Positions 1 to 64,000 of a stretch of 64,000 nucleotides of DNA are shown piece by piece. The position numbers were made by a program, and so were the translations under genes. Source of the DNA: Zwartia panacis (lineage in GTDB: Bacteria > Pseudomonadota > Gammaproteobacteria > Burkholderiales > Burkholderiaceae_B); the NCBI RefSeq assembly GCF_030410395.1, contig NZ_JAUHHF010000001.1:124001-188000 (forward strand), read 5' to 3'. The notes under the pieces are model-generated. The model made no database searches and was not told the DNA's origin. It worked only from the letters and a program-made list of their open reading frames with translations. Every line of letters begins with the position of its first letter. Position 1 is the stretch's first letter.

Positions 1-142
1 GGCACCCTCATCGCACCCATGATGTCTCTGGGGGAGTGGGTGGTAAGACTAGTGCTCTGAAAAGCCCACTATTCCGGTACACTTTCGACTGACTTCTATT
101 AACGGCGCTTAGGCGCCACGAACAGCGCTCTGGATCCTATTT
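1..142 (+). other. Leading region upstream of dapA; possible tail of a truncated gene
   Basis: Bases 1-60 form one open frame on the + strand that ends in TGA at 58-60, giving 19 residues that begin GTLIAPMMSL. This could be the 3' end of a gene cut by the window edge, but it is too short to identify. The rest is spacer with a small GC hairpin (GGCGC-TTAG-GCGCC, about 107-120) and no T-run. The dapA promoter should lie here, but I see no convincing -35/-10 pair. Confidence 0.25.
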
Positions 143-1048
143 ATGGCCACGAATTCTTCTTCCAACGGACCCCAGTTTCAAGGCAGTATTCCAGCCTTGG
201 TGACCCCGATGCATCCAGACGGCAGCCTGGATTACGAAAGCTTTCGGGCTCTGGTGGACTGGCATGCCCAAGAAGGCACAGACGCACTGGTGATCGTCGG
301 CACTTCCGGCGAATCCCCGACTGTCAATGTCGACGAGCATGCAGAACTCATCCGCGTTGCTGTCGAACACGCTGCTGGACGTTTACCCATCATCGCTGGC
401 GTCGGCGCAAACTCGACGCGTGAAGCCATTCATCTGGCTGAGCACGCGCGCAAAGTCGGTGCTCACGCGGGCTTGTCCGTGGTGCCCTACTACAACAAGC
501 CTTCGCAAGAAGGTATTTACCAACACTTCAAGACAGTTCAAGAAGCGGTCGATCTGCCAACGGTGCTCTACAACGTGCCCGGTCGCACGGTTGCCGATAT
601 GTCGCATGACACCGTGCTCAGGCTGGCTCAGATCCCTGGCATTATCGGCCTCAAGGACGCTACGGGTGACATTGGTCGCGGCGCGTTGTTGATTCGCGAT
701 GTGCCTGCCCATTTCCAGATTTTAAGTGGCGATGATGCCACCGCGGCCGCGCTGATCTTGCTGGGTGGTCGCGGCAATATTTCCGTGACAGCCAATATCG
801 CGCCTCGTCAAATGAGTGAGATGTGCAAAGCCGCCTTGGCCGGTGATGTACAAAAAGTCCGACAGTTAAATAGTCTGCTGGGTCCTCTCAACAAGCTTTT
901 GTTTGTTGAAGGGAACCCGATTCCAGTGAAGTGGGCATTGGCGCAGATGGGACGTATCCCCTCTGGTATCCGCTTGCCGCTTGTGGAATTAGGCGCTCAG
1001 TATCACGCTCCTTTGAGAGCTGCAATGGTTCAGGCGGGGTTGCTCTGA
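143..1048 (+). CDS. dapA: 4-hydroxy-tetrahydrodipicolinate synthase (DapA)
   Basis: This cytosolic enzyme condenses pyruvate with aspartate semialdehyde, the first committed step of the diaminopimelate/lysine branch. The 301-residue TIM-barrel protein carries the family marks: the GTSGES loop (residues 53-58, usually GTTGES), the active-site Tyr143 in LYNVPGRT, and the Schiff-base Lys171 in [10 protein letters not shown]. Length is normal; E. coli DapA is 292 residues. It is followed after a single base by bamC, the same dapA-bamC order as in E. coli and many betaproteobacteria, so the two are probably co-transcribed. The start ATG at 143 gives a short Ser/Asn-rich leader before the conserved GSIPALVTP strand. 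Confidence 0.97.
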
Positions 1049-1049
1049 A

Positions 1050-2201
1050 ATGAAAAGTTTGTTGAGTCAAAAGAAAGCGCTGATGGTGTCGGCAATTGCC
1101 GCCGTCATGGTGCTGAGTGGTTGTGCCTCGGTGCGAGAGGTGTTGAGTGGCGATAATTCTGTCGACTACAAGAGCGTGGTGCGCACTGATCCTCTGAGCA
1201 TTCCGCCTGATATGACACAGGCCGCGAGTGACCCGCGTTTCCGTGCGCCCGACTCAGGTACAACGACTTTTAGTCAGTATCAGAAAGCCGGCCAGGTGAA
1301 TCCTGCCGCACAAGCTTCGACTGCGAAATCCGCCGTGCTACCAACGCGCAGTGACATGCGCGTGATGCGGGATGGTGATTTACGCTGGTTGTCTGTGGAT
1401 ATGCCTGCTGACCGTGTATTTTCCACGGCAGCCGATTTTTGGACAGAGCTTGGATTCACGCTCGACGTTACAGATCCCAAAGCGGGTTTGATCGTGACCA
1501 ACTGGGCTGAAAATCGCGCCAATATTCCTGACAGCTGGATTCGTCAGGCACTAGGGAGCGTGATGGGTGGCGCTTGGGACAGCGGTACACGTGACAAGTT
1601 TCGCACACGTATTGAACGTAACGGCAACCGCACCGAGATCTACATCACTCACCAGCACATGGTTGAAGAGGCTCTTGGTAAAGGCGCCGGAGGTGTCGCT
1701 GCCGATATCCGCTGGACAATCGGAAAGGAAGATCCAGGTCTGAACGCAGCCATGCTTGCACGCATGATGGTCTTCTTTGGTGAAGATGTTGACGGCGCTC
1801 GCAAGAAAATGGCTCAAGCCAAGGCCGATCCCCAGTCTCCTCAGGTCGTCGCACCAGATGGCGACAAGACCAAGCTGGTCATTGGTGAGACATTTGATCG
1901 CGCCTGGCGACGTGTCGGCGTGGCGCTTGATTCGGGCGGATTCGCTGTGGATGATCGTGATCGTTCGACGGGTGAGTATTATGTTCGCTACGTTGATACT
2001 GACACAGGCATGAAACGCGACGAACCACACTTCTTTGCCCGTCTGTTTGGTGCCAAGGATGCGCCAAAGGCCCCGACATATCGTATCCGTCTGACATCTG
2101 TCGGTACCCAGACTGAGGTGACGGTACTCGATGACAAGGGTGTACGAGACACGAGCGCAACCGCTCAGCGCTTGCTGGCTGTATTGGCGGACAAAATCTA
2201 A
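1050..2201 (+). CDS. bamC: Outer membrane assembly lipoprotein BamC (NlpB)
   Basis: BamC is an accessory lipoprotein of the Bam complex that inserts beta-barrel proteins into the outer membrane. The 383-residue product starts with a basic, hydrophobic signal and a lipobox LSGC with the lipidated Cys25, followed by an extended N-terminal stretch and two helix-grip-like domains (about residues 105-240 and 265-383). Length fits the family; E. coli BamC is 344 residues. The start lies one base after the dapA stop, which suggests translational coupling, and a strong intrinsic terminator follows 44 bases downstream. Confidence 0.93.
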   Translation: MKSLLSQKKALMVSAIAAVMVLSGCASVREVLSGDNSVDYKSVVRTDPLSIPPDMTQAASDPRFRAPDSGTTTFSQYQKAGQVNPAAQASTAKSAVLPTRSDMRVMRDGDLRWLSVDMPADRVFSTAADFWTELGFTLDVTDPKAGLIVTNWAENRANIPDSWIRQALGSVMGGAWDSGTRDKFRTRIERNGNRTEIYITHQHMVEEALGKGAGGVAADIRWTIGKEDPGLNAAMLARMMVFFGEDVDGARKKMAQAKADPQSPQVVAPDGDKTKLVIGETFDRAWRRVGVALDSGGFAVDDRDRSTGEYYVRYVDTDTGMKRDEPHFFARLFGAKDAPKAPTYRIRLTSVGTQTEVTVLDDKGVRDTSATAQRLLAVLADKI

Positions 2202-2245
2202 GTCGCCTTTCATCACGCGTTGCGGGTGCGGTGTCCCGTAAAAAT

Positions 2246-2272
2246 AGGCTCCTTTTGGGAGCCTGTTTTTTT
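2246..2272 (+). terminator. Intrinsic terminator after dapA-bamC
   Basis: The stem AGGCTCC (2246-2252) pairs with GGAGCCT (2258-2264) across a TTTTG loop. A G and seven T residues follow on the + strand. This ends the dapA-bamC unit and separates it from the urease operon. It also argues against starting ureD upstream of this point. Confidence 0.9.
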
Positions 2273-2306
2273 CGCCTTCCCGAAAATAGGGCAACCAGGT
2301 TGTCAG

Positions 2307-2331
2307 TGCACCAAAATAATGCATTTGGTGC
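2307..2331 (+). promoter_or_regulatory. NtrC-like dyad upstream of ureD
   Basis: GCACCAAA (2308-2315) and TTTGGTGC (2324-2331) form a perfect 8-bp inverted repeat. Within it, bases 2307-2323 read TGCACCAAAATAATGCA, which differs at only two positions from the enteric NtrC consensus as I recall it (TGCACCAAAATGGTGCA). It lies about 105 bases upstream of ureD. Urease operons are nitrogen-regulated through NtrC in several bacteria. That it works as an NtrC site here is inference. Confidence 0.5.
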
Positions 2332-2408
2332 GCCAGAATGAGGCGCATCGCAGAAATGCGCTCCCACGTCATGCTTTTACCGCAGAGTATTCTCTGTACA
2401 TGGCGATC

Positions 2409-2425
2409 AGGCATCATTATTGCTT
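2409..2425 (+). promoter_or_regulatory. Candidate sigma-54 (-24/-12) promoter for the urease operon
   Basis: The sequence AGGCATCATTATTGCTT has the GG-N10-GC spacing of RpoN promoters, with GGCA at -24 and TTGCT at -12 close to the TGGCAC-N5-TTGC consensus. Together with the NtrC-like dyad about 80-100 bases upstream it makes the classic enhancer/sigma-54 layout. The predicted transcript would start at about 2435, immediately before the ureD ATG at 2436, so the message would be essentially leaderless or the start codon lies elsewhere. Confidence 0.4.
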
Positions 2426-2435
2426 GTGTCAGGTC

Positions 2436-3302
2436 ATGAACCGCGTCGAGTCTTTCACCACAGCAAGCTGGCTAGCCCGGCTTGAACTGGATTTTTATCC
2501 TGACGGGCAGGTCCAAACAGGACCCGCAGGACAAACACGCCGTACGAATCTCAAACATCAGCATCAGGGTCCGTTAAGGATACAAAAGGCGCTTTACCCC
2601 GAAGGCCCCGCACTCTGTCACGCGATCATCGTGCATCCACCCGGTGGAATTGCTGGCGGTGACCGGCTTGAGGTGCAACTTCGGAGTCAAGTACAGAGCC
2701 GTGCGCTGGTGACTACACCATCGGCTGCGAAGTGGTACGGGACCGATTGGGTGGTGCCAGCCACGCAAAAAATTGAGATCGACCTGGAAGGACAACTGGA
2801 GTGGCTTCCTCAGGAAACGATCGTCTTTGATCGCGCTCAAGTCGAGTCGGACATCACAATCGAGGCCGCCGCGACTGGGGCGATGCTGGGGTGGGATCAT
2901 TTAATTTTTGGGCGACGAGCTTCAGGTGAATCCTTTACCTCAGGACGTTTTGCGCAATCACTCAAGATCATTTTTCCAGAGGGGCTCGTCTGGCATGATC
3001 GTATCGTGCTGGAGGGAAGCGATGCGTTGTTTCACTCACCGATCGGTCTGAGAGGACATCATGCGTTTGCAACGGTTTGGGCTATTTTGGCCGAGCCAGA
3101 CGCATGGACAGAGCCTCAACTGGAGTCCGTGCGCAAGCAGAGCCCCGAGCTTGCGTGGACCGTGCTTCATCCACGTTTACTCGTCGGACGTTTGCTTGTT
3201 GAACCTTTAAAACTCAAGGGCTTGCTTGAACAGGCGTGGAGCACGCTGCGGCCCCTCGTTCTGGGTCGCATGGCCCTTCAACCCCGTCTCTGGGCAACAT
3301 GA
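2436..3302 (+). CDS. ureD: Urease accessory protein UreD (UreH)
   Basis: UreD is the scaffold that binds apo-urease and, with UreF and UreG, delivers nickel and CO2 to the active site. The 288-residue product has the family landmarks [23 protein letters not shown] (residues about 53-75), [10 protein letters not shown] and the C-terminal [14 protein letters not shown] block. The frame is open much further upstream, to 2220, but that extension would run through the bamC terminator and the promoter elements. The ATG at 2436 gives the normal family length. ureD is the first gene of ureDABCEFG, and 16 bases separate it from ureA. Confidence 0.92.
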
Positions 3303-3318
3303 ATCAAGGAGTGTGCGG

Positions 3319-3621
3319 ATGGACTTGACCCCTCGAGAAAAAGATAAGTTACTCATTTTTACTGCGGCCCTACTTGCGGAAAGGCGCCTGGCACGCGGCT
3401 TAAAGCTCAATGTTCCCGAAGCGATTGCGCTGATTACGGCTGCGATCATGGAGGGCGCGCGTGACGGTAAAACCGTTGCGACACTGATGGCGGAGGGGCG
3501 CAACATATTGACTCGTGCGGATGTGATGGAGGGTATTCCTGAAATGATTCCGGACATTCAAGTCGAGGCGACGTTTCCGGACGGCACCAAACTCGTCACG
3601 GTCCATCAACCTATTCAATAA
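3319..3621 (+). CDS. ureA: Urease subunit gamma (UreA)
   Basis: Smallest structural subunit of the trimeric urease that hydrolyses urea to ammonia and carbamate in the cytosol. The product is exactly 100 residues, the standard length, and starts [14 protein letters not shown] as in other bacterial UreA proteins. It retains the [10 protein letters not shown] and [13 protein letters not shown] blocks. The frame extends upstream to 3226, but an AAGGAG ribosome site at 3306-3311, spaced 7 bases from the ATG at 3319, fixes this start. ureB follows after 9 bases. Confidence 0.97.
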
Positions 3622-3630
3622 GGAGAGGCG

Positions 3631-3960
3631 ATGCAAACAACATCCATGGTTCCGGGACAAATGCTTGTTCAAGAAGGCGATGATATCGAGATTAACGTCG
3701 GTCGCGATGTATTGAGCCTGACTGTGTCCAATACAGGTGATCGTCCTGTTCAGGTGGGTTCGCATTTTCATTTTGCTGAGACCAATGCGGCGTTGTCGTT
3801 TGATCGCGCTGCGGCTCGAGGTTTTCGATTGAATATTCCCTCGGGAACAGCGATTCGCTTCGAGCCTGGACAGGCCCGTGAGGTCGAGCTTGTGGCCTTG
3901 AGTGGTGATCGCATTGTGTATGGCTTTTCTGGAGCAGTCATGGGGAGTCTGGACCAATGA
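3631..3960 (+). CDS. ureB: Urease subunit beta (UreB)
   Basis: Second structural urease subunit, 109 residues, encoded separately from UreA as in enteric and Burkholderiales operons (Helicobacter fuses the two). The core [17 protein letters not shown], with its conserved His pair, and the [15 protein letters not shown] block are intact. An AAGGAG ribosome site lies just before the ATG. The stop overlaps the ureC start by four bases (ATGA), indicating translational coupling that would help keep subunit stoichiometry equal. Confidence 0.97.
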
Positions 3961-5669
3961 AAATTTCAAGACAGGCTTATGCCGAAATGTTTGGGCCGAC
4001 CACTGGGGACAGGATTCGTCTCGCAGACACCTCTCTTTTTGCGCAGGTGGAAAAGGATTTCACGATTTACGGTGAAGAGGTCAAGTTTGGTGGTGGCAAG
4101 GTCATCCGGGACGGAATGGGACAATCGCAACGGATGAGTGCGGATTGTGTCGACACCGTTCTCACCAATGCATTGATCATCGATTACTGGGGCATCGTCA
4201 AAGCCGATATCGGCATTAAAAATGGTCGTATCTCGGGAATTGGCAAAGCAGGTAATCCGGATATCCAGCCTGGGGTGACAGTCGTGATCGGACCTGCGAC
4301 CGAAGTCATCGCAGCCGAAGGCATGATCGTGACGGCGGGTGGCGTCGATAGCCACATACACTTTATCTGTCCGCAACAAATCGAGGAAGCCTTGTGCTCA
4401 GGCGTGACCACCATGATCGGAGGTGGAACAGGGCCCGCGACCGGGACTTTTGCAACCACGGTCACCCCCGGTCCCTGGCACCTGGCGCGCATGCTCCAAT
4501 CCCTGGAGTCTTATCCAATCAATATCGGATTGTTGGGTAAGGGCAACGTGTCGTTGCCGGGACCTTTACATGAGCAAATCGAAGCGGGTGCCGTCGGTCT
4601 CAAGCTTCATGAGGATTGGGGCAGCACGCCCGCCGCGATCGACAACTGTCTGACCGTCGCAGATCAGACCGATACGCAGGTGGCGATCCATACGGATACG
4701 CTGAACGAGTCGGGGTTTGTCGAGGCCACACTTAAAGCCATTGACGGCAGGGTGATCCACACCTATCACACTGAAGGTGCCGGAGGCGGCCATGCACCCG
4801 ACATTATCCGCGTGTGTGGTGAGCAAAATGTTCTGCCCTCGTCGACGAACCCGACCCGACCCTATACGGTCAATACGCTTGATGAACATCTCGATATGCT
4901 GATGGTGTGTCATCACCTCGACGCCTCGATTGCCGAAGACATTGCTTTCGCAGAGAGCCGGATCCGTCGTGAAACGATCGCTGCCGAAGACATCTTGCAT
5001 GACATTGGAGCATTCTCGATGATTTCATCGGATAGTCAGGCGATGGGGCGCGTTGGAGAGGTCATCATGCGGACGTGGCAGACGGCGCATAAAATGCGTG
5101 AGCAACGTGGCTCCTTGAGTGATGGGGCATTTTCTGACCCCTCGACAAGCGATAACTCGCGCATCAAACGATACATCGCGAAATACACGATCAATCCTGC
5201 GCTGACGCATGGTATGGCGCATGAGATCGGCTCAATCGAGGTCGGTAAATGGGCGGATCTGGTGTTGTGGCGGCCGGCATTTTTTGGCGTCAAACCCTCG
5301 ACGGTCATCAAAGGTGGTCAGATCGCCATGGCCGCGATGGGTGATCCCAATGCCTCGATCCCGACACCGCAGCCTGTCCATTTCAGACCTCAGTTCGGAG
5401 CTTCCGCACGTGGTATTGAAACCAGTTGCATCACGTTCATGTCTGGTATCTCGGTGCAACGCGGCCTGCATCAGGAGCTTGGCTTGCGTAGACAGATCGC
5501 GACGGTGCAGGGTACGCGCACAGTCACCAAGGCCGATATGAAGCTCAACAGCGCCACCCCTCACATTACGGTGAGTCCTGAAAACTACAAGGTTTATGCC
5601 GATGGCGTCTTGCTGGATTGCGCCCCTGCGCAGGTGTTACCGATGGCGCAACGTTACTTTTTGTTTTAG
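3957..5669 (+). CDS. ureC: Urease subunit alpha (UreC), catalytic
   Basis: Catalytic subunit with the dinuclear nickel centre. The 570-residue protein has every metal ligand at the position expected from the Klebsiella enzyme shifted by one: His133 and His135 in DSHIHF, the carbamylated Lys216 in GLKLHED, His245, His271 and Asp359 in SSDSQAMGR. The flap catalytic His319 lies in MVCHHLD. Length is typical (Klebsiella 567). It overlaps ureB by four bases, and ureE starts eight bases after its stop. Nothing suggests loss of activity. Confidence 0.98.
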
Positions 5670-5677
5670 GAGTTTCG

Positions 5678-6289
5678 ATGGCGATCATGTTGACGACCCG
5701 TATTCCTGCGCAAGAGCGAGCGTCTGGGCAAGTGCAAGCTCTCTCAGAGGTCGATGCGCAATCAGAGTCTATTCCTGTACTGGAACTCACCCTTGAGGAT
5801 CGGCAGCGTTCACGTTTGGCTGCGATGCTTCCCAACGGACGTGCGGTCGCGGTCATCCTGGCGCGCGGCGAGTCCATGCAGCATGGGGATGTGCTTTGCG
5901 GTGAGGGCGGTGAACAGGTGCTCGTCCAAGCCGCACCTGAGTCGCTCATGCTGATCCGGGCATCCAATGCGTTCGAGCTCATGCGCATTGTGTACCACTT
6001 GGCGAATCGGCATGTGCGGGCGATGTTGCTCCCTGATTCTGTGTTGATCGAGCCTGATCCTGTTCTTGCAGAGCTTGTCCGACGCCTTGGAGGCACAGTG
6101 GAGCAGACTCGCCAGCCTTTTCTTCCCGAGGGGGGCGCTTATTCTGCCAATACGGGTGGTCACTCGCACTCACATTCTCATCACCATCATCAACATCCGA
6201 GTGAATGTGGCGTCGAGCTTCAGGACGAAGCGATGGGTCAGATCGGCGAACAACTTTCCATAGCAGCCCATGCGCGATCCAAAACTTAA
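5678..6289 (+). CDS. ureE: Urease accessory nickel metallochaperone UreE
   Basis: UreE binds nickel and hands it to the UreDFG complex for urease activation. The 203-residue product has an N-terminal peptide-binding domain, a C-terminal metal-binding domain (RASNAFELMRIVYHLANRH, about residues 90-108) and a His-rich tail near residues 165-178 (HSHSHSHHHHQH) that can buffer nickel. The frame opens earlier at 5618 inside ureC. The ATG at 5678 is preferred because it lies five bases after AGGAG (5668-5672) and gives the usual N-terminus. It overlaps ureF by 20 bases. Confidence 0.95.
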   Translation: MAIMLTTRIPAQERASGQVQALSEVDAQSESIPVLELTLEDRQRSRLAAMLPNGRAVAVILARGESMQHGDVLCGEGGEQVLVQAAPESLMLIRASNAFELMRIVYHLANRHVRAMLLPDSVLIEPDPVLAELVRRLGGTVEQTRQPFLPEGGAYSANTGGHSHSHSHHHHQHPSECGVELQDEAMGQIGEQLSIAAHARSKT

Positions 6290-6950
6290 TTCCCTTCTGG
6301 CGGCTTTGCATCTGGCGAGTCCGGCCTTACCTGTCGGAGGATTCGCGTACTCGCAAGGCTTGGAGCAAGCGATCGAGGATCGGTGGGTCACCGATATGGA
6401 ACAGGCTTACCTCTGGATTCGTGATGGTTTGCTGCTCAATTTGGCCCGTCAGGAGTTGCCGTGGTGGTTGCATTGTTATGACTGCGCTGCACGACAGGAC
6501 TGGGCTCTGCTGAAGCTGGGTAATCAACAACTCAGCGCGTTGCGGGAAACCTCTGAACTCAGACTCGAATCCCTCCAGATGGGGTATTCAATGGCAAAAC
6601 TCTTTGGACAGTGGCCTCTGGCACATGCTCTGGCCCAGTTTAGGGACATGACCTGGTCTTATCCTGCAGCCTATGCCGCACTGGCAGCCTGTAGCGGGGT
6701 AGAAAAGGAAACGGCACTGGCAGCATATTTGTGGGGATGGATTGAAAACCAGGTGTTGGCGGCCATTAAAACCGTTCCGCTCGGTCAGGTCGAAGGTCAA
6801 CAACTGTTACACCGGCTCAAGGATGATATTGCTCAGGCTTGTTTGATTGCCCAGCAGACCAGTCTCTCCGATGCCGGCACCGCTACATTCGGTCTGGCGA
6901 TGGCAAGTGCAAGGCATGAGACGCAGTACAGCAGATTATTCAGAAGTTAA
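6270..6950 (+). CDS. ureF: Urease accessory protein UreF
   Basis: UreF is a helical adaptor that joins UreD to UreG and gates the GTP-dependent urease maturation step. The 226-residue product shows the signature [21 protein letters not shown] (residues about 16-36) and a Leu/Ala-rich all-helical body, ending [15 protein letters not shown], with the short C-terminal tail known to contact the partners. It overlaps the end of ureE by 20 bases. ureG follows 17 bases after the stop. Confidence 0.95.
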
Positions 6951-6967
6951 AAATAAGGAACACGAAC

Positions 6968-7588
6968 ATGACACAACTTTCCAATCCTTTGCGTGTAGGG
7001 ATCGGCGGCCCTGTGGGTTCTGGAAAAACGACCTTGGTCGAAGTCCTTTGTAAAAGGATGCGCGACCAGTACAAACTCGCTGTCGTGACAAATGACATTT
7101 ACACCAAGGAAGACGAGCGATTGCTCGTCGCGGCAGAGGCGTTGTCAGCGGACCGAATCATGGGCGTTGAAACAGGTGGCTGTCCGCATACGGCGATTCG
7201 CGAGGACGCGTCGATTAATCTCGAAGCAATTGACCGCATGCAAAAGCGTTTTCCAGATCTTGAGCTGATCTTTATCGAGTCCGGTGGAGATAATCTGGCG
7301 GCGACTTTTAGTCCTGACTTATCGGACCTGACGATTTATGTGATTGATGTGGCGGGTGGAGAAAAAATTCCTCGCAAAGGTGGTCCGGGTATCACGCGCA
7401 GTGATTTGCTGGTGATCAACAAAACGGATCTCGCACCGTATGTGGGCGCCAATCTGGACGTGATGCGCCATGACACGGCGCGCATGCGTGTCGATCGCCC
7501 CTGGGTCATGACCAACTTGAAAACAGGCGAGGGTCTGGACGAGGTCATCCGTTTTATCGAAAAATCAGGTTGCCTGGTTCGTTCGTGA
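6968..7588 (+). CDS. ureG: Urease accessory GTPase UreG
   Basis: SIMIBI-class GTPase that dimerises around nickel and powers its insertion into urease. In the 206-residue product the P-loop GPVGSGKT is at residues 14-21, the nickel-binding Cys-Pro-His motif at 72-74, the [17 protein letters not shown] block at about 104-120 and the G4 motif NKTD at 151-154. Length is standard. It is the last gene of ureDABCEFG. No nickel transporter or urea transporter gene lies in the window, so uptake must be encoded elsewhere. Confidence 0.97.
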
Positions 7589-7608
7589 AAAACTGCGTCT
7601 GGACAAGA

Positions 7609-7636
7609 CAGGTCCGATTAACGGACCTGATTATTT
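7609..7636 (+). terminator. Hairpin between convergent ureG and roxA
   Basis: CAGGTCCG (7609-7616) pairs perfectly with CGGACCTG (7622-7629) over an ATTAA loop. On the + strand it is followed by ATTATTT, a weak U-tract, so it probably terminates the urease operon. The roxA stop codon (minus strand, 7631-7633) falls just beside it, so it may also protect the 3' end of that transcript. Confidence 0.65.
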
Positions 7637-8833
7637 GCGCACCAGATGAATCCATCCATCGTCGAGCCAGTCTGCAAGTGCTTCGAGTGCATCTTTCGAC
7701 AGGCGTTTAGCCGCGGGATCCGTTCCGGCAAGCTCCCGTGCATCGGCCAGTCGCTTGAGTCCCGCTTCGGCTTTCACCAAGGCGGCTTCGCCGTTGATGA
7801 AGAGTTGTTGACCACGATAGAGCATACGTGTGCGACGATCCAGTACCCAGTGCGTATAGGCTTGCGTATCTTTTTCTGAGTCCTGTTCCTCGTCCAATTC
7901 ATGCGAAAGCGGGCTGTCAAAGACAGCGGCCTGATTAGGCTCGGTGAGCCAGCACCCAAGAAAGCGTGTGGCAAGCGCATGATCAAAGCGGATTTTGCTG
8001 GCTGCAGCGATCGCAGCCTCTGTCAGTCGCTCGGGGATTTCAGCAGGATGGGCCACGGCGGGTTGACCCGGATCCCGATAGAACTTGTCTAGTGCAGGTC
8101 CGGGCAGGGCAGGTTCGCCGTAGGGACCGCTGGTAACGCCAGCGCGAGACAGAATCTGGTCGGCCGCTGCCTCGAGCATGCCACGCGCCAGAGCTGCCTC
8201 GTCGGGTGCGCGAAAACCAATCGAAATTGTCATACAGTCATCCAGTGCGATGCCATCATGAGCGGCTTGCGGGGGCAGATACAGCATGTCCCCCGGCTCG
8301 AGCACAAACTCTTGTTCAGGTTCAAAATTTTGCAAAATCTTGAGTGGCAAATCAGGTACGAGCGATAAGTCTTTTTGCTGACCGAACTTCCAGTGTCGAC
8401 GACCTTGTGCCTGCAAAAGAAAAACGTCATAACTGTCAAAATGCGGACCGACGCCTCCACCTGCAGTGGCAATGCTAATCATGAGGTCATCGAGTCGCGC
8501 GTCCGGTACAAAGCGAAACTGGTTCATCAGCGCGCAGGCCGCGTCATCATGGATATCAACGCTTTGTACCAACAACGTCCAATGCGTCTCGGACATTTTG
8601 GGCAAGCGACTGAAGGGACCGACTTCCATATTCCATTCGTCCTGGTCCCGCCAGATGAGTTTGGACTCAACATCGTCGCGCTTGCTCATTTTTTTGAGTG
8701 TTGCCATTGAGACGGGAGGCTTGAAGTTTTTGAAAGCCTGGCGCACGAGTAAGGGTTTGCGCTGCCAGTAGGTTTTCATGAATTGGGAAGGGGTGAGTCC
8801 ACCCAGGAGGGCGAGGGGCTGATCCGTGTGCAT
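7631..8833 (-). CDS. roxA: JmjC-type ribosomal oxygenase, RoxA/YcfD family
   Basis: Predicted 2-oxoglutarate/Fe(II) oxygenase; E. coli YcfD hydroxylates an arginine of ribosomal protein uL16. The 400-residue product has a JmjC/cupin barrel with the iron triad His131, Asp133 (GPHFDSYDVF) and His192 (PPQAAHDG), and a C-terminal dimerisation/winged-helix part. The frame continues upstream to 9064 inside mutS. The ATG at 8833, seven bases after the mutS stop, gives the usual start (MHTDQPLALLGGL). Its position directly behind mutS implies co-transcription. The exact substrate is not visible in the sequence. Confidence 0.85.
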   Translation of the reverse strand: MHTDQPLALLGGLTPSQFMKTYWQRKPLLVRQAFKNFKPPVSMATLKKMSKRDDVESKLIWRDQDEWNMEVGPFSRLPKMSETHWTLLVQSVDIHDDAACALMNQFRFVPDARLDDLMISIATAGGGVGPHFDSYDVFLLQAQGRRHWKFGQQKDLSLVPDLPLKILQNFEPEQEFVLEPGDMLYLPPQAAHDGIALDDCMTISIGFRAPDEAALARGMLEAAADQILSRAGVTSGPYGEPALPGPALDKFYRDPGQPAVAHPAEIPERLTEAAIAAASKIRFDHALATRFLGCWLTEPNQAAVFDSPLSHELDEEQDSEKDTQAYTHWVLDRRTRMLYRGQQLFINGEAALVKAEAGLKRLADARELAGTDPAAKRLSKDALEALADWLDDGWIHLVRK

Positions 8834-8840
8834 ACAAAAC

Positions 8841-11528
8841 CTAAGGTAATAAATTCTTGAGTTGATAAAGCGCGTCGAGTGCCTCGCGCGGGCTGAGCCT
8901 GTCGGGATCGAGCTCGTTGACCGCTTGTTGAAGCGCAGCTTGCGCCTCTGCGAGATCACTGGGGATCTGGATTGTGCTCTGCGCGGGGGTGACCTCGCCA
9001 AACAATCCAAGCTGAGGTGTGGGTGCGCCTTGGGATTCGAGTCGTTCGAGCTCGCGGGTCGCATGCCGGATCACGGCAGCTGGCACACCTGCGCGTTGCG
9101 CAACTTGAATGCCGTAGCTGCGGCTGGCGGGTCCGTCTTTGACTTCGTGTAAAAAAACGATCCCGGACGGAGACTCCGCTGCGGCAAGGTGCACGTTGGC
9201 CGTGTTGGGTTGCTCGTTGGGCATGCGCGTGATTTCAAAATAATGCGTTGCAAAGAGTGTCAGAGCGCGATTGTGGGTGACGAGTCTTTGCGCAATGGCC
9301 CAGGCGAGCGCCAGGCCGTCATAGGTCGAGGTGCCACGTCCGATTTCATCCATGAGGACGAGACTGTGGGCAGAGCTGGAGGCCAAGATCGCGGCGGCCT
9401 CGGTCATTTCCATCATAAAGGTCGAACGCCCACCCGCGAGATCATCCGCTGCGCCGATGCGCGTAAAAATCCGATCCAGGGGACCAATCGATGCCGCGCG
9501 AGCGGGCACAAAACTCCCGATCCGGGCGAGCAAGGCAATCAAGGCGACTTGACGCATGTAGGTGGATTTACCGCCCATGTTGGGCCCCGTGATCACCAGC
9601 AGTGCGCGGTGCGGATTCAGGCTGCAGCTATTTGGCGTGAAGCGTTCGATTGAGCGTTCTACGACCGGATGGCGACCTGCCGTGATTTCAATGGCAGTGT
9701 GATCGAGCAAACTCGGGGCGACCCAATCGTGATGCTGCGCATGATGCGCGAGTGCGACCAATACATCGAGCTCCGCGCAGGCGCTTGCACATTGTGACAA
9801 AGCTTGCGCCATGGGCATCAGTTCTTGCAACACTTGCTCGAAGAGCCATTTTTCGCGAGCGAGCGACCGATCCTGGGCGGAAAGAACTTTGTCTTCCCAG
9901 GCTTTCAGCTCGGGCGTGATGTAGCGTTCTGCATTTTTGAGCGTTTGACGACGACGATAGTCTTCGGGAACTTTGTCTGCCTGCGCGCGACTGACTTCGA
10001 TAAAAAAGCCGTGAACGCGATTGAATTCCACGCGCAAGGTCGAGATCCCTGTGCGAGCGCGTTCACGCGCTTCGAGCTCAAGCAGGTAGGCGCCGTTATC
10101 CGTGGAAATCGCACGCAACGCATCGAGCTCAGCGTCATAACCAGTGGCAATGACACCGCCGTCCCGAACTTGAACGGCAGGTTCAGCGTCAATAGCCGCC
10201 AACAATAAGCTTTCCATGCCGGGAGGCGGAAGCAAATGCTGTGCAAGTTCCTGCAAGCGAGTGTGCAGGCCGTGCTCAGATGATTGCGCTGATGCGATGA
10301 GTTCTTGCAGTTGGGGCAAGGCACCAAAGGCATCGCGCAAGCTCGCGAGCTCGCGGGGTCTGACCGACAGAAGTGCGATGCGAGTCGCGATACGTTCCAG
10401 ATCGGGCAGGACGTTCAAGGCTGTGCGTAGCGATTCCAATACCGAGGTCGCATGCAATAGTTCACTGCGAGCATCGCTTGCTTGCATGAGGGCGGAGATC
10501 GCCTGTTGACGTGCCAGCACAGGCGCGTTGTCTCTCAAAGGGTGGTGAAGCCAGCGTCTTAAGAGTCGCGCGCCCATTGGGGTGCGGCAACTGTCCAGGA
10601 CAGAAAAAAGCGTGGGCGCCTCCTCTCCGGACAGCGTGCGCGTGAGCTCGAGGTTGCGGCGCGTGGCAGGATCCATCAGCACATACTGGCTGGCACGATC
10701 TGCGCTCAGAGTCTGAATGTGAGCCAAGCCGTGCGCTTGGGTACGACCCGCGTAACGGATCAGTGCGCCTGCCGCGCAGATGGCGGCGGGCAGATCATCG
10801 ACGTCAAAGCCCGAGAGTGATTGGGTTTTGAAATGCGCAAGCAATTGTGCCTGTGCCTGTTCGGCTTCAAAGTGCCAAGAAGGGACACGCGCAGTCGCGC
10901 AGCTGAGCGTCATGTCCAGCTCCGCATCGTCGGCGATGATGATCTCGGCAGGTTCGATGCGATGCAGTTCTGAATCCAGCGCTTCTGGGGCGCACTCCGC
11001 GAGTTTGAATTCGCCACTCGCAACGTTGAGCCAGGCAAGTCCGGCACGAGGTGTTTTACTGCCCTTGCGCGAGATGAACACTGCCGCGACGCATCGATCC
11101 GCTTTGGCCGGCAGGAGTGCTTCGTCAGTCAGCGTGCCAGGTGTCACGATGCGAACAATTTTGCGTTCGACAGGACCTTTACTGGTGGCCGGGTCACCGA
11201 TTTGTTCACAGATCGCCACAGAGACGCCTGCCGCGACAAGCTTGGCCAGATACTGTTCGGCTGCGTGATAGGGTACGCCTGCCATCGGAATCGGTGCACC
11301 ATTCGAGGTGCCACGACGGGTCAGCGTGAGATTGAGCAGGCGCGCGCCGCGCTCGGCGTCCTCATAAAACATTTCATAGAAATCCCCCATGCGATAGAGC
11401 AGCAGCAAAGGACCGGCCTCAGCCTTCAGACGCAGATATTGCTGCATCATGGGCGTGTGTTGCTCAGTGTTGGCGGGCGTGAGTGCGTTGTCTTGCATAG
11501 GTGTGTTTTTCGGGGGATTGCCGCTCAT
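8841..11528 (-). CDS. mutS: DNA mismatch repair protein MutS
   Basis: Mismatch-recognition ATPase of post-replicative repair. The 895-residue protein has the N-terminal mismatch-binding domain with the RMGDFYEMF motif (Phe-x-Glu wedge), connector, lever and clamp domains, and a C-terminal ABC-type ATPase with Walker [10 protein letters not shown] (about residue 650) and Walker B/signature DEIGRGTST (about 726). Typical MutS is 850-880 residues. An alternative start at Met11 (11498) would also fit. It is transcribed away from the CoA-transferase genes and runs into roxA. Confidence 0.97.
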
Positions 11529-11572
11529 CTGGGGAAGCCTTTAGTGTAAGCCACCGGGATAACAGACTTCTC

Positions 11573-11578
11573 TATAAT
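11573..11578 (+). promoter_or_regulatory. TATAAT -10 box upstream of the CoA-transferase pair
   Basis: A perfect TATAAT lies 40 bases before the ATG at 11618 in the 89-base gap shared with the divergent mutS gene. No good -35 hexamer sits 16-18 bases upstream, so the promoter is either activator-dependent or only approximately placed. Confidence 0.45.
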
Positions 11579-11617
11579 CAATCAAATAAATGCGTTTCGT
11601 GACAAGGTGAAACAAAC

Positions 11618-12298
11618 ATGATCTCTAAAATCGTGCCCGATTTACAGGCGGCTATGGCTGGTATTCAGGATGGGTCAACCGTTCTGATCGGCGGCTTTGG
11701 CGGCGCTGGGCAGCCACATGAACTGATTGACGGCCTCATCGAGCAGGGCGCGCGCGAGCTGACAATCGTGTGTAATAACGCAGGATCGGGCGACAAAGGT
11801 ATTGCAGCATTGTTGGCTTCAGGCCAGGTCCGTAAGGTCGTCTGTTCATTTCCGCGTCAGGCGGACTCGTATGTGTTTGACCGGCTCTATCGCGCCGGCA
11901 AACTCGAACTCGAATTAGTACCCCAGGGGACGCTGGCCGAGCGTATCCGGGCTGGTGGCGCAGGGATCGGCGGATTTTTCACGCGCACGGCGGTGGGTAC
12001 GCAATTGGCCGAGGGTAAAGAGGTCCGTACGATCAACGGTCAGGATTATGTACTCGAAGGACCGATTGTGGCGGATGTCGCCGTGATCCGCGCGCATCGC
12101 GCCGATCGTTGGGGCAATCTTGTTTATCGCAAGACGGCACGCAATTTTTGCCCCGTGATGGCGACTGCCGCCAAGCTCACCATTGCGCAGGTCAATGAAA
12201 TCGTCGAGCTCGGCGAGCTTGACCCTGAAGCAATCGTCACGCCTGGCGTCTATGTCAAACGCGTTGTGCGCATCCCGGCTCAAGCTGCCAAAGGTTAA
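11618..12298 (+). CDS. pcaI: 3-oxoacid (3-oxoadipate-type) CoA-transferase subunit A
   Basis: Family I CoA-transferase alpha subunit that moves CoA from succinyl-CoA to a 3-oxoacid. The 226-residue product has the glycine-rich GGFGGAGQP motif (residues 25-33) and the blocks KVVCSFPRQADSYVFD and RADRWGNLVYRK. Its sequence runs close to PcaI of Pseudomonas putida, which acts on 3-oxoadipate in aromatic degradation. The family is promiscuous, so succinyl-CoA:acetoacetate transfer (ScoA) is an equal possibility. No other aromatic-degradation genes are nearby. Subunit B starts two bases after its stop. Confidence 0.82.
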   Translation: MISKIVPDLQAAMAGIQDGSTVLIGGFGGAGQPHELIDGLIEQGARELTIVCNNAGSGDKGIAALLASGQVRKVVCSFPRQADSYVFDRLYRAGKLELELVPQGTLAERIRAGGAGIGGFFTRTAVGTQLAEGKEVRTINGQDYVLEGPIVADVAVIRAHRADRWGNLVYRKTARNFCPVMATAAKLTIAQVNEIVELGELDPEAIVTPGVYVKRVVRIPAQAAKG

Positions 12299-12300
12299 TC

Positions 12301-12945
12301 ATGAAACGTATTTCAAGAGACGAGATCGCCGCACGCGTGGCGCGCGATATTCCAGAAGGTGCAGTCGTGAATCTTGGCATTGGTTTGCCGACCAAGGTTG
12401 CCAACTATTTGCCTCAAGACAAAGATATTTTCCTGCAAAGCGAAAACGGTGTGCTTGGGATGGGACCCGCTCCCGCACCCGGTGAAGAGGACTGGGATTT
12501 GATCAACGCGGGCAAACAGCCCGTGACCTTGCTGCCTGGCGGCAGTTATTTTCACCATGCCGATTCGTTTGCCATGATGCGTGGCGGTCAATTGGACATA
12601 TGTGTGCTGGGTGCGTTTCAAGTTGCGGTAAATGGCGACCTCGCCAACTGGTCCACCGGCGAGCCCGATGCGATTCCCGCGGTCGGCGGCGCAATGGATT
12701 TGGCCGCAGGTGCGAAAGATGTTTTTGTCATGATGGAATTGCTCACCAAGGACGGTCAGAGCAAGCTGGTCAAGCGCTGTACCTATCCTTTGACGGGCTT
12801 GGGTTGCGTGTCACGGGTCTACACCGATATCGCGGTCTTTCAGATCGAACCTGGCGGTGTCGTTAGGGTGGTGGACGACGTGTCCGGCGCTGGCGAGCAA
12901 GAGTTGCGCCGTTTGACCGGGCTGGGAATGGATTTGTTGTTCTAG
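12301..12945 (+). CDS. pcaJ: 3-oxoacid (3-oxoadipate-type) CoA-transferase subunit B
   Basis: Catalytic beta subunit, 214 residues. The nucleophilic Glu48, which forms the glutamyl-CoA thioester, lies in FLQSENGVLGMGP. The blocks NAGKQPVTLLPGG, HHADSFAMMRGG and PAVGGAMDLAAGAK are conserved with PcaJ/ScoB. It follows subunit A by two bases, so the two subunits are translationally linked. Substrate choice between 3-oxoadipate and acetoacetate cannot be settled from sequence alone. It converges on cysE with a 21-base gap that has no obvious terminator. Confidence 0.83.
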   Translation: MKRISRDEIAARVARDIPEGAVVNLGIGLPTKVANYLPQDKDIFLQSENGVLGMGPAPAPGEEDWDLINAGKQPVTLLPGGSYFHHADSFAMMRGGQLDICVLGAFQVAVNGDLANWSTGEPDAIPAVGGAMDLAAGAKDVFVMMELLTKDGQSKLVKRCTYPLTGLGCVSRVYTDIAVFQIEPGGVVRVVDDVSGAGEQELRRLTGLGMDLLF

Positions 12946-12966
12946 GTCGCGTGGGACTTTAGCCGT

Positions 12967-13716
12967 TTACTCATCGACGAGCTTACTGAGTTTTTGAGTA
13001 TCAAGTGGCGGTGAGGCATCCTGTATTTTGGAGCCCATCGCCTCGAGTGACTGACACAGATTTGAGATCCGCGCATCTTGCCTGGCGACATGCGTGATCA
13101 GTTCATTTAAAACTTTGTTCAAGGGATCGGCCGCGCCGGGATCGACCGCGTAGGCGATATTTAAAATAGCTGGGGTGGCGGGAGTGCTTTGCGCCTCCGT
13201 CTCTTTTTCAATCACGCGTGCAGGATTACCCACTGCCGTGGCGTGCGCTGGAACGGGTTTGACCACAACAGCGTTGGAGCCGATACGTGCACCGTCACCC
13301 ACCAAAAAACCTCCCAGGACTTGGGCACCTGCACCGACCACGACGCCTTTGCCCAGTGTCGGGTGCCGCTTAGCCCCTTTGTACAGGCGTGTGCCGCCCA
13401 GTGTGACGCCTTGGTAGATGGTGCAATCGTCACCGATTTCCGCCGTCTCGCCGATCACGACACCAAAGCCGTGGTCAATAAAAACCCGCCGCCCGATTTT
13501 GGCGCCAGGGTGTATTTCGATGCCTGTCAAAATACGGCTCAGGTGCGAGACAAAACGACCCAGCCAATAAAACTGTGCGTTCCACAAACGATGCGCCAGG
13601 CGATGCGCCATGATGGCGTGCAGCCCCGGATAGCACGTCATTACCTCGAGCTTGCTGCGTGCGGCGGGGTCCCGCTCAAGAATGCAAGCGATGTCTTCGC
13701 GGATGTTTTTAAACAT
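12967..13716 (-). CDS. cysE: Serine O-acetyltransferase (CysE)
   Basis: Makes O-acetylserine from serine and acetyl-CoA, the first step of cysteine synthesis. The 249-residue protein has a helical N-terminal part, then a left-handed beta-helix of hexapeptide repeats with [13 protein letters not shown] (catalytic His82) and [11 protein letters not shown], ending in [14 protein letters not shown]. It is slightly shorter than E. coli CysE (273) and matches the shorter SAT form common in Burkholderiales. A low-complexity, Asp/Gln-containing tail of about 65 residues follows the fold. Its C-terminus determines cysteine feedback in related enzymes. Confidence 0.94.
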
Positions 13717-13789
13717 GTTGATGATCCTACCGCATGAGGGAATATCGTTTGATATTAACCAGATTAAACGGATTTAAACGGGTGGTTTG

Positions 13790-14587
13790 TTATGCAGAGG
13801 GTATGCGCTTGTGAGCCGTCGCAATCATGGCGGTGCAGACACCGCGCATCATGTCGACCTCATCTTTGGTTAAATCCGAGCGATTGAACAAATGACGCAT
13901 GCGCGGCATCAGTTTTTTTGGATGTTCGGGGTCTAAAAAGCGAACGGCTTCGAGAGCCTCTTGCCAGTGCGCGAGTAACGCTTGCACCGATTCGCCACTC
14001 GCGGGTTGATTGCCAGGGTGTTTGGCCACTGGCCTAGGGGTAATCAAGGAGGCCGAACGTGGCGCCGTGCCGCCTTGGAGCAAGGCGTAACGGAGCTCCC
14101 AGGCGCCGAGCTGCATAGCTTGGGAGACATTGAGCGAACTGTAGGCAGGATTGGCCGGGATATGGCACACGCGGTGGCAGAGCTCGATGTGCTCGTTGGT
14201 CAGCCCTGAGCGTTCCGTCCCCACCACAAGCGCGATGCGGCCCTCTGGGTGCTCGCTCAGATGTATTTGGGCCATCTGTGCCGCTTCACGGATGTCGCAG
14301 GCAGGTGGCCCCAGCTCGCGTTCGCGGGCCGTTAAAGCAAAAGCGAGGGTGACCGGGGCCAAGGCATCTTTAAGGTTGTCAAAGGTCTGGGCTCGGGACA
14401 ACACATCGCCGGCACCGCTGGCCAGGGCGATCGCCTCAGGCTGAAGGGCGATTTCAGGGGTTTTCGGGGCGACGAGCACCAGTTCTTCGAAGCCCATTGT
14501 CTTGATCGCACGAGAGGCCGAACCGACGTTTCCGGGGTGGCTGGGCTCGGTCATAATGAAACGAACACGGGAAAAATCGGAAGTCAT
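13790..14587 (-). CDS. trmJ: tRNA (cytidine/uridine-2'-O-)-methyltransferase TrmJ
   Basis: SPOUT-class enzyme that 2'-O-methylates position 32 of certain tRNAs. The 265-residue protein begins VRFIMTEPSHPGNVGSASRAIKTMG, the TrmJ/TrmH signature, and has the knotted cofactor site around IALVVGTERSGLTNE and YSSLNVSQAMQL. A C-terminal helical extension (about residues 170-265) is typical of TrmJ. It is divergent from suhB with 37 bases between start codons, the same pairing seen in many beta- and gammaproteobacteria. Confidence 0.92.
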   Translation of the reverse strand: MTSDFSRVRFIMTEPSHPGNVGSASRAIKTMGFEELVLVAPKTPEIALQPEAIALASGAGDVLSRAQTFDNLKDALAPVTLAFALTARERELGPPACDIREAAQMAQIHLSEHPEGRIALVVGTERSGLTNEHIELCHRVCHIPANPAYSSLNVSQAMQLGAWELRYALLQGGTAPRSASLITPRPVAKHPGNQPASGESVQALLAHWQEALEAVRFLDPEHPKKLMPRMRHLFNRSDLTKDEVDMMRGVCTAMIATAHKRIPSA

Positions 14588-14624
14588 TTAAAATTCTGCT
14601 TTGCTTAATAGAAAACCTACGCTC

Positions 14625-15416
14625 ATGCACCCGATGCTTAATACCGCCATCAAGGCGGCCCGGCGCGCCGGAACCATTATCAACCGTGCGAGTCTCGAAC
14701 TTGATCGATTGCAAGTTGCCCGCAAAGGGCCCAGAGATTATGTCACGGAAGTCGATCGTGCCGCCGAAGAGGCCATCATCGATGTGCTTCGTACTGCCTA
14801 TCCCGATCACGCCTTTTTGGGTGAGGAGTCTGGCTACCAGGGCGGTGACACCCCCGAGGGTGAAGTACCCGCCAACGAGTGGGTAATCGATCCTCTGGAT
14901 GGTACGACCAACTTTATTCACGGTTTTCCCACCTATGCGATCTCCATCGCGCTACGGCAGTCTGGTCAGGTCACGCAAGCTGTGATTTATGACCCTGCCC
15001 GCAACGAAATGTTTACCGCGAGCCGTGGCGGCGGCGCGTTTCTGAATGACCGACGTATGCGCGTGTCGACCCAGTTGAAATACCACGATGCCTTGCTGGG
15101 TGCGCGCTGGCCTGGTTCAATCGGCCCAGACGAGGCTTCGCAGCCTCGTTTCATGGAAATGGCGCGCCAGTGCGCGGGTGTTCGTCGCACAGGCTCAGCG
15201 GTGCTGGATTTAGCGTATGTCGCCGCGGGGCGCTTGGATGGCTTTTGTGGCCTCGGTCTCAAGCAATGGGACATGGCTGCAGCGAGTCTGATGGTGCTCG
15301 AGGCCGGTGGTCTGATCGGCGATCTAGAGGGTGAACAGACTTGGATGGAAACTGGCAACGTGATTGCGGCAACTCCCAAAATCTTTACCCAGATGTTGGG
15401 TCACCTCCGTGTTTAA
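14625..15416 (+). CDS. suhB: Inositol-1-monophosphatase family protein SuhB
   Basis: Mg-dependent phosphatase fold; in E. coli SuhB also joins the rRNA antitermination complex. The 263-residue product begins MHPMLNTAIKAARRAG exactly like E. coli SuhB and carries the metal-site motifs GEESG (about residues 66-70), DPLDGTTNFIHG (about 90-101) and KQWDMAAASLMVLEAGG. The frame opens at 14601, but the start at 14625 matches the family. Enzymatic and regulatory roles are known from homologues, not shown here. Confidence 0.94.
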   Translation: MHPMLNTAIKAARRAGTIINRASLELDRLQVARKGPRDYVTEVDRAAEEAIIDVLRTAYPDHAFLGEESGYQGGDTPEGEVPANEWVIDPLDGTTNFIHGFPTYAISIALRQSGQVTQAVIYDPARNEMFTASRGGGAFLNDRRMRVSTQLKYHDALLGARWPGSIGPDEASQPRFMEMARQCAGVRRTGSAVLDLAYVAAGRLDGFCGLGLKQWDMAAASLMVLEAGGLIGDLEGEQTWMETGNVIAATPKIFTQMLGHLRV

Positions 15417-15421
15417 GCCTT

Positions 15422-15448
15422 AAAAGAGGGTTTGAAACCCACTTTTTT
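15422..15448 (+). terminator. Intrinsic terminator after suhB
   Basis: GGGTTT/AAACCC (15428-15440) with flanking AAAAG/CTTTT pairing forms a hairpin that ends in a six-T run on the + strand. The loop is tight (one base if fully paired), so the inner pairs probably open. Confidence 0.65.
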
Positions 15449-15530
15449 AAAAGTTTTACTTAGTATAAGGGTGTCGCGACAAGAGTTTGATCGGGTACTA
15501 TAGAAGGCTGATCAACTCTTGGAGCCCTCA

Positions 15531-17102
15531 ATGGAGTGGCTGCTCGACCCAACGATATGGGTCGGACTTTTAACGCTCGTGGTGCTCGAGATCGTTCTCG
15601 GCATCGACAACCTGATATTCATCGCTATCCTTGCGGATAAGCTGCCTCCCGCCGAGCGTGAACGCGCCCGGGTGATAGGACTCTCCCTCGCGCTCATCAT
15701 GCGCCTGGGCCTGTTGGCTGGTATGTCTTGGCTGGTACAACTCACCGCGCCACTCATCGGATTTTGGGGTTTTCAGCTCTCCGGCCGGGATCTGATCCTG
15801 ATTGTGGGTGGATTTTTTCTGCTGTTCAAAGGCACGCTCGAACTTCATGAGCGCCTGGAAGGCAAGCGCCTTGAGTCAACGAATACGCGTGTCTATGCCA
15901 GCTTCTGGGTCATCGTGACCCAGATTGTGGTGCTGGATGCGGTGTTTTCTATTGATGCAGTGATTACGGCTGTTGGTATGGTCGATCAGTTGTCAGTCAT
16001 GATGACTGCCGTGGTGATTGCGATGGTCATCATGCTGCTTGCATCAAAACCCCTGACGCGTTTCGTGAATGCCCATCCTTCGGTGGTGGTGTTGTGTCTG
16101 GGCTTTTTGCTGATGATTGGCTTTTCGTTAGTGGGCGAGGGCTTTGGTTTCAAAATCCCCAAGGGCTATTTGTATGCGGCGATTGGCTTTTCAGTCCTGA
16201 TCGAGTCGCTCAATCAGCTGGCGCGTCACAAAGGTCTCAAACTCGAGTCGAAAAGGCCCATGCGGGAACGCACGGCTGAGACCGTTTTGCGCATGCTGGG
16301 CAAACGCTTGCCTGATGAAATCGTCGAAGCTAAACCGACGCCTCAAGGTCAGCCCGAGGCGATCGCCTTTGGAGTCGAGGAGCGGAACATGGTCAGCGGC
16401 GTACTGACCCTGGCCGAGCGCTCTATCCATTCCGTGATGACTCCCCGCACAGAAATTTCCTGGATCAACCTGGATGACGATCCCCAGGAAATCCAAAAGC
16501 AGATCTCCAGGGTCCCGCATAGCTTTTTTCCTGTTTGCCGGGGCTCAGTGGACGATGTGGTCGGGATTGGCCGAGCCAAGGAAATGATTGCTGATTTGCT
16601 GACGCACGGCAATATTCGTCGCGCTGGACTGCGTGAGCCGATAATCGTCCACGATACGATCAGTATTATTCGACTGATGGACACTCTCAAGCGTTCGCGT
16701 GGACAGCTGGTGCTCGTGGCCGACGAGTTTGGCGCGATTCAAGGACTGGTCACGCCGATCGATGTGTTCGAAGCGATCGCGGGCGAGTTTCCGGATGAGG
16801 ATGAAACGCCAGATATCGTGCCAGATGGAGAGGGACAATGGCTGGTGGATGGTGCGGCCGATCTACATCATCTGGAACAGGTGCTGGAGACTGAAGGCCT
16901 GGTAAACGAGGATCAGGAGTACACCACGCTGGCAGGTTATTTGTTGGCGAGGTTTGGTCAGTTGCCCTCAAGGGGCGATCAGTGTGAATTCAAGGGCCAG
17001 CACGCGAACTTCAAGTTTGAAGTAATGCACATCGATGGTCGCCGGATTGCTCAGGTCAAGGTCAAGCGACTGGCCGAAGAAACTGAAGACATGACAGGGT
17101 AA
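15531..17102 (+). CDS. TerC-family membrane protein with CBS and CorC/HlyC domains (YoaE/YegH type)
   Basis: Inner-membrane protein of 523 residues. The N-terminal TerC domain (about 1-240) has seven or so membrane segments with the acidic motifs [11 protein letters not shown] and [10 protein letters not shown]. Two CBS domains follow (about 290-410), then a C-terminal CorC/HlyC transporter-associated domain (about 430-515). TerC proteins are linked to metal (Mn) export, and YoaE-type members are poorly characterised. A TTG in the same frame lies at 15519, but GGAG (15521-15524), six bases before the ATG at 15531, fixes the start. Confidence 0.88.
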
Positions 17103-17145
17103 GTCAGTCTTCAGTGCTGTCACGCATCGAGTGTTGAGATTGAAC

Positions 17146-17925
17146 CTAAGCCTGATCCAGATCGAACAGTGCTGGACCATCCTCGTCGATCACCATCCAG
17201 CCACCGCGCATCTTGCCTGCAGGGGCTGAGGATTCGCAGTCCCAGTCTGGTAAGACCCAACGCTCACAGATGCGACCATCGACGCTCAATACATTGCGAC
17301 CTGGGCGATGCGTATGTCCATGCACCACCAAGGAGACTCCGGCTGTGCGAATTGCAGCGGCAACAGCATCGGCGTTGACATCCATGATTTCCATCGATTT
17401 GGTCTGATTGGCCACCATGCTTTCGCCGCGCGCCTGCGCTGCCAGACTTAAGCGTTCGGGAATGCTCTTGGACAAAAAGCCGGACTGCCAGGCGGGGTTG
17501 CGTACCATGGTTCTGAATTGCTGGTAGGCCACATCATCCGTGCAGTATTCGTCACCATGACTCAGCAGCATTGTGCGCCCGGCAATTGTCACGAGCACCT
17601 GCTCTGGCAGCAGTTGTGCACCCAGCCCTGCGACGAGTGCTCCACCCATGAGAAAGTCGCGATTGCCACGCCCCAGCCAAACGGGAATCTGGGCCGCACA
17701 CGCTTTGATGGCCATGAGATCCTGCGCGAGCCAGGGTGGTGCTACAACGGCGACATCGTCACCGATCCATGCATCGAAAATATCGCCAGGCAACAGCAAA
17801 GCCGAAGCCTCGCTGGCAGCGAGCTTTAAGAAATCACGGAAAGCTTCTGCGGTGCCGGTCGTGTGTTGCCCGAGATGAACATCCGAGGCAAGCCAGACCG
17901 GACCGTCAAGTTCAATCTTATTCAA
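17146..17925 (-). CDS. lpxH: UDP-2,3-diacylglucosamine diphosphatase (LpxH)
   Basis: Cytosolic metallophosphoesterase that forms lipid X in lipid A synthesis. The 259-residue protein has the full motif set: SDVHLG (about 14-19), [30 protein letters not shown] and [10 protein letters not shown]. The start overlaps the upstream PPIase stop by eight bases, so it is the last gene of a TPR-PPIase-lpxH operon, similar to the ppiB-lpxH pairing in enterobacteria. Confidence 0.94.
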
Positions 17926-18565
17926 GGACGACAGCCTTTGTGATCACGAGATCGGTGGTGGGGACGTTTTGATGGAAACCGCTATTGCCAGTAGGCACGC
18001 CTTTCATCTTATCGATGACGTCCTGACCTTCGACCACCTCGCCAAATACTGCGTAACCCCAGCCTTGGGCTGTTGGCGCAGTGTGATTTAGGAAGTCGTT
18101 GTTGGCGACGTTAATGAAAAACTGCGCAGTTGCCGAGTGTGGGTCGCTGGTGCGTGCCATGGCCAGAGTGTATTTGTTGTTCTTCAAGCCGTTGTTGGCT
18201 TCGTTTTCAACAGGTGCTTTGGTGGGCTTTTGCTTGAGACCTGGCTCAAAACCGCCGCCCTGAATCATGAAGCCATCGATGACACGGTGGAAAATCGTAC
18301 CGTCAAAAAAGCCGTCTTTGACGTAGGCCAGGAAATTCGCCACAGTCTTGGGGGCTTTTTCAGCGTTAAGCGAAATGATGAAATCGCCCTGGTTGGTGGA
18401 CATTTTGACGCGGGGTGCTGTGCTCATGGAAGTAACGCCTTGTTTTTGAGTCGAGTTGGAAGGAGGGGCCGCTTGGGCCGACAAAGACACCAGTGGAATC
18501 ATACCGACCAGTGCGAGGCAACGCATGACACGCAGCCCGTAAGAGGAAAAGTTGGCAATACTCAT
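17918..18565 (-). CDS. Cyclophilin-type peptidyl-prolyl isomerase with predicted signal peptide
   Basis: Catalyses proline cis-trans isomerisation. The cyclophilin domain spans about residues 52-215 of 215, with [17 protein letters not shown] and [16 protein letters not shown] carrying the active-site Arg, Phe and Gln. A hydrophobic N-terminal segment ending in SLSAQAAPP (about residues 15-34) looks like a signal peptide, so the enzyme is probably periplasmic. An internal Met47 just before the domain could also yield a cytosolic PpiB-like form. It overlaps the TPR gene by four bases and lpxH by eight. Confidence 0.9.
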
Positions 18566-19353
18566 TTAGTGGAACCCTCAAGCAGTTCTTTGACACGTTT
18601 GATTTTTGGTCCGAGACCGGATACCCCAGCTTGCTCGGCACTTTGATAGGCACGCAATGCGAGGTTGAGCTGCACATCACCCAGATTAGCCTGCGCAATA
18701 GAGTATTTAGGATTGATCATGATCGCCATTTCGAGCGCGCGTCTGGCCTGGTCGAGCTCGTTGCGTTTGACGTATAGCGCGGCAAGGTTATTCCAGGGCT
18801 CTGGCAGCTCGGGAAAACGACCCGTCATCTGAAGGTAGATCGCCTCGGCCTCGGCAGTGCGATTCATCTCAGCCAAAATTCGCGCGTGCAAAAACATGAG
18901 CTGCACGTCTGTGCCGGGAGTGTGGCGCATGGCCTCCACAGCTTGGCGAGCCTCGACGGTTTGCAGGGCTTCTTTGAGGCGGCCCGCGCGAATCAGGCCA
19001 TCAATACGGTTTGAGATTTCAGTGGGCGTGAGCGGGACGCTGGTATCGACAGAGGGGGCGAGCGCTTCCAGCAGTTTTGCCAGGCCATCCCAGCCACCGT
19101 CGGGAACCTTGTCTCCCAGGACCGCGTTGGGCGCATTGGGTACAGCCGGAGGCAGACTGTTGCGCGGCGTCCGGTTTGCACCGGTATCCGTGGGGTCGCT
19201 GGACAATGGGTTCAAGGTGGCGGGGGTACTGCCACCCAGGTTCAGCTGGGCGAGCGCAGGCTGGTGCATCAGCACCGGCAGGCAAAGCGCGATTGCCGTG
19301 GCCGTCCATCCTGCCATGGTCGCGATCGAACGCGTACTTTTCACCAGCTTCAA
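18562..19353 (-). CDS. Secreted tetratricopeptide-repeat protein
   Basis: The 263-residue product has an N-terminal signal peptide ([14 protein letters not shown], about residues 22-36), a Pro/Asn-rich linker, and TPR-like helical repeats from about 110 to 250 (for example [22 protein letters not shown] and [21 protein letters not shown]). It is likely a periplasmic scaffold; no catalytic motif is seen. First gene of the operon with the PPIase (four-base overlap) and lpxH. Its partner is unknown, and the pairing with a periplasmic foldase suggests envelope protein quality control. Confidence 0.8.
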
Positions 19354-19371
19354 GTCGTAAAACCCTCAATT

Positions 19372-19379
19372 GCTATACT
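19372..19379 (+). promoter_or_regulatory. Extended -10 element upstream of cysS
   Basis: TGCTATACT (TGn plus TATACT at 19374-19379) lies 42 bases before the cysS ATG in the 68-base gap shared with the divergent TPR gene. The -35 region is poor, which suits an extended -10 promoter. Confidence 0.4.
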
Positions 19380-19421
19380 TGTAGATCTGCATTTTAGCCC
19401 TGCTTTTGACTGACCACACGC

Positions 19422-20939
19422 ATGCTACAGATCTACGACTCATTGTCTCGCTCCAAGCGCCCCTTTCGTCCGGTACAACCCGGTAAAGTAGGGCTTTACG
19501 TGTGTGGAATGACTGTCTACGACTACTGCCACCTGGGCCACGCCCGAATGTTGGTGAGTTTTGATGTGGTCCAGCGCTGGCTGCGTGCATCTGGCTATCA
19601 GGTCCAATATGTGCGCAATATCACGGATATCGATGACAAAATCATCCGTCGCGCGGTGGAGACTAACCGTCGGTTGGGTGAGGTGACCTCCTATTACATC
19701 GATGCGATGCATGCTGATGAGCGAGCTTTGTCCGTTCAGTCGCCGGACCATCAGCCCTGCGCCACCGAGTATGTCGGCGATATGCTTGACATCATTGGCA
19801 AGCTTGAACAAAAGGGTTTGGCCTATCACGCGGTCGATGGCGATGTGAATTTCTCCGTGCGAGAGTTTCCTGAGTACGGCAAGCTTTCAGGCAAATCCCT
19901 CGATGACTTGCGCGCAGGCGAACGTGTGGCTGTCGCTTCCTCCAAGCGAGATCCACTTGATTTTGTCCTGTGGAAATCCGCCAAGGAGCACGAACCAGCC
20001 GACACGCGCTGGGATTCGCCTTATGGCTGGGGACGTCCTGGCTGGCATATTGAGTGCTCGGCCATGAGTAAAGCCCTCTTGGGATTGCCGCTCGATATCC
20101 ATGGCGGCGGCCCGGATTTGAAGTTTCCTCATCACGAAAACGAAATCGCGCAGACTGAAGGCGCTTTTGGTGGCACGCTGGCCAACAACTGGATGCATTG
20201 CGGTCCGTTGATGGTCGATGCTGAAAAAATGTCCAAATCACTGGGCAATTTCCGCACCATCCGTCAAACAATTGGCGTGTTGGATCAGGCCTCTCAACAG
20301 GGGCAACCCGGTGTGACTGAGTCGGCAGAGTATGAGGTCAATCCTCGCGAAGCTGAAATGCTGCGTTTCTTTATTGTGCGCAACCACTATCGCAGTGCGC
20401 AAAATTACGCGCCTGACAATTTGATCGATGCGCAGTTGTCACTCGATCGTCTTTATCAGACGCTTCAAAACTGCCCACCCTCTTCAGGGTCGGTTGAGAT
20501 TGACTGGAAGTCCCCCCAAGCCACTGCCTTTCGCGAGGCAATGAACGATGACTTCAATAGCGCCGGTGCCGTCGCGGCGTTGTTCGAGCTGGCGAGCGAG
20601 GTCAATCGCAGCAAAAGTACGGCACTGTCCTCACAGCTCAAGGCACTGGCCGAGCTGCTGGGCATATTGCAGAAAGATCCGGCTTTGTATTTCAAGAGCC
20701 CTACCCGCTATACGCGGCGCGCGACCCAGCGCACGAGTGAGGAGGGGGCGTCTAGTGAGGTGACGACTGCGGCGGCTGCACTTTCCGAGTCAGAAATCGA
20801 AGCCTTGATCGCGGCTCGGGCGGCTGCTAAGGTTGCGAAAAATTTCGCCGAAGCCGATCAGATTCGTGCGACACTGAAAAACGCAGGAGTCGAGCTTGAT
20901 GACAAGCCCGGCGGCCTGACTCAGTGGCGCCGTGCCTGA
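19422..20939 (+). CDS. cysS: Cysteinyl-tRNA synthetase
   Basis: Class I aminoacyl-tRNA synthetase charging tRNA-Cys. In the 505-residue product the zinc ligand Cys28 precedes the HIGH-type motif HLGHAR (37-42), and KMSKS lies near residue 268. The WHIECSAMS and [12 protein letters not shown] metal-site blocks are intact. The C-terminal region has an Ala/Glu-rich insertion and ends with the family [19 protein letters not shown]. coli CysS is 461 residues; the extra length is an insertion around residues 425-455. Confidence 0.97.
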
Positions 20940-20949
20940 GGTTGATTCC

Positions 20950-21594
20950 ATGCCCCGTTCTGATATCGCTTTAGGTAAGCCCGAATACTGGGATTCGGCG
21001 ACCGCTCAATTGATGCGGCGAGACCGCATCATGAAAAAAATTATTCCCAAGCATCCAGATATTTTTCTGACGACGCGTGGCAATCCCTTCGTCACACTCG
21101 CCCGCTCGATCATCGGTCAGCAAATTTCTGTGAAAGCGGCTGAATCTGTTTGGCAGAAATTTTTGCTCGAATGTGGAAAACGCCCAACCCCGCAGAGCGT
21201 GCAAGCCGCAGGGATGGAGCGTCTGCGTGCAGCTGGACTCTCCGCGAGAAAATGTGAGTACATCATTGATTTATCGACACATTTCCTCGATAAACTGGTG
21301 CGTCCACAAAAGTGGGCCAGCATGGAAGACGAGGAAGTCATTGCCGAGTTGACCGGTATCCGTGGCATCGGACGCTGGACGGCAGAGATGTTTTTGATTT
21401 TTAATCTTCAGAGGCCTAATATTTTGCCGCTTGATGATGCGGGATTATTGAAAGCAATCTCGTTACACTATTTCAGCGGTGAGCCCGTCTCCCGTTTTGA
21501 AGCCCGAGAAGTGGCCCAGGGATGGCAACCGTGGTGCACGGTCGCGACTTGGTATTTATGGCGCTGTTTGGATCCCACCCCGGTGGAATACTAA
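20950..21594 (+). CDS. DNA-3-methyladenine glycosylase II (AlkA/HhH-GPD family)
   Basis: Base-excision repair enzyme removing alkylated purines. The 214-residue product has the helix-hairpin-helix LTGIRGIGRWTAEMFLIF followed by the catalytic Asp region LPLDDAGLLKAI, and an N-terminal core SIIGQQISVKAAESVW. It lacks the N-terminal beta domain of E. coli AlkA, so it is the short form common in Burkholderiales. A GTG at 20932 overlapping the cysS stop is possible; the ATG at 20950 after GAGG is preferred. Linked to cysS, and accA follows 32 bases downstream. Confidence 0.88.
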   Translation: MPRSDIALGKPEYWDSATAQLMRRDRIMKKIIPKHPDIFLTTRGNPFVTLARSIIGQQISVKAAESVWQKFLLECGKRPTPQSVQAAGMERLRAAGLSARKCEYIIDLSTHFLDKLVRPQKWASMEDEEVIAELTGIRGIGRWTAEMFLIFNLQRPNILPLDDAGLLKAISLHYFSGEPVSRFEAREVAQGWQPWCTVATWYLWRCLDPTPVEY

Positions 21595-21626
21595 GCGCAC
21601 CCCAGATTGAATGAGCACACACTGAC

Positions 21627-22592
21627 ATGCGCAATACTTTTCTCGAATTTGAACAACCCCTTGGTGAACTCGAGGGCAAGATCGAACAGCTGCGCTATGT
21701 GCAGGCGGATTCGGCCGTCGACATTTCCGATGAAATCAGTCGTCTGCAACAAAAAAGTCAGACGCTCGCCAAAGAGATTTACTCAAAGCTCACGCCTTGG
21801 CAGACTTCCATGGTCGCCCGTCATCCCCAGCGTCCTTACACGCTGGATTATGTGCGCGAGATCTTTACCGATTTTCATGAATTGCATGGTGACCGCATGT
21901 ACGCCGACGATTTATCGATCGTGGGTGGCATGGCGCGTTTTAACGGTACACCTTGCATGGTGATTGGCCATCAAAAAGGTCGCGACACCAAAGAGCGCGC
22001 CGTGCGCAATTTTGGCATGCCCCGTCCCGAGGGTTACCGCAAAGCGATGCGCCTGATGCGCCTGGCTGAAAAATTCAACCTTCCCGTGTTTACCTTTGTC
22101 GATACTCCGGGCGCATACCCAGGCATCGGTGCCGAGGAGCGCGGACAGTCCGAAGCCATCGGTCACAACCTCTACGCCATGGCTGAGCTCAAGGTACCCA
22201 TCATTTCCACCATCATTGGTGAGGGCGGTTCGGGCGGTGCCTTGGCGATCGCGGTCGGTAACGTTGTCTTGATGTTGCAGTACTCCACATACTCGGTGAT
22301 TTCCCCTGAAGGTTGCGCGTCGATCTTGTGGCGCAGTGCGGACAAGGCTTCCGAAGCCGCCGCGGCGCTCGCGATCACCGCGGATCGCCTCAAAGAGTTC
22401 GGTTTGATCGACAAGATCGTGAACGAACCCGTCGGTGGTGCGCATCGCGATCCGCGCGTGATGGCGCGACTGCTGCGTCGCTCTCTCGCGGATGCGTTGC
22501 GTTCACTGTCAGGCATGACGCCACAGCAGCTGATCGACCACAGACTCGAGCGGTTGTTGTCCTACGGCAGTTTCCAAGAGGTGCGCGCCTAA
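21627..22592 (+). CDS. accA: Acetyl-CoA carboxylase carboxyltransferase subunit alpha
   Basis: With AccD it transfers CO2 from biotin to acetyl-CoA, giving malonyl-CoA for fatty acid synthesis. The 321-residue protein matches E. coli AccA (319) in length and landmarks: the N-terminal coiled region, [42 protein letters not shown] and the oxyanion-type [15 protein letters not shown]. Reading [19 protein letters not shown] gives a standard start. tilS begins 46 bases downstream, as in several betaproteobacteria. Confidence 0.97.
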
Positions 22593-22638
22593 GGGCGGTG
22601 CCTCGGGTGCCTCCTTACGCGCTTGCTTGCCCATTTTT

Positions 22639-23643
22639 ATGCAAAGCGCCTGGCCTGATGCGCCCGTCCGGGCACTCCAGCAGGCGCTTGCTGATCTCCC
22701 CGCTGAGCAGGCAGTCGCTGTCGCACTGAGTGGCGGCACTGACTCTGTCGCACTCGCTTTGGTTGCGACGCAGGTGTGTGCACAGCGTGGTCAGTCTCTT
22801 TATTTTTTTCACATCCACCATGGATTGATGCCCGAGGCGGATGCCTGGGTTGCGCATCTGAGCGAGCTAGCGCTCTTGCTCGATGTGCCCTTGGCGGTGC
22901 GCCACGTCCAGGTTGATCTCGAGCAGGGACTGGGTATCGAAGCCTCGGCGCGCGAGGCACGTTATCAAGCGCTTGCTGCGCTAGCAAGTGAACATCAGGT
23001 GGGTGCGATTTTGCTCGCACACCATCAGCAGGACCAAGCAGAAACGGTGTTGCTGCGCTTGTTGCGCGGGGCAGGGGTGCTGGGCCTGAGCGCCATGCAA
23101 GACGATGTGTCGCGCCAGGGCATGCGTCTCCTGCGTCCCTGGCTGGACATTGAACGTGCCCAGCTGGTCGCCATCGCGCAGGCGTTCGCTGCCCGCACAG
23201 GATGGCAAGCCGTTGAGGATCCGAGTAACGCAGACCCACAATACAAGCGGGGGGCGTTCAGAACTGAACTTGTCCCCGTCCTAGAAAAACACTGGCCCGC
23301 TTGGCGCCAGACGTTGGTGCGCCATGCCCGACAGGCCGCCGAGGTGTCAGAGGTTTTGGATGAGGTCGCCGCCTCGGACTGGTTGACTCTTGACCCTGAT
23401 GCATCCGGGCAAAGCTTCAGTCTCAAGGCCTGGCGTGACCTGAGTCCACCCCGTCAGGCGCTGGTGCTGCGCTATTGGCTCGGCCAGCAGCAAGTGGCCA
23501 TGCCCGGAGAGCGCCGGCTGGCTGATTTAATGCGCCAATTGAGGCAATTGCATGCTCTCGGACACGATCGAGAGCTGTTGTGGCAACATGGTTCCCATAT
23601 TGTGCGGTGCCTGCGCGGGCGAGTATCGCTCTGTTCGGGCTAA
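22639..23643 (+). CDS. tilS: tRNA(Ile)-lysidine synthase (TilS)
   Basis: Essential enzyme that converts C34 of tRNA-Ile(CAU) to lysidine, changing both codon and amino acid identity. The 334-residue product has the PP-loop SGGTDS (31-36), the IHHGLMPEADAW and LAHHQQDQAETVLLRLLRGAG blocks and the DPSNADPQYKRGAFR motif. Its C-terminal domain is shorter than in E. coli TilS (432), as in other betaproteobacteria. A TTG four codons upstream is possible, but the ATG at 22639 is preferred. Confidence 0.93.
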   Translation: MQSAWPDAPVRALQQALADLPAEQAVAVALSGGTDSVALALVATQVCAQRGQSLYFFHIHHGLMPEADAWVAHLSELALLLDVPLAVRHVQVDLEQGLGIEASAREARYQALAALASEHQVGAILLAHHQQDQAETVLLRLLRGAGVLGLSAMQDDVSRQGMRLLRPWLDIERAQLVAIAQAFAARTGWQAVEDPSNADPQYKRGAFRTELVPVLEKHWPAWRQTLVRHARQAAEVSEVLDEVAASDWLTLDPDASGQSFSLKAWRDLSPPRQALVLRYWLGQQQVAMPGERRLADLMRQLRQLHALGHDRELLWQHGSHIVRCLRGRVSLCSG

Positions 23644-23686
23644 AATAGCGGACTTTGCATCTGTCTATCCGTTTTTACCCTTCATC

Positions 23687-24952
23687 ATGTCACTCATCGT
23701 TCATAAGTACGGCGGGACCTCTATGGGATCCGTCGAGCGCATTAAAAACGTCGCGCGTCGCGTTGCCAAATGGCATGCGGCTGGTCACCAGGTTGTGGTG
23801 GTTCCCTCCGCCATGTCAGGCGAAACCAATCGCCTGCTCGGTCTGGCCCGCGAGATCTCCGAGTCCGCTGATGGTCGCGAGCTCGATATGATCGCCGCCA
23901 CCGGCGAACAAGCTTCGAGTGGCCTACTGGCCATCGCGCTCCAGGCCGCGGGCCTTCAGGCCCGTAGCTATGCCGGTTGGCAAGTCCCCGTGCGCACCGA
24001 TTCCGCCTACACCAAAGCACGCATCACCGCGATCGACGACAAGCGCATTCGCGCCGATCTCGATGCCGGACGCGTTGTCGTGGTGACAGGTTTCCAGGGC
24101 GTGGACGACGAGGGTCACATTACGACCCTTGGACGCGGTGGTTCGGATACCTCCGCGGTCGCGGTCGCAGCCGCGCTCAAGGCAGACGAGTGCCTGATTT
24201 ACACAGACGTGGATGGTGTCTATACGACCGACCCGCGTGTTGAGCCCGATGCCCGCCGTTTGAGCGTCATCTCTTTCGAAGAAATGCTCGAAATGGCCTC
24301 GCTGGGTTCGAAGGTTTTGCAGATTCGCTCGGTGGAGTTCGCGGGTAAATACCGCGTGCCCACCCGCGTGTTGTCATCGCTGACCGACCCTGACATTCCG
24401 CTGGACGAGGAAATGCGCTCCGGCACCCTGATTACTTTTGAGGAAGACGAAAAAATGGAAGCAGCTGTTGTCTCGGGCATCGCCTTTAGCCGCGACGAAG
24501 CCAAGGTTACTTTGCTGGGCGTGCCCGACAAGCCAGGCGTCGCTTACGCCATCTTGGGCAAAGTCGCCGACGCGAATATCGACGTCGACATGATCGTGCA
24601 AAACCAGTCCGTGGCCGGTACGACCGACTTTTCCTTTACGGTTCACCGCAACGAGTTCGCCCGCACGCTCGCCTTGTTGACCAGCCAGGTCGCACCCGCC
24701 GTTGGCGCAAGCTCAGTCGTGTCAGACGACAAAGTCGCCAAGGTCTCGATCGTCGGTATCGGTATGCGCTCACATGCGGGCGTGGCAAGCCTGATGTTCA
24801 AAACACTGGCCGCAGAAAATATCAATATCCAGATGATCAGCACCAGCGAGATCAAAACTTCCGTGTTGATCGAGGACAAGTACATGGAACTGGCCGTGCG
24901 TGCATTGCACAAGGCTTTTGGTCTAGAAACTGCTGCACCGACCAAGATTTAA
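23687..24952 (+). CDS. lysC: Aspartate kinase (LysC)
   Basis: Phosphorylates aspartate, the entry to lysine, threonine and methionine synthesis. The 421-residue product has the kinase motif KYGGTSMGS (7-15), GGSDTSAVAVAAAL, and DVDGVYTTDPR, then two ACT regulatory domains (about 265-420) that bind lysine/threonine in this single-domain class. The frame opens at 23552 inside tilS. The ATG at 23687 gives the conserved MSLIVHKYGGTS start. It supplies the substrate chain used by dapA at the other end of the core region. Confidence 0.97.
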   Translation: MSLIVHKYGGTSMGSVERIKNVARRVAKWHAAGHQVVVVPSAMSGETNRLLGLAREISESADGRELDMIAATGEQASSGLLAIALQAAGLQARSYAGWQVPVRTDSAYTKARITAIDDKRIRADLDAGRVVVVTGFQGVDDEGHITTLGRGGSDTSAVAVAAALKADECLIYTDVDGVYTTDPRVEPDARRLSVISFEEMLEMASLGSKVLQIRSVEFAGKYRVPTRVLSSLTDPDIPLDEEMRSGTLITFEEDEKMEAAVVSGIAFSRDEAKVTLLGVPDKPGVAYAILGKVADANIDVDMIVQNQSVAGTTDFSFTVHRNEFARTLALLTSQVAPAVGASSVVSDDKVAKVSIVGIGMRSHAGVASLMFKTLAAENINIQMISTSEIKTSVLIEDKYMELAVRALHKAFGLETAAPTKI

Positions 24953-24972
24953 GGTCCTTGCAAGAGTCAAAA

Positions 24973-25005
24973 AAGGCGCTATTCGTCATGCTAGAATAGC
25001 GCCTT
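24973..25005 (+). terminator. Long perfect hairpin between lysC and tRNA-Ser
   Basis: AAGGCGCTATTC (24973-24984) and GAATAGCGCCTT (24994-25005) pair perfectly over a nine-base loop. Only GGTTT follows, so it is a weak or factor-assisted lysC terminator. The right arm overlaps a TGC-TAGAAT extended -10 box (24989-24997) that could drive the tRNA six to eight bases further down. Confidence 0.6.
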
Positions 25006-25010
25006 GGTTT

Positions 25011-25104
25011 GGAGGCGTGCCCGAGCGGCTGAAGGGGCTCCCCTGCTAAGGGAGTATATGCGCTAAAACGTGTATCCAGGGTTCGAATCCCTGCGCCTCC
25101 GCCA
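25011..25104 (+). tRNA. tRNA-Ser (anticodon GCT)
   Basis: The acceptor stem GGAGGCG (25011-25017) pairs with CGCCTCC (25094-25100), followed by discriminator G and an encoded CCA. The anticodon stem CTCCC/GGGAG encloses the loop CTGCTAA with anticodon GCT at 25045-25047. A long variable arm and the T-loop GTTCGAATC are present, all typical of class II tRNA-Ser reading AGC/AGU. The downstream accessory DNA suggests that the 3' end may have served as an integration site, but no second copy of the 3' end is visible in the window. Confidence 0.97.
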
Positions 25105-25296
25105 AGTAGTAAGTGTTTATGAGGCTCTTCAGGGGGTCAGTCGCAACGTGGTACCACTTGTGGTGCCAGTCTTGTAGGGGTATCAGCCGAATCCCTGGAG
25201 CAAAATCCCGCTTGTATGTCTGCCGCCAGACAGTTTGACCGACACATATCCAATACCTGAAAGTCGTGCCTTTCCACTTGAGACAAGGAGAACGGC

Positions 25297-25503
25297 ATGG
25301 GTAGCTCAACACAGTTTGACCAGGAATTGTTCGCAGAACAGCATGCCGATCTGATCTAGGCGCTTTCGGTATTCCGAGGCAAGGGCGACGACCAGGATAG
25401 CGAGGGCGCAGCCCTGAACATGCTCGGGCTACTGGCGCAGTACGGCTGCACAGACCTCATTCGTAGATCGTCAATTACAGCCTTGGGCGCGAAGCGTACC
25501 TAG
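25297..25503 (+). pseudogene. Small unknown ORF with good ribosome site, broken by an in-frame TAG
   Basis: An AAGGAG site at 25285-25290, six bases before the ATG at 25297, opens a frame that begins MGSSTQFDQELFAEQHADLI. It meets TAG at 25357-25359, then continues open for 47 codons (ALSVFRGKGDDQDSEG...) to TAG at 25501. The second half reads like real protein (balanced, acidic, then GLLAQYGCTDLIRRSS), so I take this as one gene of about 68 codons interrupted by an amber codon. The family is not recognised. Readthrough cannot be excluded. Confidence 0.45.
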
Positions 25504-25852
25504 GTCTAGGCATACAGCTGCTTGTTGACATTGCGTTCCCCAGTAAGGTTTTCTGATCGCCTGCCCAACGCCAGCCTTGTACTCGGTCCGTTGAGCGTAA
25601 GTGCTCGGAGGATGGGACTGCTGGTGCCACTTGAAGGAAATGCTGATCCGCCCCCTGGGGTAGCACCGCTCACCCGAGCTCTGATGGTTACCCCCTCACT
25701 CAGAAATTTTCAACAGTTTCAGACTTTCAGCTTACTCCCTCCCACCGCTCGACCTTGTCGGTGTCTCAACTAAGGTGATCACCAAGAGATGCTTGTCACA
25801 TCTGGCGCATGATGTTAAGTTTAGCTTGCCCCCAGAGCTCAGACCTGCCACC
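25504..25852. other. Non-coding or decayed stretch after the tRNA-Ser
   Basis: No frame here reads like protein. A + strand open frame at 25522-25773 is Pro/Ser/Arg-rich and looks spurious, as does a minus-strand one at 25475-25666. Probably remnants of inserted DNA next to the tRNA. I see no integrase, transposase or inverted repeats. Confidence 0.5.
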
Positions 25853-26191
25853 ATGATCTATGCCATCTACTTCGTTGCGTTCTATCTGGGCTTCTTAGCC
25901 TTTGCTCTGGCGCAGCTGCTTGATCGGCATAACGCAGCTAATCGGCCAGCAAATCCAGCATCGATGCGCTGGGCTGCGCGCTTTGGAGCTGCATGTGTTC
26001 TAGCGCTTACCATATTCGGGCTCTCGAAGTTCGCCTGGTACGTCCCATTGCTCGCATATCTATCCGTTGCGCTCACAGCAGGTACGGTTCGCTATCGAGC
26101 GCGCCGTTCCCCGAAAGCGCTAAGTATCGAGATCCTATGCGGCGCGAGCAGTGTATTTCTTACGATTCTCAGTTTCCAGCTGGTGGACTAG
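25853..26191 (+). CDS. Small inner-membrane protein, intact copy of a duplicated gene
   Basis: The 112-residue product has an N-terminal membrane segment (MIYAIYFVAFYLGFLAFAL), a basic loop (RHNAANRPANP), a second and third segment (about 45-82, with FGLSKFAWYVPLLAYLSVALTAG) and a fourth at the C-terminus. No known family. The frame opens at 25775, but the ATG at 25853 is preferred because a paralogue of exactly the same length, 339 bases, occurs at 28028. The two copies flank the ATPase-TOPRIM gene. A role with that gene is possible but unproven. Confidence 0.6.
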   Translation: MIYAIYFVAFYLGFLAFALAQLLDRHNAANRPANPASMRWAARFGAACVLALTIFGLSKFAWYVPLLAYLSVALTAGTVRYRARRSPKALSIEILCGASSVFLTILSFQLVD

Positions 26192-26460
26192 CCCAAGGAG
26201 TTGCGCATGTCACGTCCATCATCCAGCAACAAGTACTGTCAGGCAGGAAACGACCCGTTCCATTCACAGGCTTCCGCGAAAAGACTGCCCCAAAGCCGCC
26301 TCACAGCCGTCCAAATACTGTGGCTAATGGTAATTTCCTGTCAATGCCGATCCGGCTTCAGCATTGCAGTAACACGGGCTGGTTTGTGCGACTCGATCGA
26401 AAAGACGATACTCGTGCCCACGTTAGGATGACGTACTTAACAACCAAAAGATAATGCCCT
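26192..26460. other. Gap between the small membrane gene and the ATPase-TOPRIM gene
   Basis: Three + strand frames stay open for parts of this gap, but none has protein-like composition or a ribosome site that would make it convincing. The promoter of the ATPase gene should be here. The in-frame TAA at 26452-26454 shows that the ATPase cannot start further upstream without a frameshift. Confidence 0.4.
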
Positions 26461-27858
26461 ATGACGATAGACGAGTTGGTAAACGCGGCGAAATTCACTG
26501 TGCTGATCGGCAAGAACGGCGCTGGTAAAAGCACGCTGTTGCGCTCACTGAATGCTGGCGATCGGCCTCATATTAAGTACGTATCTCCCGAGCGAGGCGG
26601 AACGCTCAAATACGATCCAAACGTCGACAACAACATTAATTCCAATGAGGCGTGGCTTAAGCAAACTAGACAGACGAACAGGTTTGAGCAATTTCGCCAG
26701 CAAAGCGCTGCACAGTTCAGAAACCTTGAAACGGCAGTGCTTCGCGAGATCGAGAAAGAGGCCGAAAAACGTGCCGACTCAACATATACATTTGATGTCA
26801 TTCTTGAGCAGATAAACGAACTGCTTCCAGCAATTAGGATGATCCGCAACGACAAAGGTGGCTTCTCGGTCCAGACGAAGTCTGGACAGCCGCTTGATGA
26901 GGCGAATATATCCAGCGGTGAATCAGAGCTGATTGCGTTAGCCATCGAGGTGTTGGTGTTCTCACGCCAGTCAATGGCAAACAAGATGCTCTTGTTGGAT
27001 GAGCCTGACGTGCATCTTCATCCAGACTTACAGCAGCGTTTTACCTCGTTCGTAGAAACAGTCGCAGTTGCACATGATCTTCGCGTCGTTATTGCCACTC
27101 ACAGTACAGCAATCATTGGGGCCTTCTCGAAGAGCGCTGATCTTCAAATTGTTCCGATCTCAAAGAGAGATCAATCCGATTTCGCCACCTTCAGTCGGTC
27201 AGGGGTTTGCGAAGAAATTCTGCCAATTTTTGGCGCTCATCCCCTTTCGACTGCTTTCAATCGATCACCTATAGTGCTGGTGGAAGGAGACGACGATCGG
27301 CGCGTCTTAGAGCAAGTTATTCGTTCGGGTGGAGGTAGGTTTGCACTGGCGCCGTGCGTCGTTGGCAGTGTCACTGAACTTTCGGATTGGGAAGACTGGT
27401 TAAATCGGTTTCTCCCGGTCCTGTATGACACGCCAAAGGCCTTTTCCCTGCGTGACCTTGATGATGCTCAGGAGGCTGACATCAATGATCTCGACCACGT
27501 GCGTCGCATCCGATTGAACTGCTATGCAGTAGAAAACTTGCTTCTGTCCGATCAGGTGCTCACTGCTCACGGATTCAGTGCCGATGCCTTTAGGACTGCT
27601 CTGCAGGCACGCGTGGAACGTATTCCAGATCACAAATACACAGGTGCTTTGCGTGCTCTTGTTGATGACTTCGAGAACCGTAGGACTCGGAACATCAAAG
27701 ACGTTCGCAACATTCTTGTCGCTGAACTTGGTAGCAACAAACCGTGGGAAGTGCTATTAGGTCAGTTGATTGCGGCCGAGGTTGCGACCGTTAACCTAAG
27801 TGAACATTCCATTCAAACCTACCTCGGTCCAAAGGCCATGACATATCTCTTCCATTGA
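26461..27858 (+). CDS. AAA/ABC-type ATPase fused to a TOPRIM-like (DUF4435-type) domain; candidate anti-phage defence protein
   Basis: The 465-residue protein has two parts. Residues 1-260 are an ABC-type ATPase: Walker A GKNGAGKST (17-25), signature SSGES (151-155), Walker B LLLDEPDVHLHP (177-188) and H-loop His214. The central part is charged and helical. Residues 268-400 look like a TOPRIM nuclease: VEGDDD (274-279), SLRDLDD (329-335) and YAVENLLL (355-362), the last resembling DUF4435. This layout recalls OLD proteins and, more closely, a fusion of PARIS AriA and AriB. The usual N-terminal strand before Walker A is very short, so slight truncation is possible. The defence role is inference. 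Confidence 0.72.
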   Translation: MTIDELVNAAKFTVLIGKNGAGKSTLLRSLNAGDRPHIKYVSPERGGTLKYDPNVDNNINSNEAWLKQTRQTNRFEQFRQQSAAQFRNLETAVLREIEKEAEKRADSTYTFDVILEQINELLPAIRMIRNDKGGFSVQTKSGQPLDEANISSGESELIALAIEVLVFSRQSMANKMLLLDEPDVHLHPDLQQRFTSFVETVAVAHDLRVVIATHSTAIIGAFSKSADLQIVPISKRDQSDFATFSRSGVCEEILPIFGAHPLSTAFNRSPIVLVEGDDDRRVLEQVIRSGGGRFALAPCVVGSVTELSDWEDWLNRFLPVLYDTPKAFSLRDLDDAQEADINDLDHVRRIRLNCYAVENLLLSDQVLTAHGFSADAFRTALQARVERIPDHKYTGALRALVDDFENRRTRNIKDVRNILVAELGSNKPWEVLLGQLIAAEVATVNLSEHSIQTYLGPKAMTYLFH

Positions 27859-28027
27859 CGGTTCTCCGCGGACACTCTTGAATCGCGGAAGCTGCCGTTC
27901 GGGAATGTCAGCTCCTGGCCGAAACCGGCTGTTATGAACTCAGTTATGGCTTGATCTGACATACACTGTCTGATCAAGTTTGAGTTAGTGCATCTAAATC
28001 AATCTAAGACCTCTTAACCTGTCCATC
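27859..28027. other. Short intergenic stretch after the ATPase-TOPRIM gene
   Basis: GC-rich then AT-rich non-coding DNA with several short inverted segments (CCGTTCGGG...CCGAAACCGG) but no T-run terminator. I see no coding potential. Confidence 0.3.
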
Positions 28028-28366
28028 TTGATCTATGCCGTCTACATCGTTGCATTCAACCTTGGGCTGCTTGCCTACGTGATCGCGAGATTGATTAACC
28101 GGAAGTCACCGATACACCAGCCATTGAGACCTGCACCCATGCGCTTTAGCTCCTAGTTGGCTGGATTATGCGTGTTAGTGCTGATAGCCTACGGTTTCTG
28201 GAAACTGTCTTGGTACTTACCAATACTTGCTTACCTGTCTGTTTTCTTTACTGCTGGCACTATTGCACGCCGTGCTTCAAGATCCGATAAAGCTCCGGGA
28301 ATAGTGATCGCTTTCGCTGGAGTGAGCACCTTGCTGACAGTGCTCTTTATTTCGGTGACGCTCTAG
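28028..28366 (+). pseudogene. Broken paralogue of the small membrane protein at 25853
   Basis: Reading from TTG at 28028 gives IYAVYIVAFNLGLLAYVIA, parallel to IYAIYFVAFYLGFLAFALA of the upstream copy. The frame continues through PAPMRFSS to TAG at 28154-28156, then on with LCVLVLIAYGFWKLSWYLPI and SVFFTAGTIARRASRS, matching the paralogue to a stop at 28366. Both loci are exactly 339 bases long, so there are no indels, only one amber codon and an ATG-to-TTG start change. The piece from 28157 might still be made as a shorter protein. Confidence 0.65.
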
Positions 28367-28443
28367 CGCGCTGGGCTGTTAAGCCTCGCGGCTGGCCGCT
28401 CGAAGCATTGTGCCCTGCATAGGGCATTAGATAAAATGATCGC

Positions 28444-28947
28444 ATGACAAATCAAAACAGATCAAGCTACCGCAAGGGCGTTGACCTTACCCTTAAACAA
28501 CGTGCCTTCGTGACCATTTTGGTTAGGCAAGGCTGCAATCCGACGCAGGCGGCGCGCCAAGCGGGTTACGTTGAGCCTAAGGTTGCCTCGTACGACTTAC
28601 TACGCACCCCTCATGTCCAAGAGGCGGTTCGGCAAGAAAGGGCGAGGTATGTATCAGGAGACCTTGCTAACGTCGCCACCGGAACGCTAAGAGCGATTAT
28701 GATCGACGAGAATGCGCCGGCGTCTGCTCGCGTTGCAGCGGCACGAACTGCTCTGGAACTTGCTGGGGAGCTTGGATCGAGTAAACGTGACGTAGATAAC
28801 GATCGCCCATTGAACGAAATGACTGCCGATCAGCTGGCGCAACTCATTGATAAATGGCAGGGTGAGCGGTCAGAGCTGGCAAATACCGTCGACGCTGATG
28901 ATGTGACTATGCCTTGTGCAGCTGACTCTTCGCAACTCCTTCAATAG
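28444..28947 (+). CDS. Phage terminase small subunit
   Basis: The 167-residue product resembles small terminase proteins, which recognise phage DNA for packaging: an N-terminal helix-turn-helix (TLKQRAFVTILVRQGCNPTQAARQAGY, residues about 16-42), SYDLLRTPHVQEAVRQER, and a conserved helical block ARVAAARTALELAGELG (about 98-114). The tail is acidic. No large terminase, portal or capsid gene is near, so it is an orphan of a decayed prophage or a cargo of a satellite-like element. Its short downstream partner is at 28984. Confidence 0.75.
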   Translation: MTNQNRSSYRKGVDLTLKQRAFVTILVRQGCNPTQAARQAGYVEPKVASYDLLRTPHVQEAVRQERARYVSGDLANVATGTLRAIMIDENAPASARVAAARTALELAGELGSSKRDVDNDRPLNEMTADQLAQLIDKWQGERSELANTVDADDVTMPCAADSSQLLQ

Positions 28948-28983
28948 TCTGGTTAACAACACCGGACAAGGCAGGGTTTTGTT

Positions 28984-29160
28984 ATGGGCGAGCCAATATG
29001 GCCTGACGATGCGACACCTGAGCAAATAGCTCGCATCACCCGCAAGGTGGACGGATTCTTAAAGATGAGACCACCTCGCAAGGCGACCCCTGCTAAGGTT
29101 GAGCCAGGTGTACTGGTGCAACCCACTACCAATGCTAAACAGTCAAAGCCCAAGGGTTAA
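28984..29160 (+). CDS. Small hypothetical protein downstream of the terminase gene
   Basis: A 58-residue open frame that begins MGEPIWPDDATPEQIARIT and ends in a Lys/Pro/Thr-rich tail. It lies 36 bases after the terminase gene in the same direction, with an AAGG-type site in the leader. It is Pro- and Lys-rich, with no membrane segment or known motif. Probably part of the same phage-derived unit. Moderate confidence that it is real because the N-terminal 35 residues read like a folded helix. Confidence 0.45.
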   Translation: MGEPIWPDDATPEQIARITRKVDGFLKMRPPRKATPAKVEPGVLVQPTTNAKQSKPKG

Positions 29161-29848
29161 GATCCGAAGTCTGTCTATCCTTGCCTCTGAAACAAAATTT
29201 TTACTGTGGTTTAGTGTCAATTACGCCTTCGTCAAATTGTCAAGAAAATTAAGTACGTACAGGTGTTTTTTTATTTTACATACCCCAAAAGCATATCCAA
29301 AAATATCGACTTAATTTCAAAGCGGTATTGCTTTTAGAACCAGTCTCTTTTGCTTTTTGTTTGCGAAGATGTTGCGTTTAGTCTCAGCAGTTTGGGCTAT
29401 TTGTACCTCCCCTTGTTGATTTTATCCAAACGACAACCCATAGTACCAACCTCCAAAAATCGGTTTGGGTCCCATCTTGCTACCTTTACACTACGTTCAG
29501 CTCAAAAAAAATTTGATTGTGAAAATTTGTGTAGCAATCCAACTTAAATAGCAAAGTGTTGGGCCTGAGGAAATTCTAGTTAGGATGATACGGTTCAATC
29601 ATTCGGACATCTCTCTCAGCAATGTGAGTGTGATAAGAGCTTTGTATTTTTAAGACGCATTACGCACGTGTCTCTTTCAGATCACTCATGACAAAAAAAT
29701 CGATTGAAAAAAGGCAGCATTATGTGTGAATATTGATTGAAAATATTGATGCATAAACGTCAAATTAAACGATTTTGAATCGCTGCATTTTTAGAAAATT
29801 TATCGATCAAACCATTTCCACAAGCCGTACCACCCACGAAAAAAATGA
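29161..29848. other. AT-rich intergenic region, right side of the phage remnant
   Basis: About 690 bases with base composition clearly lower in GC than the core genes. Short open frames at 29099-29314 and 29350-29547 lack ribosome sites and look random. A GTACGTAC palindrome is near 29250. No terminator or transposon ends are recognised. The composition shift starts here and continues through the secretion locus. Confidence 0.4.
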
Positions 29849-29865
29849 CTTAAGTCTCCGTTAAG
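29849..29865 (+). promoter_or_regulatory. QseB/PmrA-like direct-repeat box upstream of the regulator operon
   Basis: CTTAAG (29849-29854), five bases, then GTTAAG (29860-29865) follow the pattern YTTAAK-N5-YTTAAK known for PmrA/QseB-class regulators. It sits 34 bases before the cytochrome b561 gene. A TTAGAATATAAA stretch at about 29874-29886 could supply the -10. The response regulator encoded two genes downstream belongs to this class, so autoregulation is likely. Confidence 0.55.
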
Positions 29866-29898
29866 TTTTGAATATTAGAATATAAAAATATCTTAATA

Positions 29899-30489
29899 AT
29901 GTTGATGGAAACAAACTTGAACACATCTTCTGCCGCTTTAATTAAAAAAAGAAATCGTTTTTCAAGTATCAGCATCGGGCTACATTGGTTAATGCTCCTC
30001 CTTCTTGTTGCTGTGTATGCGACGATTGAACTCAAGGGTTTTTTTCCTAAGGGCGGAGATGTGCGGCAAGCCCTAAAACCCTTGCACTCAGGATTAGGTA
30101 TTACGATCTTGATGCTTGTAATAATACGTATTACTTACAACGCCTTTCAAGAGTCGCCAGCGATTATGCCCAAGCCGCCGCAATGGCAGCTCTTTTCTAG
30201 CAGAATGATGCACTACGTACTTTATTTGTTCTTGGTTGTCGTTCCTGTTGTTGGTTGGCTTATGTTGAGCGCTAAAGGAAAACCAATTGCGTTTTTTGGG
30301 TTTGAGCTACCTGCGTTGATTGGACCGGATCGCGCTTTTGGAAAGCGACTTGAAAATCTTCACGAAACACTTGCTCAAGCTGGTTATTTTTTAATTGGTG
30401 CACACGCAATCGCTGCATTAGTTCACCATTACGTATTGCATGACAATACTCTTATTCGCATGCTGCCTAAATTTAACAATGGTAAATAA
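29899..30489 (+). CDS. Cytochrome b561-family membrane protein
   Basis: Di-haem, four-helix inner-membrane electron-transfer protein of 196 residues. Likely haem ligands are His29 (GLHWLML), His63 (PLHSGLG), His155 (LHETLAQ) and His169 (IGAHAIAAL), placed on four hydrophobic helices as in bacterial CybB. It may pass electrons from quinol or serve as a redox sensor. Two starts are possible (29899, or 29905 two codons later). The response regulator starts two bases after its stop, so this gene leads a three-gene operon with the two-component system. Confidence 0.85.
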   Translation: MLMETNLNTSSAALIKKRNRFSSISIGLHWLMLLLLVAVYATIELKGFFPKGGDVRQALKPLHSGLGITILMLVIIRITYNAFQESPAIMPKPPQWQLFSSRMMHYVLYLFLVVVPVVGWLMLSAKGKPIAFFGFELPALIGPDRAFGKRLENLHETLAQAGYFLIGAHAIAALVHHYVLHDNTLIRMLPKFNNGK

Positions 30490-30491
30490 TC

Positions 30492-31151
30492 ATGCGCGTT
30501 CTGATTGCAGAAGATGATCGCTCTTTAGGCAGTGGTATCGAGGCAGCACTAAAGATGTCAGGCTACGCTGTCGACTGGGTACTGGACGGAAAAGACGCCT
30601 TGCTTGCTCTAGACTCGGGTGAATATGCAGCATGCGTGTTGGACTTGAATTTGCCTCGCATGGATGGCATCAAGGTACTTCAGTCCTTGCGGCGTCAAGG
30701 AAACAATGTACCTGTCCTGATATTGACGGCTCGAGATACGAGAGAAAGCAAAATTGAAGGTCTCGATGCTGGAGCAGATGATTATTTAACCAAGCCGTTT
30801 GATTTGCCAGAGTTGCAGGCTCGTATACGGGCGCTCTTGCGCCGAGCTGCGGGATCTGGTTCAGTTCAGTTAACTTATAAAAATATTTCTTTAGACCCAG
30901 TTGCACGCAGAGTAACTGTAGATGGCAATAATGTTACCTTGTCAGCAAAAGAGTACGCCCTGCTTCATGATCTAATTAGCCATCAAAATCACATACGCTC
31001 TCGCGCTGATTTAGAGCAAAGTCTTTATGGTTGGGGTGATGAAGTAGAGAGTAATGCTGTAGAGGTACACATACATCACCTTCGAAAAAAACTTGGTGTT
31101 GATATGATCACAACTGTTCGTGGAATGGGTTACGTGATGGGTGATCTGTGA
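30492..31151 (+). CDS. OmpR/QseB-family response regulator
   Basis: The 219-residue protein has a receiver domain with acidic pocket EDD (7-9), phosphoacceptor Asp51 (CVLDLNLPRMDG), Thr in LILTARD and Lys in LTKPFDLPEL, then a winged-helix DNA-binding domain (about 125-219) with the motif SNAVEVHIHHLRKKLG. It is closest in style to QseB/PmrA/TctD regulators. The last four bases overlap the kinase start. It is the natural candidate to bind the two CTTAAG-N5 boxes at 29849 and 32762. Confidence 0.92.
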   Translation: MRVLIAEDDRSLGSGIEAALKMSGYAVDWVLDGKDALLALDSGEYAACVLDLNLPRMDGIKVLQSLRRQGNNVPVLILTARDTRESKIEGLDAGADDYLTKPFDLPELQARIRALLRRAAGSGSVQLTYKNISLDPVARRVTVDGNNVTLSAKEYALLHDLISHQNHIRSRADLEQSLYGWGDEVESNAVEVHIHHLRKKLGVDMITTVRGMGYVMGDL

Positions 31152-32554
31152 GCTGGCGCGAGGCACTTTCAAGTGGCTCTCTTCGGCGAAGACTGCTAAC
31201 CTCAATATTTGTTCCGTTATTGATCGTATGGTTAGCGCTAGTTCTGATTGCATATGACAAAGGTAAGCATGAAGCTGAGGAGCTACTCGATGGTCAGCTT
31301 TCATTATCCGCTCGACTCCTTGAGGCTCAGATTTTTCACGAGGAAACTAATCACACTTTCGGTCAGTTAGCAGAAGATGGCACAGATCAAAAAAAGACTG
31401 CATTAATTGAAAAACTGGATATTGAGGATAGGCTGCCCTACGAGCAAGAATTAGCTTTCAAAATTAGCAAGGAATCAGGTCCTGTTATTTTGATGTCCGC
31501 CAACGCCTTATCTATGGATCACTTCGCTGAGCCTGGGTTTCATTTACAAGAAATTGATGGGACAATTTGGCGAATTTACGTAAAAAAGAGCCTCGATAAA
31601 CGGTTTCATCTGCAAGTAGCTCATCCGCTTTCGAGCCGCGAATTAATTGGTTTGGATGTGGCGGAACGTATTGCTATTCCATTGTTCTTCGCATTTCCGA
31701 TTTTGATGCTCATCATGTACGTTTCGGTCACACGTTCGATTCGCCCTCTAGATCGTGTTGCAGAGAGTTTGTCGACAAGGTCAGTTGATAATCTCTCACC
31801 CGTCTCAGACTATAAAATTCCTTTAGAGCTGCGTTCAATCATCCATGCGTTTAATCGCTTACTTTTGCGCGTAAGTGAAAGTATCAAAAATGAACGTAGA
31901 TTTACTTCAAATGCTGCGCATGAGCTCAGGACTCCTCTGGCCGGTACAAAGCTGCACGCTCAATTAGCATGTGCTACTTCTGACCCAGTTCAGAAAGAGC
32001 AATTCATGTCTCAGGTTTTGGAGGGTTTGGATAGATCCCAGCGACTGATTGAGCAGATGCTCAAATTGGCACGTTTAGACCCTGAAAATCTTGGCCAATT
32101 AAAACTCGACAATATCGATATAAAAACTTTACTTTTAGAGGTGCAAGATACTGAGGCAGAAACTCTAAAAAGAAAAAATCAGAATCTGGTGCTTGACGTA
32201 TCATCGTCGCTGAGCACTATCAGAGCTGATGAAGAGTTGTTAAATGTCGCACTTACTAATTTGGTGGGCAATGCTGCTCGGTACAGCCCAATGGGGACTA
32301 CAATTTTCGCTGGCAGCTGGGCAAAAGACGAACAGTACGGTTTGTATGTTCAAGATTATGGTCCAGGTATTAACCCTGAAGATTTACCTACGATTACCCA
32401 GCGTTTTCGGCGTGGAACCGATGTGCGAGAGGAGGGTACTGGTCTAGGACTGGCAATTGTTGAGCGTATTGCATCGCTACACCATGCAGAGTTGATATTG
32501 CGAAACATCCCCACGGGTGGGCTTAGGGCTGAGATTGTTTGGAAACTCGATTAA
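31148..32554 (+). CDS. QseC-like sensor histidine kinase
   Basis: Inner-membrane kinase of 468 residues. Membrane segments lie at about 18-36 and 174-195, enclosing a periplasmic sensor of about 135 residues. A HAMP-like linker leads to the H-box NAAHELRTPLAG (phosphorylated His258), then the N-box (LTNLVGNAARYSP), G1 (DYGPGI) and G2 (GTGLGLAIV) ATP-binding motifs. It starts with GTG overlapping the regulator stop. The sensed signal is unknown. The adjacent b561 protein hints at a redox or quinone-linked input, but this is inference. Confidence 0.92.
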   Translation: MSWREALSSGSLRRRLLTSIFVPLLIVWLALVLIAYDKGKHEAEELLDGQLSLSARLLEAQIFHEETNHTFGQLAEDGTDQKKTALIEKLDIEDRLPYEQELAFKISKESGPVILMSANALSMDHFAEPGFHLQEIDGTIWRIYVKKSLDKRFHLQVAHPLSSRELIGLDVAERIAIPLFFAFPILMLIMYVSVTRSIRPLDRVAESLSTRSVDNLSPVSDYKIPLELRSIIHAFNRLLLRVSESIKNERRFTSNAAHELRTPLAGTKLHAQLACATSDPVQKEQFMSQVLEGLDRSQRLIEQMLKLARLDPENLGQLKLDNIDIKTLLLEVQDTEAETLKRKNQNLVLDVSSSLSTIRADEELLNVALTNLVGNAARYSPMGTTIFAGSWAKDEQYGLYVQDYGPGINPEDLPTITQRFRRGTDVREEGTGLGLAIVERIASLHHAELILRNIPTGGLRAEIVWKLD

Positions 32555-32872
32555 ATTTTTTTATTCTAATAATTACTGCGCTTGTTTTCGTAAGATTCAT
32601 TTAGTGAAAATTGATTGCATCATTGATAATGCGGTCATACATCCCAGTTACACGTTACAACACACTCGCGTCATATTCTTGATGCGTGTATTTATTTTTA
32701 CTTTTTTTTAAAAATACCCTTTATTTCCATATGGTTAGGATTTATGGATAGTTTTTAATCTCTTAAGTTTCTCCTAAGAATGGAACATTAAAGTTCCAAC
32801 TACAGAATGCCTGATCGGCAACTGTTAATTCCCTTAGGAATTATGAACAGATACTGACTTAAGAGGTGCTTT
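32555..32872. other. Intergenic region with control elements before the secretion operon
   Basis: About 320 AT-rich bases with no gene. It contains a regulator box at 32762-32778, a 6-bp palindrome at 32781-32798 and a possible -10 (TACAGAAT, from about 32801). No T-run terminator is apparent after the kinase gene, so some read-through into the secretion operon is possible. Confidence 0.5.
32762..32778 (+). promoter_or_regulatory. Second QseB/PmrA-like box, upstream of the DUF4214/secretion operon
   Basis: CTTAAG (32762-32767), five bases, then CCTAAG (32773-32778), with the same 11-base period as the box at 29849. It lies 95 bases upstream of the DUF4214 start, so the leader would be about 60 bases. 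The second half-site has one mismatch. A shared operator links this operon to the two-component system. Confidence 0.5.
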
Positions 32873-33442
32873 ATGAGCCGTTACGAGAATGAACGAGATG
32901 ACGACCGCTACGAGCGCGATGATGATCGCTATGAGCGTTATGAGCGCGATGATGATCGCTATGAGCGTTACGAGCGTGATGATGATCGTTACGGTGATAG
33001 TGATGACAGGCGTTATGCTTCAACGCCAAATACGCCAGCTAGTACTGCTCGCTATGCTGAAATCGATGACGATTATGATGGTCAAGCCTTTCGTTTATAC
33101 ATGGCTGCGCTAGATCGCACTCCGGATCCAACTGGTCTCGCAAACTGGACTAATTTGTTGCGTAGTGGTGCTGATCTAGACGATGTGGCTAGAGGTTTTG
33201 TAACCAGTACAGAATTTCAATCCCGATATGGTGATTTGGATGACAGCGAGTATGTCACTCAACTGTACCTCAATGTGCTTAATCGCTCCCCTGATGCGTC
33301 GGGCCAAGCAAATTGGATTGCTCAGTTAGAGTCTGGTGCAACACGCGAGTCGGTATTAATTGGATTTTCAGAATCTACAGAAAATCGCTTGCAAGCAGAG
33401 GCACTTGTAAATGGTGTCGATTATCAAGCTTGGGTAGGATAA
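32873..33442 (+). CDS. DUF4214-domain protein with charged tandem repeats; predicted type I secretion cargo
   Basis: The 189-residue product has no signal peptide. Residues 1-48 are a highly charged low-complexity stretch built from ERDDDRY units, four copies with ERY spacers. Residues about 70-185 form DUF4214-type helical repeats with RLYMAALDRTPDPTGLANW and QLYLNVLNRSPDASGQANW, a domain common in large secreted adhesins and glycan-related proteins. It lacks glycine-rich RTX nonapeptides. One base separates it from the TolC-like gene, so the operon couples it to a complete type I exporter. That it is the cargo is inference from this linkage. Confidence 0.78.
   Translation: MSRYENERDDDRYERDDDRYERYERDDDRYERYERDDDRYGDSDDRRYASTPNTPASTARYAEIDDDYDGQAFRLYMAALDRTPDPTGLANWTNLLRSGADLDDVARGFVTSTEFQSRYGDLDDSEYVTQLYLNVLNRSPDASGQANWIAQLESGATRESVLIGFSESTENRLQAEALVNGVDYQAWVG
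32891..32992 (+). repeat. Tandem repeat encoding ERDDDRY units
   Basis: The core is a 30-base direct repeat (units 32912-32941 and 32942-32971 differ at one base), flanked by partial copies at 32891-32911 and 32972-32992. The near identity of the two full units implies recent duplication, and copy number could vary between strains without changing the frame. Confidence 0.85.
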
Positions 33443-33443
33443 G

Positions 33444-34778
33444 GTGTTTAGCGTTGTTTTGCTAAGAAAATGCGTTCCCATAGCTCTTGCTCTGATGCAC
33501 TATGGGAACGTTACATTCGCGCAAAGCCTACAAGAAAGTGTGAATATAGCTCTAAGCCAGTATCCATCAATACTTGCTGCACAATCACGAACACAAGCCG
33601 CTGATTTCGACATCATTAGGGCTCAAGGTGCGCATTACCCACAAGTAGCGTGGTCAGGTACGCAAAGTTCTTATAACACTGGAAATATTCCTAGTAATTG
33701 GATTCAATCTCCAACAGTCACGATGAATATATGGTCGGGCTGGGCAATTGAGTCGGATGTCGAGAAGTCTAAAGCACTAGCAAACGCAGGCCGTCAACAG
33801 CAGCGAATCACAAGAGATGATGTCGCATTACTTGTAACAGAAGCTTATTTGAATTGGGCGCGTTCATTACAGCTTGTGAAACTAGCCCAAACCAATCTCG
33901 AAGAACATCAACGAATTCGTCGCGACATTACAACCATTGCTGAAATTGACATTGGACGCAAAGTTGATTTAGACCAAGCGCAAGTACGTTTTGAAAGTGC
34001 CAGCCTGTCATTAAAGCAAAGGCAGACTGAATTGGAAGTGGCCAGTCAGCGACTTTCTCGCATGTTGATGGGGAGGATGCCAGTCAAACCGGAAGGTCTA
34101 AACGCAATGGTTGGGCGATTGCCAGGAAGCTCGAATGAGGCATTAGGGTACTTGGTTGATTCGCACCCTGTTATTGCTTTAAAGATTGCTCAGGTTCAGG
34201 TAGCGAAGGCAAGCGTAGGTGCCGCACGTGCTCAACACTCCCCGACAGTCAATTTAACTTATGGGAAGCAAGTCAATCAAGGTTCAGGTCAGGGCGACTA
34301 TGTCGCTCAGCTTAATGTGTCTATTCCTATTTTTACAGGAGGTTCTGCAACTGGAGCGACCGGCACAGCATCAGCAAATTTACAAGCAGCCGAATTTGAT
34401 TTGAGCGATACACGTTTAATTTTGCGTGAGAAACTTCTCTCAGCATGGTCCGAGTATTTTTCCTCAAAAGATCGGGCTGCTCTTGGTACAAAACAGGAGC
34501 GCACTGCGAAAATACTGGTATCAAGTTATGAAAGTCAGTTTCGAATTGGCCGTCGATCATTACTTGATTTGTTAAATGTGCAAAACGATCTTTACAACTA
34601 CCAAAGTAATGCCTTAGCGGCACGTTTTGATGAGCAGATTTTTTATGCGCGAATCATGGCAACAATTGGAAAGCTTGCGAGTTCGTATGCGCCGTCTAAT
34701 GACGTAAGAAGTCAATCCATGCCTTTACCTGGCATGAATCCTCAGGCGACTTGGTTGCTGATCACGGAATCCCGATGA
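33444..34778 (+). CDS. TolC-family outer membrane protein of a type I secretion system
   Basis: Outer-membrane/periplasmic channel component, 444 residues with a GTG start. An N-terminal signal (ending near HYGNVTFAQS, about 27) leads into two OEP repeats of long coiled helices, with LNWARSLQLVKLAQTNL and GRKVDLDQAQVRF typical of the AggC/LapE/TolC group. It starts one base after the DUF4214 stop and overlaps the ABC gene by four bases. Met18 is an alternative start, but it would destroy the signal peptide. Confidence 0.87.
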   Translation: MFSVVLLRKCVPIALALMHYGNVTFAQSLQESVNIALSQYPSILAAQSRTQAADFDIIRAQGAHYPQVAWSGTQSSYNTGNIPSNWIQSPTVTMNIWSGWAIESDVEKSKALANAGRQQQRITRDDVALLVTEAYLNWARSLQLVKLAQTNLEEHQRIRRDITTIAEIDIGRKVDLDQAQVRFESASLSLKQRQTELEVASQRLSRMLMGRMPVKPEGLNAMVGRLPGSSNEALGYLVDSHPVIALKIAQVQVAKASVGAARAQHSPTVNLTYGKQVNQGSGQGDYVAQLNVSIPIFTGGSATGATGTASANLQAAEFDLSDTRLILREKLLSAWSEYFSSKDRAALGTKQERTAKILVSSYESQFRIGRRSLLDLLNVQNDLYNYQSNALAARFDEQIFYARIMATIGKLASSYAPSNDVRSQSMPLPGMNPQATWLLITESR

Positions 34779-36541
34779 AAAAAACCGAAAAGATTTCTGG
34801 ACCAGCATTTGATTGGTTTTGGGGAACGTTGTGGAAATTCAGGCTTTTCTATTTTGAGTCGATGGTGGCATCAGTTGTCGCCAACTTACTGACTTTAGCC
34901 TCAATATTTTTTACGATGAACGTATATGATCGGGTCGTGCCATCACAAGCATTTGTGTCGTTGTGGACGTTGGCAATCGGTACAACAATAGCAATTGTTT
35001 TAGAGTTTTTGATGCGTTGGGTCAAGGCAAGATTAGTAGATCTTGGAGGAAAAAAAGCAGATTTAGCAATTAATGCCACGTTGCTAAGCGAAATCATGGC
35101 AATCAAACTTGAGCACCGACCACAGTCTATCGGTGTTTTTGCAAGCTCAATGCGGGATTTTGAAGCGTTAAGGGATTTTTTCTCATCTGCTTCCTTGGTC
35201 CTGGTCGCAGATATGCCTTTCATAATTTTATTTTTAGTATTGATCGGTTTAATTAGCGGTCCACTCGTACTTATTCCGGCCGTAATAGTTCCATTATTGA
35301 TTATTGTTGGATTGGTTGCCCAGCGTCCATTGATGCGCTCTATGCGCGAAGGTATGAAGCAGGCTGGGGACCGTCAAAGTGTATTAGTTGAGTCTGTGCT
35401 GAATCTCGAGTTACTAAAGGCTCACAATGCTGAAGGCTATTTGCAAAGTCGTTGGGAAATTGCAAATTTAGCTGCAGCAGATTCATATAAAAATACAAGA
35501 GCTATTACAAACTTTATGATGGGCTTAACCGCGACGGCACAGCAGCTTGGAACTGTTTCCATGGTCGTTTTTGGTGTGTATCTTATTTCATCTAATTCTC
35601 TGACCTTGGGTGGGTTGATTGCCTCGGTAATTTTGGCGGGGCGTGCTGTAGCTCCTTTGGGAAGTATCATGTCCCTCGCATCTCGTTACCAGCAAGCTGC
35701 ATCCGCCTTAGAGACACTTGATGGATTAATGCAGCGGCCGAGCGATCATGTTTTAGGTAAACGATACGTCAAACTAAAAAATTTCAAAGGTAGTTTAAAA
35801 GCAGATTCTGTTGAATTCGCATACCCGGGCATCGATCGCGGCGCAGTTATCAAAGGTATTTCAATGGATCTTAATCCAGGTGACCATATCGCGTTACTTG
35901 GAAAGGTCGGCAGCGGGAAAAGTACATTTCTTCGATTGATGTCTGGTCTTTATACTCCCAATGCAGGAAGAATTCATGTCGATGATTTCGATATGAATGA
36001 AATTGAACCGAAGCAATTCCGTTCCAACTTAGGTTATGTCGGTCAGGATCCCCAGTTATTTAGGGGAACATTACGAGAAAATCTAATTTTGTCTGATACA
36101 AAAATTCAAGATCAGGAAATTATTGATGTATTGAAAAAATTAGATTTTTTTGATGTTGTTCAGTCCCATCCGCTGGGTCTTGAGATGCCATTGAGTGAAT
36201 CAGGAGGAGGGCTTTCCGGTGGCCAAAGACAGTTAATTGCCATTGCGCGAATGATGGTGCGTAACCCAGTCTATGTATTTATGGATGAGCCTACGGCCAA
36301 TATGGATCAAGCGACAGAGACACTAGTCATTGAAGTATTGCAGACCTGGTTGCAGGGGCGCACACTACTATTAGCAACTCATCGGCTGCAATTACTCACT
36401 TGGGTAAATCGTATTGCTGTTTTTGAGCATGGAAAATGCTTAGCTGAAGGACCTCGTGATGAAATTATGAAAAGCTTAGCCCGTGGGGCGGAAATTGCTC
36501 GCGCTCGAAGTGCGAAATCGATGCAACAGGTAAGCGAATGA
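34775..36541 (+). CDS. Type I secretion ABC exporter (PrtD/LapB-like)
   Basis: Inner-membrane exporter of 588 residues. The transmembrane domain spans about 25-320, with segments at YFESMVASVVANLLTLASIF and FMMGLTATAQQLGTVSMVVFG. The nucleotide-binding domain carries Walker A GKVGSGKST (376-384), signature LSGGQRQ and Walker B YVFMDEPTANMD. There is no N-terminal C39 peptidase or C39-like domain, unlike LapB/HlyB, so the cargo is presumably not cleaved at a GG leader and is recognised without that appendage. The ATG at 34775 overlaps the TolC stop; an earlier TTG is rejected. Confidence 0.92.
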   Translation: MKKTEKISGPAFDWFWGTLWKFRLFYFESMVASVVANLLTLASIFFTMNVYDRVVPSQAFVSLWTLAIGTTIAIVLEFLMRWVKARLVDLGGKKADLAINATLLSEIMAIKLEHRPQSIGVFASSMRDFEALRDFFSSASLVLVADMPFIILFLVLIGLISGPLVLIPAVIVPLLIIVGLVAQRPLMRSMREGMKQAGDRQSVLVESVLNLELLKAHNAEGYLQSRWEIANLAAADSYKNTRAITNFMMGLTATAQQLGTVSMVVFGVYLISSNSLTLGGLIASVILAGRAVAPLGSIMSLASRYQQAASALETLDGLMQRPSDHVLGKRYVKLKNFKGSLKADSVEFAYPGIDRGAVIKGISMDLNPGDHIALLGKVGSGKSTFLRLMSGLYTPNAGRIHVDDFDMNEIEPKQFRSNLGYVGQDPQLFRGTLRENLILSDTKIQDQEIIDVLKKLDFFDVVQSHPLGLEMPLSESGGGLSGGQRQLIAIARMMVRNPVYVFMDEPTANMDQATETLVIEVLQTWLQGRTLLLATHRLQLLTWVNRIAVFEHGKCLAEGPRDEIMKSLARGAEIARARSAKSMQQVSE

Positions 36542-37719
36542 TTGAGAGTGAGTTCGAAGAGCGCAAAGTATTACGTCTGTTGGTATGGACGTCAGCGCTT
36601 GTACTTGTTTTAGCGCTGATCTGGGCCTCTGTTTTTGATTTAGACGAAATCACACGAGGTCAAGGACGCGTCATACCTGCGAGTCGAGAGCAGATTGTGC
36701 AAAGCTTAGATTCAGGTATCTTGTCAGAATTGCTTGTACGTGAAGGAGACTTAGTTCAAAAAGATCAGACCCTGTTACGTATAGATGATATTCGGTCCGG
36801 ATCGCTGTACCGTGAGACTCGTGAAAAAATGTTGTCATTGCTTGCCCAGGCATCCCGATTGCGTGCAGAGGCCTATAGCAATAATCTTGTATTTCCAAGC
36901 GAACTTGATGCACAGCCAGTACTGAGAGAGCGTGAGCACAAAGTTTTTGAGGCTAGAAAAAATGCACTTGAACAACAACTCTCTGCTCTAAGTAAATCGC
37001 TCGTTGCAATTAGCCGAGAGTTAGCATTAACGGCGCCGATGGTTAAAAAGGGGGTAGTTTCGGAGGTGGAGCTTCTTCGCCTTCAACGCCAGCAAGCGGA
37101 GTTGGAAGGACAAATTGCTGAGCGCACTAACCGCCACTTAACCGAATCAAGTAACGAACTTAGTCGTGTAGAGTCAGATTTGGCTCAAACGCGCGAATTA
37201 GTGCTTGCTCGAGAAGATGCTTTTAAGCGAACAGTCATACGCTCACCGATGAAGGGTATCGTAAAAAAAATTCAAACGACAACAATCGGCGCAGTGATAC
37301 AAGCAGGACAAAATATTCTTGAAATTATCCCGACACATGACGAAATGCTAGTTGAAGCTTATGTTAAACCATCAGAGATTGCGTTTTTAGAGATTGGTCA
37401 ATCCGCAGTAATAAAACTATCAGCTTACGATTTTAATAAATACGGCGGTCTAAGGGGTGAGTTGATAAACTTTAGTCCTGATACGCTGCGCGACGAAAGC
37501 GGTAGTCGTAAATCGAGTGGAAGTCCTGCTGATCTGGAAGAGGGTTACTACCGTTTGTTCATACGCATTCTTAATCCAAACGTGATGAGACACGGTGTTT
37601 CTTTGCATCCTAAGCCAGGTATGACTGTAACTGTCGAAATTTTAACGGGTAGAAAGACTGTGATTGAATATCTTTTCAGACCGTTACAGGCCGTGACTCA
37701 GGCACTTCGTGAACGATAG
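36538..37719 (+). CDS. HlyD-family membrane fusion protein of the type I secretion system
   Basis: Periplasmic adaptor of 393 residues that bridges the ABC exporter and the TolC-like channel. One membrane anchor (LLVWTSALVLVLALIWASVF, about 14-33) is followed by a split biotinyl-lipoyl half (GRVIPASREQIVQSLDSGILSEL), long coiled-coil hairpin helices (about 85-230), the second lipoyl half (SPMKGIVKKIQTTTIGAVI) and a beta-barrel with KPGMTVTVEIL near the end. It overlaps the ABC gene by four bases and completes the exporter. Confidence 0.92.
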   Translation: MIESEFEERKVLRLLVWTSALVLVLALIWASVFDLDEITRGQGRVIPASREQIVQSLDSGILSELLVREGDLVQKDQTLLRIDDIRSGSLYRETREKMLSLLAQASRLRAEAYSNNLVFPSELDAQPVLREREHKVFEARKNALEQQLSALSKSLVAISRELALTAPMVKKGVVSEVELLRLQRQQAELEGQIAERTNRHLTESSNELSRVESDLAQTRELVLAREDAFKRTVIRSPMKGIVKKIQTTTIGAVIQAGQNILEIIPTHDEMLVEAYVKPSEIAFLEIGQSAVIKLSAYDFNKYGGLRGELINFSPDTLRDESGSRKSSGSPADLEEGYYRLFIRILNPNVMRHGVSLHPKPGMTVTVEILTGRKTVIEYLFRPLQAVTQALRER

Positions 37720-38264
37720 CTTGGATCTTTTGATTTAAATAGAATTGAAATCACTTGCATCATTAATAGTTTCAAACACTAGTGGGTCTTTGGAAAACGA
37801 TTCCAGACGCGAGACAAGGTCTGATACATTAGCTTTGAGTATGTTGAGATTTTTTTACAGCCTAAAAAGGCAGTATTTAACTCTCGGATATTTCCCTCTA
37901 AACAATTTATCTGCATGGCTGGCTTAGTCAACAATCAGGGGAAAGATTCGACGCATGAAAATTACCTTAACGTTGACAAAAAACAGAGGGAACCTAAAAG
38001 TACTTTAAAAGGTTGGTTTTATAGTACCAAACTATATTCCAAATTAATGTAAATTTAAAAAATTGTTTTTTATCATTGGGTTATAAGTATTTTGTAGGAC
38101 TGCGCCTACGCCAGATCTGTTTTTGCAAATTAAGCACCTTCGGGTGCTTTTTTGTTTGTCCATAAATTCCCTAAGCCAATCCGATGACGCATCCTTGATT
38201 CGCTGTGTGTCTAAGACCAAGCCTCATATAATTCTCAAATTGGTATTCAACAGAGAGTATAAAA
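37720..38264. other. Intergenic region after the secretion operon with hairpins and a possible small RNA
   Basis: About 545 bases. A short open frame at 37745-37927 lacks a ribosome site. TTGACA at 37973-37978, with TAAAAG 16 bases later, could be a promoter. A stem GTAGG/CCTAC is at 38094-38109 and a strong terminator at 38132-38153. A transcript of about 145 bases between promoter and terminator would be non-coding. No other gene is seen. Confidence 0.35.
38132..38153 (+). terminator. Intrinsic terminator, AAGCACC family copy 1
   Basis: AAGCACC (38132-38138), loop TTCG, GGTGCTT (38143-38149), then a T-run on the + strand. A UUCG tetraloop makes it very stable. It closes transcription coming from the secretion operon or from the possible small RNA. 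Near-identical copies occur at 39151 and 41679. Confidence 0.9.
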
Positions 38265-39080
38265 ATGCGTCGCGTTTTCTTATCCATTATCATCCTCGCC
38301 CTGTCCTGTATTACTTCGGGCGCGGCAGCTCAACAGATAAACGAGCAGTGGCTCGGTTTCTGGGACTCCGCTGACGGCCAACTCATCGTCACCTCCAAAA
38401 ATATTGTTGATGCCGGCAAAATCTGTAGATGGGTGGGCAAGATACCCGCTGGACAACATACAGGTTGTATCGCATTTTATGGAGGCACCACGACTAAAAA
38501 GAACATGCTCGCAACACTTCAAAACATGCGTGAAGCTCTTCGAGACAACGTTCAAAACATGGACGCCCAGTATCTGGCAGGAGAAAAGAAACTGGTGGAT
38601 ACGTTGGAGACTAACCTCCAATCACTCAGCGACAGTACCTTTAGAATCGTGGACACCTCGGATGCTGATTATCAAGGTTCGGGTGATTGCGGCAACTATT
38701 ACATTATGGATCAAGGTGTTGCTTACTCAGTTCGTCAATGCGAGTCAGCCGGCTTGGGCAGTGCATTGATACTGACGCCTATGCGTAAAGGTCCAGCGAC
38801 AGGACCCATCACAGCGCTTGATGGAAACTGGGTCAGTACAAAATGGAAATACGGCTACACACTGAACAACGGACTTGGCACAGCAACTGCTACGAACAGC
38901 GCAAAGTTTAAAGTAGGTGATGAAATCATCATTCTTCGCGCCACAGGAAAAAACACCTTTGAAGGCGAGCAGGTCTATCAGGATGGAAAATTCTATTCTG
39001 TAAGTGCTGTCTTGCTGCCTGATGGGCGCCTGCAGTTTAAAGGCGATAAAAATATTACTTGGATCATGGAACGTAAATAA
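38265..39080 (+). CDS. Secreted protein of unknown function
   Basis: The 271-residue product has a clear signal peptide (hydrophobic core FLSIIILALSCI, cleavage near TSGAAAQQ). The mature part opens with EQWLGFWDSADGQLIV, has four Cys at about 54, 68, 142 and 154 that could form disulfides, and a C-terminal beta-rich region with LDGNWVSTKWKYG and LPDGRLQFKGDKNITWIM, which resembles a small lipocalin-like or lysozyme-inhibitor-like barrel without matching a family I can name. It stands alone between two copies of the same terminator. Confidence 0.6.
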   Translation: MRRVFLSIIILALSCITSGAAAQQINEQWLGFWDSADGQLIVTSKNIVDAGKICRWVGKIPAGQHTGCIAFYGGTTTKKNMLATLQNMREALRDNVQNMDAQYLAGEKKLVDTLETNLQSLSDSTFRIVDTSDADYQGSGDCGNYYIMDQGVAYSVRQCESAGLGSALILTPMRKGPATGPITALDGNWVSTKWKYGYTLNNGLGTATATNSAKFKVGDEIIILRATGKNTFEGEQVYQDGKFYSVSAVLLPDGRLQFKGDKNITWIMERK

Positions 39081-39150
39081 AATTAAAAGTTTCACTGGCG
39101 TTCTCTAAGGCTCTAAGGTTTCTACGCCTGAGCCTTTTAGAGCGCATATC

Positions 39151-39172
39151 AAGCACCTACGGGTGCTTTTTT
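39151..39172 (+). terminator. Intrinsic terminator, AAGCACC family copy 2
   Basis: AAGCACC (39151-39157), loop TACG, GGTGCTT (39162-39168), then T residues on the + strand. It lies 70 bases after the secreted-protein gene. On the minus strand no T-run follows, so it does not obviously serve the convergent aminotransferase gene. Confidence 0.88.
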
Positions 39173-39233
39173 GTTTTCATGTGTAAATCTTTATTTTATG
39201 CAACGGAAGAATGTACTGACAGATCTGGCTCAT

Positions 39234-40436
39234 TCAACTCAACGCTTCACACGCCAAACGTAATCTGCGGCAGCCTTCTTTAAGTTCAGACATGGAGGTT
39301 GCGAACGAGATACGAAAAAACGGGGAGACTCCATACGCGTCGCCTTGTATGACCGCGAGATTTTGTTGTTCGAGCAGGTATAAAACAAACTCTTCATCGC
39401 TTTTTAGGATCTTGCCTTGGGGAGTCTTTTTTCCAATGACGCCTGCACAAGACGGAAACGCGTAGAACGCACCCTCCGGGAGGTGGCAACTCAAGCCTGG
39501 TATGGTGTTGAGCTCACCCACGACCAGATCCCGTCTTTCTTGAAAGATTCTTGTGCGCTCTTCAATAAAGTCCTGAGGGCCGTTGAGGGCCGCTGTCGCG
39601 GCAGCTTGGCTGATCGACGATGCGTTGGATGTGCTTTGCGACTGAAGTTTTGTCATGGCTTTGACGAGTGCGGCGGGTGCGCCTCCGTAACCAATGCGCC
39701 AGCCGGTCATCGAATAGGCTTTGGATACGCCATTGATGGTGAGGGTTCTGTCTTTCAGTGCAGGTTCGATTTGAGCGATGGTTGAAAACTGACGACCGTC
39801 ATACAAAATATGTTCGTAAATGTCGTCGGTCATGATCCAGACGTGGGGGTGACGAAGCAAAACATCAGCCAGCGCCCTGAGCTCTGCGGCAGTATACGCA
39901 GCGCCGCTCGGATTGTTAGGGGCATTGAGTATGAGCCACCGCGTGCGCGGAGTGATGGCGCACTCGAGGTCTTGGGGGCTGAGCTTGAAACCGTTTTGTG
40001 GTAACCCGGGTACAAAAACAGGTTTGCCTTCGGCTAGTAAGACAATATCGGGGTAGGATACCCAATAAGGTGTGGGCACAATCACTTCAGCGCCCGCCTC
40101 AACGGTACACATGAGTGCATTGAAAATGATTTGTTTGCCTCCTGTTCCGACGATGATTTCATTTTCAAGATAGTCCAAGTCATTGTCACGCTTGAACTTT
40201 TTGATGATGCTGGCCTTGAGCTCTGGTGTACCGCCGACGTCTGTGTATTTGGTCTTGGACGCAGCCATCGCGCTGACCACTGCTTCGCAAACGTGTGCTG
40301 GTGTATCAAAATCGGGCTCACCCGAAGTCAGGCTGATGATGTCACGACCCGCTGCACGTAGTTCGCGCGCACGCTGGCTCGCCATTGAGCTAGGGGAGGG
40401 TTTGATTCGATTCAGACGAGCAGCGATCAGACTCAT
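39234..40436 (-). CDS. Class I aminotransferase (aspartate-type)
   Basis: PLP enzyme of 400 residues; the subgroup 1-gamma pattern suggests aspartate/prephenate aminotransferase. Landmarks are SLTSGEPDFDTP (36-47), NAPNNPSG with Asn175, DDIYEHILYDG, the Schiff-base Lys239 in SKAYSMTGWRIGY, and Arg near FFRISFATS that binds the substrate carboxylate. It converges on the secreted-protein gene and is divergent from the Bug receptor gene with 195 bases between. Exact substrate is not resolved. Confidence 0.9.
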   Translation of the reverse strand: MSLIAARLNRIKPSPSSMASQRARELRAAGRDIISLTSGEPDFDTPAHVCEAVVSAMAASKTKYTDVGGTPELKASIIKKFKRDNDLDYLENEIIVGTGGKQIIFNALMCTVEAGAEVIVPTPYWVSYPDIVLLAEGKPVFVPGLPQNGFKLSPQDLECAITPRTRWLILNAPNNPSGAAYTAAELRALADVLLRHPHVWIMTDDIYEHILYDGRQFSTIAQIEPALKDRTLTINGVSKAYSMTGWRIGYGGAPAALVKAMTKLQSQSTSNASSISQAAATAALNGPQDFIEERTRIFQERRDLVVGELNTIPGLSCHLPEGAFYAFPSCAGVIGKKTPQGKILKSDEEFVLYLLEQQNLAVIQGDAYGVSPFFRISFATSMSELKEGCRRLRLACEALS

Positions 40437-40631
40437 TGGTTAACCTTATCAAGCGTTGAGTACACTGTAATTGAAGCTGTTATTGTGAAGCTGAAATTTT
40501 TTTCTAAAGCGCGTTCTACATCACAAGCAAGTTTATTTACATATTATTTAAAACAGTCTTGCCTTCATTTGCATACCAGACGTATAGTGATCCGAATATA
40601 AACTAAAAGTACTATAAAAAAGGAGACCTCC

Positions 40632-41594
40632 ATGTCACTTCGGAAAGTTAAAGCTTGTTCCGCTGCAGTCGTATTAAGTGTGTTGTGTGCCCCCAGCTTT
40701 GCTGCCTGGCCTGACGACCAAACAATTGAATTGGTGGTTGGTTTCGCCCCGGGCGGTGGCACGGATCTGATGGCTCGGGCGCTTGTACCTTTCCTTGAAA
40801 AGAAACTGGGGGGTAAAGCCCGAATCGTTGTAGTCAATAAGCCAGGCGCGGGTGGTGAGATTTCAACAACATATTTGGCGCGCGCGAAACCAGACGGCTA
40901 CACAGTTGGCTTTATTAATGTGCCGGGCTTTGTGTTTATTCCGATGTACAAGCAGGCGACATACAAAACGGATGACGTTCGTATCATTGCGCGCGTCGTC
41001 GATGATCCGGCTGTATTGATGGTTCGCGATGATGGAAAATTTAAAACAATTCCTTCGATTATCGAGGCCCTTAAGAAGGATCCTAAATCGTTATCTTTTG
41101 CGACAAGCGGACGAGGCACCAGTGGGCATCAGGCTTTACTCAAGATTGAAGCTGCAGCCAAGGTCAAAGGCACAGACATTCCGTTTAAAGGAGCGGGTGA
41201 GTTTAAGAGCGCTCTGATCGGCGGGCACGTGGATTTCGCTTTTGCGAGTGTGGGAGAATATCTCGCAGGTTATGGCAACATGAAAAACATCATACCTGTT
41301 GCGGTGATGAATCCATCAAAGGTGTCAGCTATACCTAATGTGCCATCTGTGTACGAGTACGGCTACAAAATTCGAGTGACCTCGGAACGGGCGATTGCAG
41401 GGCCTAAAGCATTGCCAGACGATATTGCTAATCGCTTTCAGCAAGCGATTAAAGATACGATTGCTGATCCTGCATTCGTGGCGACTGTGAAAAATGATGC
41501 GGCCGTGCTTGCGTATATGCCTGGAGCGGAGTTTACCAAGTCGCTTGAGTTGATACGCGAAGAACTCAAACCGCTTGTTGCTGCAATGCAATAA
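40632..41594 (+). CDS. Bug-family tripartite tricarboxylate transporter receptor (TctC type)
   Basis: Periplasmic solute-binding protein of 320 residues. Signal peptide ends near APSFAAWPDD (about 26). The family blocks VVGFAPGGGTDLMARAL, VVNKPGAGGEISTTYLARAKPDGYT and FATSGRGTSGHQALLKIEA are present; these form the carboxylate-binding loops. An AAGGAG site with eight-base spacing precedes the ATG. No TctA/TctB membrane genes are nearby, which is usual for the expanded Bug families of Alcaligenaceae. Ligand is unknown. Confidence 0.9.
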   Translation: MSLRKVKACSAAVVLSVLCAPSFAAWPDDQTIELVVGFAPGGGTDLMARALVPFLEKKLGGKARIVVVNKPGAGGEISTTYLARAKPDGYTVGFINVPGFVFIPMYKQATYKTDDVRIIARVVDDPAVLMVRDDGKFKTIPSIIEALKKDPKSLSFATSGRGTSGHQALLKIEAAAKVKGTDIPFKGAGEFKSALIGGHVDFAFASVGEYLAGYGNMKNIIPVAVMNPSKVSAIPNVPSVYEYGYKIRVTSERAIAGPKALPDDIANRFQQAIKDTIADPAFVATVKNDAAVLAYMPGAEFTKSLELIREELKPLVAAMQ

Positions 41595-41678
41595 GTAGTT
41601 TGAGATGATGTCCTCAATTTCTTAGAGAGACTTTCAAGCAAAGACAGCGCTTGCTCGGCTCATGATTAAGGATAAATT

Positions 41679-41700
41679 AAGCACCCTCGGGTGCTTTTTT
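41679..41700 (+). terminator. Intrinsic terminator, AAGCACC family copy 3
   Basis: AAGCACC (41679-41685), loop CTCG, GGTGCTT (41690-41696), then T residues on the + strand, 85 bases after the Bug receptor gene. Same stem as the copies at 38132 and 39151, with only the tetraloop changed. Confidence 0.88.
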
Positions 41701-41818
41701 ATTGCCAGTATTTGAGAGCAACTTTCACACTCTAGTTTGTAAAATCCACCAGTTTTTTTTAGTGAGATAACGTGTGTACATGTTCATCTTGCTTGTTCAA
41801 AGCATCTAGAGCTGTAAC

Positions 41819-44899
<3,081 letters not shown>

Positions 44900-45064
44900 G
44901 ACCCAAATCCCAGTTTTTAAAAGGATTTTGATTCGGCAGGCGCCAGATCAGTTATTCTTGGAGATACGCAGCAAATCAGACTGCACCAGCGCTCAACATT
45001 TTCTTCAGGTGCTTTCAGCTCGACGGCTGTTATCACTGATGTGCGCATTCCTCAAGGAGTCATC

Positions 45065-46294
45065 ATGACAAATTCAATCAAAATTACACGCCGGAATCTG
45101 CTAGGTGCGACCGCCGGTTTGATTGCCGCGGCTGGACTTAAACCATCAGCTGCCTCTGCACAGCAGGCTGCTGCCACTGCAGCGGCCCCTGCCGCTTCCA
45201 AGGCAAAACCACTACCCAGCTATGTCAGCTGGAAACATGCTGACAGCATGATTGTTCATACTCCGACGACCATTGAAACAAAGCGTTCCGCTATCGGTTC
45301 AAGCATCATCACACCGACCGATCGCCTGTTTATCCGTAATAACCTGCCAGCACCTTCGGAGGCGGATATCGGGGATGTGAATGCTTGGAAAATCAATTTC
45401 GAAGGCGTTGGAAAGCCGCAGACTCTTTCTGTGACTGATCTCAAACAGATCGGACTCGAAACAATGGCGACTGTGCTGCAATGTTCAGGTAATGGTCGCG
45501 GCTTGTTTCCTGGTAAACCAAGCGGTACTAGATGGCAGACGGGTGCAGCGGGTTGTGTGATGTGGACGGGGGTCCCAGTTCGCGACGTCATTCAAGCTTT
45601 AGGCGGAGTATCCGCAGGAATGGTCTATATGACGGGCACCGGAGGCGAGAAGCTTCCCGAGGGCATTGATCCTAGTGCGGTCATTGTCGAGCGTTCTGTG
45701 CCTGTTGCAGCGATGCAAGACGCGATGCTGGCCTGGGAAATGAACGGCGAACCAATGCCGTTGGCGCATGGTGGTCCTCTGCGTTTGATTGTTCCTGGCT
45801 ACAGTGGTGTAAACAATATTAAATACATCAAGCGTTTGGCTTTTACCAAAGAGCAGACACAGGCGGCTATCCAAAAGACTGGATACCGGATGTCACCTGT
45901 CGGTCAAAAGGGCGATCCAAGTCAACCCGCTGTTTGGACGATGGATGCTAAGTCTTGGGTGACATCGCCTTCGCCTGACAGTGGTCCCGTCAAAGCGGGT
46001 GTTGTCCAAATTACCGGTGTTGCGATGGGTGGACTCGAGGATGTCGCCAAGGTAGATGTCTCGCTTGATGGTGGTAAGACATGGCAGGCCGCTCGGCTAG
46101 TTGGTCCAGATTTGGGTAAGTACGCATGGCGTCAATTTGTTCTCGCCACAAACTTGAAGCCCGGACAGTACGATGTTTCTTGCCGTGTCACGACCAAGTC
46201 TGGCGTTGAGCAGGTTGCTCAATCCACAGAGAACGCCGCAGGGTATTTGAATAGTGGCTGGATCGCACACACTGTAAAAATTGATGTGGCCTAA
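45065..46294 (+). CDS. Sulfite oxidase-family molybdopterin enzyme (SorA-like), Tat exported
   Basis: Periplasmic molybdoenzyme of 409 residues that probably oxidises sulfite to sulfate. The Tat signal has the twin Arg at 9-10 (TRRNLLGATAG) and an Ala-rich c-region. The Moco ligand is Cys140 in VLQCSGNGRG. HGGPLRLIVPGYSGVNNIKYIKRL and a C-terminal immunoglobulin-like dimer domain (VDVSLDGGKTWQAARL) follow. The start at 45065 has AAGGAG at 45054-45059; an upstream GTG is rejected. A cytochrome c gene follows by about 40 bases, as in SorAB sulfite dehydrogenase. Confidence 0.87.
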   Translation: MTNSIKITRRNLLGATAGLIAAAGLKPSAASAQQAAATAAAPAASKAKPLPSYVSWKHADSMIVHTPTTIETKRSAIGSSIITPTDRLFIRNNLPAPSEADIGDVNAWKINFEGVGKPQTLSVTDLKQIGLETMATVLQCSGNGRGLFPGKPSGTRWQTGAAGCVMWTGVPVRDVIQALGGVSAGMVYMTGTGGEKLPEGIDPSAVIVERSVPVAAMQDAMLAWEMNGEPMPLAHGGPLRLIVPGYSGVNNIKYIKRLAFTKEQTQAAIQKTGYRMSPVGQKGDPSQPAVWTMDAKSWVTSPSPDSGPVKAGVVQITGVAMGGLEDVAKVDVSLDGGKTWQAARLVGPDLGKYAWRQFVLATNLKPGQYDVSCRVTTKSGVEQVAQSTENAAGYLNSGWIAHTVKIDVA

Positions 46295-46335
46295 ACTCAG
46301 ATTGACAACATTTTTACGAGAGTCATTTGATTTCA

Positions 46336-46683
46336 ATGTTAAAAAAAACCTTCATTCATTTCGCTGAGGTGACCAGAGCGGTTGCTTGTGTATCCGCGCT
46401 TGTGTTTGTTTCGGGGTTGGCTTCTGTTGCCTCGGCAAATGATGAAGTCGGCAAGCAGTTGTTCTTAAAAGGTGCAACTCCTGCTTGTGCGATATGTCAC
46501 ACTCTTGATGCAGCCGGGGCTGCGGGCGCGGTCGGTCCCTCACTGACGGAGCTGCAGCCCGATGCAGCTCGTGTCCTGAACGCTCTCAAGAACGGTATTG
46601 GTCAAATGCCTGCCTATACCAGCTTGACTCCGGAGCAGATGCAAATTCTCTCTGAATACGTCGCAAAAGCAAGTCGCGAGTAA
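46336..46683 (+). CDS. Periplasmic c-type cytochrome (SorB-like)
   Basis: Small electron acceptor, 115 residues. A signal peptide (VACVSALVFVSGLASVASA) leads to a single haem c motif CAICH (Cys51, Cys54, His55), with the likely sixth ligand Met in GIGQMPAYTSL. Downstream of the molybdoenzyme, it probably takes electrons from sulfite to the respiratory chain. A TTG at 46327 in the same frame has GAGAG four bases before it and may be the true start. Confidence 0.87.
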   Translation: MLKKTFIHFAEVTRAVACVSALVFVSGLASVASANDEVGKQLFLKGATPACAICHTLDAAGAAGAVGPSLTELQPDAARVLNALKNGIGQMPAYTSLTPEQMQILSEYVAKASRE

Positions 46684-46707
46684 AACCGAATCAGTCGCGA
46701 TCGACTC

Positions 46708-47880
46708 ATGTTTCCGGTTTTTCCGCTCATCGCCACACTCGCAACGCAAAGTCTGGCGACGATGGCGGCTTACTCGTTTCCAGTTGTTGCTCCGGTCATT
46801 GCCAAGGATCTAGAGGTCCCTGGCACGCTTGTGGGTTTCTTTATCTCGACCGTCTATGGTGTCGGCATTATTTCTGCACTGTTGTCGCCGCGCTTTATCC
46901 GGCGTTTTGGTGCGGTCAGAGTGAGCCAACTGGTCTTAATGGCTACGCTCGCCATGCTGCTGTCTTGCGCGGTCGGAAGTGTTCTCTCAGTCGTACTGGG
47001 TGCCGCACTCCTTGGATTAGCCTATGGTGCGACGGCGCCGGCGAGTACGCACCTGCTGGTGCCGCGTACACCCCCACGCATCATGAACTTGGTGCTCTCC
47101 ATTCGACAGATCGGCGTGCCGCTTGGGGGCGTATTGGCAGGTTTGGTGATGGCGCCACTGACTTTGAGTCTGGGTTGGCAAGCTGCCTTGCTGTGGCAGA
47201 CTTTACCTGTGCTTGCCGTGATATTGCTGCTGGAATGTACGCGTCTCGCCTGGGATGCTGATCGGGATCCGAGTCGTCAAATATTCAGTCAAGGACTCTT
47301 CGCACCGGTGCAAATGTTGTTCGACCGTCCTGAGCTTCGTCGTCTAGCTTTTGTGAGCTTTGTTTATAGCGGCTTACAGCTTTGTTTTATCGCTTTTATC
47401 ACGGTGCATTTAACGAGTAAGACGAGATTTGATTTGGTTCAGGCGGGTTGGGCCTTGGCGGTCTATCAGTTGGCTGCGGTCATCAGTCGGCCGATTTGGG
47501 GTTGGTTGGCGGATAAATGGCTCTCCGCACATTCATTATTGGCCTGGCAGGGTTTCATTATGGGTGCAGCCGCTTTGCTAACTGGTCAGTTCGGAATGAA
47601 TTGGGCACCTTGGGTGGTGCTGTCATTGAGCGCGGTTGCGGGCGCCTCGGCGAGTGGGTTCACGGGGCTCGCCTATGCGGAGTGGGCACGTCTTGGGGGG
47701 ACGCAGAGAACGGAGGCGACAGGTTTAGGCTCCGGCCTGATGTTTGCGGGTGTGTTGTTATTACCCTCGCTGTTCTCGGTAATCGTGACTGCATTCGATG
47801 ATTATGCTTTGCCGTATGGATTTGTTGGCGGCTTGGCGGCCCTGTCTGGATTCTTGCTCTTACACCAAAAAAATAGCTGA
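46708..47880 (+). CDS. Major facilitator superfamily transporter
   Basis: Inner-membrane permease of 390 residues with about 12 hydrophobic segments. The loop 2-3 motif appears as SPRFIRRFGAVRVSQL, and RPIWGWLADKW marks the second half. It belongs to the CynX/NimT-like or general MFS group; substrate cannot be read from sequence. It starts 24 bases after the cytochrome gene, so read-through from the sulfite operon is possible, perhaps for a linked anion or sulfonate. Confidence 0.85.
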   Translation: MFPVFPLIATLATQSLATMAAYSFPVVAPVIAKDLEVPGTLVGFFISTVYGVGIISALLSPRFIRRFGAVRVSQLVLMATLAMLLSCAVGSVLSVVLGAALLGLAYGATAPASTHLLVPRTPPRIMNLVLSIRQIGVPLGGVLAGLVMAPLTLSLGWQAALLWQTLPVLAVILLLECTRLAWDADRDPSRQIFSQGLFAPVQMLFDRPELRRLAFVSFVYSGLQLCFIAFITVHLTSKTRFDLVQAGWALAVYQLAAVISRPIWGWLADKWLSAHSLLAWQGFIMGAAALLTGQFGMNWAPWVVLSLSAVAGASASGFTGLAYAEWARLGGTQRTEATGLGSGLMFAGVLLLPSLFSVIVTAFDDYALPYGFVGGLAALSGFLLLHQKNS

Positions 47881-47988
47881 TTCAAATGATCGGTTTATTG
47901 TTCGTGGTGACAGTTTGTTTCATCTCAGTTCTTGTTGCCGAACTCTGGGTTTGAGACAATATTTTGCCTGTATTTTTGGACGAGCAAA

Positions 47989-48186
47989 ATGGAAACCAGA
48001 GTCAGTGATTTAGAAACTTTTGCGGTGGATGCGCGCGATCGACTGGCTCGAATTGAAACGCGTCTGGATACCTTTGCGACCAAGGCAGATTTGCACCGTG
48101 AGCTTCACAGCATGACTTGGCGTTTACTGGGTGGTGCCTCTGCCTTAGTTGGAATTGTCTATTGGATCGCTCGAGTTGTTCATTGA
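47989..48186 (+). CDS. Small coiled-coil membrane protein
   Basis: The 65-residue product starts METRVSDLETFAVDARDRLARIE, a short amphipathic coiled coil, then TFATKADLHRELHSMTWRL and one membrane segment (GGASALVGIVYWIARVV). Coiled coil plus C-terminal anchor resembles phage XhlA-type proteins and many small bacterial membrane proteins. The frame opens at 47932; the ATG at 47989 gives the heptad start. No partner is obvious. Confidence 0.6.
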   Translation: METRVSDLETFAVDARDRLARIETRLDTFATKADLHRELHSMTWRLLGGASALVGIVYWIARVVH

Positions 48187-48314
48187 TTTAGCAATCTTTA
48201 TTATGAAAAAACCGAACATAAGATCATAAAAAGTTCGATTGATACGAAGTTATTTCCCCTTCATGATCCACTCCAATACGTTTGCCGTTCACGGCTGTCT
48301 ACTGGAGTGCTCAA

Positions 48315-48689
48315 ATGAAAGTCATACTTTGGGGCAGTGTTGCCCTGTTGGCCCTGTTGTGGACAAGTGGGGCCGCCTTGCTGGCCAAGGCAGTCAAGTG
48401 GTCTGCGCAGCAGATGTCCGGGGGGACGATCACGAGTCTCGATGGGATGGCAACTAATCTCGTCATCCCGGTCTGGTTGACTCCATGGTTCGATCCGGCT
48501 ATGTGGACAGGTGTTATTCAGATGATGCAGGATATCCTTGAGAACTTTTCTAGTGTGTTGCCCTCGATGGGGATGGTGCTTGGATGGCTTGTTCCCGCCA
48601 TCTGGATTACCTGGGTGCTCGGTATCTTGGTGTTGGTGGGCGCCGTAATAGTGGGTACGCTGATGTTGCAGCGTTATCACAAGTCTTAA
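48315..48689 (+). CDS. Hypothetical inner-membrane protein
   Basis: The 124-residue product has an N-terminal segment (VILWGSVALLALLWTSGAALLA), a Trp-rich middle (LVIPVWLTPWFDPAMWTGVI) and a C-terminal segment (WLVPAIWITWVLGILVLVGAVIVGTLML). GGAG at 48304-48307 precedes the ATG at 48315. It is a conserved-looking small protein of unknown role; no catalytic residues are visible. Confidence 0.65.
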   Translation: MKVILWGSVALLALLWTSGAALLAKAVKWSAQQMSGGTITSLDGMATNLVIPVWLTPWFDPAMWTGVIQMMQDILENFSSVLPSMGMVLGWLVPAIWITWVLGILVLVGAVIVGTLMLQRYHKS

Positions 48690-48782
48690 AAACCATCAGT
48701 CCTGGCCAGTGACTTCACCAGTGCAAGCGGTATGATGAAAAAAATATAACAATCAAAACGACCGCAAAATAATGGAGATGTC

Positions 48783-49574
48783 ATGCAAGTAAAAGATGGT
48801 TACCTTGAAATTCCCTCACTGAAAGGGAAAGTTTCCGAGGCTGAGTGGCAAGCGCGTGTGGATCTGGCCGCATGTTATCGACTGGTGGCGATGTATGGTT
48901 TGTCGGACATGATCGCCAATCATATTTCTGCGCGTATTCCGGGCGAAGAGGGTGTGTATCTCATTAATCCCTATGGCATGATGTATGAGGAAATCACTGC
49001 CTCGAGTTTGTTCAAGGTGGACTTCTCCGGCAAGGTTGTGGGTGGACCGGACTTTGGTAGTTTGGGTTATGGCGTGAATCGTGCGGGTGCTGTCATCCAT
49101 AGCGCCATCCATGAAGCGCGTCACGATGTGGGTTGCGTGTTGCATACACACAGCTGGGCCTCGATGGCCGTATCGTCCCTGGAGTGCGGCATACTGCCGC
49201 TGACGCAAACCGCAATGCGGTTTCTGAAAGTCGCCTACCATGATTACGAAGGCGTGGTTCTGCTGGATACCGAGAAAGCATCGTTGGTGAAAGATCTTGG
49301 CACAAACAACGTGTTGATTTTGCGTAATCATGGCGCACTGACTGCGGGTGCGACTATTGGCGAGGCGTTTAACTGGATGCACCGCCTGGAGCTTTCCTGC
49401 TATGCGCAGCTTGCTTCCATGGCATGCAATTCCCCCTTAGTCAAAGTTTCTGAAAGGGTGCTGGAGGAAACGTGGAACAACTACCAAGCCAATACGCGTC
49501 GTCGCTTTGGTGATCTGGAGTGGCCTGCCTTGCTACGCAAACTCGATCGTAGTGACCCGACTTATAAAAATTAA
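48783..49574 (+). CDS. Class II aldolase/adducin-family protein
   Basis: Zinc-dependent aldolase fold, 263 residues. The zinc His residues appear in NHISARIPGEEGVYLINP, VLHTHSWASMAVS and ILRNHGALTAGATIGEAFNWMHRLE, as in fuculose-phosphate aldolase relatives and the adducin head. Members of this subgroup (about 260 residues, without a clear catalytic Glu-Tyr pair) have mostly unknown substrates. It stands as a single gene with a good leader. Confidence 0.85.
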   Translation: MQVKDGYLEIPSLKGKVSEAEWQARVDLAACYRLVAMYGLSDMIANHISARIPGEEGVYLINPYGMMYEEITASSLFKVDFSGKVVGGPDFGSLGYGVNRAGAVIHSAIHEARHDVGCVLHTHSWASMAVSSLECGILPLTQTAMRFLKVAYHDYEGVVLLDTEKASLVKDLGTNNVLILRNHGALTAGATIGEAFNWMHRLELSCYAQLASMACNSPLVKVSERVLEETWNNYQANTRRRFGDLEWPALLRKLDRSDPTYKN

Positions 49575-49598
49575 TGAAGTATTGCTATCTACACTGGC

Positions 49599-50387
49599 TT
49601 AAAACAAACCTTTCAAACCCGTGTAGATAGCAACAATCGTCGTGACAATCGCACCTATTGTGGCAGTGAACTCGCTAATTTTTTTAGCGATCATTTGTAA
49701 AGATGCGGACGGTACACGCTCATCATTTTTATCTGCAAGCCAGCTACCCGAGGTCTGTCGATTGACGCTCGTGGAAACCATGATGCTATTTGATTTTAAA
49801 AATGAGAGTCTACCTAGCAACATCCCGGTTATATAACTGAACGAAATGCTCGCTGCAAACTCGATCAAGTCTCGCCATACATAGATCGTCTGGGGCCAAA
49901 TCGGTGAGTCGTCTACGTAGCTGGTCACGGCACTCATGCACGCAACGGCGACCCATCCCAGTGTTACCACACATACCAGCCATACAAGCGTGTTGCGAGA
50001 TTGTCTGTGGCATAAAAAATATCCAAAACATATCGGCAAAATAAGTGTTACTAGACGCAGATATAAAATTTTGGTGTCGTAGATAATCGTGATGCAGACA
50101 TGTGCCAATACTAATAAAAGCAGAGGCAACATAAAAAACTTTGCAAAATCAAAAAAGAAATTGCGATATTTCTCGTGAGAGGTCGTTGCGATTCTACAGG
50201 TTTCTGTCTCGATCGCTGGCGAGGCGGACTCGCCCTGACCGTGCTGATGAGTGTGTAATGCTTGAAGCTGTTCTTCGAGTTCGTGAATGCGCGACATCAG
50301 TTGCTTGGGTAAAGCAATATCGCGTTTGCATTGGTGACATACAAGCGCCTGATGATTGAGTTCGACGACGCAGTATGGACATTTCAT
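49599..50387 (-). CDS. Zinc-ribbon membrane protein in the caspase locus
   Basis: The 262-residue product begins with a zinc ribbon CPYC...CHQC (Cys3, Cys6, Cys17, Cys20), then a short coiled coil (MSRIHELEEQLQALHTH), then four to five membrane segments (about 78-190) and a C-terminal segment ISEFTATIGAIVTTIVAIYTGL. Its start overlaps the stop of the next gene upstream by one base (TAATG), so the two are coupled. Role unknown. Zinc-ribbon plus membrane modules often sense or recruit partners. Confidence 0.65.
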   Translation of the reverse strand: MKCPYCVVELNHQALVCHQCKRDIALPKQLMSRIHELEEQLQALHTHQHGQGESASPAIETETCRIATTSHEKYRNFFFDFAKFFMLPLLLLVLAHVCITIIYDTKILYLRLVTLILPICFGYFLCHRQSRNTLVWLVCVVTLGWVAVACMSAVTSYVDDSPIWPQTIYVWRDLIEFAASISFSYITGMLLGRLSFLKSNSIMVSTSVNRQTSGSWLADKNDERVPSASLQMIAKKISEFTATIGAIVTTIVAIYTGLKGLF

Positions 50388-50830
50388 TATGGATTCACCT
50401 GAATGGTGATCTGTGAGTTCGTCTCGCGACCTTCGACGTCTTTGATCGTGAGACGGATGGTGTGGGAGCCTGGTGGCACAATCGCTTTTTTAAGCTCAAT
50501 GCCGTTAGGGGTGACCGCTGTTTGTATACGAGGTGTGAGATCGACGATTGGTGACTTGAGGTAGGTCACCTTTAGAGAAGATGGATCGATTTTTACTCCT
50601 TCGCGTGATTCAAGTAGTACCTTGAGCTCAAACGGGGAGCTGACTACGATCCCATTTTTAGGATTTATCCACTTGACTATGGGTCCTCGGATAATGCTAC
50701 GAGAAGCTGGTTTCGAGGTATACGGAGGAAGTGCAGCCTCTTGCTCACTGATCAGAGTCTGCGCTTGAATCGGTATAAAGATGCTAATCAATATAGTGCA
50801 TAACAACAAATATATTTGATGAGCTTTCAT
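50387..50830 (-). CDS. Secreted Ig-like domain protein in the caspase locus
   Basis: The 147-residue product has a signal peptide (IYLLLCTILISIFIPIQAQ, about 6-24) and a mature part with one immunoglobulin-like beta-sandwich, seen in IVKWINPKNGIVVSSPFELKV and PPGSHTIRLTIKDVEGRETNSQITI. Predicted periplasmic. It is the first gene of the minus-strand pair and diverges from the caspase gene with 132 bases between, so the three may share a control region. Confidence 0.65.
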   Translation of the reverse strand: MKAHQIYLLLCTILISIFIPIQAQTLISEQEAALPPYTSKPASRSIIRGPIVKWINPKNGIVVSSPFELKVLLESREGVKIDPSSLKVTYLKSPIVDLTPRIQTAVTPNGIELKKAIVPPGSHTIRLTIKDVEGRETNSQITIQVNP

Positions 50831-50962
50831 CTCTAGGCCTGATTATGAGTCTCGTAATGTATGTGTTTTTAACAAGTGTAATATATCCAAAAGAGAAGTA
50901 GCTTGAAATATCAGCGAGTCGCTAATTAGTCTTGATGTTGTCTCTCTTTACACGGAATTCAC

Positions 50963-52648
50963 ATGAGCTCTCGCAGAACCTTTCTTAAAGGTCTGGCCTC
51001 TTTAGCGCCTGCAGCTTCGTTTTCAGATTTATTTGCTGCGCAAAATTCCACGGCACATCAGGCGCTCGTGATTGGAAACAGTCAATATAGTGACATGCCT
51101 CTTGGCAATCCGGTCAATGATGCCTCTGCAGTATCCAAACTCCTTCAAACGGCTGGCTTTGTCACAGATACTCAGCTCAATACGACACGTTCGAACTTGA
51201 TCGCTTCGATAGACCGTTTTACTCAGGTGATTAAACAGTCGCAAACACAAGTTGTCGTTTTTTATTACGCAGGGCACGGTGCGCAACTTGATTGGCGTAA
51301 CTACCTTGTGCCGGTCGATGCTGTGGTGACAAAGCGTGCAGACATGCAGTCACGTTGTGTGGACTTGAACAACCTGCTGAGTCAGCTGAGCAAGATTAAA
51401 GATAAAACTTTTATCATCATTCTTGATGCCTGTCGGGATGATCCTTTTGGCAATCGTTATAAATTAGAAAGTAAGGGATTGTCGCAGTTTGATGCTCCGG
51501 TCGGTAGCCTGTTGGCCTATTCGACTTCTCCAGGAAAAGTCGCCTCTGATGGCAGTGGAGCGAATGGTCTCTACACCGAGAATCTCGTTCGAGAACTTTC
51601 TTTGCCGAACGTCAGAGTCGAGGATGCGCTTAAAAGAGTACGTTTGAATGTTCGATTGGCTTCAAACGGAGATCAAATCCCTTGGGAGACTACTTCGCTG
51701 GAGTCAGATGTCTATCTCTTTGCTTCTGCTAATAAAAAGCAAAGCGCGTCTGATCTTGAACGTTTAATTCAGGAAGAAATTGCGGATTGGTCAAAGGTCA
51801 AAGATTCAAAAGTTCAGGATCAGTGGGTCGCCTATTTGCGTAAATATCCCAATGGGCGATTTTCTGAGGTGGCTCACCAGAGATTAAAAAAACTCATGGT
51901 CGAGCAATCCTCTAAACCGACATTTTCCGCTGTTTCTTCAAGCGGCGTAGCTTCAGCCAAAAATAAAAAAGAGCTCGCGGGAAACATGAAACCTTTCGCG
52001 CCTCCAGAGACGGGTGGGGCGGTCAGGTTAGGCCCCGGGCTCACTGTGCCCAAGCTATGGAAGCCCTCTCAGAGTCCATATTCTGTCGGACGTTACGAGC
52101 TTGGCAGGATTTTCACCGTGGGTGATCAGGCAAAAAATCGGATCTCTGATATGTTGTCGGGAATTGAGACCGAGGTCCGTGTCGCGACCATCACGCGAGT
52201 TGATACGGATGCCGATCTTGTTGAAATTAACAATGGCAGGATTATTCTGGATTTAATGGGCAATCCTATGTCTGTTCGGGGTCGTAAGTTTGATACGCCT
52301 CTAGTGATGATCCCTGCTGAGTTTCAGCTTGGAAAGAAATGGACAGCGACGAATATCAGTACTGTGAATGGTCAGCGTTCATTTGTGACTTACGATGTAC
52401 GAATCGCCGCAGTTGAAAAAATACGTGTGCCTGCAGGAGAGTTTGATGCGTTCAGGGTCGATGCTCACGGTTGGAATGTGACGAATGATGTTGAACTCAC
52501 AGAAACGAATTGGCAAGTTCCTGGCTTGAATTTTTCGGTGAAGCGCGAGACCATGAGGCGTAAGCGAAATGGTCAAATTGTGTTTTCAGAACGTCTGGAA
52601 CTGATGGAGCTTTATCAGCAAAAAACAGTGTTGGATTTAAGTATTTAG
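50963..52648 (+). CDS. Caspase-like (peptidase C14) protein with Tat signal
   Basis: The 561-residue product opens with the Tat motif SRRTFLK (3-9) and a hydrophobic stretch, so it is likely exported folded. A caspase fold covers about 30-255: HQALVIGNSQYSDMPLGNPVNDA, catalytic His105 in FYYAGHGAQ, catalytic Cys157 in ILDACRDDPF. A Lys/Ser linker follows, then a C-terminal beta-rich module (about 365-555) with VPAGEFDAFRV, similar to DUF3108-type domains. Tat-exported caspases of this layout are seen in several Burkholderiales; targets are unknown. Confidence 0.82.
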   Translation: MSSRRTFLKGLASLAPAASFSDLFAAQNSTAHQALVIGNSQYSDMPLGNPVNDASAVSKLLQTAGFVTDTQLNTTRSNLIASIDRFTQVIKQSQTQVVVFYYAGHGAQLDWRNYLVPVDAVVTKRADMQSRCVDLNNLLSQLSKIKDKTFIIILDACRDDPFGNRYKLESKGLSQFDAPVGSLLAYSTSPGKVASDGSGANGLYTENLVRELSLPNVRVEDALKRVRLNVRLASNGDQIPWETTSLESDVYLFASANKKQSASDLERLIQEEIADWSKVKDSKVQDQWVAYLRKYPNGRFSEVAHQRLKKLMVEQSSKPTFSAVSSSGVASAKNKKELAGNMKPFAPPETGGAVRLGPGLTVPKLWKPSQSPYSVGRYELGRIFTVGDQAKNRISDMLSGIETEVRVATITRVDTDADLVEINNGRIILDLMGNPMSVRGRKFDTPLVMIPAEFQLGKKWTATNISTVNGQRSFVTYDVRIAAVEKIRVPAGEFDAFRVDAHGWNVTNDVELTETNWQVPGLNFSVKRETMRRKRNGQIVFSERLELMELYQQKTVLDLSI

Positions 52649-52679
52649 CACCGTTAGGAGACCGAGGTTTCGATCGCTG

Positions 52680-53591
52680 TTATTGAATGCGATTCTTTTC
52701 GAAGGATTGGCTCAGAAAATCCACAAAAATACGGACTCTTCGCGCAAGGTGATGCCTCTGCGGGTAGACAGCATAAATATCTGCGGGTGGTGCTCGGTAG
52801 TTTTTCAACAACAATACTAGTCGACCGCTTTTAAGATATTTCGCCAAATCCCATTCCGCACGCAAAAGAATGCCATGACCATCGAGCGCCCATTGCACAG
52901 CGATATCTCCGTCGTTGGTTGTTAACGGTCCGTTGATTTTGACTGTTTCCTGTCCTTGAGCTGAAGATAAGCGCCACAATCCATACGCCTCATCACCGTG
53001 TTTGATGGCGATGCAGCGATGTTGAGTGAGATCCCTGGGTGTTTTGGGTGTGCCATTCTTTAAAAGATAGCTGGGCGCCGCGCATAATAATCTGCGATTC
53101 GCAGCAATTTTTTTGGCAATCACACGTGCATCAGGTGGCTCTCCAAAGCGAATGCAAACATCGTAAGAAGGATCCGAGGGAGGCGGGGGATTGACGGTCA
53201 GTTGCAATTCGACTTGAACGTTCGGATGGGTCTCGTGAAACTTGGAGATAATCGGTGCAATGTGACTGCGTCCAAAGCCCAGCGTCGCATTGACACGCAG
53301 GAGTCCTTGGGGCTCTGTCATCGATGTGGAAAGACGATGTTCTACATCGTCGATTTCCGCCAAAATTCTGCGCGCATGATTGAGGTATTCCTCGCCCTCG
53401 GCAGTCAAACTCATTCTTCGGGTTGTTCTCGTAAGCAACGGAACCCCAAGTCTTTGCTCAAGCAGATTGAGTTTTCGCGTCACGGCCGGCGGTGTGATCC
53501 CCAGCTCTCTGGCAGCCAGACTCAGGCTGCCAAGTCTGGCCAGCAAGCTAAAAAACGCCATTTCAGCGGAGGAGTTTGGGATCTCTTTCAT
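52680..53591 (-). CDS. LysR-family transcriptional regulator
   Basis: DNA-binding regulator of 303 residues. The N-terminal winged helix (AEMAFFSLLARLGSLSLAARELGITPPAVTRKLNLLEQRLGV, about 8-49) is followed by the two-lobe effector domain (about 90-300). It diverges from a Bug receptor gene and an enolase-superfamily gene, so it probably controls their use in response to a carboxylate or sugar acid. Operator-like repeats are in the intervening gap. Confidence 0.88.
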   Translation of the reverse strand: MKEIPNSSAEMAFFSLLARLGSLSLAARELGITPPAVTRKLNLLEQRLGVPLLTRTTRRMSLTAEGEEYLNHARRILAEIDDVEHRLSTSMTEPQGLLRVNATLGFGRSHIAPIISKFHETHPNVQVELQLTVNPPPPSDPSYDVCIRFGEPPDARVIAKKIAANRRLLCAAPSYLLKNGTPKTPRDLTQHRCIAIKHGDEAYGLWRLSSAQGQETVKINGPLTTNDGDIAVQWALDGHGILLRAEWDLAKYLKSGRLVLLLKNYRAPPADIYAVYPQRHHLARRVRIFVDFLSQSFEKNRIQ

Positions 53592-53593
53592 TC

Positions 53594-53666
53594 TTAACTT
53601 AATTTGAAGAGTATGTTCAGTTTAAATCTATTTTTAACTTATTGAAATAAGCAAAACTCGAACATA
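53594..53666. promoter_or_regulatory. Repeat pair between the LysR and Bug genes
   Basis: TTAACTTA occurs at 53594-53601 and again at 53634-53641 (40-base period). TATGTTC (53612-53618) and GAACATA (53660-53666) form an inverted repeat with 41 bases between. Such spaced sites fit the two contact regions of a LysR-type tetramer, in the gap between the two divergent starts. Confidence 0.35.
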
Positions 53667-53689
53667 CAAATACAAATTAGGGAGATGAC

Positions 53690-54658
53690 ATGATTAGGTT
53701 GATTCGCACGCTTTTGGCAAGCACGATTCTTTTGACAAATTTTGTCTGGGCTCAGAGTGACTACCCGTCCAAGGCCGTCACGATTGTGGTTCCGTATGCC
53801 CCGGGTGGTACGACCGATATCGTGGCGAGGATTTTGGCTCGCGCTCTGCATGGCGCATCGGGTAAGTCATTTGTGGTTGAAAACAAGGGTGGGGCGAGCG
53901 GTACCATCGCGATGGGATACGTGGCGAACGCTGCACCGGATGGATATACCTTGCTTTCTAACGAAATGACGCAAACGGTTGTGCCGGCGTTGTTTCCAAA
54001 GTTGACCTACAGTCCCGTTCGCGATCTCACGTCGATTGGTATTTTTGCCGAAGCGCCTTATGTGCTGGCCATCAGTTCAAAAGTTCCAGTGAACAATTTG
54101 CAAGAGTTTGTGGCATATGCCAAAGCCAATCCAGGCAAGATTAATTTCGCCTCTGGCGGTTCAGGGAGCGGCCCCCACATGGCGGGTGAGTTGTTGAAAT
54201 CTGTCGCTGGAATAGAGATGACGCACATCCCTTACAAAGGTTCGGGCCCCGCACTGCAAGATTTGCTCAGTGGTCAAGTAGAGGTTTTGATTACTGCAGC
54301 GCCCACTGTTGCCCAGCATTTGGGATCAGGTCGAATCAAGGCACTTGCCGTCGCGAGTAACAAGCGAGTGTCGAGCCTTCCGACTGTTCCCACATCTACC
54401 GAGGCGGGTCTCTCTGCTTTTGTTGTCGCTAACTGGTTTGGCTTGGCAGCACCAAAAGATACGCCCGTCGCGATTATTCAACAACTGAATAAAATGCTAG
54501 TTCAAGAACTTGCCAAGCAGGATTTCAAAGATAAACTGATCGCCGCAGGTGCCGAGCCCGTCAATATTTCACCCGCTGAGGCAAATACATTTATTACAGC
54601 TGAGGCTAAACGCTGGCAAGAGTTGATCAAAAAATCTTCGATCAAAGTAGAGAATTAA
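53690..54658 (+). CDS. Bug-family tripartite tricarboxylate transporter receptor
   Basis: Periplasmic binding protein of 322 residues. Signal peptide ends near LTNFVWAQSDYPS. The loops TIVVPYAPGGTTDIVARILARAL and VENKGGASGTIAMGYVANAAPDGYT plus FASGGSGSGPHMAGELLKS define the family. It is the first gene of a pair with the enolase-superfamily gene 24 bases downstream, so its ligand is probably the substrate of that enzyme, perhaps a sugar acid. Confidence 0.9.
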   Translation: MIRLIRTLLASTILLTNFVWAQSDYPSKAVTIVVPYAPGGTTDIVARILARALHGASGKSFVVENKGGASGTIAMGYVANAAPDGYTLLSNEMTQTVVPALFPKLTYSPVRDLTSIGIFAEAPYVLAISSKVPVNNLQEFVAYAKANPGKINFASGGSGSGPHMAGELLKSVAGIEMTHIPYKGSGPALQDLLSGQVEVLITAAPTVAQHLGSGRIKALAVASNKRVSSLPTVPTSTEAGLSAFVVANWFGLAAPKDTPVAIIQQLNKMLVQELAKQDFKDKLIAAGAEPVNISPAEANTFITAEAKRWQELIKKSSIKVEN

Positions 54659-54682
54659 TTACAAACTATATTTAAGAGAGAC

Positions 54683-55849
54683 ATGATGAAAATTGTAAAA
54701 GTTGTGCCGTGGCATGTGGGTCAGTTCATGTTTGTACGCATTGAAACAGACGAGGGGATTACTGGATTCGGTGAGGCCGGGACCTGGGGACACATCGAAG
54801 CGGCTGGAGCTTGTATCAAGAGATTTGCGGAGTACTTGGAAGGCAAGGATCCCTATCCGATTGAGCATCACTGGAACGTGATGCACCGTTTTAGCTATTT
54901 TCAAGGTCTTGCAGAAAATGCCGCGATCTCTGCGATCGATATGGCACTCTGGGATATCAAGGGAAAGGCGCTGAATGTTCCTATCTATGAGTTGCTGGGT
55001 GGCGCAGCACGAACAAAGGCGCGTATCTACGGTCATATCTACGAAAGCACGATCGAGAAAATGCTAGTCGAATGCGAAGCCAAAATGAATGCAGGCTTCA
55101 CTGCGTTTGGGCATTTGAATCCGTTCCTGGACGAGGGGCATGACAAGGTCTACTTTAAAACGCATATCAAGAAAATGCGTGATGCGATCGAAAACACGGA
55201 GCGTATGCGTGAGGTGGTGGGAGATCGGGTGGATTTGCTGCTGGAAATCCATCGACGGTTAACACCTGCCGAGGCGATTGTGTTTGCGCGCGGGGTCGAG
55301 CATACACATCCGATGTTCATTGAGGATCCGATTCGTCCTGAAAGTAATGATGCCATGGCGCGCGTGGCGGAGAAAATTCATATTCCGATTGCAACGGGTG
55401 AGCGCTTCTCCACTATTTACGAGTTTCAAATGTTGATGGCACGTGGCGGTGTTGAATATGCCCGTGTTGATTTGTGCTTGTGCGGTGGTATCACAGGCGC
55501 TAAAAAGGTGGCAGCTATTGCTGAAGCGCATCAAGTCCAAGTGGTTCCGCACAACCCGTTGTCACCGATCGGCTTGGCCGCATGTTTACAGCTGGCTGCG
55601 GCGATCCCGAATTTTGCGATTCAAGAATACGCGACTGGTTTTGAGTCGGGCACCTTTGAGTCCCTGCCGATTCACCTCGGCAGCAATGTCGTCGACAAGG
55701 TACCACTGCCCAAAGATGGTTTCGTGGATATTCCGAATGGACCTGGTTTGGGCATGAATATCTTGCCAGATGCGCACAAGATCAGACCTCCACTTGTGAA
55801 GCCCATTTCCATGCGGCCACACTATGATGGTTTCGTCGTGGATCAGTGA
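54683..55849 (+). CDS. Mandelate racemase/muconate lactonizing enzyme-family dehydratase
   Basis: Enolase-superfamily enzyme of 388 residues, sugar-acid dehydratase type. A capping domain (about 1-115, with AIDMALWDIKGKALNVPIYELLGG) precedes the barrel. Predicted metal ligands are Glu188 (LLLEIHRR), Glu214 (FIEDPI) and Glu240 (IATGER); His290 in VPHNPLSPIGLAACL is a likely acid/base. This resembles galactonate/mannonate-type dehydratases rather than MLE or mandelate racemase. Exact substrate is unresolved. Transcribed with the upstream receptor and probably regulated by the LysR protein. Confidence 0.85.
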   Translation: MMKIVKVVPWHVGQFMFVRIETDEGITGFGEAGTWGHIEAAGACIKRFAEYLEGKDPYPIEHHWNVMHRFSYFQGLAENAAISAIDMALWDIKGKALNVPIYELLGGAARTKARIYGHIYESTIEKMLVECEAKMNAGFTAFGHLNPFLDEGHDKVYFKTHIKKMRDAIENTERMREVVGDRVDLLLEIHRRLTPAEAIVFARGVEHTHPMFIEDPIRPESNDAMARVAEKIHIPIATGERFSTIYEFQMLMARGGVEYARVDLCLCGGITGAKKVAAIAEAHQVQVVPHNPLSPIGLAACLQLAAAIPNFAIQEYATGFESGTFESLPIHLGSNVVDKVPLPKDGFVDIPNGPGLGMNILPDAHKIRPPLVKPISMRPHYDGFVVDQ

Positions 55850-55868
55850 TAGGCGCGTAAACGCTGAA

Positions 55869-56642
55869 TCAAGGAGATTCGGGTTGTTTTTGATTCTTGA
55901 TGATGAAAAAAACGTCCCGAATGATCGGTGGTGAGGCAATGAGCAGTAGAAAAATGGCGATAGGGACGGTCGTGAAATATCCGACCGTCTTGAATGCCAG
56001 GGCGCCCAGAATGCCGCCCATCAAAAACGCTGAAAAAATAGACAGGTAAATGTTGAGCTTTCGCCTGTTGGCCCGCACATCCTCTGCGGGTGGAAGGTGT
56101 TTGCTTTTATTCCAGTAGAAGAGGCGACCGAGCTCGATGCCGATATCGGTGACAACGCCCGTCATGTGGGTTGTGCGTATTTCCGCGCGAGAGACTTTGG
56201 TCATGATCGCATTTTGCAGCCCCATGATGAAGCAGAGAAGCAACATAGTGGTCGGGACAAAAACCTCGACTAGTATGTTCAGGTTGGCACCTAACAGACC
56301 AAATATGAGTAATAAAGCGGCCTCGAGCGCCAGAGATAATGCATATTCGCTATGCAGTCTGCGTCGTCGTGCCCAGTTGATAAAAATGGCGGTGGTCGCG
56401 GCACCTGCAATGAAGCAAAACAGCGCGGCAACACCTGCCAGTACAACGGTGAGATCACTCACGACCAGGTCATCTGCGATTCCGGAGATGATCCCTGTCA
56501 TGTGAGAGGTGTATCGCTGAATCGCCAGAAATCCACCCGCATTCACAGCGCCTGCGATCAGCGCCATGATGCAACCCAGAATCCAGTTGGACCGAGGTTC
56601 ACGGTCCTTACCAGTGAGCTTAAGGAAAAACGCGAGAGACAT
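55869..56642 (-). CDS. YoaK-family (DUF1275) membrane protein
   Basis: Inner-membrane protein of 257 residues with six or seven segments. The start of the family domain reads IMALIAGAVNAGGFLAIQRYTSHMTGIISGIADDL, and the second half has LCFIMGLQNAIMTKVSRAEIRTTHMTGVVTDIGIELGRL, an internal repeat of the S/THMTG motif. Function is unknown in all members. It lies just downstream of another small membrane-protein gene on the same strand (gap 21 bases), so the two are likely co-transcribed. Confidence 0.88.
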   Translation of the reverse strand: MSLAFFLKLTGKDREPRSNWILGCIMALIAGAVNAGGFLAIQRYTSHMTGIISGIADDLVVSDLTVVLAGVAALFCFIAGAATTAIFINWARRRRLHSEYALSLALEAALLLIFGLLGANLNILVEVFVPTTMLLLCFIMGLQNAIMTKVSRAEIRTTHMTGVVTDIGIELGRLFYWNKSKHLPPAEDVRANRRKLNIYLSIFSAFLMGGILGALAFKTVGYFTTVPIAIFLLLIASPPIIRDVFFIIKNQKQPESP

Positions 56643-56663
56643 TCGACTCCATGGGTTGACGCA

Positions 56664-57026
56664 CTAGATCATGTTGATCCCGATTGCCGTGAGTATGGCG
56701 AGCATGATTCCATAGCATAACGCGCCTGCGACTAGGGAGAGTGCGGCGATCTTGAGGGCTTGTATCTCGTTTTGTGGATTCAGTCTGAGCAAGACCGGAC
56801 GACCTCCAATTGAGACGAATGCGAGGCTGTACAAGACGCACGCAATATTCAGGATGTCCGTATCTTTCAGTGCGAAGCCCAGCATGAAGACTGCGGTGCC
56901 GACGATAAAGCTAGGTAACCCCACGATATAGCCGAGCGTACGAAACAGTGTCACACCCGCGAGGTCCCAAGTCGTGGGGACTTCCTCGGGGTGAATGTTT
57001 TCGTCCTTGTCGCAGGGGTGCTTCAC
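56664..57026 (-). CDS. Hypothetical inner-membrane protein
   Basis: The 120-residue product has a polar N-terminus (HPCDKDENIHPEEVPTTWDL), then three hydrophobic segments (FRTLGYIVGLPSFIVGTAVFMLG, ILNIACVLYSLAFVSIG and AALSLVAGALCYGIMLAILTAIG). No family is recognised. It is the first gene of the pair with the YoaK-like gene, and its start faces that of the toxin-antitoxin pair across 68 bases. Confidence 0.6.
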   Translation of the reverse strand: MKHPCDKDENIHPEEVPTTWDLAGVTLFRTLGYIVGLPSFIVGTAVFMLGFALKDTDILNIACVLYSLAFVSIGGRPVLLRLNPQNEIQALKIAALSLVAGALCYGIMLAILTAIGINMI

Positions 57027-57082
57027 ACCAGCCCTTATTAAGTTAAAACAAATAAGTTATTTTATTTTATATCAGCCGATGA

Positions 57083-57088
57083 TATAAT
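57083..57088 (+). promoter_or_regulatory. TATAAT -10 box of the toxin-antitoxin pair
   Basis: A perfect TATAAT six bases before the ATG at 57095, so the transcript would start at or within a base or two of the start codon. Upstream DNA is very AT-rich with an AATAAGTTATT dyad at about 57051-57061 that could bind the antitoxin. Confidence 0.45.
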
Positions 57089-57094
57089 CAAAAA

Positions 57095-57454
57095 ATGAAA
57101 GATCATGAAATTCGCACGCTGTTGGATCTACATGATCAGATCATCGACCAAGAGAATGGCTACTGGCTCAAAATAGAGGCTTGGGAAGTCAAAATTAGCA
57201 AAGATATACCTCATGGTATTCGGTATTCCCTTACGCTGCATGCCCCAAGCGGTAAACGAATTTTAGGTTATGACAACGCTCATGCCGTTAAGATGATAGG
57301 GAAGAGATATTCTGGTCAACGGATACCGTTTGATCATAAACATAGGCATATTGCAGACAAGGGTGTGCCATATGCATTCAAAAATGCGCATCAATTGTTA
57401 TCAGACTTTTTTACTGAAGTTGATTCGGTTTTAAAAGAGGCGAAGTCAAAATGA
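57095..57454 (+). CDS. TumE-like toxin (DUF6516 family)
   Basis: Predicted toxin of a two-gene system, 119 residues. It has the family-like core IRYSLTLHAPSGKRILGYDNAHAVKM (residues about 42-67), then a His/Lys/Arg-rich patch (PFDHKHRHIADKGVPYAFKN) and a C-terminal helix. TumE proteins are paired with an HTH antitoxin, TumA, as here, with a four-base overlap (ATGA). Known action is thought to be on RNA, but I cannot assign catalytic residues. The toxin-first order matches the TumE/TumA layout. Confidence 0.7.
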   Translation: MKDHEIRTLLDLHDQIIDQENGYWLKIEAWEVKISKDIPHGIRYSLTLHAPSGKRILGYDNAHAVKMIGKRYSGQRIPFDHKHRHIADKGVPYAFKNAHQLLSDFFTEVDSVLKEAKSK

Positions 57455-57798
57455 AAATTATTAAAATAGGTATTGCTTCACAAGAAAAAATTCGCGCACG
57501 TATGTTGGCGATCGCGAGAGGTGAGCTCAAACCTAAGCCTTCAGATCCTAAAATTTGGTTTACTTCAATGCGTTCACTGTCTGAAGTACTCAGCGACGAA
57601 AATCGAGCGCTTCTGGATGTCATTCGCACTTCACGACCTGCATCTATCAGTGCACTTGCTGATCTCACAGGACGTAAGCAAGGAAATCTCTCGCGTACTT
57701 TAAAAACGATGTCACGATACGGTTTAGTAAAAATGGAAAAGCACGAGCGATCACTTCGTCCGATTGCTCATGCTGAACGTTATCAGATTATGGTCTGA
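57451..57798 (+). CDS. TumA-like antitoxin with helix-turn-helix (MarR-like)
   Basis: The 115-residue product has an N-terminal basic segment, then a winged helix RPASISALADLTGRKQGNLSRTLKTMSRYGLVKMEKH (about 69-105), of the HVO_A0114-type DNA-binding class used by TumA antitoxins. It probably neutralises the toxin and represses the operon through the AT-rich dyad upstream. It overlaps the toxin gene by four bases. Confidence 0.75.
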   Translation: MKIIKIGIASQEKIRARMLAIARGELKPKPSDPKIWFTSMRSLSEVLSDENRALLDVIRTSRPASISALADLTGRKQGNLSRTLKTMSRYGLVKMEKHERSLRPIAHAERYQIMV

Positions 57799-57821
57799 GT
57801 TAACTGAGCGCGAAACTACGA

Positions 57822-58331
57822 CTAGTACGATCCCATGTAGTCTTTCTTGCCGATCTCGACGCCGTTATGACGCAACAGGTTATAAGCGGTGGTGACGTGG
57901 AAGAAAAACTGCGGCATGCCGTATTTCAATGCGTAGTCTTCAACCGCCAGTTTTTTCTCTTTTGGTGTACCGGGGCGTAATACGACTTCTTTGACTGTGC
58001 TGCCATTTAGTTGTTCAGCGGTCATGCCGTCGATGAGTGCGATGGTTTTGGCGATGCGCTGTTGTAGTTCGGCAAAGCTTTGTTCGGTATCTTCGTAGGC
58101 AGCGACCTCTACGCCCGCGATACGCGCCGGAACACTTTTGGCAAAGTCGCAAGCGATCTGGACCTGACGCACTAGTGGCAGCATGTCGGGAAAAAGACGC
58201 GACTGCAACAACACGACTGGATCAAACTTGCGCTGTTGTGCGTGTTCTTCGCCCTTTTTGAGCACATCGCTCAGCGCCAAAAGCATTTGTTTGAAAACAG
58301 GCACGGTTGCGCTGTAGAGGGAAATGGACAT
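57822..58331 (-). CDS. DUF1993-family protein
   Basis: Small soluble protein of 169 residues, helical and related to the DinB/YfiT four-helix fold. Matches of the family include SRLFPDMLPLVRQVQIACDFAK, MPQFFFHVTTAYNLLRHNGVEIGKKDYMG and the conserved KKLAVEDYALKYG. Function is unknown in the family. It converges on the antitoxin gene and diverges from umuD by 105 bases. Confidence 0.9.
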   Translation of the reverse strand: MSISLYSATVPVFKQMLLALSDVLKKGEEHAQQRKFDPVVLLQSRLFPDMLPLVRQVQIACDFAKSVPARIAGVEVAAYEDTEQSFAELQQRIAKTIALIDGMTAEQLNGSTVKEVVLRPGTPKEKKLAVEDYALKYGMPQFFFHVTTAYNLLRHNGVEIGKKDYMGSY

Positions 58332-58400
58332 GATTTTCTATCCTGTTCGGGCTAAGTCGAGATTGATTAAAGCATGATCTCACTGATCGGAAAATTTCAT

Positions 58401-58430
58401 TTGGTTGTATCCAAATGTTAATCGTATACT
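58401..58430 (+). promoter_or_regulatory. umuDC promoter
   Basis: TTGGTT (58401-58406), 18 bases, then TATACT (58425-58430). Start of transcription would fall at about 58437, the first base of the umuD ATG, so the mRNA is predicted to be leaderless. The LexA box overlaps the -10, so repression would be by occlusion. Confidence 0.5.
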
Positions 58431-58446
58431 GTATTTATGTACAGTA
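58427..58446 (+). promoter_or_regulatory. LexA (SOS) box
   Basis: TACTGTATTTATGTACAGTA is nearly the consensus CTGT-N8-ACAG with matching flanking TA on both sides. It overlaps the umuD start codon (58437-58439) and the -10 hexamer, so LexA should repress umuDC tightly until DNA damage. Confidence 0.93.
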
Positions 58447-58928
58447 TTCTTGCCTCCCAAACTCAATCCGCCAAAGCGGAGCCAAACCTGACTCAAACGC
58501 CTGTTCATGCGGCGCTGGAGCCGGCTGCGCGGGATTTACCGCTTTTGGCGCACCGGATCAGCGCGGGCTTTCCTTCGCCTGCGGCGGATTATCTCGAGGT
58601 CGGGCTTGATCTCAACGACTATCTGGTACGCAATAAACCCGCGACATTCCTGTTCACGGTCAAAGGGGACTCCATGTCGGGTGCCAGCATCGAAGAGGGT
58701 GACAAGGTCATCGTGGATCGTGCGCTGACGCCCAAGCATCGGGATATTGTGGTGGCGGTGGTGGATGGCGAGTACACGCTCAAGCGGTTGTTCAAGCATC
58801 GCGGGCGCGTCGAATTGCGCGCTGAAAATCCTGCTTACTTACCGATCGAGTTCAAAGATGGCAATGAGTTATTAGTCTGGGGGGTGGTGGTCGGGGTGGT
58901 GCGGCGCTACTCAGCAAGGGGTGGATGA
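58437..58928 (+). CDS. umuD: UmuD, S24-family autoprotease subunit of DNA polymerase V
   Basis: SOS protein of 163 residues, cleaved upon RecA-ssDNA contact to give UmuD'. The nucleophile Ser79 (KGDSM) and general-base Lys116 (EYTLKRL) are in place. Cleavage is predicted at Ala43-Gly44 (ISAGFPSP). The N-terminal arm before this is about 43 residues, against 24 in E. coli, and no other start codon lies downstream in frame before the conserved region, so the start inside the LexA box is forced. Overlaps umuC. Confidence 0.92.
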
Positions 58929-60199
58929 TGTTCGCGCTTGTGGATGTCAATAATTTCTATGTCTCTTGTGAGCGTGTGTTCAAGCCCAAGCTTGAAGGTA
59001 TTCCGATCGTTGTGCTGTCTAACAACGATGGTTGTGCGGTGGCCCGCAGCAATGAGGTCAAGGCGTTAGGCGTCAAAATGGGCACGCCATGGTTCCAGAT
59101 GAAAGACTTGGCGCGTGAGCACCGTATTCTGGCGTTTTCCTCCAACTACGCGCTCTACGGAGATATGAGCAATCGTGTAGTGCAGATTTTGCGGGACTTT
59201 TCGCCTGATACAGAGGTCTACAGTATCGATGAGTCTTTTTTGCAGATCGAAACGGTCGCGCACCTTTACGGGGGGGCGCTATCGATGGGGCAGCAGATGC
59301 GCCAGCGCATCAAACAGTGGACGGGACTGCCTGTTTGCGTGGGAGTCGGACCGACTAAAACGCTTGCCAAGTTCGCCAATCATTTAGCTAAAAAAAATCC
59401 TGAATTCGAGGGGGTATGTGATTTGCATGTGATCCCGCGTCAGGAGCGTGTGCGCTGGATGAGCGGCATCGAGGTGGGCGAGGTCTGGGGCGTGGGGGGA
59501 CGGATCGCGCGCCGGCTCGAGGCGATGGGGATTCATACGGTCCTGGATCTGCGCAATGCTTCGCCAAAAGAAATGCGCAGGCACTTTGGTGTCGTCATGG
59601 AGCGCAGCTGTAATGAGTTGCGCGGGATTTCTTGTTTGGCGCTTGAGGATGTTGCCGGACCCAAACAACAAATCATGTCTTCGCGCAGTTTTGGCCGACC
59701 TGTTGAAACGATCGAGGAGTTACGCGAGTCGCTTGCGAGCTATTTATCGCGCGCGGCTGAAAAACTACGCAAGCAACAGTCTGTCTCGGCGGCTGTGTAC
59801 GTGTTCATCCAGACGAATCGCTTCAACCAAGATGAGCAATACAACGCGAGCGTGACGGTGCCTTTGCATGAGCCGACTGATGACACGCTCACCCTCACTG
59901 CTGCGGCCTTGAGTGGTTTGGAGACGATTTATCGTGCTGGTTTTCGTTATAAAAAAGCGGGCGTGATGTTGATGCTCCTTTCGGACAAACAGAGGCGCCA
60001 GATGAGTATTTTTGATAACTTGGCAGCGACACAGAAATCAACTCAGCTGATGCGCGCGCTTGATACGATTAATCGTGATTATGGGCATGGTACGGTGCGC
60101 TCTGGAGTGAGTGGGTTCACGCAACGCTGGGCGATGCGCAATGAAAACCGTTCACCACGGTATACAACGCGCTGGGACGAGTTGCCTGTTGTACGTTAG
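58925..60199 (+). CDS. umuC: UmuC, catalytic subunit of translesion DNA polymerase V
   Basis: Y-family polymerase of 424 residues. Palm-domain metal ligands are Asp7 ([12 protein letters not shown]) and Asp102-Glu103 (SIDESF). A little-finger domain (about 240-350) and a C-terminal DUF4113-like region ([18 protein letters not shown]) with KK and RW residues follow, as in UmuC. Overlaps umuD by four bases and shares its LexA control. Two ATGs in a row (58925, 58928) are possible starts. Confidence 0.95.
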
Positions 60200-60215
60200 A
60201 AGATATCGAACGTAT

Positions 60216-61430
60216 TTAGCGCCGTCCACCCGCCATTTTGATCGCTTCTGGTTGTCGTCGCAGTGTCATCATGCTGAGGGCGCCTAGTAACGGACCAATG
60301 GCCAGTACGATGAAAGCATAGCGCCAGCCAACCATCTCGGAGATCTGTGCGATGAGCCAGATCGAGGAGGCTGTGAGCAGAAAACCGAGGCTGGTCTGCA
60401 GGGTCAGCACTGTCCCGATCAAGCGGGGTTCGGCGAGTTCGGCGATGGCCGCCGAAAACTGTGCCGAATCCGCTACAACGGTCATGCCCCAGACCGCCGC
60501 GATCACGATGACTGCGATTGGACCCGCGTCCACTGAAAAGCCGATCAATAGCGCACAACCGCCGCTTAAGAGCAGCGCGCCGGTAGTTGTCAGGGTGCGA
60601 CCAATACGATCGGCAAGCAGACCTGCCAGCAAGCATCCAATCGCTCCAGTGGCCATCACGAGAAAGGTGATCAACGAAATGGAGGAATGACCCAGTTCGA
60701 TCTCCATGCCTGAAGCAGGCAGCGCCCAGACAAAAAAGCTACCGAGCCAAGCCCACATGGCATAGAGCTCCCACATATGCCCAAGGTAGCCACCCTGAGC
60801 CAGCAAAATGGGTTTATTTTTCAGCAGCGCTTGAAGGTCTGCCCAGCGAAAAGTCATGGACTTGGCATGCTTGGGTCCGAGCGCGACAAAATGGATAGCC
60901 GCTGCCGCTGCAATCGCGCAGCCACTGGCAAGCGCGACGGGGATGTGCCAGCCGATACTGACAAAGGCGTAGAAAAGATGCGGCATGGCAGATCCAAGCG
61001 TCACGGCGCCCACCAGAGCCCCCATGAGCAGCCCCATGTTGCCTGTGGACCAGCCAGCAGCGAGTTTCATGCCGACTGGATAGACGCCAGCCATACAGAC
61101 TCCCGTTGCAAATCTCAATACAGGCGCCGCAGGATGATCAAAGCCAGAAAGCAAGAGTGCCCCATTGAATAGTGCGCCAAGTAATGCCGCTGCTGAAAAC
61201 AGCACGCGAGAGTCAAAGCGGTCGGCAAGTCCAAATCCGGCGCTTGTAAACGTGCCGGCTACGAAACCAATCTGGACTGCAGATGTGAGTGCGGCGGCGG
61301 CATCGGTCGAAAGCTGACCAGCATCCAAAAGACTCGGTACCGCTGCCGAGGCAGAAAACCATAATGCCATCGCCGCGATTTGACACACGATAATCAGAAA
61401 GATGGATAGGCTGCGTCCGCTTGCGCGCAT
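60216..61430 (-). CDS. Major facilitator superfamily transporter
   Basis: Inner-membrane permease of 404 residues with about 12 hydrophobic segments. The loop 2-3 motif is seen as AGFGLADRFDSRVLFS, and AGLLADRIGRTLTTT in the second half is the matching motif. Likely a drug or metabolite exporter, but no substrate can be inferred. Convergent with umuC (16-base gap) and divergent from the ABC exporter gene. Confidence 0.85.
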   Translation of the reverse strand: MRASGRSLSIFLIIVCQIAAMALWFSASAAVPSLLDAGQLSTDAAAALTSAVQIGFVAGTFTSAGFGLADRFDSRVLFSAAALLGALFNGALLLSGFDHPAAPVLRFATGVCMAGVYPVGMKLAAGWSTGNMGLLMGALVGAVTLGSAMPHLFYAFVSIGWHIPVALASGCAIAAAAAIHFVALGPKHAKSMTFRWADLQALLKNKPILLAQGGYLGHMWELYAMWAWLGSFFVWALPASGMEIELGHSSISLITFLVMATGAIGCLLAGLLADRIGRTLTTTGALLLSGGCALLIGFSVDAGPIAVIVIAAVWGMTVVADSAQFSAAIAELAEPRLIGTVLTLQTSLGFLLTASSIWLIAQISEMVGWRYAFIVLAIGPLLGALSMMTLRRQPEAIKMAGGRR

Positions 61431-61504
61431 GAGGGTCCAATCTTGAAAATGGGCGATTACCCGGAACTTTGTGATTTTATATTTAACTCAGAGACAAAAT
61501 CACA

Positions 61505-63319
61505 ATGATGTTTCCCTTACACTCAATGACTATGGCGAAAAAACTCAGCAGTCTCACTCATTGGTTACGTGAGTACCGGGTGTTCTCCCGGTACAAGACA
61601 CAGTGGTTTCTGGCCGCGCTGTTTTTACTTTTGGCTGCAGCTGCCACGCTGGCCGTACCACTCGCATTTCGTGATTTGGTCGATACCGGATTGACCAGCG
61701 AGGCGGTTGATCTGAAATTCATCAATCTGTTGCTGTTGGCTGTGGCGCTGGCATTGATGACTGCGAGCCGGTTTTACGTGATGTCATGGCTCGGCGAGCG
61801 TGTGGTCGCGGATATCCGACGGCGTGTCTTTGAAAACGTCTTGCGACAGAGTCCTGCGTATTTTGAAACCCTACAGACAGGCGAAGTGTTGTCACGGATG
61901 ACGAGCGACACTACTTTAGTTCAAACACTAGTGGGCTCAAGTATCTCGATCGCATTGCGTAGCCTGGTGATGTTGCTTGGTGGGATGACCATGATGCTGG
62001 TGACCAGTGCCTGGCTAGCCGGCGTGATGATTATTTTGCTCTTGGTGATCGTTCTACCCCTCTGGGCCTTGGGTCGGCGCGTGCGTAAGATGTCACGGGC
62101 CAGCCAGGATAAAGTCGCCGATACGAGTGCGATGGCTGGCGAGGTGTTGAACGCGATCACGACTGTTCAGGCGTTTGTGCGAGAGCCCTACGAACAAAAA
62201 CGTTTTGATTCGGCGGTCGAGCAGGCCTTTGCCGAAGCCAAAAAACGTATCACCATGCGCTCAATACTCACAGCGTCGGCGATCGTGATGGCCTTTGGCG
62301 TCATTGTGTTTGTTTTATGGATGGGTGCGCGTCAGGTCACTCAGGGCGTCATATCGCTTGGTGAGTTGACTCAGTTCGTGTTGTACGCGGTCTTGATTGC
62401 TGGCTCGATTGGAGCACTATCAGAGACCTGGGGTGACTTGCAGCGCGCAGCGGGTGCGATGGAAAGACTCGTCGAGTTGATGCAGGCCAGGCCTGCCTTG
62501 ATTGATGACTCAAATAAAAACAGCGAAAGCATTGATCGATTGATCACCGGCATTTCAGCGCCAGATTCGTTCATGGGGAATGAGTTTGCTGAGGCATTGA
62601 AATTCAAGGACGTCACGTTTTCCTATCCCTCACGGCCTGATTTTCTGACGATGAATCACTTGTCCTTTTCTGTATCGAGTGGTGCCCGTTATGCGCTGGT
62701 GGGGCCCTCTGGCGCGGGGAAAAGCACGTTATTTGCGATGCTATTACGTTTTTATCAGCCTGCTGCTGGACAAATCGAAGTGTTCGGCCGTGATATTACG
62801 CAATGGCCGGTGAGCACGTTGCGTAATTTGATTGGCATCGTTCCTCAAGAACCGGTCATATTTGCAGCCAGTGCGATGGAAAATATCCGCTATGGCAGAC
62901 TCGATGCAACCGATCAAGAAGTCATCGCAGCGGCCCAGACTGCGCACGCCCATGGCTTTATCACGGCCTTGCCGCAAGGGTATGACAGCTTTTTAGGTGA
63001 GCGGGGCGTGCGATTATCAGGTGGACAAAAACAGCGGATTTCAATTGCGCGCGCGATTTTGAAAAATCCGCCGCTCTTGCTGCTTGATGAAGCGACGAGC
63101 GCTCTGGATGCAGAGTCGGAGCGCGAGGTTCAGCTCGCGCTGGAAAGTGTCCTGCCAGGCAGGACATCATTGACGATCGCGCATCGTTTGGCGACAGTGC
63201 TTCAAGCTGACCGTATTATTGTGTTGGAGGATGGTACGGTGGTCGAGCAGGGTACGCACGCGGAGCTGATTGGCCAAAGTGGTTTGTATGCACGGCTGGC
63301 GAAGTTGCAGTTTGCTTGA
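61505..63319 (+). CDS. ABC exporter, fused permease and ATPase (MsbA/LmrA-like)
   Basis: Half-transporter of 604 residues that works as a dimer. Six membrane segments (about 30-320) precede an ATPase with Walker A GPSGAGKST (about 402-410), Q-loop IGIVPQEP, signature LSGGQKQR, Walker B LLLLDEATSALD and H-loop AHRLAT. It belongs to the ABCB type with lipid or drug substrates. The start is uncertain: ATG at 61505, 61508 or 61526 are all possible. Single gene. Confidence 0.88.
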   Translation: MMFPLHSMTMAKKLSSLTHWLREYRVFSRYKTQWFLAALFLLLAAAATLAVPLAFRDLVDTGLTSEAVDLKFINLLLLAVALALMTASRFYVMSWLGERVVADIRRRVFENVLRQSPAYFETLQTGEVLSRMTSDTTLVQTLVGSSISIALRSLVMLLGGMTMMLVTSAWLAGVMIILLLVIVLPLWALGRRVRKMSRASQDKVADTSAMAGEVLNAITTVQAFVREPYEQKRFDSAVEQAFAEAKKRITMRSILTASAIVMAFGVIVFVLWMGARQVTQGVISLGELTQFVLYAVLIAGSIGALSETWGDLQRAAGAMERLVELMQARPALIDDSNKNSESIDRLITGISAPDSFMGNEFAEALKFKDVTFSYPSRPDFLTMNHLSFSVSSGARYALVGPSGAGKSTLFAMLLRFYQPAAGQIEVFGRDITQWPVSTLRNLIGIVPQEPVIFAASAMENIRYGRLDATDQEVIAAAQTAHAHGFITALPQGYDSFLGERGVRLSGGQKQRISIARAILKNPPLLLLDEATSALDAESEREVQLALESVLPGRTSLTIAHRLATVLQADRIIVLEDGTVVEQGTHAELIGQSGLYARLAKLQFA

Positions 63320-63404
63320 TCAAAATACCCCTAGAAGTCGTATGGAACTCTTTGTTCAGCAGACTAGTCTATAAAACTTATTTAACGTACTTTACAAGGA
63401 GCCT

Positions 63405-63680
63405 ATGATGCATTGTCCAGTTTGCAAAGATCCTCAGCTCGTGATCTCTGAGCGTCAGGGTATAGAAATTGATTACTGCCCATCATGTCGGGGTGTATGG
63501 CTCGATAGAGGAGAATTGGATAAACTGATCGAAAAGTCGAATGTCATGAATCAACCAAGTCCGGTTAGCTCGTATCAACAAAGAGAGTCTCAGCCGCGCA
63601 TGGATGACCGTTATCATTCGGACTCTAGACATCATTATCAGAAAAAACCAAAAAACTGGCTCAGTGAATTTTTTGATTGA
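63405..63680 (+). CDS. TFIIB-type zinc-ribbon protein
   Basis: The 91-residue product has the ribbon CPVC...CPSC (Cys4, Cys7, Cys25, Cys28) with DYCPSCRGVWLDRGELDKLIEKS, the zf-TFIIB family signature. A His/Ser/Arg-rich, probably disordered tail (DDRYHSDSRHHYQKKPK) leads to WLSEFFD. Related proteins are small, widely conserved and poorly understood. An AAGGAG site precedes the ATG pair at 63405. Confidence 0.85.
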   Translation: MMHCPVCKDPQLVISERQGIEIDYCPSCRGVWLDRGELDKLIEKSNVMNQPSPVSSYQQRESQPRMDDRYHSDSRHHYQKKPKNWLSEFFD

Positions 63681-63727
63681 GTATAGATTTTGACCCTGAC
63701 ACATTGACATCTCTACTCGCTCACTTT

Positions 63728-64000
63728 ATGTCCACTCATCCATGTTCAGTTCAAGCACTACAAAATCTGAGTCTTCCTGTTATCGCCTCTCCGATGTTCA
63801 CAGTCAGTTATCCAGAACTGGTGTTGGCGCAATGTAAAGCGGGAATAGTGGGGTCTTTTCCAGCATTGAATGCTAGAGAGCCTCAGATACTGGATGAATG
63901 GCTTTATCTGATTGAGCAGGATTTGGAGGCATTTAAAAGACAAAATCCTCAGATGAATATTGGTCCTGTCGCCGTGAATCAAATTTCACATCAATCTAAT
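63728..64000 (+). CDS. Nitronate monooxygenase (2-nitropropane dioxygenase family), 5' part only
   Basis: The frame starts at ATG 63728 and is still open at the window end (91 codons). The opening residues LSLPVIASPMFTVSYPELVLAQCKAGIVGSFPALNAR match the FMN-binding start of class I nitronate monooxygenases, and PVAVNQISHQSN corresponds to the next barrel strand. Flavin enzyme oxidising alkyl nitronates. Most of the protein lies outside the window. Confidence 0.8.
   Translation, partial: MSTHPCSVQALQNLSLPVIASPMFTVSYPELVLAQCKAGIVGSFPALNAREPQILDEWLYLIEQDLEAFKRQNPQMNIGPVAVNQISHQSN

Follow-up and report, generated by a model that had tools for sequence, protein, structure and literature searches.

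The window analysed here is a 64,000-nucleotide stretch of the Zwartia panacis genome (positions 124,001 to 188,000 of contig NZ_JAUHHF010000001.1), and all coordinates below are counted from its first letter unless a family locus is named. The gene of interest lies downstream of lysC and then of tRNA-Ser(GCT). Its open reading frame is intact, running through 465 codons from an ATG start, with an in-frame stop 9 nucleotides 5' of that ATG. The features referred to in the text are the following; residue numbers are those of the window protein, and invariance refers to an alignment of 33 family members.

25011..25104, forward strand: tRNA-Ser(GCT), found by ARAGORN, the left edge of a variable region; also conserved in congeners, where the DNA that follows is unrelated
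26461..27858, forward strand (stop codon included): coding sequence of a 465-residue single-chain ABC ATPase-TOPRIM protein, from homologues, alignment and model
26461..27180, forward strand: ABC-type ATPase domain, residues 1-240, from Pfam AAA_21 and AAA_15, the model, and fold matches to PtuA, AriA, OLD and ABC ATPases
26509..26532, forward strand: Walker A GKNGAGKS, residues 17-24; G17, N19, G20, G22, K23 and S24 invariant
26908..26925, forward strand: ABC signature ISSGES, residues 150-155 (SSGES, 151-155); S151-E154 invariant
26986..27006, forward strand: Walker B MLLLDEP, residues 176-182 (LLLDEP, 177-182); L177-P182 invariant, within an invariant run L177-V184
27100..27102, forward strand: H-loop histidine 214; T213-H214-S215 invariant
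27193..27855, forward strand: AriB-like TOPRIM domain, residues 245-465; modelled alone at pLDDT 90.3, best solved folds AriB 8ux9_A and 8v46_D
27283..27297, forward strand: TOPRIM motif 1 EGDDD, residues 275-279; E275, G276, D278 and D279 invariant, E275 in register with AriB E26
27454..27462, forward strand: TOPRIM motif 2 DLD, residues 332-334; D332 and D334 invariant, aligned to the AriB DGD
27532..27537, forward strand: EN motif, residues 358-359, both invariant; aligned to the IEN of AriB and DUF4435 proteins, with a DxD-EN spacing of 26 residues comparable to that of compact DUF4435 fusions

The first-pass annotation, made from the letters of this stretch, had described one 465-residue chain joining a full ABC ATPase to a TOPRIM half, and Pfam, the motifs and the fold match all bear it out. 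Walker A, signature and Walker B, as well as VEGDDD (residues 274-279), SLRDLDD (329-335) and YAVENLLL (355-362) in the C-terminal half, lie exactly where it had put them, with their key residues invariant across the 33 members. It had also proposed profile searches, with divided results. The protein exceeds both Pfam cut-offs for the ATPase (AAA_21, 2e-19, 71.1 bits against a cut-off of 27; AAA_15, 4e-18, 66.5 bits against 32.1), whereas the cut-off for DUF4435 (PF14491) was not reached: no match to the window protein appeared even at E <= 1, and none anywhere in its own genome. PF20469, the OLD-like TOPRIM family, likewise gave no Pfam match to the window protein at E <= 1, and it is not among the matches listed for the 33-member set (25 of 53 families). 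Among the 25 NCBIfam families listed for the window protein, none stood above its cut-offs. The top PADLOC profile, with 8.6e-30 over residues 74-367, is that of fused AriAB.

The full chain, modelled by AlphaFold2 with the family alignment as input, reached a pLDDT of 88.9 and a pTM of 0.82, and the ATPase half of the model resembles the ATPases of retron/Septu PtuA, AriA, OLD, SMC/Rad50 and ABC transporters. For the C-terminal half, modelled separately, the best solved folds are both AriB of PARIS (8ux9_A, Z 10.5 over 181 residues; 8v46_D, Z 9.9 over 186 residues), followed by Pyrococcus PH0156 (Z 8.0), the OLD C-terminal domains (Z 6.0-6.4), GajA (4.8) and retron Eco2 (4.4). With AriB at the head of these matches, the C-terminal half is a TOPRIM domain, and one of the AriB sort, as the earlier reading of this half as TOPRIM had it. 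A search of the PDB with a sequence-only HMM of the same half gave no credible match. DUF4435 is nevertheless perceptible below threshold in the family, with 18 of the 33 members matching at E <= 0.1 and a best value of 5.2e-6; in hhalign, the TOPRIM half alone matched AriB at a marginal E of 0.019 (the best of 30 shuffles gave 0.032) and compact DUF4435 proteins at 0.0012.

The location of the gene had been described as tRNA-linked accessory DNA next to a phage terminase gene, and the first part of this description holds well. Some part of the lysC-tRNA stretch is present in 30 of the 31 genomes of the genus that were searched, while beyond tRNA-Ser(GCT) (25104-29900) each congener with a contig long enough to follow has different DNA, which marks a hypervariable, tRNA-linked integration site. 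Some congener contigs end shortly after the tRNA gene. A search of 100 relatives, about 30 congeners among them, returned no full-length relative of the window gene, and no att-like direct repeat of the 3' end of the tRNA was found in the window. Upstream of the gene stands an intact gene for a small protein with two predicted transmembrane segments (25775-26191) and downstream a broken version of that gene (28023-28366), so that a repeated membrane-protein gene brackets it; 60 related genomes contained no relative of either copy. The broken copy carries 3 stops and is 43-52% identical to the intact one. The terminase gene (28444-28947) is a genuine Terminase_2 small-subunit gene (33.2 bits, cut-off 26.1), but it is an orphan: no other recognisable phage genes occur in its near surroundings. 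Farther on, at 32873-33442, lies a gene for a DUF4214 protein whose N-terminus carries a long acidic-aromatic repeat (RYERDDDRYERYERDDD).

Relatives of the protein were collected in a genome-wide scan with the window protein and its Escherichia coli homologue, which gave more than 30 sequences, mostly full-length and 33-80% identical, from Pseudomonadota, Cyanobacteriota, Verrucomicrobiota, Actinomycetota, Bacteroidota and one Parcubacteria MAG. The 33 aligned members represent at least six bacterial phyla, although several of the records are MAGs and could be taxonomically misassigned; this census is a lower bound, because the scan relied on two strict peptide patterns. Besides the motifs listed above, the family has a tail motif, KPWEVxxGQ, whose W429-E430 is invariant. 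The nearest relatives of the window protein are two Gallionella copies (80% and 78% identity), with which the similarity at the DNA level is confined to the gene and ends at the gene ends. Synonymous sites are saturated in these comparisons at a non-synonymous proportion of 0.11 (dN about 0.12), so that the protein is under strong purifying selection; these values, together with the AAA_21 match of 2e-19 and the 80% identity to a Gallionella protein, place the reading frame far beyond chance.

The E. coli homologue, WP_000868467.1, is 36% identical to the window protein and occurs in 26 of 5,426 complete E. coli genomes; in strain D8 it is flanked by yfgI and guaA, with a transposase remnant adjoining. 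The family gene stands 3' of guaA, tail-to-tail with it, in both E. coli (L018, 20075-24691) and Vreelandella glaciei (L048, 9941-13185), which suggests a guaA-side insertion site common to the two families. In the family tree the phyla are intermixed, and integrases lie close to several copies. The gene spreads laterally and alone, and its inheritance is patchy. Damaged copies were also seen, one broken by an in-frame stop in Sediminibacterium (L034, 9900-11404) and, in Sphingobium (L052, 8807-11131), one split by an insertion of transposase-like DNA. The collection of phage genomes yielded a partial match to the ATPase and no close homologue of the window protein. In the plasmid collection the top full-length match was to an E. 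coli record of 4.9 Mb, which is evidently chromosomal, and the other full-length match, from Gloeobacter, is distant (24%). Matches to the family exist among viral contigs; one of these, L069, corresponds to the yfgI-guaA locus of E. coli, so that the viral origin of that match is not clear. A literature search by the E. coli protein accession returned no paper, and the literature searched, which left out most subscription papers, contained neither a description of this clade nor an experiment on any of its members.

When the neighbours at 34 loci were clustered at E 1e-8 and 1e-3, no partner gene was shared among them, nor was any small membrane protein shared family-wide. What recurs is limited to integrases, scattered common enzymes and the guaA-guaB pair of the E. 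coli and Vreelandella copies. A small upstream protein is common to two loci (L027 and L028) only, with a predicted membrane segment in the latter. With no recurring partner family at these loci, the gene is stand-alone. Most copies sit among ordinary chromosomal genes, and among 95 near neighbours known defence genes were found at about 3 of 32 loci: SspB/SspC next to the Sediminibacterium copy (L034), an AIPR/AbiU gene probably at L037, judged by size and sequence, and one match resembling Dsr1 whose locus is unassigned. The proposal that this is a defence protein accordingly keeps its plausibility from homology and patchy spread, whereas enrichment near other defence genes, which had been expected along with it, is weak.

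How the family is related to PARIS was examined with DUF4435 proteins from 398 genomes, some of them in two-gene AriA/AriB pairs and others single chains about 550 residues long, and with two fused AriAB proteins of about 700 residues. The profiles of the family, of the compact chains and of AriA/B find one another in hhalign at E 5e-20 to 2e-22, so the three groups are homologous. The acidic motifs of the family fall in the same register as those of the AriB homologues, where E275 is by position the E26 glutamate of AriB. In AriB the change E26A abolishes tRNA cleavage, and the active site is a two-metal one (PMC12409363). The proportions of the chains are nevertheless different. From Walker A to signature the window protein has 134 residues; the compact chains have about 150, the fused protein L072 has 292, and two-gene AriA has about 243-346. 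The EN motif is followed by 108 residues, against mostly about 161-181 elsewhere, and the DxD-EN distance of 26 residues is shared with most compact chains. In a maximum-likelihood tree the family forms a clade with support of 100/100, separate from the compact DUF4435 chains (100/99) and from AriA plus AriB (97/93), with long branches meeting at the deep joins. All 33 members match the PADLOC AriAB model, but the window protein scores 92-102 bits where true AriAB proteins score 408-563. The description of the protein as a smaller version of AriA and AriB in one chain therefore needs qualification: it is one chain, with an AriB-like fold and AriAB as its top PADLOC profile, yet it is not a mere merger, given the absent insertion, the shorter tail, the unmatched DUF4435, the lower scores and the clade of its own.

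The gene is intact, its active sites are invariant, its nuclease half is AriB-like, and it consists of one chain with no partner, kept under purifying selection and patchily spread. From these features we consider it probable that the gene stands alone, spreads horizontally and encodes a compact ABC ATPase-TOPRIM nuclease, whose most likely role is that of an anti-phage effector of the abortive-infection type, although both phage defence and the target nucleic acid of the family are read by us from sequence and homology. In such a mechanism, binding of ATP would pair the ATPase heads and hold the TOPRIM dimer, tethered to them, in an inactive state; a trigger made by the phage would alter the state of the ATPase; and the putative two-metal TOPRIM site (E275, D278/D279, D332/D334 and E358) would then cut nucleic acid, with RNA such as tRNA a likelier substrate than DNA, by analogy with AriB, the cleavage halting growth or phage replication. 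In two-gene PARIS, a hexamer of AriA sequesters the AriB effector until a trigger frees it, and tRNA-Lys is cleaved. With sensor and effector in one chain, such release is impossible, and activation here would have to be a change within the complex. It is tempting to go further and to see in the family a minimal one-gene immunity, self-sufficient in 465 residues that combine sensing, an ATP switch and AriB-type cleavage of RNA (tRNA), with a trigger and an RNA target unlike those of PARIS; this fuller version we hold only tentatively and think rather doubtful. No clear equivalent of the AriB lysines K60 and K64, which hold the anticodon loop of the tRNA (PMC12409363), is seen in the family alignment, so that any recognition of tRNA by the family must differ from that of AriB.

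Other explanations of the same data have to be considered. The protein could be a stand-alone nuclease of the Class 1 OLD type that cuts DNA rather than tRNA and protects against phages or other invading DNA. A single gene with no conserved neighbours is what defines Class 1 OLD, whose genes also show weak enrichment next to defence genes (PMC10568477); the OLD C-terminal domains rank next in fold behind AriB and PH0156, and the family profile matches OLD 6p74 and GajA in the ATPase half and just past its end. However, AriB fits the fold clearly better than OLD (Z 10.5 against 6.4), the members match DUF4435 and not PF20469 among the families listed, and the 134 residues from Walker A to signature offer scant room for the OLD dimerisation insert, which makes this reading unlikely. 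We find it harder still to accept that the whole family is true PARIS, that is, a fused AriAB shrunken by divergence, with an Ocr-like anti-restriction trigger and cleavage of tRNA-Lys. Its attraction is the AriAB profile at the top of the PADLOC search, the AriB fold of the C-terminal half and the fact that single-gene ATPase-DUF4435 fusions have already been counted as PARIS (Rousset et al. 2022, PMC9122126); the missing AriA-type insertion and shorter tail, the difference in AriAB scores, the separate clade and the want of a clear equivalent of the anticodon-loop lysines all speak against it, and we judge it very improbable.

The last alternative abandons phage defence altogether and makes this an accessory gene for housekeeping or for the maintenance of an element, through control of the chromosome or cell cycle or through stabilisation of a mobile element. 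A role outside defence is known for a related protein, the OLD-class ATPase Cran1, which takes part in the progression of the archaeal cell cycle (PMC12796447), and the prevalence of family copies among ordinary chromosomal genes would agree with this reading. On the other hand, a host role is ill-suited to a gene found so rarely in E. coli and absent from all the congeners searched, solitary copies at unrelated sites are better understood as selfish or defence cargo, and broken or split copies do occur; this explanation, too, seems improbable. An anti-phage ATPase-TOPRIM nuclease thus remains the reading that we prefer, and it touches on a question that a review of the OLD proteins names as open, whether a lone ATPase-TOPRIM gene can defend by itself; the same review leaves the class of fused AriAB open (PMC10568477). 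With its native E. coli copy, the family would be a compact test of both, of defence by a single ATPase-TOPRIM gene and of fused AriAB as a class of its own; should the target be tRNA, the family would show that an AriB-type nuclease can be controlled without the large AriA body.

Compared with known systems, the protein shares its ABC ATPase core with Gabija GajA and with the retron OLD/PtuA ATPases, and its TOPRIM domain with GajA and Eco8. It belongs to neither system as they are known: no helicase gene adjoins it as in Gabija, the flanking reading frames being those of the two-transmembrane protein and the terminase small subunit, and the whole genome gives no match to a reverse transcriptase (RVT_1), as a retron (Class 3 OLD) would require. 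IbfA/HEC-04 of plasmid R64 is another solitary ABC ATPase-TOPRIM gene, with a measured anti-phage effect (PMC12111858), but it can be aligned with the family only from signature to Walker B (80 columns of the ATPase in hhalign), and the TOPRIM halves are without detectable similarity (E 0.19), so it was set aside as a homologue. The Class 1 OLD proteins (P2 Old and T. scotoductus OLD; PMC10568477) are alike in being encoded by a solitary gene with an N-terminal ABC ATPase and a C-terminal TOPRIM domain, and unlike it in a fold that, in our family, is closer to AriB, and in an ATPase that leaves little space for the OLD dimerisation insert. With PARIS the family has in common an ABC ATPase coupled to a TOPRIM nuclease, AriB as the nearest solved fold, and E, DxD and EN motifs in register; it differs in lacking the long AriA insertion, in a tail some 55-70 residues shorter, and in being one 465-residue chain in its own clade, with the window protein below the DUF4435 cut-off. 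The compact single-chain ATPase-DUF4435 proteins of about 550 residues (L104, L107, L110-L114 and L116) have the same order of motifs, an early Walker A, in most cases the same DxD-EN distance of about 26 residues, and a profile-profile match of E 5.5e-20 over 332 columns, yet they form a separate clade, reach the DUF4435 cut-off and carry tails of their own (133-174 residues) without the KPWEVxxGQ motif. The family is a separate single-gene clade, kin to these known single-chain ATPase-DUF4435 fusions and not AriA simply fused to AriB.

Follow-up and report, generated by a model that had tools for sequence, protein, structure and literature searches.

The widespread domain DUF4214 has no known function, and in the locus described here it makes up nearly the whole of a 189-residue protein, which we call the cargo. 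Is this small protein what the neighbouring type I exporter secretes? A system this small, in which an exporter and what looks like a dedicated regulator adjoin the cargo, also makes it testable whether DUF4214 is an export tag. Coordinates refer to the window, that is, the whole stretch of 64,000 nucleotides of Zwartia panacis DNA that was analyzed; labels such as G064 denote genomes.

Gene content and conservation of the locus

All seven genes of the original prediction are present where it had placed them, and its domain calls hold in searches against Pfam and NCBIfam. The features are as follows.

29849..29865, no strand assigned: PmrA-box-like repeat CTTAAG-N5-GTTAAG, located 50 bp upstream of the first ATG in the cytochrome–regulator operon
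29899..30489, + strand: cytochrome b561-type membrane protein (PF01292), an optional component present in 2 of 4 genomes
30492..31151, + strand: OmpR-family response regulator, PmrA/QseB-like, HIH at 193–195
31148..32554, + strand: sensor histidine kinase, QseC/PmrB-like, with domains 2CSK_N, HisKA and HATPase_c
32762..32778, no strand assigned: PmrA-box-like repeat CTTAAG-N5-CCTAAG, located 111 bp upstream of the ATG of the cargo gene
32873..33442, + strand: 189-residue acidic cargo, DDDRYER-type repeat arm (1–64) and DUF4214 module to the C-terminus
33444..34778, + strand: outer membrane channel protein of the TolC type, with GTG as start codon
34775..36541, + strand: LssB-type ABC exporter without N-terminal C39-like domain
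36538..37719, + strand: HlyD-type periplasmic adaptor
38132..38149, + strand: hairpin resembling a terminator, with 7 pairs and a T-rich tail, about 410 bp past the adaptor gene, pattern match only

The stretch singled out by the original prediction starts at 29849, the first base of the upstream PmrA-box-like repeat. The tight gene junctions are exactly as had been claimed, with a 2-base gap and a 4-base overlap in the regulator operon and a 1-base gap and two 4-base overlaps in the secretion operon, when the ABC exporter gene is taken from the ATG at 34775. A gap of 318 bp separates the two operons. The DNA had also been called AT-rich, and its G+C content is indeed 0.440 at 30492–37719 compared to 0.556 at positions 1–29000 of the window. 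In three relatives, however, the module is not notable against its flanks (0.489 vs 0.523, 0.503 vs 0.514 and 0.581 vs 0.590), and we therefore rejected AT-richness as proof of a recent transfer. Scans for promoters and terminators returned fewer sites than shuffled sequences and carry no evidential weight; for terminators, 5 were found in the region and 8.6 were expected from shuffles.

The gene order reappears in relatives. Of the 32 genomes searched from the genus of the window, 4 have genes for response regulator, histidine kinase, small DUF4214 protein, TolC, ABC exporter and HlyD one after another in this sequence, and just these four contain the small DUF4214 protein. In all four the regulator and kinase genes directly precede the cargo gene, which stands between this pair and the TolC gene. 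The genes flanking the six differ from genome to genome, and the b561 cytochrome lies beside the unit in only two, so that it is not a constant part. Thus the single unit originally proposed stands as a block of six genes with an optional cytochrome. Sheuella amnicola is among the relatives in the genus comparison, and its isolate NBD-18 carries the unit. A pattern search of viral contigs gave 49 matching stretches, none of them a relative.

The putative cargo and its exporter

DUF4214 is the sole Pfam match of the cargo (E = 3.8e-36, in two stretches). No other Pfam family, RTX included, was found even at E up to 10, and an identity as RTX substrate was rejected for this reason. Across the unit the cargo measures 177–189 residues and lacks RTX repeats; the four cargos contain no cysteine. 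Seven of the last ten residues are invariant and the arm is variable. The cargo gene is linked to the exporter genes in all four genomes, and for the conserved C-terminus a signal function can at most be predicted. Our preferred reading of the protein is that of a minimal substrate for type I secretion, consisting of an acidic repeat arm and a C-terminal DUF4214 module. Larger DUF4214 proteins of the Burkholderiales share the module and the FSES-EN tail, but beside these the cargo consists of the acidic arm only and lacks any catalytic, FG-GAP or RTX part. To judge from this likeness, it is a reduced relative of bigger proteins ending in DUF4214. The atypical cargo of the original prediction is small and RTX-free as described, yet it appears to have such larger kin.

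An ABC exporter, a HlyD-type adaptor and a TolC-type channel are encoded together, as in type I secretion. With 707.5 bits the ABC exporter lies above the cut-off of the LssB-type model TIGR03375 (693.1) and covers profile positions 134–694 of 696; the N-terminal part with the C39-like domain (CLD), positions 1–133, is absent. The adaptor is of the type I kind, above the TIGR01843 cut-off. The TolC-type protein stays below that of TIGR01844 (205.2 vs 225.15) and is well above the cut-off of Pfam OEP. As originally predicted, the cargo has neither RTX repeats nor a GG leader, and the exporter has no C39 domain. C39/GG-leader peptide export of the microcin type was rejected since both the peptidase domain and the leader are missing. 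The unit resembles LssB/LapB-type systems in its exporter model and its partners but differs from them in the missing CLD and the short, RTX-free cargo.

The HasA/HasDEF system of Serratia also combines a small, uncleaved cargo without RTX repeats with an exporter lacking the CLD, as described in PMC8277102. The present unit differs in three respects: its cargo is a DUF4214 protein without a match to any hemophore family in Pfam, NCBIfam and PDB sequence searches, its exporter is LssB-type and not PrtD-type by model, and it has its own two-component pair with PmrA-box-like sites. According to the same source, absence of RTX in the cargo is correlated with absence of the CLD in the exporter. 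Taken as a rule this fails in the genus, where related CLD-less exporters adjoin RTX subtilases. Loss of the CLD does not track loss of RTX, and exporters of the relatives G064 and G219 retain the domain. In the exporter tree the CLD-less exporters beside RTX subtilases group with the CLD-bearing exporter of G216, apart from the module clade, and the CLD was therefore probably lost twice. An LssB-type exporter without this domain lets the need for it be compared within one exporter family. A literature search on exporters paired with regulators gave nothing useful for this unit.

DUF4214 proteins elsewhere

With the window cargo as query we gathered 51 related open reading frames, four of which are the cargos themselves. 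In 25 of the 51, DUF4214 ends at most 8 residues short of the C-terminus; in 26 more than 8 residues follow, and several of these then have another C-terminal region. In G064, which belongs to another genus, a peptidase M64 protein ending in DUF4214 is encoded directly before TolC, ABC and HlyD genes. The domain is joined there to extracellular-type domains beside exporters, and one G064 DUF4214 protein also carries RTX repeats. Type I exporters neighbour DUF4214 genes in four genomes outside the module group (G064, G221, G449 and G135); in the last three the adjoining operons have PrtD-type exporters above the cut-off.

The original prediction would be refuted if DUF4214 genes rarely co-occurred with such exporter genes, and here the answer is mixed. 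Of 21 genomes with a match, 19 have a type I adaptor, a larger share than among the genomes lacking a match, where 217 of 378 have one (p = 0.0023 in Fisher's test, uncorrected for kinship). On the other hand, many DUF4214 genes do not adjoin an exporter. Among the matches listed, an adaptor lies within about 5 kb of a DUF4214 gene in at least three (G000, G064, G135) of the nine DUF4214-containing genomes whose adaptors were located, and no exporter was seen in four plasmid regions with DUF4214 genes. Our literature searches found nothing tying DUF4214 (or PF13946) to type I secretion and nothing useful on Dechloromonas occultata and S-layers.

The compact gene set hints at a role as export tag for this common domain. 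We tentatively suggest that the C-terminal DUF4214 module is a portable tag for type I export, and later for surface linking, in the Burkholderiales, where it would serve LssB-type as well as PrtD-type exporters; the present unit would be its simplest form, with an acidic arm only and a regulator devoted to one exporter. There is also a real, if less than even, chance that the protein is exported by means of just its last 10–20 residues, with DUF4214 acting as anchor or adhesive linker instead. The 26 reading frames in which the domain lies away from the C-terminus fit this explanation, as does the naming of DUF4214 as a likely surface-anchoring domain in segmented filamentous bacteria (PMC12780176); a second paper calls it part of a possible extracellular enzyme. 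However, the tail of the cargo and the FSES-EN part of DUF4214 are conserved jointly and are inseparable by sequence alone. An anchor of this kind overlaps with the reading as a dedicated type I unit.

The regulator and the proposed mechanism

PmrAB and QseBC are the best model matches of the regulator pair. The response regulator is about equally PmrA- and QseB-like, scoring 241.4 against the PmrA model (cut-off 330) and 237.4 against the QseB model (cut-off 345), and stays below both equivalog cut-offs. The QseB/QseC-type pair of the original prediction is therefore QseB-like but not more so than PmrA-like. The regulator has His193 and His195 at the same positions as PmrA, in an HIH motif of the recognition helix; these residues are named in PMC3973317 as likely determinants of base specificity. 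Half sites of the PmrA type, 5 bp apart, precede the predicted target genes and resemble the box published there, and we regard them as putative sites. PmrA-box-like repeats occur in the gap between kinase and cargo genes at all four loci (the pattern was relaxed after sites had been seen), including the one at 32762, and the window has a second one at 29849. Taken alone the window sites are not above shuffles, which matched 32762 in 124 and 29849 in 106 of 1000 cases. Before the regulator gene the sites are weak or absent elsewhere, with best matches of 9 of 12 positions in G207 and 10 each in G086 and G184.

The four module genomes together contain 10 exact-pattern sites, 6 of them in the module and 4 outside; four genus members without the module have 3 in total. 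Because 6 of 10 fall in the module, the regulator looks dedicated to it. The predicted sites point at the module's own two operons, in agreement with the tie between regulator and exporter first proposed, and in this choice of targets the pair differs from PmrAB and QseBC. We consider it unlikely that the pair acts on many targets as a global PmrA/QseB system and merely neighbours the exporter. The strong likeness to both models would suit such a system, and the exact pattern would miss relaxed or weaker sites elsewhere. On the other hand, the sites outside the module are the minority, the pair directly precedes the cargo gene in every module, and beside the genus's remaining exporters of the same type no close match to it was seen.

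We think it likely that the locus encodes a type I secretion unit that regulates itself and is dedicated to a single minimal substrate. It is best read as a variant of type I secretion that combines a DUF4214 cargo, a CLD-less LssB-type exporter and its own two-component pair. We infer the following steps. The sensor kinase would detect a cue and phosphorylate the regulator, which would bind the head-to-tail CTTAAG-type repeats before the cargo–exporter operon and, in this genome, also the repeat before its own operon. Binding would turn both operons on, and the cargo would be produced together with its exporter. Recognized via the DUF4214 module and the conserved tail, it could then cross ABC exporter, adaptor and channel in one step. 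Type I exporters can handle unlinked substrates, and related exporters of the genus adjoin RTX subtilases or other large proteins, but it is unlikely that the exporter serves a larger substrate encoded elsewhere, with the DUF4214 protein an intracellular or periplasmic helper riding in the operon. The small gene has a constant place between regulator and TolC, DUF4214 is fused to extracellular-type domains beside the G064 exporters, and the regions inspected around the four modules, with part of their open reading frames scanned, showed no large RTX gene.

The role proposed for the protein outside the cell is the weakest step. There DUF4214 might fold as a helical domain like those of phycobilisome linkers and act as a protein–protein connector, and the variable acidic arm might contact ions or polymers; the exported cargo would be a small surface or matrix component. 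The DUF4214 profile matches phycobilisome linker chains in the PDB with a best whole-sequence E of 7.5e-8, a weak and partial match in which every single repeat has an i-Evalue above 1, so that at most a distant likeness is suggested. A profile of the four cargo sequences found no PDB match at E up to 1. The cargo structure predicted from three sequences was poor (mean pLDDT 42.4, pTM 0.25), and a literature search on phycobilisome-type linkers and type I secretion found nothing bearing on the unit. Another DUF4214 domain of this genome sits in a large protein which by eye resembles a phage tape measure.

A six-gene block and its surroundings

The positions and junctions claimed for all seven genes of the locus match the sequence. 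Pfam and NCBIfam assign to them a cytochrome b561, a response regulator (RR), a 2CSK_N kinase (HK), two stretches of DUF4214 in the cargo, an OEP domain (TolC component), an ABC exporter of the LssB type and a type I HlyD adaptor. The cargo has a mass of 21.9 kDa, a pI of 4.19 and no cysteine, and Pfam searched with E up to 10 returned nothing besides DUF4214. The cargo gene and its wider neighbourhood are:

25011-28947, just left of the AT-rich region: tRNA-Ser, AAA ATPase gene (AAA_21/AAA_15) and terminase small subunit gene
32873-33442 (+): cargo, 189 aa
38265-39080, 3' of the unit: 271-aa ORF with a signal-like N-terminus
41819-44899, a few kb right of the unit: 1026-aa autotransporter with beta-domain and PATR repeat

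The first group is possibly the remnant of an integrated element. The 271-aa ORF matched nothing in Pfam or NCBIfam (E up to 0.01) and was absent next to the unit in the stretches of relatives searched with it. In one relative (G184) a subtilase autotransporter adjoins the unit (L037:14132-17062).

Among 32 genomes of the genus, six matched the cargo at E up to 0.01. Four of these encode the small full-length protein, namely Zwartia panacis itself (G000), G086, G207 and G184; the matches in G026 and G211 are partial and lie within large ORFs. The order RR-HK-cargo-TolC-ABC-HlyD is identical in all four cargo genomes and the flanking ORFs are unlike. The cytochrome is found only in G000 and G184 and is divergently oriented in the latter. 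On all the evidence, a regulator and an exporter look dedicated to one small DUF4214 protein and kept with it as a block. In the open-licence papers searched we found no account of such a unit (RR-HK-DUF4214-TolC-ABC-HlyD).

The regulator and its predicted sites

The regulator scores best against the NCBIfam models PmrA (241.4 bits) and QseB (237.4 bits) and the kinase against QseC, each score being under the cut-off. The best PDB alignment of the regulator is with BasR (PmrA), residues 1-217 on 1-217, and His193 and His195 are identical in both. A PmrA study holds that these two residues probably determine base specificity; its half sites, spaced by 5 bp, are CTTAAT and CCTAAG, or CTTAAG in Salmonella (PMC3973317). 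Candidate sites in the window are CTTAAG-N5-CCTAAG, 111 bp upstream of the cargo ATG, and CTTAAG-N5-GTTAAG, 50 bp upstream of the cytochrome ATG. The HK-cargo gaps of the other three loci carry PmrA-box-like sites 64-137 bp upstream of the ATG.

The best score of each gap was compared with 1000 shuffles of that gap. For the HK-cargo gap it was reached in 124 shuffles for the window, 3 for G207, 18 for G086 and 0 for G184; upstream of the regulator operon the numbers are 106, 913, 439 and 78, respectively. The exact pattern CTTAAKNNNNNNYTAAG has 3, 5, 1 and 1 physical sites in the genomes G000, G207, G086 and G184, with 2, 2, 1 and 1 of them within the module, and 0, 2, 1 and 0 sites in four genus members lacking the module. 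A naive binomial calculation (6 of 10 sites in 0.22% of the DNA) gives 2e-14; since the pattern had been adjusted to sites already observed, this figure is overstated. With the pattern reversed as a control, each genome shows between 1 and 8 strand hits, so patterns of this kind are not naturally absent. It is the placement of the predicted sites, rather than their occurrence, that is unusual. A strong PmrA-box-like site (CTTAAGATTTCCCTAAG) also lies in G194 (C87:20878-20894), a genome without the unit.

The exporter and its relatives

That the exporter lacks a C39 domain was borne out: the match to TIGR03375 spans positions 134-694 of 696, so the N-terminal C39-like domain (CLD) is missing, while relatives in G064 and G219 match the model from position 1. 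Seven further loci of the genus (G219, a second copy in G086, G216, G194, G202, G206 and G127) encode exporters at least 62% identical, and in the stretches examined there the cargo has no match and RR-HK no close one. Four of the seven adjoin proteins of about 1.3-1.4 thousand residues; both that were scanned are subtilases with RTX repeats. The four module exporters make up a single clade (98/100) in a 15-exporter tree. The CLD-less exporters next to subtilases cluster with the CLD-bearing exporter of G216 (96/100), which suggests that the CLD was lost separately two times. The CLD generally correlates with RTX cargo, HasD/HasA being the known exception with neither (PMC8277102). The unit conforms to this correlation, but not all its relatives do.

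At about 525-536 kb of contig C11 (L096), G000 has another type I set of ABC and HlyD genes, with 26-29% identity to that of the window. Its ABC gene is a very long open frame (1362 aa) followed by a large ORF, and the set is perhaps an adhesin system.

The cargo and other DUF4214 proteins

In the four cargos an arm of about 60-70 residues varies in sequence and keeps its acidity, with repeats rich in Tyr in three and in Asn in G184. Conserved parts are the DUF4214 half and the tail; of the 10 final residues, 7 are invariant. At E up to 10, a DUF4214 profile built from 17 sequences found 21 sequences in the PDB; all except 2vzb are phycobilisome proteins, Glr2806, Glr1262, LR2 and ApcH being counted as such alongside those so named. 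Just two of the matches reach E < 0.001, and in these the individual repeats score weakly (i-Evalue above 1). The AlphaFold2 model of the cargo, of low confidence (pLDDT 42.4), has helices from residue 69 onward. Because of these weak repeat matches and the low-confidence model, a linker-like helical fold of DUF4214 is a lead, not a result.

Among 51 distinct ORFs of the collected loci that match the DUF4214 half of the cargo, all gathered with the window cargo as query, the match ends within 8 residues of the C-terminus in 25, four of them the cargos, and more than 8 residues follow in 26. In a sample of 399 genomes of the order, the cargo profile has a match of E up to 1e-20 in 21. A type I adaptor (E up to 1e-40) is present in 19 of these versus 217 of the 378 others (Fisher p 0.0023, uncorrected for relatedness and genome size). 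DUF4214 genes adjoin ABC-HlyD-TolC operons in G221, G449 and G135, the latter two chosen for a nearby adaptor, and these exporters are PrtD-type above the cut-off. A TolC-ABC-HlyD operon of G064 adjoins an array of DUF4214 ORFs; of five array proteins scanned, one is a peptidase M64, one is M10-like (under the cut-off), FG-GAP repeats occur in two (one of which also has RTX) and one has DUF4214 only. No such adaptor was seen in the stretches near DUF4214 in G363, G325 and G420, nor any exporter near it in four plasmid regions of Alphaproteobacteria (from 100 matching records), where the gene table is incomplete.

The gene order and the C-terminal place of DUF4214 in exporter-linked proteins would be explained most simply by export of the cargo through the exporter of its unit. 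In the open-licence literature searched, DUF4214 is nowhere described as a type I signal, and any role of the cargo outside the cell is one that we only infer.

A second DUF4214 copy of G000 (C22:45204-45392) is part of a protein with some 1400 aa, which by eye resembles the tape measure protein of a phage tail and is followed by tail-like genes; G026 encodes a similar large protein. The 2.8-Mb genome of G064 has 69 DUF4214 matches, with a large cluster of such ORFs surrounding a type I exporter at about 17-59 kb of its contig C1 (L043, L046, L047).
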